This document shows positions 1 to 36,919 of a stretch of DNA of 36,919 nucleotides, piece by piece. Source of the stretch: Fidelibacterota bacterium (lineage in GTDB: Bacteria > Fidelibacterota > Marinisomatia > Marinisomatales > UBA1611); contig JABHUQ010000005.1 of the NCBI GenBank assembly GCA_018658715.1, positions 1-36,919 of the forward strand. The letters run 5' to 3'. Numbering within the stretch: the first letter of the stretch is position 1; every line of letters begins with the position of its first letter. Position numbers and translations under genes: made by a program. The notes under the pieces were generated by a model, which did no database searches, was not told the origin of the DNA, and was given only the letters and a program-made list of their open reading frames with translations.

Positions 1-331
1 ATTTAACGGACAATCGCGGAATACTCAATGTGCCTGACTTTTTAGGAAGAAATGTCCACGATAGAACACGCGAACTTGTCATTCGCCCATTCACCCATTG
101 AATATTCGTTTGTTGCCCCGGCCCACTGACTAAATCAAAATATTTGAGAATAGGTGAAATATCTACATCGGGCATATCGTCTGAGTCTACTGCTTCAATT
201 TTAAATGTAACAGTCTCCCCTATTGTAATCCGTGTTGCATCCACTGTAGCATTAATCGTTTGCCCACCTAGGTTAGAGCTAATCATAAATGCCCAAATCA
301 TTGTTGAAATGCTCCATTTGACGTATCGCAT
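1..331 (-). CDS. batD: BatD-like protein, N-terminal part (cut by window edge)
   Basis: I read 110 codons from the ATG at 329-331 to the left edge; the rest of the gene lies outside the window. The product begins with a signal peptide of about 23 residues (basic start, hydrophobic core, ending near SNLGGQ). A beta-rich segment follows, with a TITIGETVTF-like strand pattern as seen at the start of BatD oxygen-tolerance proteins. Known family: BatD is a large periplasmic protein anchored by a C-terminal membrane helix, and it works with BatA/B/C in Bacteroidetes and spirochetes. The gene starts 7 bases after the batC stop, as in the usual batA-B-C-D order. The name rests on N-terminal style plus position. 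Confidence 0.75.
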   Translation of the reverse strand, partial: MRYVKWSISTMIWAFMISSNLGGQTINATVDATRITIGETVTFKIEAVDSDDMPDVDISPILKYFDLVSGPGQQTNIQWVNGRMTSSRVLSWTFLPKKSGTLSIPRLSVK

Positions 332-338
332 TATAAGT

Positions 339-1166
339 TTACCAGTCTTTTTCCAGTTTACGCGTTTTTGCCCTAGATATTTGGCGTTTCTGGTTAATTT
401 GCTCTTTATCTTTTAATGCATTTAAAATGGCTTCAGCTTGAACACGGTCATCACTTTTGGGCTGTCCTTCTTTGTTCTCACCTGTCTCGCTAGATTGTTT
501 TTCTTGTTCTTTCTGTTCTTCAGATTCATTTTGTTTTGATTGTTCTTGATCTTTTTGATCTTGCTTTTCTTCTGAATTCTGATTTTGTTCTTCTTGCTTA
601 TTGTTTTGATCTTTTTTACTTTGATCTTTATTCTCTTGATTCTCATTTTCTTGGTTTTGAGAATCTTGATTTTGTTCCTTATCGTTCTTTTCTTCTTTTT
701 TATCCTTATCTTGATCTTTATTTTGCTGTTGTTGCTGTTGTTGCTGTTGTTGCTGTTGGAGCATTTGCTTTACAGTTTCATAATTATAGCGAGCATCTTC
801 ATCTTTTGTATTTAATTCTAATGATTTTCGATAAAAGGCTAATGCTTCTTCCAATTTTTGTTGATCATGTAAAATATTTCCCATATTAAACAATGCTTTT
901 GATTGAAGCTCTTGGTTATCACTCTCCATAACTTGATTGAAAGATTCAACTGCTCTTTCAATATCTTTTTGTTGGTAAGCAGAAGCACCTAGTCCAAAAT
1001 GAGCACTCAAATCATTTTCACGTTTTAATAATATATTTTCATAATATGATTGCGCTTTATCAAACTCTTTTTTGTCATAATGAGATTGCCCCCTGTCTTG
1101 AGGAAAAATAACACTCAATACAATGACTAAAAATATAGACTGTTTTTTAATCATGGACATTTTCAT
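339..1166 (-). CDS. batC: BatC-like TPR protein with poly-glutamine and charged low-complexity region
   Basis: The protein has up to 275 residues. A signal peptide covers roughly residues 6-24, and TPR-like helical repeats span about 28-130 (for example the A-x-x-Y/F spacing in SAHFGLGASAYQQKD and ALFNMGNILHD). Residues 137-148 are twelve consecutive glutamines, followed by about 90 residues rich in K, D, E, N and Q. The end is a conserved-looking basic tail with ILNALKDKE and a terminal LEKDW, typical of BatC. It overlaps batB by 20 bases. Three ATG codons (1166, 1160, 1154) could start it; MIKKQ at 1154 gives the cleanest signal peptide. Family role: periplasmic TPR partner of the BatA/BatB von Willebrand proteins, with no enzymatic role known. 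The disordered middle is unusually long and biased. Confidence 0.85.
   Translation of the reverse strand: MKMSMIKKQSIFLVIVLSVIFPQDRGQSHYDKKEFDKAQSYYENILLKRENDLSAHFGLGASAYQQKDIERAVESFNQVMESDNQELQSKALFNMGNILHDQQKLEEALAFYRKSLELNTKDEDARYNYETVKQMLQQQQQQQQQQQQNKDQDKDKKEEKNDKEQNQDSQNQENENQENKDQSKKDQNNKQEEQNQNSEEKQDQKDQEQSKQNESEEQKEQEKQSSETGENKEGQPKSDDRVQAEAILNALKDKEQINQKRQISRAKTRKLEKDW
723..758 (-). repeat. CAA/CAG microsatellite encoding twelve glutamines
   Basis: Twelve consecutive Gln codons, arranged on the minus strand as four copies of a 9-base CAA-CAG-CAA unit. The tract lies in frame inside batC, so a gain or loss of whole codons would change only the length of the linker. Slippage is plausible, but the sequence alone does not show it. 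Confidence 0.9.
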
Positions 1167-2154
1167 TTTCTGCTTTTGTTGGAAGTACTAACCCTATAAA
1201 AAATAATATCAATGAAATCAGTGTTGGAATTTGGTAACGGTCTTCATATTCGGAAAATTCATGCGTACTAACTATTCTTTTTTCCATATGATCTATGGCA
1301 TAAGCAATATCATCCGCGGTATCACTGTTATTAGAAAAACGGAAATAATGACCACGGCCTGCATCAGCAATTTCTTTTAAGATCGATTCATTCAACATGG
1401 TTGTAATTAATTTACCTGTTTTATCTCGTTTGTACTCTTGTGAATTTTTATTTGAAATTGGAATTAATGAACCTGTTTTTGACCCTACACCAACCGTATA
1501 AATAGACATACCAGTTTCTGCAGCTTTACGTGATATATCAATAGCTTTTCCTTCATGATCTTCTCCATCGGTAACAAGAATTAATACTTTGTATTTTTCA
1601 CTTTCTTCTGTGAATGCTGATAATCCTGTCTCCAAAGCAGTACTTAATGCTGTTCCTTGAGTAGGGATCATTTGCGTATCAATATCATTCAGAAAGAGTT
1701 GAGCAGCTTCATAATCCGTTGTCATGGGCAAATACAGATGGCTAGACCCAGCAAAAACAATAATTCCAACTCTATCTCCTTTCAATCCACGAATGAGTCG
1801 AGATATTTCAAATTTAGCTTTTGCAATTCGACTTGGTTTTACGTCCGTGGCATCCATACTCACTGATGTGTCCAATGCAAAAACAAGATCCACGCCTTTA
1901 CGCTCCACCGGTTTAATCCGTGTACCAATTTGTGGACCTAGAATTGCCAAGCCTAGGAATAGAAGTCCCCAGAAAAAGAAGCGGTTTTTCCATGTTAATC
2001 TTAACATATCTAAACTTGAAAAAAGATGAGTCTGCACTTTCTTACTCATTCCGGGAAACAAGATTAACTGTTTCTTTGATCTAAAAGACCAAATCACCCA
2101 AAGGAGAATAAATAGCCCAAGAAGGAAAAAACAATATGGATATCGAAATGCCAT
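1147..2154 (-). CDS. batB: BatB-like von Willebrand factor A membrane protein
   Basis: The protein has 335 residues. There are two N-terminal hydrophobic helices (about 8-23 and 58-74), then a von Willebrand factor A domain, and a final membrane helix near 312-330. The metal-ion-dependent adhesion site (MIDAS) is complete: D95-x-S97-x-S99, a threonine at 168 in the PTQGTA loop, and D196 in the VTDGED strand end. The start codon shares one base with the batA stop (TAATG), suggesting coupled translation. Family: BatA and BatB are paralogous membrane-anchored vWA proteins whose domains face the periplasm; they contribute to aerotolerance or envelope stress resistance in some species, with an unclear molecular role. 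The more divergent of the two vWA genes by position is called BatB. Confidence 0.88.
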   Translation of the reverse strand: MAFRYPYCFFLLGLFILLWVIWSFRSKKQLILFPGMSKKVQTHLFSSLDMLRLTWKNRFFFWGLLFLGLAILGPQIGTRIKPVERKGVDLVFALDTSVSMDATDVKPSRIAKAKFEISRLIRGLKGDRVGIIVFAGSSHLYLPMTTDYEAAQLFLNDIDTQMIPTQGTALSTALETGLSAFTEESEKYKVLILVTDGEDHEGKAIDISRKAAETGMSIYTVGVGSKTGSLIPISNKNSQEYKRDKTGKLITTMLNESILKEIADAGRGHYFRFSNNSDTADDIAYAIDHMEKRIVSTHEFSEYEDRYQIPTLISLILFFIGLVLPTKAENENVHD

Positions 2155-3125
2155 TAGGTTCTACTCCTAAAAATTGACCTATTTAATATTTTGGATAAAA
2201 GCCCAAAAATAAAAGCTGGTAAAAGAAACCAAATATATAAATCTTTATGTCTCGTAAATGTTTTTACTTCTATTTCTGATCTCTCCAAAGAATCGATTTC
2301 TTGATATATTTCTCTTAGAGCATCAGTGTATTTTGCACGAAAATATTTACCATCCGTCTTCTTGGCAATCTGTTTTAATGTTTCTTCATCAATCTCATTT
2401 CTGATTAATCCGCGCCCTGGAATACGTGTTGTTGATTTATCCGTCCCAATACCAATAGTATAAATTTTTATTCCAAATTCTGCAGCCAAATCAGATGCAG
2501 TAATTGGGTCCAATTCACCTGCATTATTACTTCCATCTGATAATAAAATCATAACTTTACTTTTTGCATGGCTTTGGCGGAGTCTATTTGTTGCATTTGC
2601 AATAGCCATCCCTATGGCAGTTCCATCATAATCTCGCGTAGCTACTTTAACTTCACTTAATAGTCCTTTCAAAACAGACATATCAATCGTTAAGGGACAT
2701 TGAATAAATGTTTGCCCTGCAAAAACCAATAATCCGATTCGATCACCCTTACGCTCTGATATAAATTCAGTTGCTGTTTTTTTAGCTGCTTCAAGTCGAT
2801 TGGGTTTAAAATCATCTGCCAACATACTGCTACTAATATCTAAAACCATTACCATATCAATTACTTCCATTTTGGATTCTTCCATATGGTCAACTAATTG
2901 AGGTCTCGCTAGACCTAAAATCATCAATATAAGTACACTTATATTTAATCCCAACAAGATACGATGACGATTTTTCCCTCGATTAGAAAATGCTTTTTTA
3001 AATGTTGCTGAAGAAGAAACTTGGATGGTGCCTTCTTTGAATTTTCCTGTGCGATTATACCAAAACAAAAAGACAGGAATAAATCCTAGAAATAATAAAT
3101 AAATAGGGTTTTGAAATGAAATCAT
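2154..3125 (-). CDS. batA: BatA-like von Willebrand factor A membrane protein
   Basis: The protein has 323 residues, with membrane helices near 7-23, 56-72 and 298-316 around a vWA domain. The MIDAS residues are present: D96-x-S98-x-S100, T169 in DGTA and D197 in LSDGSN. The conserved ARPQ turn after the second helix (73-76) is characteristic of BatA. This is the first gene of the bat unit here. Its ATG (3123-3125) follows a terminator-like hairpin for the preceding tatA unit, so a promoter should lie within about 3129-3195. MoxR ATPase and DUF58 genes, which usually precede batA, are not seen upstream of it. Assignment to the family is firm; the physiological role is inferred from relatives. 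Confidence 0.88.
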   Translation of the reverse strand: MISFQNPIYLLFLGFIPVFLFWYNRTGKFKEGTIQVSSSATFKKAFSNRGKNRHRILLGLNISVLILMILGLARPQLVDHMEESKMEVIDMVMVLDISSSMLADDFKPNRLEAAKKTATEFISERKGDRIGLLVFAGQTFIQCPLTIDMSVLKGLLSEVKVATRDYDGTAIGMAIANATNRLRQSHAKSKVMILLSDGSNNAGELDPITASDLAAEFGIKIYTIGIGTDKSTTRIPGRGLIRNEIDEETLKQIAKKTDGKYFRAKYTDALREIYQEIDSLERSEIEVKTFTRHKDLYIWFLLPAFIFGLLSKILNRSIFRSRT

Positions 3126-3195
3126 TTAGGGATTAGGACTATGTGTTTTAAACTTTACGATTTTATTAAAATTTGGTTCCACAAATCTGGCCAAA

Positions 3196-3239
3196 ATAAA
3201 AGGCCGATGAACAGATAAATCTAGTGCATTGGCCTTTAT
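3196..3239 (-). terminator. Terminator-like hairpin after tatA
   Basis: On the minus strand a 7-bp stem AAAGGCC/GGCCTTT (3199-3205 with 3231-3237) encloses a 25-base loop and is followed by TATTTT. It sits between the tatA stop and batA and would end the long yicC-to-tatA unit. The long loop makes it a moderate rather than strong intrinsic terminator. The rest of 3126-3265 shows no gene with a credible start; it probably also holds the batA promoter, but I see no clear promoter motif. Confidence 0.5.
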
Positions 3240-3265
3240 GAAATATGGAAAATATGACTAAGAAT

Positions 3266-3502
3266 TTATTCTGAGGTATCCTCTTTTTTCTCAGATGCGT
3301 TATTCACTGTGTCTTCTACATTTTCAATTTCTTTTTTTGCGCCATCCACTGCCCCTTTAAATTCATTGATCCCTTTACCAAGACCTTTAGCTAATTCAGG
3401 TAAGCGTTTTGCACCAAATAAAAGCAGTACTATGAGCAAAATGAGAATAATCTCTCCTGTACCCAAATTAAATACTGCATATATGACTTCATTTTGATTC
3501 AT
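3266..3502 (-). CDS. tatA: Sec-independent protein translocase subunit TatA/E
   Basis: The protein is 78 residues long from the ATG at 3500-3502, which has a good GGAG Shine-Dalgarno six bases upstream; an in-frame TTG at 3514 is less likely. It has one hydrophobic helix ([19 protein letters not shown]), then the hallmark [16 protein letters not shown] hinge and amphipathic helix, then an acidic tail. Known role: TatA oligomers form the pore that carries folded, twin-arginine proteins across the inner membrane, together with TatC (and TatB where present). No tatC is in the window. The gene is the last of the long minus-strand unit and is followed by a hairpin. TatA and TatB cannot be fully separated by eye, but the short length fits TatA/E. 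Confidence 0.92.
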
Positions 3503-3520
3503 AAATAACTCCAATTGTTT

Positions 3521-3808
3521 CTATCTAAAATATCTCAAAAAATAGTAAGCGGAAGAAAATCCGATTACACTTGTGAAATTTACTTTAATTGATAACCCGA
3601 ATTTAAGTGTAATCACCTTTAGGTCTAGCATAATGACACCTAAATCATTTCCGACTAATCCTGCCAAATCAAACTCAAAACTTGTAAGGAAAAAATCTTT
3701 CACAACGCCATCTGGCAAAAAGGTTCCAATTAATTCTCCTATAATACCTCCCAGAGCTGCTCCAAGAAATAATCCTACTATAATGAGCGATATTGTCCTT
3801 TTATTCAT
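3521..3808 (-). CDS. DUF4321-type small membrane protein
   Basis: The protein has 95 residues, with a glycine-rich hydrophobic N-terminal helix (ISLIIVGLFLGAALGGIIGEL) and a second hydrophobic segment at the C-terminus (FTSVIGFSSAYYFLRY). The middle, with GVVKDFF and DLKVITLKFGLSIKVN, resembles the DUF4321 family, whose function is unknown to me. It lies 8 bases after pssA and 18 before tatA, so it is very likely co-transcribed with phospholipid and export genes. That hints at an envelope role but proves nothing. The ATG is the first codon and there is no better alternative. Confidence 0.75.
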   Translation of the reverse strand: MNKRTISLIIVGLFLGAALGGIIGELIGTFLPDGVVKDFFLTSFEFDLAGLVGNDLGVIMLDLKVITLKFGLSIKVNFTSVIGFSSAYYFLRYFR

Positions 3809-3816
3809 ATCAGAAA

Positions 3817-4587
3817 TTAAGACTCATTTTTGTTTGACTCATGAAAATTTTCTTCATGTACGGGATGGTTTCTTTGCACAGCCATCCACCGGAATAAATT
3901 CCAACTAATATAAAATAGTGATAATGGAAGAAGCACGTACCCTTGCCATATACCTAAAGAGATTACCGTTAATATGAAAGCGATGAGTAAAAATGAATTT
4001 GTAGTTCCTGACTTAAATGACAATAAAGGAAATTTTGAAAAAGGAACAGAACTCACCATTAAAAAGCCCAAAATAGCAACTAATACTAATGCAGTCCTTG
4101 GGTCACCATGATCCCCATTAACTTCTAAATTGAAAAATAAATAGGCAAATAATGTTATAGTCGCAATTGGTGTTGCAAGTCCAATTGTATAATGTTTAGC
4201 TACATCAGGATCTTGATCAATATTGAATTTGGCTAAACGAATAGTCCCAAACATGAGTGGCAAAAAACTATACATAGCTCCTAGAATCGGTGGTAATCCA
4301 GCTACATAAAGTTTATATACAAGTACGGAAGGGACAATACAAAATGAAACTGTATCTGCCATGGAATCAAATTCAACTCCAAATCGTGATGATATTCCTA
4401 ACATACGAGCGATTTTCCCGTCAGAAACATCTAAAATTCCTGCAATAAGAATGAAAATACCAGCTAAAACAACTTGGCCCTCCATTATAAGCCCTATTGA
4501 AACAAAACCTAAAAACATATTTAGAACAGTTAAAAAGTTCGGTATAAACCTTTTTCTGGCTAATTTCCTTTTTTCCTTTTTATCCAT
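3817..4587 (-). CDS. pssA: CDP-diacylglycerol-serine O-phosphatidyltransferase
   Basis: The protein has 256 residues, which is normal for the membrane (Gram-positive/Bacteroidetes) type. The CDP-alcohol phosphotransferase signature is intact: D53, D56-G57, A60-R61, G70, D74, D78. Several hydrophobic segments follow, consistent with a multi-pass inner-membrane enzyme. It condenses CDP-diacylglycerol with serine to give phosphatidylserine, the substrate of the Psd encoded immediately upstream; the two genes overlap by 8 bases. The ATG at 4585-4587 has an AGGAG site six bases before it, inside the end of psd. Together pssA and psd make phosphatidylethanolamine. Confidence 0.93.
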   Translation of the reverse strand: MDKKEKRKLARKRFIPNFLTVLNMFLGFVSIGLIMEGQVVLAGIFILIAGILDVSDGKIARMLGISSRFGVEFDSMADTVSFCIVPSVLVYKLYVAGLPPILGAMYSFLPLMFGTIRLAKFNIDQDPDVAKHYTIGLATPIATITLFAYLFFNLEVNGDHGDPRTALVLVAILGFLMVSSVPFSKFPLLSFKSGTTNSFLLIAFILTVISLGIWQGYVLLPLSLFYISWNLFRWMAVQRNHPVHEENFHESNKNES

Positions 4588-5218
4588 TCCATTCTCCTAT
4601 AATAGACTGATTACCCGTTACCTTTTGTCCCATTTCAACTTTAATATTTACATTCATGGGTAATATTAAATCCGTACGAGATCCAAACATGATAAAGCCT
4701 AATCGATCTCCTTTAGACATCTGGTTTCCTTCTATGGCATAGCAATGAATCCGGCGAGCTACTAGTCCGGCTATTTGTCTCAAACCAACTTTCCCCCGAT
4801 TAGTAGATATTTCAATGACAGTTTGTTCATTCTCATCAGAAGCTGCATGATCAAAAGCCGCTAAAAATTTTCCTTTTTTATAAAAAACAGATTCGAATTT
4901 TCCATCGATAGGCATCCGATTAGTATGAACGTTAAATACATTTAAAAAGATTGAAATGAGTTGTCGCTCTTCACCCGTAATGGAGTCAGTGATTGATTTA
5001 ATTGCAACAATCTTTCCATCCGCGGGTGAAACAATTTTATCATCACCTTCTGGAATAGAACGATATGGATCTCTAAAAAAGTTTAATGAAAATAAAAATA
5101 GAAATAAAAAGATATACCCTATCCAAGCCATGTTTCCTTCAGTAATAACGCTAAAGGAAATGAATGCCAACGCCAAACTTCCAATTAATATATATCTGCC
5201 TTCTGGTGCGAGTCTCAA
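4580..5218 (-). CDS. psd: Phosphatidylserine decarboxylase (short, archaeal-type)
   Basis: The protein has 212 residues, the length of the short Psd subfamily. An N-terminal membrane region (about 8-48) precedes the catalytic domain with SPADGK (64-69), NVHTN (97-101, conserved His98) and FGSR (178-181). S180 is the expected self-cleavage residue that becomes the pyruvoyl cofactor. The enzyme decarboxylates phosphatidylserine to phosphatidylethanolamine at the inner membrane. The start is a TTG at 5216-5218 that overlaps the htrA stop as TTGA. A strong AGGAG seven bases upstream supports it, and no ATG is nearby. Its product partner pssA follows directly. Confidence 0.93.
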   Translation of the reverse strand: MRLAPEGRYILIGSLALAFISFSVITEGNMAWIGYIFLFLFLFSLNFFRDPYRSIPEGDDKIVSPADGKIVAIKSITDSITGEERQLISIFLNVFNVHTNRMPIDGKFESVFYKKGKFLAAFDHAASDENEQTVIEISTNRGKVGLRQIAGLVARRIHCYAIEGNQMSKGDRLGFIMFGSRTDLILPMNVNIKVEMGQKVTGNQSIIGEWNG

Positions 5219-6294
5219 TCGAATGCTCCTAATTTTAATTTTACAGTTTTGTATTTTCCATCACGATATATTTTTAATTTAAGAATATCGCCTGATCGTT
5301 TATCCATTTCAGAAATAATATTTCTAATATCTTTAGGTTGTTGAACTTTTCTTCCAGCAACTTTAACAATCACATCACCCGGCGTAAGTCTAGCTTGTTC
5401 TGCAGGACTACCTTGCTCAACTTCAACAACGATGACACCTTCGTTTAAATCTAATTCTAAATAACGTGCTAGACTGCGACTTAAAGGTTGTACCCCTAAA
5501 CCTGTTCTAAAACTCCGGTTAATTCGCCCATCAATTTTTAGTTCTTCAGCAATATCAATTGCTTGATTGATTGGAATAGCAAACCCAATTCCAATGGACC
5601 CTTTGTAGGCATTATTTCCAGTAAATATAAATGTATTGATTCCAATAACGTCGCCAAGAGCATTCACTAATGGACCACCGCTATTACCCGGGTTAATGGC
5701 TGCATCTGTTTGAATCATATCTTGGAAGACTTTCCCTGATTCTTGACGTCCAAAATTCATGTGGGTTGCACTAATGATGCCTGCACTGGCTGTGGGTTGA
5801 TCACTAATATCAAATAAATTGAATGGATTACCCAATGCAATCACCCATTCACCAATAATAATATCATCAGAATCTCCAAATTCAGCATAGGGGAAATTTT
5901 TTCCATCTAACTTTAGTAGAGCTAAATCCGTTGTTTGATCAAAACCAATAATTTCTGCATCGTATTCATATCCGCCTGTTAAGGTAACGGTTATTTCTAC
6001 TGCATTTTCAATCACATGGAAATTTGTTAATACATAACCGTCAGGGCTAATGACCACACCACTACCGGATGATTGAGAAGGAATATTCATTCCTGATGGT
6101 GGCAGAAAGAAAGAAAAGAAAGGATCTCGGTAATACATTTGTTGATTCTGGACTACATTAATACTCGCAACCGAGGGTCCAACCTTTTTTATGGCACGAG
6201 TAATAGCCGTTTCTCTTCCTTGAGATACATCGCTAAATGCAATGCTAACCCATGTGACAATTATTAATATGATTTTAAATTTTTGTTTATGCAT
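5215..6294 (-). CDS. HtrA/DegP-like periplasmic serine protease with one PDZ domain
   Basis: I prefer the ATG at 6292-6294 (359 residues) because it begins a clean signal peptide (MHKQKFKIIL to SIAFS); a longer reading frame upstream lies inside truA. The trypsin-like domain carries the triad H93 (LTNFHVIENA), D123 (TTDLALLKL) and S205 (NPGNSGGPL). A single PDZ domain covers about 265-355, with the carboxylate-binding loop near RTGLGVQPL. Role: periplasmic protein quality control, degrading or chaperoning misfolded envelope proteins, sometimes through signalling cleavage. With one PDZ it resembles DegS/HtrA more than DegP (two PDZ), but a cleavable-looking signal rather than a long anchor leaves that open. 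It overlaps truA by 8 bases and psd by 4. Confidence 0.9.
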   Translation of the reverse strand: MHKQKFKIILIIVTWVSIAFSDVSQGRETAITRAIKKVGPSVASINVVQNQQMYYRDPFFSFFLPPSGMNIPSQSSGSGVVISPDGYVLTNFHVIENAVEITVTLTGGYEYDAEIIGFDQTTDLALLKLDGKNFPYAEFGDSDDIIIGEWVIALGNPFNLFDISDQPTASAGIISATHMNFGRQESGKVFQDMIQTDAAINPGNSGGPLVNALGDVIGINTFIFTGNNAYKGSIGIGFAIPINQAIDIAEELKIDGRINRSFRTGLGVQPLSRSLARYLELDLNEGVIVVEVEQGSPAEQARLTPGDVIVKVAGRKVQQPKDIRNIISEMDKRSGDILKLKIYRDGKYKTVKLKLGAFD

Positions 6295-7018
6295 AATCCA
6301 CTCGATCAAGGAATAATCCTTGCGCTGGTGCCTTGTAAATTTGGACATTTTTCTGTGGAGAATCCAACAAATCCTTTATTTCCTTCAATGACATTGAACC
6401 ATAATTATTTTGAATAGTACACCCAACGATATATCGAACCATATGGTGGAGAAATCGGTTTGCCCATATTGAAAAGACTATCATTCCATTGTCTCTTTTC
6501 CATCCTGTATCATATATAATACATTGAGTATGTGCCAATTCTTCATTGAATTTACTATAGGATAAAAAATCATGTGTCCCACAAAAAATATTAGCACACT
6601 CATTTAATAGATCAATTTTTAGTGATTTTGTCATCCAACATTGATTACGATAAGCTAATTTTTGTTCTGACATGCATTGATATCGATAATGTCGTTTTAT
6701 AGCAGTAAACCTTGCATGAAAAGAATCATCTACTATTTCTAATGTCATTATTCGACAATCTTTTGGTAAATGTCCATTTATTGCGTTTTTTAAAGATGAC
6801 TCATCCAAGCGAGTTTCAAGATCAAAATGGGCTACTTGTCCTGTTGCATGAACACCCGTATCCGTCCGACCTGCTCCATTCACAATAATACGAGATTCAT
6901 TTGAGAATGAAAGCAGTGCTTTTTCAATTTCTCCTTGTACAGTGCGATCTTTGGATTGAAGTTGCCATCCAAAAAAAGCAGACCCATCATATTGAATCTT
7001 TATTTTATATCGCGCCAT
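6287..7018 (-). CDS. truA: tRNA pseudouridine(38-40) synthase TruA
   Basis: The protein has 243 residues, the usual bacterial length. The catalytic loop NGAGRTDTGVHA (47-58) contains the nucleophilic D53; the N-terminal KIQYDGSAFFGWQ and the C-terminal NRFLHHMVRYIVG segment are also family hallmarks. It converts uridines 38-40 of the tRNA anticodon stem-loop to pseudouridine. The ATG start overlaps the ecfT end by 14 bases, and the end overlaps htrA by 8, so expression is probably tied to the long unit. Nothing unusual is seen in the active site. Confidence 0.95.
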   Translation of the reverse strand: MARYKIKIQYDGSAFFGWQLQSKDRTVQGEIEKALLSFSNESRIIVNGAGRTDTGVHATGQVAHFDLETRLDESSLKNAINGHLPKDCRIMTLEIVDDSFHARFTAIKRHYRYQCMSEQKLAYRNQCWMTKSLKIDLLNECANIFCGTHDFLSYSKFNEELAHTQCIIYDTGWKRDNGMIVFSIWANRFLHHMVRYIVGCTIQNNYGSMSLKEIKDLLDSPQKNVQIYKAPAQGLFLDRVDYA

Positions 7019-7730
7019 AAAATTCTAGTATGCCATATGTAAGCATGATAGCTGAAATAATGAGCCCATCATAGATTGTAAGTGGATTATATGGATAAAC
7101 ACCCCTTCTTGATTGTTTACCGTATCCACGAAGAACCATTACTTGAGTTAATTGTTCTGATTTTTTAAGACTATTATGGATGAAATAAGGTAATTCATTT
7201 GAAAAAGATTTTATTTTGTCCATTCGAGTTTCTGGCAAGGATAATCCTAGAGATTTTCTTCCACTAAAAATATGCTCCCATTCAGATTGAAGATTGGGTA
7301 AAAATCGTAATATAGTTTCTATGAAGAGAATAAAATCCTCTCCTAATTTTCCATTAAAGCCAAGTTGAAGTCTGGCACTTCTTAAAGCGGTAATTATATG
7401 CGTTTTCTTTTCTGATAATAAATAAAAAGACATTAAAGAAACCATAATCCACAATCTCATTGTTGCCATAGAAAAATGGAATAATATTTCATTCCAAGTC
7501 ATATGTGTAAATAATAATGAAATCCCAATAAAGGTGAATCCCAATATGGGAAAATAAATAATAAATGGTTTAACTTTTTTTAACCATACTGAAAATTTAT
7601 TTTTTTGAACCCAAGCAATGATACTTAAAATGGGAATAAAAAGAAATAAATGCTCAACTTGATGGATGAGTAATGGCGCTAAAGCTAGATTGAAATAAAG
7701 AATAAATTCTGTAATTGGGTTCAATTTCAA
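7005..7730 (-). CDS. Energy-coupling factor transporter T component (EcfT/CbiQ-like), orphan
   Basis: The preferred start is the TTG at 7728-7730, which forms a TTGA overlap with the preceding stop and has GGAG nine bases upstream; an in-frame TTG at 7745 is an alternative. The product is about 241 residues with several hydrophobic helices. Between and after these are the cytoplasmic coupling motifs SGRKSLGLSL and VMVLRGYGKQSRRG, which resemble the paired Arg-containing signatures of EcfT proteins that bind the ATPases. EcfT partners with ABC ATPases (EcfA) and a substrate-binding S protein for vitamin or metal uptake. None of these partners is in the window, so the substrate cannot be inferred. 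The gene lies between a DUF5683-like gene and truA. Confidence 0.75.
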   Translation of the reverse strand: MKLNPITEFILYFNLALAPLLIHQVEHLFLFIPILSIIAWVQKNKFSVWLKKVKPFIIYFPILGFTFIGISLLFTHMTWNEILFHFSMATMRLWIMVSLMSFYLLSEKKTHIITALRSARLQLGFNGKLGEDFILFIETILRFLPNLQSEWEHIFSGRKSLGLSLPETRMDKIKSFSNELPYFIHNSLKKSEQLTQVMVLRGYGKQSRRGVYPYNPLTIYDGLIISAIMLTYGILEFYGAI

Positions 7731-8365
7731 CGAGGTAAACTCCAAGATAATTGAAAGCCTACTGATTCTTGAACAGGGTCAATCGTAGGGATCAATAATA
7801 CATTGTTTAAGTTTGAAATTCTTGTAAGATATAATGCATCAATTGCAGAAACAATATGGTTAACTACAAGCCCACCTATTAAGAATTTTCCACCTAACTT
7901 CCATATATCACTCTTAATTCGTGTGGATTCGAATGTAGATCGATTATCATCTGTGTCCCACTCCCAGATCCATTCTTCCGTTTCTTCGTATAAGGCGTCA
8001 TCTTCTCTAAAACGAAGATGTTCTTCATTGAATTCTTTAATGGATATATAATTTCCAATATCAACCCAATAATGATGATCTTTCCCTTTAGGTTGTGCCC
8101 CAGAATGTTCTGCAGCAAATGCTATATATTTTTGTTCATTAAAGCTTGAGAAATGATAAACACTTACCACACTAAAAATTAATGCAATTTCAGAAATAAC
8201 AAATGTTCTTCCCCGAGAAGGATTTCCCAATGCATATTCTCCCGATCCTGGCAATATTAAAGATTTAATAATAGGAGATAATGATTTTGATTTTTCAACT
8301 TCTTGTGCGCTCAACGGAATGATGATAAAAGAAAGAATAATTATTTTTATGAATATTTTCGCCAT
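7727..8365 (-). CDS. Secreted/membrane protein of the DUF5683 type
   Basis: The ATG at 8363-8365 gives 212 residues and a clear signal peptide (MAKIFIKIIILSFIIIPLSA, cut after LSAQ). Frames extending further upstream lie inside lnt. The mature part begins with the motif KSLILPGSGEYALGNPSRG, then a hydrophobic helix, an acidic and tryptophan-rich middle (ETEEWIWEWDTDD), and a second helix around GGLVVNHIVSAIDALYL. This pattern matches DUF5683-like proteins of the FCB group, proposed to be envelope-associated; the function is unknown. It overlaps lnt by 19 bases and ecfT by 4. The family name is from memory of the motif, so it is moderately sure. Confidence 0.65.
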   Translation of the reverse strand: MAKIFIKIIILSFIIIPLSAQEVEKSKSLSPIIKSLILPGSGEYALGNPSRGRTFVISEIALIFSVVSVYHFSSFNEQKYIAFAAEHSGAQPKGKDHHYWVDIGNYISIKEFNEEHLRFREDDALYEETEEWIWEWDTDDNRSTFESTRIKSDIWKLGGKFLIGGLVVNHIVSAIDALYLTRISNLNNVLLIPTIDPVQESVGFQLSWSLPR

Positions 8366-9840
8366 GTTTGAAATCCAATTAGTAATAAAAACATAAAACA
8401 AACGATGGCAAATATATCTCCAATTTTCGAATATATACTTCCACCATTTCCAATATTTACCTGAGCTAAAAAGACAGATTGTTCACCCAGTTTAATTTTT
8501 TCTTCAACCAACCCATTGGGTAATATTAATCCCGATATACCCGTATTTGCTGAACGAACAATTGGCACACGATTTTCAATGGCTCTTAAACGCGCAAGTT
8601 CAAAATGTTGGTAAGGTCCTGTCGTATTACCTAAATAGCCGTCATTTGCTTCTATGGTTAATAGTTGTGCTCCACTCTTAACAAAAGCTCGTGCTATATT
8701 TGGCATACTTGATTCATAACAAATCATATTTGAAAAAGGGATAGAGTCGATATAAAAAACTGTAAATTCAGTTCCAGGTCTAAAATTTCCTTGTCCAAAA
8801 TTAAGGGATTTCAATTTTGGGAAATGCCCGGACAGTGGAATGTATTCGGCAAAAGGAACAAGATGTACTTTATTGTAATAAGATTGCTTTTTCATTGGAG
8901 TAAAAAACATGGATCCATTAAAATAGTGTTGATCTTGATCAATAATTCTACGGTCAACAATACCTGTGAGCATTGGAATACCAGATTGATCAACAATTGC
9001 TTGAATCCTTTTTTTATGATGGCCATTTATCCTTAAATAAATTGGAAGCGCTGCTTCGGGCCATAAAATCATATCGGGATTTAAATTAATAGCAATTTGG
9101 TGCAACGAATCCATTGTTGCAATAGTTCTATCTCGCAATGATCTATCCCATTTTTCATTCGGATCAATATTAGGTTGTATAACACCAATTGATAGGGATT
9201 TATTACTTTCATTTAACCAGTCCATTCTTGCTGAACCTGCTATAAATAAACTAATAAAAAAGATTCCTGTAGCACCAACTATATTTTTAGATATCCCTTT
9301 ATTTGTAAAGGCAGTATATAAGATGCCATTTACGGCCACTACCCAAAATGTAACTCCATATGTACCTGTAATTTCCAATATTTGAATCAATGGTAAATAA
9401 TGGCTTTGAGTTAATGCAAGATTCAGCCATGGAAATCCCATGGGGCCAAAACTTCTTATCCACTCCAACGAAACAACAAAAAACGGAAATAAGTAAAGTA
9501 TGATGCCCCGTTTTCTAGTTAACAGTGAAAAAAGGTATCCTAGAACTACCCAAAATAAAGATAAATAAATTACGGCTCCAATAAGAGAAACAAATGCCAC
9601 ACCAAATGATGCACCAGAATTATTTCCAATCCAATAAACTGATATAAAATGAAATGTTAAACTAAAAATAAAAGCATTTCTAGCACTATCTTTTGGAGTG
9701 GAATGCAAAAAAACATGGATTAATGGTACAAATCCGAACCAAGCTAAAAACCCAAGATGAAGAGGTTGAGTGGCTAACCCCATTAAAATTCCTGAAAGAA
9801 GGGCTAGTTGCCAAAAAGGTTTATTCAACAAATAATTCAT
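8347..9840 (-). CDS. lnt: Apolipoprotein N-acyltransferase
   Basis: The protein has 497 residues. About six hydrophobic helices (8-205) are followed by a nitrilase-fold periplasmic domain. The expected Glu-Lys-Cys triad is visible: E262 in WPEAALP, K324 in YNKVHLVPFAEY and C374 in ICYESS. A last helix covers about 474-492. Lnt adds the third acyl chain to the N-terminal cysteine of lipoproteins in the inner membrane, a step typical of diderm bacteria, so this gene supports a two-membrane envelope. The start shares one base with the ruvX stop (TAATG). Confidence 0.95.
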   Translation of the reverse strand: MNYLLNKPFWQLALLSGILMGLATQPLHLGFLAWFGFVPLIHVFLHSTPKDSARNAFIFSLTFHFISVYWIGNNSGASFGVAFVSLIGAVIYLSLFWVVLGYLFSLLTRKRGIILYLFPFFVVSLEWIRSFGPMGFPWLNLALTQSHYLPLIQILEITGTYGVTFWVVAVNGILYTAFTNKGISKNIVGATGIFFISLFIAGSARMDWLNESNKSLSIGVIQPNIDPNEKWDRSLRDRTIATMDSLHQIAINLNPDMILWPEAALPIYLRINGHHKKRIQAIVDQSGIPMLTGIVDRRIIDQDQHYFNGSMFFTPMKKQSYYNKVHLVPFAEYIPLSGHFPKLKSLNFGQGNFRPGTEFTVFYIDSIPFSNMICYESSMPNIARAFVKSGAQLLTIEANDGYLGNTTGPYQHFELARLRAIENRVPIVRSANTGISGLILPNGLVEEKIKLGEQSVFLAQVNIGNGGSIYSKIGDIFAIVCFMFLLLIGFQTWRKYS

Positions 9841-10250
9841 TAATATGATTTATCTAAATATTGCTGAAGTAAAATAGATGCAGCTACTTTATCAACCTGG
9901 CCTTTTTCATGCCCTGTTTTTATATTTTGTAAATGTAAACTTTTTTTAGCAGATACAGAAGAAAGGCGCTCATCCTCGAGGAAAACAGGTAACTTAAATT
10001 GGCCCAATTTCTCAGAGAAAGATTTTACGTGTAAAGTCTGTTTTGTTTCATTCCCCTTCATCCCTATAGGCAACCCAATTACAATAACTTCAATATCATA
10101 CTCAGCAATTAATTCTTTGAGTTGAACTAATAAATCTTCATCAGACCTAATAAGTAACGTATCTAATGGAGAAGCAATTATTTTCAATGGGTCACTTAAC
10201 GCGATTCCCACTCGGCGATCGCCATAATCAATCCCTAATATTCTTCCCAT
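9840..10250 (-). CDS. ruvX: Putative Holliday junction resolvase / pre-16S rRNA nuclease YqgF
   Basis: The protein has 136 residues with an RNase H-like fold signature. The acidic residues expected for metal binding are present: D8 in GIDYGDRRVGIA, E92/E94 in LEDERLS and D120 in QVDKVAAS. The VIGLPIGMKG motif (57-66) is also conserved. In E. coli the homologue trims the 5' end of 16S rRNA; a Holliday-junction role has been proposed by similarity to RuvC. It begins two bases after the HU stop and its stop overlaps the lnt start by one base. Confidence 0.93.
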   Translation of the reverse strand: MGRILGIDYGDRRVGIALSDPLKIIASPLDTLLIRSDEDLLVQLKELIAEYDIEVIVIGLPIGMKGNETKQTLHVKSFSEKLGQFKLPVFLEDERLSSVSAKKSLHLQNIKTGHEKGQVDKVAASILLQQYLDKSY

Positions 10251-10252
10251 TT

Positions 10253-10561
10253 TTAGATAGGTTTTTTAAGGTGTTCTTTAAGAATTTTTCCCGCTTTAAA
10301 CCGTGTCTTTTTATGAGCTGGTACAAATATTTCTTCATTGGTTCTAGGGTTTCTAGCTTTGGGCTTTGCTTTAGTGGGCTTTGATTCAAATACACCAAAA
10401 TTACGTATTTCAATTCTAACATATGGTTTATCTTCAATTAAATATCCCCGCAGAATATCAAAAAAATCATCCACTACTTCTTGTGAATTCCTTAGACTCA
10501 AATTATGTCGGGTAGCCATTTCAGTTGCTACATCTTTTTTTGTGTATGTTTTTACTTTCAT
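10253..10561 (-). CDS. HU/IHF-family DNA-binding protein
   Basis: The protein has 102 residues, slightly longer than classic HU (90) because of a basic C-terminal tail. The N-terminal helices (KKDVATEMATRHNLSLRNSQEVVDD is interrupted only by short loops) and the beta-arm segment RNFGVFESKPTKAKPKARNP, followed by PAHKKTRFKAGKILK, match HU/IHF. The arm has RNPRTNE, including the usual intercalating-proline position. Role: DNA bending and nucleoid organisation, as a homo- or heterodimer. The ATG shares one base with the relA/spoT stop (TAATG). HU and IHF subtypes cannot be told apart by eye. Confidence 0.9.
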   Translation of the reverse strand: MKVKTYTKKDVATEMATRHNLSLRNSQEVVDDFFDILRGYLIEDKPYVRIEIRNFGVFESKPTKAKPKARNPRTNEEIFVPAHKKTRFKAGKILKEHLKKPI

Positions 10562-12756
10562 TATCTTGTAGTCCTTTCTACATAGTCGACATTTTTTATC
10601 GTCGATAATTTTTTTATTAATCGATTTAATTGCCTAATATTATTAACAGAAATAATAAATAATGTTGTGGCAATATTGTCGATTATTTTTGTATCTACAC
10701 TAGAAATATTAATTTTCATATTAGAGATTGTTTCTGATAAATCTTTTAACATTCCTGTTGAATCTTGTCCAACAACCTTTATACGTACACTGAATAGATC
10801 ATTTCGCTTTACATTCCATTCCACTGGTAACAATCGATCGGATTCATGGCTTAGTAATGGTAGACTTTTGCAATTTGATCTATGAACAGTTATGCCCCTA
10901 CCCCTCGTGATAAATCCAATCATTGGATCCCCTGGGATTGGATTACAACATTTACCAAAATTCACCATTAAATCAGTGATTCCATCGAGTACGATTCCTT
11001 CGGTTTTTGAACGAGCAAAATTTAAAAAACGACTAGATTTATCTTCGTCAGTTGTGTCAATTTTAATATCTTCTTGTGGACGTAATTTTAGAAATATTTG
11101 TCTAACTGTTAATCGCCCTTCACCAATGGCACTCATTAATTCATCAGGATTTTTGAATGCAAACTTCTCAAAAGATAATCTTATTTCATCTTTGTCTTTT
11201 AACCTTTTTAATCGACGAAGAGTTTTCACCAATATTTCATCTCCAAGTCTGATACTTTCTTTCATACGCGTTTTACGAAGATACTTCGATATGGCATTCC
11301 GAGCCTTACTCGTTACAACAAACTTTTGCCACCCGAAACTTGGTGTTTGGTTCTTGCTAGTGATAATTTCAATCATATCACCATTTTTTAATTTTGTATT
11401 CAAGGGCGCCACTTGGTGATTTATTTTTGCACCAATGCAATGAAAACCTACTTCTGTATGAACTTCATAAGCAAAATCAACTGGTGATGATTCTGCAGGA
11501 AGTTGAACCAAATCACCATTAGGGGTGAAAACAAAAATTTCATCATTAAATAGATCAATTTTTAACAGATTCATAAATTCTGCCGAATCCGAAGATTCAC
11601 TTTGGAGTATCTCTAATAGTTCACGTAACCATTTGACACTAACATCTAAGTCTTTGGATTTATGATCTCCCTCTTTATAAACCCAATGAGCCGCAACACC
11701 AATTTCTGCCGTATCTTCCATCACTTTAGTTCTAATCTGGATTTCTACCATTTGACCGTTGGGCCCAACAACGGTTGTATGAACAGATTGATAACCATTC
11801 GATTTTGGAGTAGCAATAAAGTCTTTAAATCGTTCTTGAATAGGAGTAAAAATACTATGAACTATCCCAAGCGCTAAATAGCATTGCTCTACTTTTTCAA
11901 CGATTATGCGAATCGCATATAAATCATAAATATCCTCAAATGATTTATCTCGTTTAATCATTTTACCATAAATCGAAGCATGTGATTTTGGTCGTCCATA
12001 AATAGTTGGACAAATTTTATATGCTTTTAACTCTGATTCTACAGGCAGAATAATTTCATGAATAAATTTTTCTCTCTGTTTTTTTGAAGCCTTTGTTTTG
12101 GAATCAATCTCTTTATAGGTTTTGGGGTGTAGCGTTTTTAAGACAAGATCTTCCAATTGAGTTTTTACCTGCGACATCCCAAGTCGATGTGCTAATGGCG
12201 CAAATACATCGCGAGTTTCAACTGCAATACGACGTTGTTTCATCTTAGTCATATATTCAATTGTTTGCATATTATGAAGTCTATCAGCAAACTTAATGAT
12301 AACTACCCTCAAATCTTTTGCAACAGAAAGCAGCATTTTCATAAAATTACCTGCTTGCTTTTCTCGACGAGAAGACAATTCTAGTTCACCAATTTTAGTC
12401 ACACCATCTACTAAATTGGCTAAATCTTCTCCAAATTCTGATTCGAGTTCCAAAATTGTTACATCTGTATCCTCAACCGTATCATGGAGCAAACCAGCAA
12501 TGATAGTTGTTAAATCCATATGCCAACTTGCGAGAGTTTCTGCAACATTCACACAATGCATAAAATATGGTTCGCCAGATTTCCGCTTTTGGCCTTCGTG
12601 ATTTAATTCCCCAAATTGGTATGCTTCCCATAATTGATTTTTGACCCAATCTTCGGATGTTTCGGGTGGAATTGTAACTTTACTAAAGAGATTTAAGAAA
12701 GATTTGGGGTATTCTCCAAATAGCTGGGGAGCTAATTTAGAAAGAGGGTTTTCCAT
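10561..12756 (-). CDS. Bifunctional (p)ppGpp synthetase/hydrolase (RelA/SpoT family)
   Basis: The protein has 731 residues with the full long-RSH domain order. The HD hydrolase domain spans about 35-200, with H67, H91-D92 and D158 all present. The synthetase domain (240-375) contains RFKD (309-312), the R-x-K-D motif of bifunctional enzymes rather than ExDD of RelA-only types. A TGS domain is near 405-465 (FVFTPNGDLVQLP), then a helical region with a CCNPIPGD motif, and an ACT domain at 655-731. It is therefore expected both to make and to degrade the stringent-response alarmone. It overlaps dnaB and HU by one base each (TAATG). The zinc-finger-like region keeps its paired cysteines (KCCNPIPGD). 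Confidence 0.94.
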   Translation of the reverse strand: MENPLSKLAPQLFGEYPKSFLNLFSKVTIPPETSEDWVKNQLWEAYQFGELNHEGQKRKSGEPYFMHCVNVAETLASWHMDLTTIIAGLLHDTVEDTDVTILELESEFGEDLANLVDGVTKIGELELSSRREKQAGNFMKMLLSVAKDLRVVIIKFADRLHNMQTIEYMTKMKQRRIAVETRDVFAPLAHRLGMSQVKTQLEDLVLKTLHPKTYKEIDSKTKASKKQREKFIHEIILPVESELKAYKICPTIYGRPKSHASIYGKMIKRDKSFEDIYDLYAIRIIVEKVEQCYLALGIVHSIFTPIQERFKDFIATPKSNGYQSVHTTVVGPNGQMVEIQIRTKVMEDTAEIGVAAHWVYKEGDHKSKDLDVSVKWLRELLEILQSESSDSAEFMNLLKIDLFNDEIFVFTPNGDLVQLPAESSPVDFAYEVHTEVGFHCIGAKINHQVAPLNTKLKNGDMIEIITSKNQTPSFGWQKFVVTSKARNAISKYLRKTRMKESIRLGDEILVKTLRRLKRLKDKDEIRLSFEKFAFKNPDELMSAIGEGRLTVRQIFLKLRPQEDIKIDTTDEDKSSRFLNFARSKTEGIVLDGITDLMVNFGKCCNPIPGDPMIGFITRGRGITVHRSNCKSLPLLSHESDRLLPVEWNVKRNDLFSVRIKVVGQDSTGMLKDLSETISNMKINISSVDTKIIDNIATTLFIISVNNIRQLNRLIKKLSTIKNVDYVERTTR

Positions 12757-14108
12757 TAAAACGGTTCAGCCATTCTTGACAAATTTTCAAACCTTGTATA
12801 ACGTTTAATAAATGAAACATCTACTTGCCCCGTTGGACCGTTTCTTTGTTTCGCTACAATTATTTGAGCTTTACCTTCATCCTCTTCATCTTCACTATAT
12901 AATTCAGGTCGATATAGAAAAATGACAATGTCAGCATCCTGCTCAATTGCTCCACTTTCTCGCAAATCGGATAATTGTGGTCGTTTATCTGCACGATTTT
13001 CCACGGCCCGCGAGAGTTGAGACAATGCTACAACAGGAATTTCTAATTCTTTTGCAAGTCCTTTCAATGAACGGGATATAGTCGATATTTCTTGTTGCCG
13101 ACTTTCCATTCCCTTCGGACCAGACATGAGCTGTAAATAATCAACTACAATCATTTGAATATCATGCTCCGCTTTAAGTCGACGAGCTTTTGCTCTTAGC
13201 TCCAGTACGGATAATCCCGGTGTATCATCTAAAAAGATAGGGGCTTTAGATAAAGGTCCTACAGCAACACTTAATTGTTTCCAGTGTGCTTTTGGCAATT
13301 TTCCTGTTCGTACTAAATGATTATCGACACGCGCTTCAGAACATAGTAGACGCATTGCTAATTGGTGATTTGACATTTCTAGACTAAACATACCAATTCC
13401 CGATTCATAATCAACGGCTGCATTACGCATCATGGATAATGCTAAAGATGTTTTTCCCATTCCTGGACGACCAGCCACAATTACTAAATCACCTTCTTGA
13501 AAACCGGATGTCATTTCATCAAGGTCTAATAAGCCCGTGGGAACACCAATTACTGATCCTTTTTGATGACTTAATTTATCTATTCTTTCAAAAGTATCTT
13601 GAAGAACCGGTTCAATTTTAACAAATCCACCCTTCATCTGGTTTTGAGTGATTTGAAAAATAGATCGTTCTACAGAATCAAGAATATCAGCAATTTCTTG
13701 AGAATCGTCATAGGCTTCTTTAGCAATATTGTGAGATAAACTTATTAACCGCCGTAATATGGATTTCTCCATAACAATTTTAATATAGCGCTCAATATGA
13801 GCTGCGGTAGGAACAGCTTCTACTAGTCCTGTAACATAATAAGCTCCACCCACTTTATCTAATTCATTTTTCTTCTTCAAGACTTCCATAACCGAAACGG
13901 TATCAATTGGATCTCCTTGATTGAATAATTGAATCATAACGGAAAATATTTTTCCATGAGCATCTTTATAAAATGTATCAGGTGTCAGCCATTGTATTGC
14001 TTTACTTACTGCTTCTTTCTGAGCAAGCATTGACCCTAATACTGATACTTCCGCTTCTTCTGAATGCGGCTGAACATTAAATAATTTTTCTTTATTTCCA
14101 GGTACCAT
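12756..14108 (-). CDS. dnaB: Replicative DNA helicase DnaB
   Basis: The protein has 450 residues, standard length with no intein. The N-terminal DnaG-interaction domain (10-110) precedes a RecA-like motor with Walker A GRPGMGKT (213-220) and Walker B VVDYLQLM. The motif ALSQLSRAVENR and the arginine-finger region with DLRESGAIEQDAD are also present. It unwinds DNA ahead of the replication fork as a hexamer. It starts 3 bases after the uracil-DNA glycosylase stop, and its stop overlaps the relA/spoT start by one base. Placing dnaB just upstream of the stringent-response gene may link replication and growth control; that is inference from position only. Confidence 0.96.
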   Translation of the reverse strand: MVPGNKEKLFNVQPHSEEAEVSVLGSMLAQKEAVSKAIQWLTPDTFYKDAHGKIFSVMIQLFNQGDPIDTVSVMEVLKKKNELDKVGGAYYVTGLVEAVPTAAHIERYIKIVMEKSILRRLISLSHNIAKEAYDDSQEIADILDSVERSIFQITQNQMKGGFVKIEPVLQDTFERIDKLSHQKGSVIGVPTGLLDLDEMTSGFQEGDLVIVAGRPGMGKTSLALSMMRNAAVDYESGIGMFSLEMSNHQLAMRLLCSEARVDNHLVRTGKLPKAHWKQLSVAVGPLSKAPIFLDDTPGLSVLELRAKARRLKAEHDIQMIVVDYLQLMSGPKGMESRQQEISTISRSLKGLAKELEIPVVALSQLSRAVENRADKRPQLSDLRESGAIEQDADIVIFLYRPELYSEDEEDEGKAQIIVAKQRNGPTGQVDVSFIKRYTRFENLSRMAEPF

Positions 14109-14111
14109 AAT

Positions 14112-14783
14112 TTAATTCTTCTCTAAAAAACTTCGTATCCATTTAAAATCATCCCAAGCGGCAGCTTTAAAATTAGAATTACGTAATAAGGCAGCTGGAT
14201 GGTAAGTAACTCGAAGAGGAATCCCTGTGTACTCATATGTTTCATTTCGCATCTCTTTAAGTTGTACATCTAATCCAAGTAGCGTTTTTCCTGCAACACG
14301 CCCTAAAGCAACAATAAGTTTGGGTTGAATTAATTTGATTTGCATATGAAGGTAGGATTCACATTGTTCTACTTCTGATGGGAGTGGATCTCGGTTATTT
14401 GGTGGACGACATTTTAGAACATTACAAATGTAAACATCATCACCCCTTGATCGATCAATTGCAGTAAGAATCTTATCTAACAATTTTCCTGCACGACCTA
14501 CAAATGGTTCCCCATGTATATCTTCTTGTTCGCCAGGAGCTTCCCCAATGAGTAAAAGATTTGCATTTGGGTCTCCAACACCAAAAACAAATTTATCTCG
14601 TTTTTCTCCTAACCCACATTTCATACACTCGGATATTTGGAAAGAGTATTCTGAGAGGGACTTGGGGCCAAGACTACCATCTTCCATAATAATATCCAAT
14701 TTTTCATCTCGCACAAACAATTCATTTCCATACAAAGCTTTTGTTTGTTCAAAATATTGTTGTGTAGGATCAGGGTTAGGCAT
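14112..14783 (-). CDS. Family-4 uracil-DNA glycosylase (iron-sulfur type)
   Basis: The protein has 223 residues. It has the four cysteines expected for a [4Fe-4S] cluster: C53-x-x-C56, C125 in LKCRPPNNR and C141 in EVEQCESYL. Motif A is [10 protein letters not shown] (79-88), followed by [11 protein letters not shown]; motif B HPAALLRN starts at H195. The first 45 residues lie before the cluster and are longer than in minimal thermophilic members. It excises uracil from DNA to begin base excision repair. It lies 5 bases after rpoZ and 3 before dnaB. Family 4 rather than family 5 is chosen because of the GEAPGEQED form. Confidence 0.9.
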
Positions 14784-14788
14784 GGACT

Positions 14789-15064
14789 TTATTCTGTAAT
14801 GGGTCTATTCCAAGTATAATTACCATCTAAAAATTGGTCTACAGCAATTGTTGTTGGTTTCTCTAATTCAACATACTCTTCAGGTGACGGTTCTTCCACT
14901 TCATCGAAAACACCAAATTCATCATTTTCAGTATTTTTTAACGTTGCATCAACAACACGTTCATATAAAATACGTTTTGCTTGGCTAGACATTGCTGCCA
15001 CAGCTTCGTACATATTTTCTGTTTTTTCTTCTATGTCCCTAAAAGGGATAGTTCTAAGTGCCAT
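14789..15064 (-). CDS. rpoZ: DNA-directed RNA polymerase omega subunit-like protein
   Basis: The protein has 91 residues. The core [18 protein letters not shown] (18-35) matches the conserved helix of omega/Rpb6 proteins of the Bacteroidetes type, and the C-terminal half is acidic. It overlaps gmk by 11 bases, and rpoZ next to gmk is a widespread arrangement that supports the call. Omega assists assembly of the beta' subunit and can take part in ppGpp binding in some bacteria. Identification is by one motif plus context because the family is short and divergent. Confidence 0.8.
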
Positions 15065-15629
15065 GTATGACTCCTTCGTTTAGTTGGTTCACTACTTTAA
15101 GTAATTCTTTAGTTGCATCTTCTATATTCTCATTTATAAGGATATAATCAAATTTATTTTTGTAGCCTAATTCTTCCTCAAATCGTTGCAATCGCTTTTC
15201 TATTCTTTCTTCTGAATCAGCACCACGTTTTCTTAGACGATCTCTTAAATGGTCCATACTCGGCGGTAAAATAAAAATTGAAAAAGCATTGTCTGGATAT
15301 AATTTTTTGATATGCATTGACCCTTTTACATCTAATTCTAATAGAAGAAAGGAGTTGGCTCCTATTGCATTATCAAGTGTTATTTTCAAAGTACCGTAAT
15401 ATTCACCATGCACATCTTCATATTCAGCAAAATCACCTGCATTAATTTTTTCTTCAAATTTTTCATGTGTGATAAAATTATAATCAATACCATTAACTTC
15501 AAAAGGTCTTGGTTCTCTTGTTGTACATGAAACAGACCAATTTACTTCTGGGTGCTCCTTTTGAAGAGCACGACACAGTGTTGTCTTCCCAGAACCTGAA
15601 GGGGCAGATATACTGATAATATTTATCAC
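15054..15629 (-). CDS. gmk: Guanylate kinase
   Basis: The protein has 191 residues, normal for the family. The P-loop SAPSGSGKTT (8-17) is followed by the GMP-binding segment with STTREPRPFEVNG-like spacing (SCTTREPRPFE), FITHEKFEEKI and the RLRKRGADSEERIEKRL lid. It phosphorylates GMP/dGMP to GDP/dGDP with ATP, feeding GTP and (p)ppGpp pools. The start codon is GTG (15627-15629), forming a GTGA overlap with the yicC stop. The order yicC-gmk-rpoZ is conserved across many bacteria. Confidence 0.96.
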   Translation of the reverse strand: MINIISISAPSGSGKTTLCRALQKEHPEVNWSVSCTTREPRPFEVNGIDYNFITHEKFEEKINAGDFAEYEDVHGEYYGTLKITLDNAIGANSFLLLELDVKGSMHIKKLYPDNAFSIFILPPSMDHLRDRLRKRGADSEERIEKRLQRFEEELGYKNKFDYILINENIEDATKELLKVVNQLNEGVIHGT

Positions 15630-16489
15630 AATACGTTTTGAACCTGTTCCCTAATTTTTTCTAACTCGCCTTTTACATCAATAATCAGATTTGTCACCTG
15701 AGTCATGGGACTTTTTGACCCAATTGTATTAGTCTCCCTTCCAATTTCTTGTAAAAGGAAATTCAACCTTTTTCCAACAGGCTCATCAGTAGTATTTAAG
15801 AAAGCATTAAATTGCTCAAAATGGCTCATACAGCGTACTATTTCTTCTGTAATATCTGCTCTCTCAACAAGATAGGCTACTTCTTGTATAAGTCGACTTT
15901 CATCTAATTCGCCATCAGATAATAAAGCAGAAATCTTTTTTCTTAATGTTTGGGTTTTTTCATCACTGAATTTCTTTACTTCTTTTTCAATGATAGTTAT
16001 TTTTTTATTAATACGATTAATCCTGTCTTCTAAATCCTTTTTCAGTTTATCGCCTTCTTTTTCACGCATTTGATTAACCTGATTCAAAGCATTTGAAATA
16101 GCGTCTAGTAATACTTTTTTATTTAAATCAGATGGTTCTGGAACAGCAATAAGATCATTTGCTGTAATAATATCACTAATATCCAATCGTTGTCCATATT
16201 CCACATGAATTTCCTGAACGACAGATTGCAGTTTCTCATATCGGTCACGATTAAATTTCATCGCACTCGTGTCCTGAGTAGCGGGAAAATCTAATTTTAA
16301 ATGAATGTTTCCACGCTGCAGTGTATCGGATATTCTTTCTCTGACCATACCTTCTAACTGTGGATTTAGTGTAATTCCCCTAATTTTTAATTCTAAAAAC
16401 CGCGAATTAACTGCACGTATTTCTGCGTTTACCTTTTGGTTGTTTTTTCCAGCAGATCCCCTGCCAAATCCTGTCATACTTTTAATCAT
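15626..16489 (-). CDS. yicC: YicC-family endoribonuclease-like protein
   Basis: The protein has 287 residues. The opening MIKSMTGFGRG and the closing KSPMTQVTNLIIDVKGELEKIREQVQN are the two diagnostic ends of YicC/YloC proteins; a coiled-coil-rich centre (about 150-200) lies between. Members have been shown to be RNA endonucleases that affect small-RNA stability in E. coli. This is the first gene of the long 17-gene unit. Upstream is a Bacteroidetes-like promoter, leaving a short AT-rich leader of roughly 20 bases without a Shine-Dalgarno site. It overlaps gmk by four bases. Confidence 0.93.
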   Translation of the reverse strand: MIKSMTGFGRGSAGKNNQKVNAEIRAVNSRFLELKIRGITLNPQLEGMVRERISDTLQRGNIHLKLDFPATQDTSAMKFNRDRYEKLQSVVQEIHVEYGQRLDISDIITANDLIAVPEPSDLNKKVLLDAISNALNQVNQMREKEGDKLKKDLEDRINRINKKITIIEKEVKKFSDEKTQTLRKKISALLSDGELDESRLIQEVAYLVERADITEEIVRCMSHFEQFNAFLNTTDEPVGKRLNFLLQEIGRETNTIGSKSPMTQVTNLIIDVKGELEKIREQVQNVL

Positions 16490-16514
16490 GTAATTTTATC
16501 TTTAAAAATGCCGG

Positions 16515-16546
16515 CAAAAATACACCTTTTTAGAGAATAACCGCAA
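16515..16546 (-). promoter_or_regulatory. Candidate Bacteroidetes-type promoter for yicC and the long operon
   Basis: On the minus strand a TTG (16544-16546) is separated by 21 bases from TATTTTTG (16515-16522). The latter matches the -7 consensus TAnnTTTG known for the primary sigma factor of Bacteroidetes. The distance to the yicC ATG at 16489 would give a leader of about 20 bases. In the rest of the 16490-16598 gap I see only a weak 5-bp hairpin at 16552-16568, which has no T-run in the minus direction. Confidence 0.5.
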
Positions 16547-16598
16547 TGAAGAAGGAATATAAATCCTTATTTTTTATTCATTAATGCAAAAAAGTAAG

Positions 16599-17651
16599 TT
16601 ATTCTGTAGAAATTAACTTTTCTAGAATCCAACTTGGGTGGAATGAAATAGAAATATAATGATTATTTCCTAATTGTGTAGCCGGTTCCATTAAAAGAAA
16701 TGCATAATGAATGGATATATTTTTAAAGTATATCCCCAATCCGCTCGATATAAATCCATCTCTAGACTTTCCCAATTGAAATGAAATATTATCCTGGTAA
16801 ATCCATTCTGTACTTCCTTCAAATGATATACCAATATTTCCCGATCCAATTGTACTAAACATATTTCGATTATTAGGTTCTATATGCGAACCAATATTAT
16901 AGAATGCCTTAATGGGGAATTTTTTAAATGTCATTGGAATCGAATATCCAATTGTCGCAGAAGGAATTGTTCCTTCAATAGACCCATTATCCCATAATAC
17001 ACCAGATGATGGAATATCTTTTACTGCAATGCCTAACCGACCTTTCCCGAGTGTCCTAATCAATCCAATATTAAATCCAACTCCAACACCTGAATGATCT
17101 CCTATAGAATGATATAATACCTTCATTCCAAGCCCACCATTTTGTTTCATAAATGAAATTGGCATAGAAAAATAGGCGCCGAATTGATGTTGACCAAAAT
17201 ACTGAATCTTTTCAGGATCTAGTCTTTCACCTTCGTCGAGAATACCATTTCCTTCTCCTAAATCATTAGTTCCAAATTGTCCATCTAGCCCCCAATCTAG
17301 TAACATATTTCTCGTATCTGGGATTTGACCAATGCCTTCGTAAATAAGAATTGATTGAACTACATGTTTATTTATTTTTAAAGGAAAGCTAATTAATTCT
17401 CGATTAATCATTCCAGCAAAACGACTTTGATGAGAAAATGTCCATGATTTGCCTTGAGAGATGGGGTGCGCAGGATTGACTAAATATGATCCTACATAAT
17501 CTCCGTGATAAGCAGTTAATGCATTTCCTAAGGCAATCGAAGGAGCTGCTCCACCAGTATTAAATAATTCCCAACCATATTTCACCCAATCGCTTTTTCC
17601 AAATCCACTACTAAAAAGAATGATTAGAATTAATAATTTTTTATAGACCAT
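16599..17651 (-). CDS. PorV/PorQ-type outer membrane beta-barrel protein
   Basis: The protein has 350 residues, with a signal peptide (MVYKKLLILIILFSSGFG). Next comes FNTGGAAPSIALGNALTAYHGDY and YLVNPAHP, the N-terminal pattern of the PorV/PorQ family ('alanine-leucine-glycine-asparagine' then Asn-Pro-Ala). The remainder alternates short beta strands consistent with a barrel. A loop near residue 125-150 (DWGLDGQFGTNDLGEGNG with ILDEGERLD) is rich in Asp/Gly and resembles calcium-binding loops. PorV-like proteins act with the type IX secretion system in the outer membrane, which fits the T9SS-tailed proteins at the right end. It overlaps the mutS end by 11 bases. The specific partner role is inferred. 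Confidence 0.7.
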   Translation of the reverse strand: MVYKKLLILIILFSSGFGKSDWVKYGWELFNTGGAAPSIALGNALTAYHGDYVGSYLVNPAHPISQGKSWTFSHQSRFAGMINRELISFPLKINKHVVQSILIYEGIGQIPDTRNMLLDWGLDGQFGTNDLGEGNGILDEGERLDPEKIQYFGQHQFGAYFSMPISFMKQNGGLGMKVLYHSIGDHSGVGVGFNIGLIRTLGKGRLGIAVKDIPSSGVLWDNGSIEGTIPSATIGYSIPMTFKKFPIKAFYNIGSHIEPNNRNMFSTIGSGNIGISFEGSTEWIYQDNISFQLGKSRDGFISSGLGIYFKNISIHYAFLLMEPATQLGNNHYISISFHPSWILEKLISTE

Positions 17652-20244
17652 GGTCTTTTTTTATTTCATCTAATTTGTCTAATGCTTCCAAGGGAGTCAT
17701 TTTGTTGATATCTAATGAGGATAAAGCATCTTTTAATTTTGATTCTTGTTTATCGAATAATGATACTTGGTTAGACGCAGGAATTGTTACTTTGTTTCCA
17801 TTTTCTAAAGATTGTCCCGATATATGATAATGTAAAATCTCTTTAGCTCGATTTAAAACTTTTAAAGGTAACCCAGCCATTTTTGCGACATGAATTCCAT
17901 AACTTTTATCTCCGGATCCTTTTGATATTTTTCTCAAAAATACAATTTTATCACCGAACTCTTGTACTTCAACATGATAATTCTCTAATCGATCCAATGT
18001 ATTTTCTAAATCAGATAATTCATGGTAATGGGTAGCAAATATGGTTCGTGCATTGATAGATGGTTCATTATGAAGATATTCTGTAATGGCCCACGCAAGA
18101 GATAAACCATCAAATGTGGCTGTTCCCCTTCCAATTTCGTCAAGCAAAACTAAACTATTGGAAGTGGCATTATTTAAAATATTTGCTGCTTCATTCATTT
18201 CCACTAGAAATGTACTTTCCCCACCAGCAAGATTATCACTTGCACCTACACGGGTAAATAGTTGATCCACAATCCCAATTTTAGCCTCTATTGCTGGAAC
18301 AAAAGAGCCAATCTGCGCCAAGAGCACAATGAGCCCAGTCTGGCGAAGAAAAGTTGATTCCCCAGCCATATTTGGACCTGTGATCAAATGAATTTGACTT
18401 GATATACCATTTAAAATTAAATCATTGGGGATGAATTTATCTGTAGATGGTAACAATTCTTCTACAACAGGATGTCTTCCCCCTTTAATATCTAACTCAG
18501 GTCCAAGTGATAGTTCAGGGCGACAATATTTTTTATTGAGCGCAAGATGGGCAAAACTGGCCAATAAGTCACATCTATTCAAGCTATAAGCATTTGATTG
18601 AATCATAGATGATTTGGACAATACGAATGCACTTAATTCTGTAAACAGTTTTGATTCAATTTTTAAGATTTTTTCTTCAGCATTTAGAACTTTATCTTCA
18701 TACTGTTTTAATTCTTCTGTGATATACCGTTCACTATTAACTAGAGTTTGTTTGCGAATATAGGAATCAGGAACTTTTTCAGCATGGACCTTTGTTACTT
18801 CAATATAGTACCCAAACACTTTATTGAAACGCACTTTTAGTGAAGAAATATTAAGGCGTTCTTTTTCTTCTACTTCGAACGATTTTATCCAATCTTTTCC
18901 CCCTTTTAATAATTCACGTAATTCATCAAGATCAGGATTAATTCCTTCTTGAATTACACCGCCATCTTTTACATTAATTGGTGCATTTGCATTAAGTGTT
19001 GTGCCTATTTTTTTTGTTAAATCTTTCCCATCTACAAAGGAAGATGAAAAACGATTTAAAGTCGCATTAGGCGTTTCTTTCAAAGTAGTTTTTAATTCAG
19101 AAATAATGGATAATGTTTGAGATAGCCCAACCATCTCTCTTGGAGAACATTTTGATTTATTTAATTTCCCCAATACACGTTCAATATCTGTTGTATCTTT
19201 AAGTCGAATTTGAATATTCTTCAATAATTGTTTTTCTGCAATAAATGATTCAACTATGTTTAAACGTTTATTCAAAATCTTTATATCTGTCAGCGGTTGA
19301 AATAACCACCTTTTTAAAAGACGCCCTCCACCAGATGTAATTGTACCATCAATTGTTTCAATTAATGTTCCATGCGTCCCCTGGGTTGCTAATGAATGGA
19401 ATACTTCCAAATTTTTAATTGTAAAACCATCTAATCCCATTAAATCTTCATTTTGAACCTTTAGAATTTTTGAAACATGGTTTAAAGTAGAGCTTAAATT
19501 TTGTGTTACATGGTAAAAAAGTGCTCCAGCCGCTGAAACGCCATCAACCATTTTTTCACACCCAAAACCTTTGAGTGATTTTACCTTAAAATGGTTTATG
19601 AGTAATTGGTAACCTTGATCATAATAAAAATCATATGGATCTAATTGTGTAATAAAAGGGCGTAATTCTTTATACCAATCAGAAAACGAATAAACGACAT
19701 CTTTGCTGACTAATACTTCACTTGGGCCAAATTTTCTTAAGGAGTCAACAATATTATCAGCGATAGTTTCACCTAGGAAAAATTCACCAGTTGATTGGTC
19801 TAAAACAGCATAACCTACTTGATCATTTTTTGTATTGAAGTATAGCGAAGCAATATATTTATTGGATTTTTGGTTCAATGCTTGATCGGAAATAAGGGTA
19901 CCTGGCGTTACAATTTCTACAACATCTCTTTTAACTATACCTTTTGCCGATTTAGGATCTTCTATTTGTTCACATATAGCAATCCTGTGCCCTGCTTTTA
20001 CAAGTTTGGGTAAATAATTATCAATCGCATGATAAGGAAATCCTGCTAATGGGACATCTGACGCCTTACCATTTGATCTTTTTGTTAATACAATTCCTAG
20101 TATTTTTGCGGTTAATTTTGCATCTTCATCGAATGTTTCATAAAAGTCTCCCATTCGAAATAGCAGTAAAGTATCTGGATATTTATTTTTAATCTCTAGA
20201 AATTGTTTCATTAATGGGGTAGCAGGTTTCAGTGAACTACTCAT
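17641..20244 (-). CDS. mutS: DNA mismatch repair protein MutS with altered Walker A motif
   Basis: The ATG at 20242-20244, preceded by AAGGAAG, gives 867 residues; a GTG nine bases upstream is the alternative. Domains in order are: mismatch-binding with GDFYETF (the Phe-x-Glu wedge), connector, lever, clamp, and the ABC-type ATPase. The ATPase motif that should read GPNM(A/G)GKST reads GPNMAGEST: the codon at 18358-18360 is GAA, so the Walker A lysine is glutamate (residue 629). Walker B LLDEIGRGTATFDG and the GESTFLVEM signature motif are intact, as is the TIFATHYHEL strand. MutS detects mismatches and recruits MutL. Loss of the lysine would be expected to cripple ATP binding, yet the rest of the gene is intact. 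It overlaps selB by 8 bases and porV-like by 11. Confidence 0.93.
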   Translation of the reverse strand: MSSSLKPATPLMKQFLEIKNKYPDTLLLFRMGDFYETFDEDAKLTAKILGIVLTKRSNGKASDVPLAGFPYHAIDNYLPKLVKAGHRIAICEQIEDPKSAKGIVKRDVVEIVTPGTLISDQALNQKSNKYIASLYFNTKNDQVGYAVLDQSTGEFFLGETIADNIVDSLRKFGPSEVLVSKDVVYSFSDWYKELRPFITQLDPYDFYYDQGYQLLINHFKVKSLKGFGCEKMVDGVSAAGALFYHVTQNLSSTLNHVSKILKVQNEDLMGLDGFTIKNLEVFHSLATQGTHGTLIETIDGTITSGGGRLLKRWLFQPLTDIKILNKRLNIVESFIAEKQLLKNIQIRLKDTTDIERVLGKLNKSKCSPREMVGLSQTLSIISELKTTLKETPNATLNRFSSSFVDGKDLTKKIGTTLNANAPINVKDGGVIQEGINPDLDELRELLKGGKDWIKSFEVEEKERLNISSLKVRFNKVFGYYIEVTKVHAEKVPDSYIRKQTLVNSERYITEELKQYEDKVLNAEEKILKIESKLFTELSAFVLSKSSMIQSNAYSLNRCDLLASFAHLALNKKYCRPELSLGPELDIKGGRHPVVEELLPSTDKFIPNDLILNGISSQIHLITGPNMAGESTFLRQTGLIVLLAQIGSFVPAIEAKIGIVDQLFTRVGASDNLAGGESTFLVEMNEAANILNNATSNSLVLLDEIGRGTATFDGLSLAWAITEYLHNEPSINARTIFATHYHELSDLENTLDRLENYHVEVQEFGDKIVFLRKISKGSGDKSYGIHVAKMAGLPLKVLNRAKEILHYHISGQSLENGNKVTIPASNQVSLFDKQESKLKDALSSLDINKMTPLEALDKLDEIKKDHGL

Positions 20245-22111
20245 GGATTTCACTTCCTTTTATTCTGTCATTCCCATTTCTTTTTGTCCACCCAATTTTA
20301 TCACAATATTCAAGTAACGGAATTGCACCTTTTCGAGACTGATTTGTTAATGATTTAAATTGTCCCACAGACAATGATTGATGAGTAATAAAATAATTTG
20401 ATAAAATATCGAACAAGTTTTGCTTAATATCGTTAGGAATCCAAAGATTGTCTCCAATTGAAAATAGGTCACCATTTTCTTTTAATAAGTGAAGCATATC
20501 ACTTAATCGCTTGGGTGGAAGGTTACTTGATTCTTGCATTTCCTTAACAGATAATAGATCAAAAGTGTTTGACTGGAATAATCTTTTAATCTTACCCATG
20601 TCTAATTGATCTGTCTTATTAAGAGTATACTCATAACCCGAAATTGAATATCCTTTCCCAAGCTTTTCTAACATTAATTTTTTTACCATTCGATATAATA
20701 TTTCGTTACCCCAAAGACTAGTAATTTCACAATCATCTAAAATCGAATCTCCAGGAATAACATTTCTTAATGGATTTTTTTCATAGAAATTTTCCAATGA
20801 TTTTATAATAGCATTTTGAGTGACTTCTTCCATCTCTACGCTATAAACTATTCCCGTTTTGTCATCAGGCAAAATACCATATTCATTCATCCATTCTGAA
20901 ATGTGTGATGAAGATACAAAAAATATTAAAGACCAATCTTTCAATGATTTTGGAGATTGCCATTGTGTATTAACCCAATATTTGAATCGTTCTTTTGGAA
21001 GTCTGGGAAGTAAATGAATTCGATTTTTTTCGATACGCCAATGATACGGATTACTATCAAGTACAACACCACCAGCAATTGTTTCCATGGGAGAATATGA
21101 TCGTATAACAAATGATTCATCAGATGCAACAGCAATTGGTTCTTCAAATGTTAAAAATGTATTTTTGATTTCTCCTTTTTTCATGGGATCACCAACAATA
21201 TTAATTCGAGCTAATATTTCATTTGTACCAATATTCAATCGAAGACGTTGCTTATTTTTTATAATCCATCGTGTGTCTTTCAACATATGAATTTGCGCTA
21301 TAATTATGCTTGTTGTCTTTAACGCACCTTTTGATGCTAATACACTTCCACGCCGGATATCCTTTTTCTCAATATGGGTTAAATTCAACGCAGCTCTATC
21401 CCCCACCTCTGATTCGCTGACATCTCCCCCGTGAGTTTGAATCCCTCGAACATTACAAGGAATATTTCCAGGTAAACATTCAAGTGAATCATTTTTATGA
21501 ATAGCGCCAGACCCTACAGTTCCTGTAACGATTACGCCAAATCCTTGTTTAGTAAATACTCGATCAACATTCATTTTAAATAATCGAGATTTCGTTTCTG
21601 GTTGAACATTATTAACAATTGTTTCTAATAATTCTTTTAATGAATCTATCCCAAGTTTTGTTTCTGAAGAAACTCTACAAATGGATGCACCTTCAAGGAC
21701 AGACCCTTCTATTAATGAAAGTATATCTAGTTCAACTAAATCAATCCATTCAGGATCATCCACTAAATCTATTTTAGTAATAGCAATAATCCCCTTTTGG
21801 ATACCCATAATATTCAAAATTTCTAAATGTTCTCGTGTTTGTGGCATGATTCCATCATCTGCAGCTACCACCATTAATCCCACATGAATCGAAGCAGCAC
21901 CAGCTGCCATATTTCTAATAAATTTTTCGTGCCCGGGAACATCAATTATAGTTACTGATTCATTTAAATAAGCAAAACCAAGGTCTATGGTCATTCCTCT
22001 AGCTTTTTCTTGTGGGAGTGAATCTGTATCAGTTCCTGTTAATGCCTTAACAAGAGAAGTTTTTCCATGATCGATATGACCTGCTGTTCCAACCACAATT
22101 TGTTGCATCAT
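20237..22111 (-). CDS. selB: Selenocysteine-specific elongation factor SelB
   Basis: The protein has 624 residues. The GTPase domain begins with GTAGHIDHGKTSL (8-20) and has the SelB-type effector sequence EKARGMTIDLGFAYL, DVPGHEKFIRNMA, and TKIDLV in place of the EF-Tu NKxD. Beta-barrel domains follow, then C-terminal winged-helix repeats (about 430-620) that would bind the SECIS hairpin in selenoprotein mRNA. It brings Sec-tRNA to in-frame UGA codons. Its start shares one base with the selA stop (TAATG), so the two are expected to be co-expressed. selD and the tRNA-Sec gene are not in this window, nor any evident selenoprotein. Confidence 0.94.
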   Translation of the reverse strand: MMQQIVVGTAGHIDHGKTSLVKALTGTDTDSLPQEKARGMTIDLGFAYLNESVTIIDVPGHEKFIRNMAAGAASIHVGLMVVAADDGIMPQTREHLEILNIMGIQKGIIAITKIDLVDDPEWIDLVELDILSLIEGSVLEGASICRVSSETKLGIDSLKELLETIVNNVQPETKSRLFKMNVDRVFTKQGFGVIVTGTVGSGAIHKNDSLECLPGNIPCNVRGIQTHGGDVSESEVGDRAALNLTHIEKKDIRRGSVLASKGALKTTSIIIAQIHMLKDTRWIIKNKQRLRLNIGTNEILARINIVGDPMKKGEIKNTFLTFEEPIAVASDESFVIRSYSPMETIAGGVVLDSNPYHWRIEKNRIHLLPRLPKERFKYWVNTQWQSPKSLKDWSLIFFVSSSHISEWMNEYGILPDDKTGIVYSVEMEEVTQNAIIKSLENFYEKNPLRNVIPGDSILDDCEITSLWGNEILYRMVKKLMLEKLGKGYSISGYEYTLNKTDQLDMGKIKRLFQSNTFDLLSVKEMQESSNLPPKRLSDMLHLLKENGDLFSIGDNLWIPNDIKQNLFDILSNYFITHQSLSVGQFKSLTNQSRKGAIPLLEYCDKIGWTKRNGNDRIKGSEIHE

Positions 22112-23478
22112 TAAATGTCAGATATTATGGTTGCTAACGTATCTATTTGTGTTGGTAAAACGGCTTTTAAATCGATATAATAATGGCCACGATTAATATA
22201 TCCCAAAACAGGATGTCCTGCCATTCTAAATAGGGCGGCTAAATCGTTTGGCTTCTTTGTTTTACATTCGAATTTTAGCGCTACGCTTTCAATTGTTTGA
22301 ACGGGTAATGATCCACTACCTGCTTCAACCCAAGAATCAATTAATGTGATATTTAATGATTTAATTTGCTTTTTAGGAATCATTGAAAGAATTTTTTCGC
22401 CACGATTTTTTAAGGTTGTTTTCTTTGTTGATAATAAGTTTAATGCAATATTGTTTTTATGGACCGAATTTTTCTGATATTGTCGCAATGTTTCATCTAA
22501 AAGAGACAGTGTTATTTTATCAGACCGGACAGCGCGATAAATTGGATTTGAATGTATCTGCTTAATCCATTCTTTTTTTCCAACAATAATTCCAGATTGA
22601 GGACCACCTAATAATTTATCGCCGGAAAATGTTGTAATTGTTGGACCATTCTCGACCACTTCTTTTACAGGTAATTCTGAAGGAAGGCCCATAGAATCCA
22701 TATCGATTAACGCTCCACTCCCAAGATCAGCAAATACAGGTATTTTCGTTTTTTCCCCGAGTGAAACAAGTTCTTTCAATGAAATATCTTTCGTAAAACC
22801 GTCTACAACATAGTTACTCGTATGAACCCACAAAATTAAACCCGTGTTTGTTGTAATCGCTTTTTTATAATCTTTTAAATGTGTTCGATTTGTGGATCCA
22901 ACTTCTTTTAAAATACATCCACTCTTTTTAATAATATCAGGAATTCGAAAAGAGCCTCCAATTTCAACTAATTGTCCTCTAGAAATAATAACTTCTTTCC
23001 CTTCGGCCATTGTATTTAAAGTAAGTAATACTGCTGCTGCGTTATTATTAACAACAAGAGAAGATTCTGTCCCTGTTATTGCAGATAACATTGGGGTCAC
23101 ATGAGATTGCCTTTCGCCACGTTTTCCCGTTTTTAGGTTTAATTCTAAATTGACATATCCATCTAATTTTTTAGCAATTTTTTTCAAAAGTTTTCCCTGA
23201 AACGGAGCACGACCCAACCCTGTATGTAAGACAACACCAGTACCGTTAATTACATTTCTAATTGAATAATCAATCTCATTTATAACATTATTAGTAATTT
23301 TGTTTAAATAATCTTTACGAGTAGCAGATATATTATGTTTTATTATTTGAGCTCGGATTTTCTTTATTTCATTCTGTGCTAATTTTGTTATATAGTCTAT
23401 ATGTATAGTTTTATTCCTTCTTACTTCAAGTATTACTTCACTTACTTGCGGGATTTTTTTTAGCTCTTTATTACTCAT
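22111..23478 (-). CDS. selA: L-seryl-tRNA(Sec) selenium transferase
   Basis: The protein has 455 residues, the normal length. It is a fold-type-I PLP enzyme with the cofactor lysine K288 in FSGDKLLGGPQSG; upstream motifs include NGTGVVLHTGLGRAP (78-92) and VNNNAAAVLL. It converts Ser-tRNA(Sec) to Sec-tRNA(Sec) using selenophosphate. The N-terminal 70 residues, helical and basic, correspond to the tRNA-binding region. The start is an ATG 35 bases after the MFS stop. The pairing with selB is the usual bacterial arrangement. Confidence 0.94.
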   Translation of the reverse strand: MSNKELKKIPQVSEVILEVRRNKTIHIDYITKLAQNEIKKIRAQIIKHNISATRKDYLNKITNNVINEIDYSIRNVINGTGVVLHTGLGRAPFQGKLLKKIAKKLDGYVNLELNLKTGKRGERQSHVTPMLSAITGTESSLVVNNNAAAVLLTLNTMAEGKEVIISRGQLVEIGGSFRIPDIIKKSGCILKEVGSTNRTHLKDYKKAITTNTGLILWVHTSNYVVDGFTKDISLKELVSLGEKTKIPVFADLGSGALIDMDSMGLPSELPVKEVVENGPTITTFSGDKLLGGPQSGIIVGKKEWIKQIHSNPIYRAVRSDKITLSLLDETLRQYQKNSVHKNNIALNLLSTKKTTLKNRGEKILSMIPKKQIKSLNITLIDSWVEAGSGSLPVQTIESVALKFECKTKKPNDLAALFRMAGHPVLGYINRGHYYIDLKAVLPTQIDTLATIISDI

Positions 23479-23513
23479 ATAGGATGTGAAATTCTGACCT
23501 ATTTTTCATCAAT

Positions 23514-24677
23514 TCAAGGATTGACTTTTTTTGATAATTTTATAGTGAAGTATACTGCAGGAAAAAGAGCAAATCCCATAACTATAAATACAGAAGAAAT
23601 ATTTATAGTTTCGGCCAACCAGCCACCAAAAGCTGCTGACACACCACCAATACCAAAACTAAGGAAAAAGCTAATACCATACCCTAATCCACGATGCCCA
23701 TGATGTGTTAAATCAGCTACAAGTGCATTCCCAATGGGTTGGCTAACAAAATAAATAATACCTAAAAATAAGCTAACAAAAATAAGTGTATATCCTGTTG
23801 TTAATCCCATCAAAAACAGTACTGGAATATTTAGAATTGCTACCCACATTAAAATAGTGGGTTTAGGAAAACGTGAACCTGCGTGTCCACCTATAATTTG
23901 CCCTAATGCACCAACAGTAAAAACTAAAGATGTGAATAATCCTCCTTTAATGACAGGAGATAAAAAAGGAAGTAACTCTTGTGTATGTTGACTGAAATGA
24001 GTTGGCATAAAAGTTGCAAAACCGCCAAATACAAAGCCCATTGTCATAGAAAAACCGTAATAATATAATAGACCTTTTTTGTTTGTTCCAGGATGTTCAT
24101 CTAAGTTTTCATCAATGGGGTTTGACTTGGATATTGGAATTTTAATTAATACAAGTAATCCTAACATTGTATTTAAAATACCCATTACCATATATGGCAT
24201 TTGCCAAAAAAATGATTCTGATATAATTGATGCAAATAATGGTCCGATTGCTAACCCAACTGAACCAGCAATACCATGATAGGCCATCCCCTTGCTTAAA
24301 TGTTTTACGCGACGCGATATTAACGTTAATCCAGCAGGATGGTAAATACTTGATAAAAGTCCAATAAAGCCCAAAAATACATAAAGCATAAAAATGGAAT
24401 TAACCCAAAACATGCAGAGAGAGAAAAGGCCCGTACCAAAAAGATAAATAAGTAAAAGTGACCGACCACCATATTTTGATTCAAAATAACCTGCAGGGAT
24501 AGCGCCAACACCAAACATAAAAGCACTAATCGATGCCATGAGCCCTAGTTGGTCCATCCCCAAATCAAATTCAGATTGTAAAACAATAAATAATGCTGGA
24601 AATATCAACATGATAACGTGTACAGCTAGGTGAGATAACCCAGTTATACTAAGTATAATTTTTTCATTTGTATTCAT
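23514..24677 (-). CDS. Major facilitator superfamily transporter
   Basis: The protein has 387 residues with about twelve hydrophobic helices and a short central cytoplasmic loop rich in charged residues (about 186-205). The MFS loop motif between helices 2 and 3 is seen as GYFESKYGGR (63-72). A second-half counterpart appears as GHAGSRFPKP. No substrate-specific motif is recognisable; the GxxxG-rich helices suggest a drug/anion or sugar antiporter type, but I cannot say which. The ATG lies just 9 bases beyond a terminator-like hairpin, so its expression may depend on read-through. It precedes selA by 35 bases. Confidence 0.85.
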   Translation of the reverse strand: MNTNEKIILSITGLSHLAVHVIMLIFPALFIVLQSEFDLGMDQLGLMASISAFMFGVGAIPAGYFESKYGGRSLLLIYLFGTGLFSLCMFWVNSIFMLYVFLGFIGLLSSIYHPAGLTLISRRVKHLSKGMAYHGIAGSVGLAIGPLFASIISESFFWQMPYMVMGILNTMLGLLVLIKIPISKSNPIDENLDEHPGTNKKGLLYYYGFSMTMGFVFGGFATFMPTHFSQHTQELLPFLSPVIKGGLFTSLVFTVGALGQIIGGHAGSRFPKPTILMWVAILNIPVLFLMGLTTGYTLIFVSLFLGIIYFVSQPIGNALVADLTHHGHRGLGYGISFFLSFGIGGVSAAFGGWLAETINISSVFIVMGFALFPAVYFTIKLSKKVNP

Positions 24678-24680
24678 AAA

Positions 24681-24716
24681 TAAAAAAGCCCCTGCTATGT
24701 TAACATAGAGGGGCTA
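24681..24716 (-). terminator. Strong intrinsic terminator after rplS
   Basis: The minus strand has a 7-bp outer stem AGCCCCT/AGGGGCT (24687-24693 with 24709-24715), one bulged base, and a 5-bp inner stem (24695-24699 with 24704-24708) around a TTAA loop. It is followed directly by TTTTTTATTT. It closes the ffh-to-rplS unit. The 3' arm contains AGGGGC, the only Shine-Dalgarno-like sequence for the MFS gene that starts 9 bases downstream. Confidence 0.85.
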
Positions 24717-24736
24717 ATAATTAAAGCTGAATTTGA

Positions 24737-25081
24737 TTATCTTTTTTCAGCAATTCGAGTTGCTTTACCTGTCAAACTTCTGAGGTAATTCAATTTAGCA
24801 CGACGAACTTTACCGCGACGTTTTACGTGTATATCTGCAACCATTGGTGAATGAAGAGGGAAAATTCTTTCCACACCAATACCATTTGAAATTTTCCGTA
24901 CTGTAAAAGTAGCATCAATGGTTTTTTTACCCCGACGACCTATAACAACACCTTGAAACTGCTGAATTCTTTCTTTATTGCCTTCTCGGACACGTACATC
25001 TACAATGACAGTATCTCCTGAACTAAAATCAGGTAGATCTGTTTTCAACTGATCTTTTGTTGCTTCAAATAATTTATCCAT
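24737..25081 (-). CDS. rplS: 50S ribosomal protein L19
   Basis: The protein has 114 residues, normal for L19. Recognisable segments are [32 protein letters not shown] and the hallmark [13 protein letters not shown], ending with a basic tail. L19 sits at the interface between ribosomal subunits. It follows trmD by 2 bases as the last gene of the rpsP-rimM-trmD-rplS operon, and is followed by a strong terminator. Confidence 0.97.
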
Positions 25082-25083
25082 TC

Positions 25084-25803
25084 CTATTCTCCATTTTCAT
25101 TTTTTTCTTTTAAATATTTTTCCCAAAGATCTGGTCGATATTTTTTCGTCCTATCTTCTCTTTTTTCAATTTTCCATTTTTGTATCTTTGCATGATGCCC
25201 ACTCACCAACACATCAGGCACTTCCATTCCGTCCACAGCTCGTGGCTGAGTATAATGCGGGTGATCTAACAATCCACTTGGGAATGTATCAGAATGTGCA
25301 GATTCTATGGAATTCAATACACCCGGGACTAATCGAACAATACTGTCTGCCATTAGCATTGCAGGTATTTCACCACTTGTAAGGACAAAATCTCCAATAG
25401 AATATTCATGTGTCACATATTTGTCAATGATACGTTCATCAATCCCTTTGTAATGACCACAAATGAAAATAAATCGATTATTTTGACTGCATTCATTAGC
25501 AAAGTCCTGCGACCATTTTTTTCCGCTGGGAGATGGATAAATAATTTTAGTCCCATCTAAACCACCTACTTTTTGGATCGCATCTTCTATGGCTTGTTGT
25601 AACGGTTCGGCCATCAAGACCATTCCTTCACCACCACCAAAAGGTTTATCATCAATTTGGCGATAATTTCCTTTACCGAATTCACGAAGATCAATAATAT
25701 GAAATTGAACTATCTCTTCTAACCTTGCCTTACGCAAGATACTATTTTCAATAAGCGTTTCTATGGTGCCCGGGACTGGTGTAATCAGGGCAATCTGTTT
25801 CAA
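25084..25803 (-). CDS. trmD: tRNA (guanine-N1-)-methyltransferase TrmD
   Basis: The protein has 239 residues. The SPOUT knot region contains [25 protein letters not shown] and [10 protein letters not shown], all conserved TrmD motifs, and the acceptor loop has [11 protein letters not shown]. It methylates G37 next to the anticodon to prevent frameshifting. The start is TTG (25801-25803), which overlaps the rimM stop as TTGA; no ATG lies nearby and the family N-terminus (ITPVPG in place of the commoner LTLFP) begins directly after it. It is part of the standard rimM-trmD-rplS order. Confidence 0.96.
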
Positions 25804-26300
25804 TCGAGCAAACCGTCCATAGGTGTGATTAAAATAACTTTTTCATCATGGTCAATTCCTTTCACCACTTCAGGAATGACCGGAATCAAACGTTCCTTTT
25901 CACCGTCATTAATCACATATACATCGTTATTCGGCAACCAAATAACATCTTGAAGCACTCCAACCATTTTACTATCATCTGTAATAACAGTTGAACCAAT
26001 TAAATCACCTGATATCATATTGATTGCATCAAAATCAGATGCTTCAACAAAAATTGTTTGACCAATAAGTCTTTCAGCTTCATCAATTGAATTAATGCCT
26101 TCAAATTTGAAACGAACTTTTTTCCCCTTACCAACTGTTTTTTCAACAGATACATCAGTAGATGTATCAGGCGAAAAGCCAATCATTAATGATTTATCTT
26201 TTACATATTCTTCAAAGTATCTTGAGAGCGGACGCAAGCGGACTTCTCCTTTTAAACCTGAAGTTGTTGTAATCTTTGCTATAGGGTGAATCCGTGACAT
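25800..26300 (-). CDS. rimM: Ribosome maturation factor RimM
   Basis: The protein has 166 residues. The N-terminal domain opens with HPIAKITTTSGLKGEVRLRP, the RimM nucleotide-like signature, and a PRC-barrel follows from about residue 95 (LIGSTVITDDS, VLQDVIWLPNNDVYVI). It binds S19 and assists 30S head assembly. It starts 7 bases after khpA and overlaps the trmD start by four bases. Confidence 0.94.
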   Translation of the reverse strand: MSRIHPIAKITTTSGLKGEVRLRPLSRYFEEYVKDKSLMIGFSPDTSTDVSVEKTVGKGKKVRFKFEGINSIDEAERLIGQTIFVEASDFDAINMISGDLIGSTVITDDSKMVGVLQDVIWLPNNDVYVINDGEKERLIPVIPEVVKGIDHDEKVILITPMDGLLD

Positions 26301-26307
26301 AAAATAT

Positions 26308-26541
26308 TTAGTCTATAATATCTAGCCGAGCTCGTTTGCCACCTTCTTTGGCATTAATCGCGAATACAATTGTACGCAATGCGGAAATATTTCTACCTTG
26401 CTTACCGATGACTTTACCAAAATCTCCTTCACCAACGGTTAATTCATAGATTATCCTTTGTTCAGTCTCGACAATATTCACATTGACTTCATCCGGCTTA
26501 TCTACTAACAATTTTACTGCTTTTTCAATGAATTCCTGCAT
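26308..26541 (-). CDS. khpA: KH-domain RNA-binding protein (KhpA/YlqC family)
   Basis: The protein is 77 residues long from the ATG at 26539-26541, chosen because GGAGG lies five bases upstream; a slightly longer frame has no such site. The single KH domain has the GxxG loop in KVIGKQGRNIS, preceded by YELTVGEGDFG and followed by ALRTIVFAINAKEGG. It is a small RNA-binding chaperone, often acting with KhpB/Jag. Its place between rpsP and rimM is the conserved one. Confidence 0.92.
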   Translation of the reverse strand: MQEFIEKAVKLLVDKPDEVNVNIVETEQRIIYELTVGEGDFGKVIGKQGRNISALRTIVFAINAKEGGKRARLDIID

Positions 26542-26592
26542 GGTATCCTCCAATCAGTTAAACATTCAATCTCAACTAGAAATAAAACCAGT

Positions 26593-27123
26593 TTATTCTT
26601 TATCTTCAGCTGGAGCTTCTTCTTCAGCCGGAGCTTCTTCTTCAGTTGGAGCTTCTTCTTCAGCTGGAGCTTCTTCTTTAGCTGGAGCTTCTTCTTCAGC
26701 TGGAGCTTCTTCTTTAGCTGGAGCTTCTTCTTCAGCTGGAGCTTCAGTAACAACTTCAGTAGCTTTCTTTTCTGCTCTTTCTTCTCTGCCTTTTAACACA
26801 TCTTCACGATTCATGGACCATTTCATCATTTCTTTTTCAATAGTTGCTTTATCCAAACCTTGGCTGATTAAATGCCATTTATAAGCAATGCCAACTCTTT
26901 TTAATAATGCATGAGCTGCATCTGATGGAGTTGCTCCTTCACTTAACCAATAAAGGATTCTATCTTCCTTTAAAGAATAAGATTTTTCTTTATCAATAGG
27001 GTTAAGCCATCCTAATTCTTCAATCGCTGCCCCATCCCGGCGTTTCCGGGAATCAATCGCAACCATTCTATAAAATGGTCTGTTTCGTCTTCCAATACGT
27101 TTAAATCTAATTTTAGTCGCCAA
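26593..27123 (-). CDS. rpsP: 30S ribosomal protein S16 with long acidic repeat tail
   Basis: The protein has 176 residues, about twice the usual bacterial S16. Residues 1-85 are ordinary S16: KIRFKRIGRRNRPFYRMVAID, then LGWLNPIDKEKSYSL and WLSEGATPSDAAHALLKRVGI. A helical stretch (86-125) leads to a tail made of eight hexapeptides related to EEAPAE. The start is TTG (27121-27123) with AAGGAG seven bases upstream. S16 stabilises the 5' domain of 16S rRNA; the tail is presumably disordered and solvent-exposed, of unknown role. Extended S16 proteins with Ala/Glu-rich tails are known in FCB bacteria, so this one is unusual for its length and regularity. It follows ffh by 11 bases. Confidence 0.95.
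   Translation of the reverse strand: MATKIRFKRIGRRNRPFYRMVAIDSRKRRDGAAIEELGWLNPIDKEKSYSLKEDRILYWLSEGATPSDAAHALLKRVGIAYKWHLISQGLDKATIEKEMMKWSMNREDVLKGREERAEKKATEVVTEAPAEEEAPAKEEAPAEEEAPAKEEAPAEEEAPTEEEAPAEEEAPAEDKE
26605..26748 (-). repeat. Eight tandem 18-base repeats encoding the S16 tail
   Basis: Eight consecutive 18-base units encode [E/T]EAP[A/T][E/K] variants. Units differ by a few substitutions (GCT/GCC, and AAA or GAA for the last codon), and the alternation of E- and K-ending units suggests duplication of larger 36-base blocks. The repeat keeps the frame, so changes in copy number would only alter tail length. Confidence 0.93.
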
Positions 27124-27134
27124 CGCGTTTCTCC

Positions 27135-28466
27135 TTAGTTAATTCCTACAAAAGATCCCATTCCTGGGAATTTTGGTGATTTCATATTACCAAATTTTTT
27201 CATCATTTTCTGCATTTCTGCAAATTGTTTTATAAGTGCATTAATTTCATGAACAGGTCGTCCAGAACCTTTACTGATTCTCATCCTGCGGCTGCCATTA
27301 ATTATTTTAGGGTTTGAACGCTCATCTAATGTCATGGAATTAATAATTGCTTCTGTCCAATCCATTTGCTTATCATCTAAATTCATTCCCTTCAACATTT
27401 TTCTATTAACACCAGGCATCATACCCATCAATTGTTTCATAGAACCCATTTTTTTTAACTGGTGCATTTGATTTCGAAAATCTTCCAAATCAAAAGTATT
27501 TTTCATCATTTTTTTTCGAAGAACTTCTGCATCCTTTTCATCAACAAGTGTTTGGGCTTTCTCCACCAATGAAACAACATCGCCAAATCCTAGAATACGA
27601 TCAGCAATACGCTTAGGATCAAAAAGTTGCAATCCATCTATTTTTTCAGATACACCTATAAATTTTATTGGCTTCCCTGTGACTTCACGAATAGAAACTG
27701 CAGCTCCACCACGTGCATCACCATCCATTTTAGTTAAAATAACACCAGATAATGATAATGCTTCGTTAAATATTTTTGCCGAGTTAACAGCATCCTGACC
27801 TGTCATTCCATCAGCCACAAATAAAACTTCTTCCGGGCTTGAATCTTCAGCAATTGCTTGAATCTCAATCATCATTTCACCATCGATGTGTAAACGACCA
27901 GCTGTATCTAGAATGACAACATCTATATTATTTGCTTTCGCATGAGAAATAGCATTCTTACAAATTTTAATAGGGTTACCAGTACCTTCATCATAGACTG
28001 GCAAGTTTGCCACTTCTCCCATTTTCTTTAATTGGTCAATAGCTGCTGGACGATATACATCTGCAGCAACGAGTAAAACTTTTTTCCCTTGCTTCTTTAA
28101 TAAATGACCAAGTTTCGCAGTAGATGTTGTTTTCCCTGAACCTTGTAAACCTGCCATCAGTATTACGGATGGACTTTGAGTCAATTCCAATTCTTGCGCT
28201 GAGCCACCTAATAATTGAATCATTTCATCATGAATAATTTTTATAAACTGTTGACCAGGTTTTACAGACTTTGTTACTTTAGCACCTTGAGCTCGTTCCT
28301 GTACTCTATTGATAAAATCACGAGCGACACGAAAATTGACATCTGCATCCAGTAGGACACGACGTACTTCTCGTGTAGTATCGTTTATATTTCGATCTGT
28401 AATTTTTCCTAGTCCACGAAGATTTCGGAAAACAGAATCAAATTTATCTGTTATTTGGTCAAACAT
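27135..28466 (-). CDS. ffh: Signal recognition particle protein Ffh
   Basis: The protein has 443 residues. The N domain (1-95) is followed by the GTPase domain with GLQGSGKTT (106-114), DVYRPAAIDQL, DTAGRLHID, TKMDGDARGGAA and GVSEKIDGL. The methionine-rich M domain follows (about 310-430), with the RNA-contact motif SKGSGR and a C-terminal MQKMMKKF stretch. With 4.5S RNA it targets nascent membrane proteins to the Sec translocon. It heads the rpsP-rimM-trmD-rplS operon. The upstream gap (28467-28584) contains a small hairpin but no clear promoter match. Confidence 0.97.
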   Translation of the reverse strand: MFDQITDKFDSVFRNLRGLGKITDRNINDTTREVRRVLLDADVNFRVARDFINRVQERAQGAKVTKSVKPGQQFIKIIHDEMIQLLGGSAQELELTQSPSVILMAGLQGSGKTTSTAKLGHLLKKQGKKVLLVAADVYRPAAIDQLKKMGEVANLPVYDEGTGNPIKICKNAISHAKANNIDVVILDTAGRLHIDGEMMIEIQAIAEDSSPEEVLFVADGMTGQDAVNSAKIFNEALSLSGVILTKMDGDARGGAAVSIREVTGKPIKFIGVSEKIDGLQLFDPKRIADRILGFGDVVSLVEKAQTLVDEKDAEVLRKKMMKNTFDLEDFRNQMHQLKKMGSMKQLMGMMPGVNRKMLKGMNLDDKQMDWTEAIINSMTLDERSNPKIINGSRRMRISKGSGRPVHEINALIKQFAEMQKMMKKFGNMKSPKFPGMGSFVGIN

Positions 28467-28584
28467 TGTTTTTCAATAGGTTTAGAGCCTTGGAAATTAC
28501 ACGGCTCTTTTTCATAAGACAAATTTTAATTTTGTTTGAAATATAGGGTTTATAGTCAATTGGATAGCTATTAATATCATATTA
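28467..28584 (-). other. Spacer between gcvT and ffh
   Basis: This 118-base, AT-rich gap is the longest in this part of the minus-strand array and probably holds the ffh promoter. A 6-bp inverted repeat AGAGCC/GGCTCT (28484-28489 with 28503-28508) lies about 18 bases upstream of the ffh start. It has no T-run in the minus direction, so it is not a convincing terminator for gcvT and could be a leader hairpin. A TTGACT occurs further upstream without a well-placed second element. Confidence 0.3.
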
Positions 28585-29688
28585 CTAATTCAAACCAGTA
28601 CCATTTTTATAAAATGGCGGTTTGACGATTATAGCTTCTTTTCTCTTTCCGCGAATATCAAGCTCAATAGATTGACCAATTTTGTCATGTGGTTTATCAA
28701 TATATCCAAGCCCAATCCCCTTCTTTAATGACGGAGACTGGGTGCCACTTGTTACAATTCCAATTTGTTCATTATTACTATAAATTAAATTACCTTTCCT
28801 CGGAATGGCTCGTTCCGTCATTTCAAATGATAGGAGTCGCCGTGTTAAGTTTGCTTTCTTTATGGCAAGTGAATCTTGTCCAATAAATTGGGTTTTCTTC
28901 ATTTTTGTTATCCATCCTAATCCTGCTTCTAAAGGATGGGTATCTTCATTGATATCATTTCCATACAAACAATACATCATTTCCATTCGAAGGGTATCTC
29001 TAGCCCCAAGACCAGCAGGTTGAATTCCAAATGATGAACCAGCGTTCATTACTTCATCCCAAATGTTGGTTATACTCTCTGGATTAAAATATAATTCAAA
29101 CCCTAATTCACCCGTATAGCCCGTACGTGATATTGTTCCCCTATGTCCTAATATTTCACCTTCAATAAAATTATAAAATTCTATTTGGCTTAAATCTTCA
29201 GATGTACACTTTTGCAAAATTTCACGTGACTTAGGACCTTGAATAGCAATTAGCCCAATCGTATGGCTTATATCATTTATAAACACATCTTGGGATTGAT
29301 GAGATTTGAGCCACTCTAGATCTTTTTCATGATTAGCTGCATTGGTTACCAACATAAAATAATCTTCATATTTATAAATTATAATATCATCAATAATACC
29401 ACCATCATTCATACACATTGCTGTGTATTGAGCGTATCCAATTTCTAGACTTGATACATCATTAATTGTTAATAGATTAAGAAATGACTCAGCACCAGAT
29501 CCAGAAATGCTTATTTCTCCCATATGGCTTACATCAAAGAGTCCCGAAGCATTTCTTACCGATTCATGTTCACTAACAATTCCATTATATTGAACTGGCA
29601 TAGAAAATCCAGCAAATGGGATCATTTTGGCTCCAAAAGCTATGTGCCGACTATGAAGGGGTGATTGCTTTAATTCAAGATTGTTCAA
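28585..29688 (-). CDS. gcvT: Aminomethyltransferase (glycine cleavage system T protein)
   Basis: The protein has 367 residues, normal length. Family motifs are SPLHSRHIAFGAKMIPFAG near the start, YNGIVSEHESVR, GLFDVSHMGEI, the folate-site segment SRTGYTGELGFELY, and LGARDTLRMEMMYCLYGNDI. It transfers the methylene group of the H-protein-bound aminomethyl to tetrahydrofolate during glycine breakdown. The start is TTG (29686-29688), overlapping the aminotransferase by 14 bases; the conserved N-terminus leaves little room for a later start. gcvH and gcvP are not in the window. Confidence 0.94.
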   Translation of the reverse strand: MNNLELKQSPLHSRHIAFGAKMIPFAGFSMPVQYNGIVSEHESVRNASGLFDVSHMGEISISGSGAESFLNLLTINDVSSLEIGYAQYTAMCMNDGGIIDDIIIYKYEDYFMLVTNAANHEKDLEWLKSHQSQDVFINDISHTIGLIAIQGPKSREILQKCTSEDLSQIEFYNFIEGEILGHRGTISRTGYTGELGFELYFNPESITNIWDEVMNAGSSFGIQPAGLGARDTLRMEMMYCLYGNDINEDTHPLEAGLGWITKMKKTQFIGQDSLAIKKANLTRRLLSFEMTERAIPRKGNLIYSNNEQIGIVTSGTQSPSLKKGIGLGYIDKPHDKIGQSIELDIRGKRKEAIIVKPPFYKNGTGLN

Positions 29689-30874
29689 AGTAATTTTTCA
29701 ATAAGGCTAATCCTTCTTGAATATCTTCAACAGAAATACCGGAATATGCAAATCGAATAAAGAAATCTTTTTCACCATCAACTGGACGTCCAAAATGGTT
29801 CCTAGTACAAAAGGATACACCTGTATTTTCCAAAGAACCTTCTTGTAGTTGCCCAATATTTGCAAACCCTTTCCTATTCATTATTTCTGTCACATTCGGA
29901 AATAGATAAAATGTACTTTCCGGGGTTGGAATTGAAATGCCATCAATAGTATTTAATGCTCCCACAGCTGCATCTCTCCTACATTTTAATTCATGTAATA
30001 TGGCTTGAAACCCTGATTGATCTCCGGTGACACCTTCTACCATAGCATGTTGAATAAAATGGTTAGAACACGATTCATCATTCACATTGAGTTTCGCCAC
30101 CATCTCAATGAAAGGTTTTGGACCAATTGTTGCGCCGAGACGCCATCCAGTCATAGCATATTTTTTAGAAAAAGTATATAAAATGACTGTTCGTTCTTTC
30201 ATGCCAGGAATTGAAACAATCGATAATGGATCCGAGTCAGAATACCGAATTTCAAAATAAGCATCATCTGCCATGACCCAAAGATCATGCTTAATCGCTA
30301 ATGCAGCTATAGCTTCCATTTCTTCTTTTGTGGAAGATGCACTAATTGGATTTTGGTAGTTATTATAAATGATCGCCTTCGTTTTAGGCGTAATGGATGC
30401 TTTTAATTTTTCTAAATCTATCGCAAATCCGGAAGATGTTTCTGTGTACCCATAGGGAACAGCAATACCACCTTGATATTCAATTTGTGATTCATAAATA
30501 GGATACCCTGGATTTGGGTATAGAACTTCATCACCCGGATTCATGATAACGGCAATGAATTTCCAAACGGTGGGCTTACCTCCTGGCTGAATGGCAATAT
30601 TTTCAGGAGTATATGTCACACCCCTTGAAGAGCCCACATTGTCGGCTAATGCTTGCCTCAGTGGCAAAATACCCTGAGCAGGTGCATATCCAGTATACCC
30701 ATCCCGAATGGCTTTAATTGTTGCTTCGATTATATTTTCAGGAGTGGGAAGATTCATATCTCCTAAATGGAATGGATAGACATGATTCCCTTTTTCTGCC
30801 CATAATTTTGCTAATAAAGAGACTGAAAAGGCTGTTTCTGTTCCAAGCTGTTCCAATTGATTTGCTAATTTCAA
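29675..30874 (-). CDS. Pyridoxal phosphate-dependent aminotransferase, class I/II
   Basis: The protein has 399 residues. Fold-type-I features are: GYAPAQGILPLRQALA (63-78), NPGYPIYESQ (121-130), NNYQNPISAS (171-180), the Asp pair in MADDAYFEI (D203/D204), and the cofactor lysine K237 in YTFSKKYAMTGWRLG. The substrate cannot be fixed from motifs: aspartate, alanine and LL-diaminopimelate aminotransferases all share this pattern. The start is TTG (30872-30874), with AGGAT upstream. It sits 3 bases after ruvA and overlaps gcvT, so a link to amino-acid or one-carbon metabolism is possible but inferred. Confidence 0.88.
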   Translation of the reverse strand: MKLANQLEQLGTETAFSVSLLAKLWAEKGNHVYPFHLGDMNLPTPENIIEATIKAIRDGYTGYAPAQGILPLRQALADNVGSSRGVTYTPENIAIQPGGKPTVWKFIAVIMNPGDEVLYPNPGYPIYESQIEYQGGIAVPYGYTETSSGFAIDLEKLKASITPKTKAIIYNNYQNPISASSTKEEMEAIAALAIKHDLWVMADDAYFEIRYSDSDPLSIVSIPGMKERTVILYTFSKKYAMTGWRLGATIGPKPFIEMVAKLNVNDESCSNHFIQHAMVEGVTGDQSGFQAILHELKCRRDAAVGALNTIDGISIPTPESTFYLFPNVTEIMNRKGFANIGQLQEGSLENTGVSFCTRNHFGRPVDGEKDFFIRFAYSGISVEDIQEGLALLKNYFEQS

Positions 30875-30877
30875 TTT

Positions 30878-31477
30878 TTATCCTATTTTAGCTAATGCTT
30901 GTTTAATCATAGTTGCTAAATCCCCTTCTACCTTGCCTTCTTTTTCCATTTGCCGTAGCACTCGACTCGCAATTTGTTGTTTATACCCAAGCGATACAAG
31001 TGCCTGAATTGCATCCTTAACAAGTCTTGATTCTGATTCATTGGATTCTTCAAATCCTAAAGAATCAGAATCCATTTTGATAAATTTATCTTTTAATTCA
31101 ATAATAATTCTTTTGGCTGTTTTCGGCCCTACTCCAGGAATGGATGTTAAAGCGCTCACATCTCCTGATACAATTTTGTCTTTTAAGCGTATAGTATCCA
31201 TGCCAGATAAAATTGTTAATGCTAACTTTGGACCTATACCACTAATCCCAATAAGGAGTAAAAATGCTTGCCGCTCTTCTTCTAGCACAAAGCCATATAG
31301 ATCAAGAACATCTTCCCTCACGTGAAGGTAGGTGGAAATATTACATTTTTCTCCTTCTTTGGGAAGGTTTTGAAGCGTTGTAATGCTACACGCACATCTG
31401 AGTCCAATGCCACCAACATTTATAACAATAAAATGTGGCGTTTTTTTCTGAATAATGCCTGAAAGAGTTTCAATCAT
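30878..31477 (-). CDS. ruvA: Holliday junction branch migration protein RuvA
   Basis: The protein has 199 residues. The N-terminal OB-fold (IETLSGIIQKKTPHFIVI) is followed by two helix-hairpin-helix motifs, LIGISGIGPKLALTIL and LTSIPGVGPKTAKRII, and a C-terminal RuvB-binding domain (about 150-199, ALVSLGYKQQIA). It binds four-way junctions and loads the RuvB motor. The start overlaps the ruvC stop by four bases (ATGA). ruvB is not in the window, so it is encoded elsewhere. Confidence 0.96.
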   Translation of the reverse strand: MIETLSGIIQKKTPHFIVINVGGIGLRCACSITTLQNLPKEGEKCNISTYLHVREDVLDLYGFVLEEERQAFLLLIGISGIGPKLALTILSGMDTIRLKDKIVSGDVSALTSIPGVGPKTAKRIIIELKDKFIKMDSDSLGFEESNESESRLVKDAIQALVSLGYKQQIASRVLRQMEKEGKVEGDLATMIKQALAKIG

Positions 31478-31959
31478 AAATTCTCAAATCTAGCTTGATT
31501 ATAATAAGTAAGTGCCACAGCAATAGCGTCAGATATATCTAGTGGAGATGGAGGCTCTTTCATTTTCAAAATGGTAGTTACCATAAATTGGATTTGTTCC
31601 TTAGTTGCTGCACCATTTCCAGTAATCGATTGCTTCACTTTTCTTGGTGCATACTGTTTTACATCAATCCCTTCATTAGCTGCCGCTAACATAAGTGCAC
31701 CGCGTGCTTGACCTAAGGTCAGAGCTGACTTCACATTTTTGCTATAGAATGAATCTTCAATAGCCATTACAGTTGGTTTATATGTTTGAATCAATTTTTG
31801 CGCTTCATTGTATAAATATTTAAGCCTATCATGTATGGGTTGATTTTTAGGAGGTGTAATTGTTCCATAACTATGTAGTCGTGTTTTTCCATTTTTTCCA
31901 TCTAAAATACCAAATCCTGTAATTCCAATCCCTGGGTCAATCCCTATTACACGAATCAC
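31474..31959 (-). CDS. ruvC: Crossover junction endodeoxyribonuclease RuvC
   Basis: The protein has 161 residues. The catalytic acids are present: D8 in IGIDPGIGITGFG, E68 in MAIEDSFYSKN, and D141/D144 in LDISDAIAVAL. LGQARGALML and YAPRKVKQSITGNGAA are conserved segments. It resolves Holliday junctions made during recombination. The start codon is GTG (31957-31959), 2 bases after the yebC stop. The order yebC-ruvC-ruvA is widespread and supports all three calls. Confidence 0.96.
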   Translation of the reverse strand: MIRVIGIDPGIGITGFGILDGKNGKTRLHSYGTITPPKNQPIHDRLKYLYNEAQKLIQTYKPTVMAIEDSFYSKNVKSALTLGQARGALMLAAANEGIDVKQYAPRKVKQSITGNGAATKEQIQFMVTTILKMKEPPSPLDISDAIAVALTYYNQARFENL

Positions 31960-31961
31960 GA

Positions 31962-32705
31962 TTATTCCACAGGTATATCGGATTCGTCAATATCGAAATT
32001 AGCATATACATGACTAATATCATCATTGTCTTCCAAAGCATCCATTAATTTTAATATTTTCGGAACATCGTCAGATTCAACTTTTTGAAGATTTTTCGGG
32101 ATAAGATCTAATTCTGCACTTTTGATTTCATACCCTTTTTCTTCCAATCCATCGCGAACATCCATAAGATTCGTTGGTTCTGTTGAAATGGTATAAAAAC
32201 CACCTTCAGATTCGAAATCATCAGCACCAACTTCTAAGGCATCTTCAAAAACAACATCTTCTTCGCCAACAGATGCTTCCATAACAATTTGCCCTTTACG
32301 ATCAAACATCCATGCAACACTTCCATTTTCGCCTAAATTCCCATTATTCTTACTCATAAGATGACGAATCTCGGCTACAGTACGGTTTTTATTATCTGTA
32401 ATAATTTCCATCATGATGGCTACACCTGCCGGTCCATATCCTTCGTAAGTTGCTTCCTCATAAGAAACGCCCGGCAGTTCACCTGTCCCCTTTTGGATAG
32501 CTCGTTTTATGTTGTCAACGGGTAAATTATTGGCACGACCATTAGATATTGCTTTGCGTAATCGGGGATTCGAATCAGAGTCACCACCGCCTAATCTAGC
32601 CGCAACTGTTATTTCTTTAATAATCTTTGTAAATATTTTTCCGCGTTTTGCGTCTTGAGCCCCTTTACGATGTTTAATATTAGCCCACTTACTATGTCCT
32701 GCCAT
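31962..32705 (-). CDS. yebC: YebC/PmpR (TACO1-like) regulatory protein
   Basis: The protein has 247 residues. The N-terminus MAGHSKWANIKHRKGAQDAK is diagnostic, and the centre has YEGYGPAGVAIMMEIITDN and ENGSVAWMFDRKG. The family was described as DNA-binding regulators and more recently as factors that help ribosomes through proline stretches. A clear AAGGA lies six bases before the ATG. It is the first gene of its unit, with a promoter presumably in the 32706-32869 divergent region. Confidence 0.95.
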   Translation of the reverse strand: MAGHSKWANIKHRKGAQDAKRGKIFTKIIKEITVAARLGGGDSDSNPRLRKAISNGRANNLPVDNIKRAIQKGTGELPGVSYEEATYEGYGPAGVAIMMEIITDNKNRTVAEIRHLMSKNNGNLGENGSVAWMFDRKGQIVMEASVGEEDVVFEDALEVGADDFESEGGFYTISTEPTNLMDVRDGLEEKGYEIKSAELDLIPKNLQKVESDDVPKILKLMDALEDNDDISHVYANFDIDESDIPVE

Positions 32706-32869
32706 GAAATTCCTTATATTTAGAGAACAGAAATTACGTCATCACGTGAGAAGACAACAAACGCTTATTCCTAATTAAGTACCAACAAAAAAATGTTTTA
32801 TTATGGTTGTTCCCCCTTAACTTTCGTTGAAACAATTTAATGTGAATATTGTATTTATTTTCAACCATT
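32706..32869. promoter_or_regulatory. Divergent intergenic region between yebC and a plus-strand secreted protein gene
   Basis: This 164-base AT-rich gap separates divergent genes, so it should hold promoters for both. I find no confident -33/-7 or -35/-10 pair on either strand. Weak plus-strand candidates such as TTG at 32827 followed by TATTTATT near 32852 lack the expected sequence. A short run of C (32811-32815, CCCCC) is unusual in such AT-rich sequence. No hidden gene or RNA is seen. Confidence 0.45.
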
Positions 32870-33517
32870 ATGATTCGTTTTTCAAAATATATTTTCTGGC
32901 TTCTTTTCACCCAATTATTGGTTGCTCAAGCAGAAGTACGTTCTGTTGGGATTGAAACACGAGAGAATGGACTCGTAATGACCATTCGACTGGATCAATC
33001 GATTCCACAAGATAATATTACGGGGTGGAATGCAACTAATGGATGGTTTTATGTTACCTTGTATGATGTAATTTCTGATTCTAATCGATTAGCCATGACT
33101 GCATATTCCTACCCCGTTAGAGACTTTCAGACTATAACAATGGATGAGTCTTCTCAATTAGGAATTAAACTAGCAAAAAATGTAGACCAATATGAATTCT
33201 ATTTATCAGATACCCCGCCAGAGATTTTAGTCTCACTACGATATCCTGTGGAAAAAGTCCCTTTCATTGCTGACAATAACACACAACCTGAAATTGTAAA
33301 AAAGGTAGGAGAAGAAATAATTATACAAACACCACCTGAAGAACCTGAATTATCTTTTTCCATGAAACGTGTAAAAACAATTGGATATTTTTTAGGAACA
33401 GCTCTTACCGTTACAGGACTGATACAACAGGACCAAGATCCTGATACTCCAAATAAAGAATTAAAGTCCGGCATTATCATTCTTCTCTCTACTTATATTT
33501 TTGACCATGTTTTTTAG
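32870..33517 (+). CDS. Secreted protein with AMIN-like N-terminal domain, function unknown
   Basis: From the ATG at 32870 the product has 215 residues; an in-frame TTG at 32849 is less likely because the signal peptide (MIRFSKYIFWLLFTQLLVA) begins at the ATG. The mature N-terminus, VRSVGIETRENGLVMTIRLD, resembles AMIN domains, which bind peptidoglycan or help localise envelope machines, with a beta-rich continuation (about 25-125). A proline/glutamate stretch (IIIQTPPEEPELS) then leads to a hydrophobic C-terminal region around ALTVTGLIQQ and a final SGIIILLSTYIFDHVF helix. It is divergent from yebC and is followed 43 bases later by a small membrane-peptide gene. The AMIN assignment is tentative. 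Confidence 0.6.
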   Translation: MIRFSKYIFWLLFTQLLVAQAEVRSVGIETRENGLVMTIRLDQSIPQDNITGWNATNGWFYVTLYDVISDSNRLAMTAYSYPVRDFQTITMDESSQLGIKLAKNVDQYEFYLSDTPPEILVSLRYPVEKVPFIADNNTQPEIVKKVGEEIIIQTPPEEPELSFSMKRVKTIGYFLGTALTVTGLIQQDQDPDTPNKELKSGIIILLSTYIFDHVF

Positions 33518-33560
33518 TCAATTGACATAACGCCCATTCCATTTGTAACATTGTTATACT

Positions 33561-33653
33561 ATGAAAGAATATTTCTTTTACTTCGCCCTTTTTTACGCCT
33601 TGGGACTTATTCTCATGGGTTTGTATTATCGGTTCTTTAAACGCAAACGATAA
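33561..33653 (+). CDS. Small 30-residue single-helix membrane peptide
   Basis: An ATG-to-TAA frame encodes 30 residues: a start with MKEYFF, a hydrophobic helix (about 4-22, ending GLILMGLYY), and a strongly basic end (RFFKRKR). This is the layout expected for a one-pass membrane peptide with its C-terminus in the cytoplasm. It sits 43 bases after the AMIN-like gene and 8 before the metalloprotease start, so co-transcription is likely. There is no Shine-Dalgarno site, so expression is uncertain; chance is possible at this length, but the charge pattern argues for a real product. Confidence 0.5.
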   Translation: MKEYFFYFALFYALGLILMGLYYRFFKRKR

Positions 33654-33661
33654 CTATTCCA

Positions 33662-35368
33662 TTGAAATTAATTTGCAAAGGATTATGCGTATTTCTTGTC
33701 CTTCCATTATTAGCTAATCAGCCAAAAGTCCAATCTTCAGCTAATATCCTACTTGGATATGAAAAATTAGATTTCGGCCCCATAGATGGAACGGCTCATG
33801 CGTTAGAGATACTTCGGCATGGGAATACACTTCCGCTTCACATAAAAAATGAACTAATAGAATTTGGGTTTAATTTTGAATCTCAAAATGTTTCCCACAT
33901 CCGAAAAGATTCTTCAAATCTAGTTTATGAAACAACGCATTTTGCTATTCATTATGATCTTACAGGAACCCATGCAGTCAATGGAGAAGATATCAATGTA
34001 GATGGAATCCCGGATTATATCAATCAAGTAGCTTCTGTATTTGAATATGTATGGTCAGTTGAAATTGACTCACTTGGCTATAATGCTCCGCCAGAAGATG
34101 GTTTACAAGGCGGTTCAGGACTATATGATATTTACGTAGCCAATCTTCCTTCTCAATATTATGGATTAGCCTATACAACAACAGGTGCCACAGAAGAAAA
34201 TGCCTGTGCCAGTTATATTGAAATTCGAAATAATTATGATGCATCCTGGTTTCAAGACAAAACCGAGTTGGAAAATATTCAAGTGACTGCAGCACATGAA
34301 TTTTATCATGCAATTCAATTTGGATATAATTGTTACGAAGAAATATGGATGATGGAAGCTACTGCCGTTTGGATTGAAGACATTGTTTATGATCATATAA
34401 ATGATTTATACCGATATATGAATTCGTGGTTTATTCGTCCCGAAAAGTCACTAAATGATGAAACCAATGGATGTACCCATTGTTACGGTTCATTCATCTT
34501 TTTCCAATATATTAGCGAACATGTGGGTGGGCATGAAACTATTAAAAATATTTGGAATCATTCAAAATCATATGGGAATCAAGATTCACCAAAAGATTTT
34601 GCCGCCATCCAGGATGCGCTTGTAGAACATTCATCTACATTTCAATATACATTATCCAGTATGGCTGTTGCCAACAGACTATTAACGCCTTCCGAAGAAT
34701 CTGATCCTTATACCTACCAAGAAGCATCAGATTATCCTGTTTCAGCTCCTCCAACATCAGGAACCTTTTATTTCACTGGAGAAACAAGTATTGAACACCC
34801 CAACCCAGTGTATGATTATGGTAGTCGATATTTTTCGGTTCATACCAACGATCCCATGGATTTAATGATTATGGGCGAATCATTTTCAAATCTAGATTTA
34901 GATTTGAATGTTATCCTTTCTCTTGATAATGGGGATGTGGTTGTTCGAAATGGTGTTTCGGTAAATATTGACCCCGATTTAGGCATTGATTGGATTACCG
35001 CTGTTGTGACAGCCACGACAGATGCACAATCATCTTATACGTTTGATTTTGTTTTATCAGAAGGTTATTCAGAAGATTATAGCGTTTCCCAACTTTCACC
35101 TAATCCGTTTTATGGTTCTAGTAGCGAAACTGGGTCAATGAATATGGATATATTGGTTATTACACCCCAAACCATACGAATAGACATTTTTGATCTATTA
35201 GGACAAAATATTCAATCCTTTACAAATGATTATAATGAACCTACTTCTAACCAATTTTTATGGAATGGGAAAAACATGGGCGGTCAAAATGTGGCCAGTG
35301 GAATATATTTCATAAAGATTACAGGACAGGAAAAATCATCTAATCAAAAAGTGACAATTATACGATAA
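33662..35368 (+). CDS. Secreted HExxH metalloprotease-like protein with T9SS-type C-terminal domain
   Basis: The protein has 568 residues from a TTG at 33662; no ATG is available between the upstream in-frame stop (33638-33640) and the signal peptide (MKLICKGLCVFLVLPLLA). The zinc-binding motif is HEFYH at 212-216 within TAAHEFYHAIQFGYN, with a probable third ligand at E232 in MMEATAVWIED. The region before it (HYDLTGTHAVNGEDINVDG, then IPDYINQVA) matches a family described as MXAN_6640-type putative metalloproteases. The last about 85 residues (SPNPFYG, then FDLLGQNIQS, WNGKNMGGQNVASGIYFIKI) form a type IX secretion sorting domain, so it is likely exported and anchored or released at the cell surface. 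Substrate unknown. Confidence 0.85.
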   Translation: MKLICKGLCVFLVLPLLANQPKVQSSANILLGYEKLDFGPIDGTAHALEILRHGNTLPLHIKNELIEFGFNFESQNVSHIRKDSSNLVYETTHFAIHYDLTGTHAVNGEDINVDGIPDYINQVASVFEYVWSVEIDSLGYNAPPEDGLQGGSGLYDIYVANLPSQYYGLAYTTTGATEENACASYIEIRNNYDASWFQDKTELENIQVTAAHEFYHAIQFGYNCYEEIWMMEATAVWIEDIVYDHINDLYRYMNSWFIRPEKSLNDETNGCTHCYGSFIFFQYISEHVGGHETIKNIWNHSKSYGNQDSPKDFAAIQDALVEHSSTFQYTLSSMAVANRLLTPSEESDPYTYQEASDYPVSAPPTSGTFYFTGETSIEHPNPVYDYGSRYFSVHTNDPMDLMIMGESFSNLDLDLNVILSLDNGDVVVRNGVSVNIDPDLGIDWITAVVTATTDAQSSYTFDFVLSEGYSEDYSVSQLSPNPFYGSSSETGSMNMDILVITPQTIRIDIFDLLGQNIQSFTNDYNEPTSNQFLWNGKNMGGQNVASGIYFIKITGQEKSSNQKVTIIR

Positions 35369-35400
35369 TAAAAAAGGAGCAATTGCCCCTTTTTTATTAT
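35365..35400. terminator. Bidirectional terminator between convergent genes
   Basis: A nearly perfect inverted repeat runs from 35365 to 35400: five AT pairs, six A-T pairs, two G-C pairs, one A/C mismatch, then GC/GC around an AATT loop (35381-35384). A-rich and T-rich arms flank the GC core on both sides, so it can stop transcription from the plus-strand metalloprotease and the minus-strand surface protein. Confidence 0.85.
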
Positions 35401-35412
35401 TTATGAATTATA

Positions 35413-36919
35413 CTATTTCAGTAGAACCATCTTCTTGGTTTGCCTAAACTCGCCAGCCTGTATCGTATATAAATATAATCCTGCAGATACTGGTTTACCT
35501 TCATCGGTTGTGGCGTTCCATTGGATTGATTTATAACCGGCATTCTGTTGGCTGTTTACCATTGTCTTAACTACACGTCCCATCATATCGTAAATAGTTA
35601 TATTAACCAGTGCTTCTTCTGGTAAATCGTAGCGGAGAGTGGTAACTGGATTAAATGGGTTCGGGTAGTTTTGTCGCAGTGCATAAACTTCCGGAATCGG
35701 TTCTGCATCAATACTCAGTACTTGCGTACCAACACGTACTATTATCTCAGTACTAACAGATAGTGTAGTAGTGTTTACACTACGCATATCATCAAAATAC
35801 ACACCATCATTAATACTGTATCCTATATCATACTCATCAGGCACATTTTCAAAGGTCCAGCTGATTTGTGCTTCAGAGTCGCTGGATTCCATGGATAATA
35901 TCCATTCCTGGTACCCATTTGCAGAGACTTCCGCTCTTATATCTTTGGTAAACTTATCCCCGAGAAAATAATCCCACTCCGGATGAGCCGTAAATAAGGT
36001 GATATAAACCGGTCCAGGCGGATTGGGCGGATTAACTGCATCATGGTCAGCATCAAAACCATCTGTGGCAGTTTCAGCATAGCCGACCATCATCATTTCA
36101 TCATTGGCACCGTCTACTTCAGCATTAAAGGCAATCATCCAGCCTTCATCCCTGGAACGGGAATTGTCACTTCCATCATGCCGATGGATTGGAAAGGTCA
36201 TATCTACTCCTGTTTCTAGTACAGCCACCCAGTAACCACTCCAGGGTGAAAATGTGCTCGCAACTGCATAACCTGTACCACTGTATCCATAAATGCTATT
36301 TACCCAGCCCGCTGTTACAGCTTCCGCATATACCTTAGTCTCAGCATCCTTGGTAAAGGTCAAACTGTCTATACTGACGTCCAACACCAGTGGATTACTG
36401 ATCAGTTCCCAGCCCTGGGATAAGCTCATAGTAAAATCTGATACGATTGGCGTCCCTAGAACGTCAATAGTGGCACTCTGGGCTGCACCCAGCCAGTACC
36501 CTTCGCCTTCCAATAAAATCCCATCATAAGTATAGCCGTTATTAACATAGTCAAAGGTGTCCCAGTAATCACTGAAATCATCATCCAGGTTCACTGACAT
36601 GGTATCATTGGCAGGATTAATCGGGGCTCCCCATAGTGTCCATCCTGCAGTTACGGCTGAAGAAAGGCTATCCCCTGCTATGGCAAATACATAGTCACTT
36701 ACTTTTTCTACACTGTTTCCGGCATAATCCTGGGATTTGACTTTAAACTTCCCACCAGTTATTACAACAGCATCAGGAACTGTCCAGTTGTATCCGCTTA
36801 CTGTGCCTAAAGCTGCCTGCAGAGTATAGGTTGTACCACTGTCAGATGAGAAAGATACCAGTACAGAATCCACTTCGAAGCCGTCTGCGGCTGTCCAGCC
36901 CAGGCTGTGGGTGGAATCA
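35413..36919 (-). CDS. Large surface protein with T9SS C-terminal domain (5' part outside window)
   Basis: The open frame runs to the right edge, so the N-terminus is missing; about 502 codons are visible. A GTG at 36873 is internal because the same frame continues upstream (HSLGWTAADGFEVDSV). Visible parts are: a beta-sandwich-like segment (36650-36919), then two tandem modules with GWTLWGAP to GYWLG and GWELISNP to GYWVAV. A further domain with an aromatic-rich stretch follows, and finally a T9SS sorting domain with RQNYPNPFNPVTTLRYDLP and GLYLYTIQAGEF at the very end. It is probably an exported adhesin or enzyme. Lines I counted are 47-50% G+C, against about 32% in the neighbouring metalloprotease gene. 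Confidence 0.85.
   Translation of the reverse strand, partial: DSTHSLGWTAADGFEVDSVLVSFSSDSGTTYTLQAALGTVSGYNWTVPDAVVITGGKFKVKSQDYAGNSVEKVSDYVFAIAGDSLSSAVTAGWTLWGAPINPANDTMSVNLDDDFSDYWDTFDYVNNGYTYDGILLEGEGYWLGAAQSATIDVLGTPIVSDFTMSLSQGWELISNPLVLDVSIDSLTFTKDAETKVYAEAVTAGWVNSIYGYSGTGYAVASTFSPWSGYWVAVLETGVDMTFPIHRHDGSDNSRSRDEGWMIAFNAEVDGANDEMMMVGYAETATDGFDADHDAVNPPNPPGPVYITLFTAHPEWDYFLGDKFTKDIRAEVSANGYQEWILSMESSDSEAQISWTFENVPDEYDIGYSINDGVYFDDMRSVNTTTLSVSTEIIVRVGTQVLSIDAEPIPEVYALRQNYPNPFNPVTTLRYDLPEEALVNITIYDMMGRVVKTMVNSQQNAGYKSIQWNATTDEGKPVSAGLYLYTIQAGEFRQTKKMVLLK

Follow-up and report, generated by a model that had tools for sequence, protein, structure and literature searches.

The ribosomal protein S16 (bS16) encoded in a stretch of DNA from an uncultured marine bacterium of Ca. 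Neomarinimicrobiota, formerly called SAR406/Marinimicrobia, is predicted to be made up of three parts, namely a conserved basic core, a helical arm and a disordered acidic tail encoded by a tandem array of 18-base units. As judged from the sequences compared, tail length and repeat unit shift quickly between close relatives, with the acidic make-up mostly retained. The reading that we favour, at roughly even odds, is that the tail is a polyanion kept for its bulk charge and flexibility, likely an electrostatic bristle, the length of which is shifted by in-frame duplication. The whole stretch analysed, a contig of 36,919 nucleotides, is referred to as the window.

Identification of S16 and its operon

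The rpsP gene of the window (26593..27123, minus strand) has a TTG start codon and encodes a protein of 176 residues. The product scores above the cut-off of both TIGR00002 (94.6 bits, cut-off 45.3) and the Pfam family PF00886 (83.6 bits, cut-off 27), and its initial annotation as ribosomal protein S16 is therefore upheld. A Shine-Dalgarno-like sequence AAGGAGA (27130..27136, minus strand) is read 6 bases 5' of the TTG codon and overlaps the stop codon of the upstream operon gene ffh (27135..28466, minus strand; TIGR00959, 586.7 bits). The genes assigned by profile match on the same strand are a khpA-like gene with a KH domain and an ATG start (26308..26541), rimM (25800..26300), trmD (25084..25803) and rplS, which encodes bL19 (24737..25081). 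The order ffh-rpsP-khpA-rimM-trmD-rplS contains the rpsP-rimM-trmD-rplS operon expected for bS16. According to PMC10931766, information on how the rpsP operon is regulated is still lacking. The host is placed in Ca. Neomarinimicrobiota and the closest named S16 loci are L075 (92% identity) and L076 (87%).

Predicted three-part organisation of the protein

The structure of the window S16 was predicted with AlphaFold from an alignment of 43 sequences. Among the 64 named loci 48 were examined, 39 from the phylum and nine from elsewhere (L134 is cut by the end of its contig and L138 has no placed start); the alignment draws on 36 of the 39 and six of the nine, with L104, L107, L112, L131, L132 and L134 omitted. 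The conserved core (residues 1-77; 26893..27123, minus strand), delimited by the Pfam and TIGR matches, is modelled with confidence, every block of ten residues having a pLDDT above 85. It is followed by an arm (residues 78-126; 26746..26892, minus strand) that is alignable across the family and order and has predicted helices at residues 79-87 and 92-126, with pLDDT values of 93-97 as far as residue 120, falling to 73 for the block 121-130. The tail (residues 127-176; 26596..26745, minus strand) has pLDDT values of 55-59 from residue 131, and no secondary structure is predicted after residue 126. A Foldseek search with the model retrieves S16 chains from solved ribosomes (best E-value 5e-9), consistent with an S16 fold.

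The net charge is +8 for the core, +1 for the arm and -20 for the tail, in which 22 Glu and 15 Ala make up 74% of the 50 residues, an Ala/Glu-rich low-complexity composition. The acidity attributed to the tail at the outset is thus confirmed, and the suggestion that it would project from the ribosome agrees with the model, since the protein is predicted to be disordered beyond residue 126.

The array encoding the tail (26603..26745, minus strand) has been identified by Tandem Repeats Finder with a period of 18, 7.9 copies, 93% matches and a score of 258, the runner-up array in the window scoring 72. The EAPA(E/K)E units read in order are EAPAEE, EAPAKE, EAPAEE, EAPAKE, EAPAEE, EAPTEE, EAPAEE and EAPAED, in agreement with the eight 18-base repeats of the initial annotation. 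The alternation of Glu and Lys described there holds for the first four to five units and not for the remaining ones; Lys replaces Glu in two of the eight units and Thr occurs in one. The units are encoded as GAA GCT CCA GCT GAA/AAA GAA, and all 16 Ala codons from residue 121 onwards are GCT. Elsewhere in the window, at 723-758, the same program finds a perfect 9-base tandem repeat, TTGCTGTTG, in four copies.

Survey of S16 across the phylum

The search for S16 covered two sets, one of 61 genomes from relatives and one of 149 from across the phylum, with the window genome in both, amounting to 178 distinct genomes. A match to S16 was obtained in 151; many assemblies are incomplete and 27 genomes are without a match. 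An extension beyond the 77-residue core is present in all the 151 S16 genes, of which 20 are without a stop codon, 19 at contig ends and one (G050) cut by the extracted stretch; the shortest of these genes reach just 34 and 41 residues past the core. The 131 complete proteins are 138 to 461 residues long (median 218).

Such a span of lengths fits the main rival to the bulk-charge reading, namely neutral tolerance. According to this explanation the C-terminus is free, and in-frame repeats rich in GAA and GCT come and go through slippage or recombination without serving a selected function, the acidity stemming from codon make-up and from the harm that basic tails would do on the ribosome. We regard it as possible and clearly the less probable of the two. 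It does not readily account for the fact that no extension-free S16 occurs among the 151, nor for the recurrence of acidic S16 ends in other phyla.

The favoured reading of a tail kept for its bulk charge draws on the same survey, in which the extension is universal and, among the 131 complete proteins, has a net charge no higher than -5 in 116; the remaining 15 are not clearly acidic. When only the last 50 residues are considered, 103 proteins have a net charge of -5 or below, 18 are intermediate and 10 are at +5 or above. The proposition that all S16 tails are acidic is ruled out by these ten basic ends, and a pure net-charge rule fails for this minority. Five of the ten belong to genomes of one family and have Lys-rich ends (G061, G067, G072, G076 and G080), and one, that of G155, is unreliable because of a stretch of N in the sequence.

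The S16 genes L205, L207, L210, L211 and L212 of the family f19 have an extension that is acidic overall and a strongly Lys-rich end, the final 50 residues having a net charge of +12 to +19. The tails of L225 (G149) and L218 (G165) also end basic, and these ends resemble the acidic repeat translated in a different frame, as though a shift had taken place inside the array, which may be real or an assembly error.

The charge of core, arm and tail was compared in 128 of the 131 complete genes, the three with X being left out. The whole protein is net negative in 105 of the 128. The charges of core and tail show a Spearman correlation of +0.20, which is not in the compensating direction, and those of arm and tail a weak one that is (-0.29). 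The idea that the charge of the tail simply compensates that of the core is therefore unsupported. These weak correlations, like the basic-ended minority, count against the electrostatic role favoured here.

Turnover of the repeats between species

In three species of one genus the number of units is 8 (window), about 16 (G001) and 0 (G002). The array of G001 is based on GCA CCT GCT GAA GAA GAA, and its codons differ from those of the window unit. The same peptide unit is thus written in different codons, which means that each array has spread or been homogenised independently. In the third species, G002, the tail is long and acidic and an array was not found. The array expansion proposed initially is supported by these differences in unit number and codons, and a tail that is constant among relatives is not what is seen.

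Arrays scoring at least 50, built on many different units, have been identified in 78 of the 151 tails. Of these, 17 reach four or more copies, the majority hold roughly two or three, and some fall within the Lys-rich arm; the count was made without a shuffled control. The best array has a period divisible by 3 in 78 of 80 cases (from the 151 genes together with two named loci), the exceptions being G155 and G165. For the analysis of differences between units, an array had to have a period divisible by 3, 3.5 copies or more, 78% matches or more and no indels, which gave 21 arrays drawn from the 151 genes plus L099 and L100. Pooled over the 21 arrays there are 84 synonymous and 121 nonsynonymous differences (n=205), with 53.1 synonymous differences expected. 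This pooled synonymous excess fits an amino-acid constraint on the tail peptide, for which it is support and not proof, since the copies in one array are not independent.

The excess is also evidence against neutral tolerance. It is significant at p < 0.05 in five of the 21 arrays (G001, G005, G080, G108 and L099) and greatest in L099, with 15 synonymous to 0 nonsynonymous differences (p 3e-9), and in G001, with 12 to 7 (p 0.0007). The other 16 arrays have no significant excess, as neutral tolerance would lead one to expect, and the derivation of the signal from so few arrays counts against the bulk-charge reading. The window array itself, with 1 synonymous and 3 nonsynonymous differences, is uninformative. 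The occurrence of EEAPAE-like arrays in other proteins of the window genome, one of them lipoprotein-like by eye, also speaks for neutral tolerance. These arrays are located at C5:64-976 (L154, the lipoprotein-like one), C33:18812-18958 (L155) and C85:2-326 (L156); those of C33 and C85 are cut by the contig end and that of C5 lies no more than about 265 bases from one.

The possibility that the extension is an artefact of assembly or a mis-called extension was also considered. The source is a draft genome assembly of 115 contigs, and in 19 of the 151 S16 genes the contig stops within the tail. Against this, the array of the window lies well within its 36.9-kb contig, and extensions are found in assemblies made independently, among them G112, which consists of a single contig, and L099, the AG-426-L02 record. 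An artefact is largely refuted and in our view hardly credible. The assembly ends no more than 600 bases past the S16 core in 19 of the 151 genomes, each time inside the tail reading frame, and in the equal upstream stretch in 3 of the 151 (one-sided binomial p 0.0004). Such an excess would arise from the repeats alone or from repeats together with strain variation.

Similarity to known long S16 proteins

Acidic and extended tails are a known and widespread feature of S16, and the protein described here is no new kind of system. According to PMC6821194, S16 is among the bacterial proteins richest in low-complexity regions, with 186 listed under bacterial S16, and 157 of 187 S16 low-complexity regions consist of more than 70% Ala plus Glu. 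The window protein resembles these bS16 regions in protein and composition. It differs in that its units also contain Pro and are encoded in a regular 18-base DNA array which differs between species of the same genus. Among the nine named loci from outside the phylum, six have acidic ends, two do not (L133 and L138) and one is cut (L134). The acidic-ended ones are L129-L132 of Planctomycetota, including Gimesia, L135 of Bacteroidales with VEQ repeats, and L137 of Micrococcaceae. The view that the window S16 is exceptional by its tail did not survive, being ruled out by the survey of 151 genes, by the long or acidic-ended S16 proteins of Bacteroidota, Actinomycetota and Planctomycetota, and by the Ala/Glu-rich regions reported in PMC6821194. 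Another locus, L128, from a record of Rhodobiaceae bacterium MED730, encodes an S16 that shares 60% identity with the Neomarinimicrobiota query over 113 residues, and may thus carry the wrong label or include a foreign contig.

The long S16 proteins of Bacteroidota, such as those of F. johnsoniae and P. gingivalis, are alike along the chain, the top-scoring solved chain aligning to residues 1-174 of the window protein including the acidic Ala/Glu end. The alignment with the long S16 family of NCBIfam (PRK14521/NF011094) covers the same residues 1-174, with a score of 105.7 bits that is below the equivalog cut-off of 209. In contrast to the window protein, the displayed sequence of F. johnsoniae S16 has no regular hexapeptide array. 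A literature search on the F. johnsoniae S16 tail surfaced no paper evidently on the subject.

The deposited S16 sequences of F. johnsoniae, P. gingivalis and M. tuberculosis have 188, 192 and 162 residues, as against 85, 118 and 97, and 85-113 residues in the structure library. If the shorter lengths are taken as the residues modelled, this suggests that the S16 ends of relatives are unseen in solved ribosomes. In the solved structures described in PMC10085706 and PMC6133939, the S16 arm of C. acnes binds uS4 and its end is without density, and 30 of the 74 extension residues of M. smegmatis S16 form a helix reaching uS4. These actinobacterial proteins and the window S16 share, when compared as a whole, a layout of a core, a helix leading away from it and an unseen end. 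They differ in that contact with uS4 and h17 marks the actinobacterial arm, whereas the window arm comes from a predicted model of S16 alone.

Contacts of this kind raise the alternative of specific docking, in which the acidic stretch would bind a particular basic partner such as uS4, uS5 or an assembly, hibernation or initiation factor. The arm is alignable across relatives, in keeping with such a partner, and a yeast study cited in PMC6821194 associates low-complexity regions at protein termini with a larger number of protein-protein interactions. The tail proper, by eye, has no common motif across the phylum, and the corresponding ends in the solved ribosomes appear unmodelled; both points argue against docking, which we consider unlikely.

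Start codon of rpsP

The start of rpsP, aligned to the conserved first residue in the 151 genomes, is TTG in 120 (including 27121-27123 of the window), GTG in 16 and ATG in 12, and is unplaced in 3. The motifs GGAG, AGGA or GAGG lie within 20 bases 5' of the start in 135 of the 151, a count made without a chance control. When the gene after rpsP, khpA, is aligned likewise, 108 of the 109 loci found have ATG and one has TTG. For ffh, 127 loci give 45 ATG, 4 GTG and 1 TTG, and 77 do not reach the start. A literature search on the phrase of rpsP with a UUG start codon found no paper. The conserved non-AUG start of rpsP may set the dose of S16.

Possible role of the tail

If the tail is kept for bulk charge, the basic core would bind 16S rRNA, as is assumed from the S16 family. 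The helical arm (residues 79-126) would probably lie along the 30S body on its solvent side and reach toward uS4, by analogy with the actinobacterial arm. The disordered polyanionic tail past the arm would then be located on the 30S solvent face and be maintained for negative charge and flexibility rather than for a fixed sequence. It would most likely act as an electrostatic bristle, offsetting the basic core and arm (+9 as against -20 in the window S16). The bristle may keep free S16 from aggregating and from binding RNA where it should not, and may screen the rRNA surface by the mRNA-entry side. Tail length could change freely and fast by in-frame duplication of repeats because only bulk properties would count.

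A bolder proposal is that the tail is a selected fast length dial, in-frame repeat gain and loss retuning a polyanionic brush on the solvent face of the 30S subunit from one species, and perhaps one strain, to the next, with the phylum-wide non-AUG start of rpsP being part of dosage control; we put it forward as a long shot. The phylum offers an example of a core ribosomal protein that is, so far, always extended, with a length varying several-fold and a repeat unit turning over between species of the same genus. PMC6821194 notes that what low-complexity regions do in ribosomal proteins needs study. The question raised in print there, of why Ala/Glu low-complexity regions abound in S16, becomes testable across a large natural series of tail lengths, charges and synonymous change.
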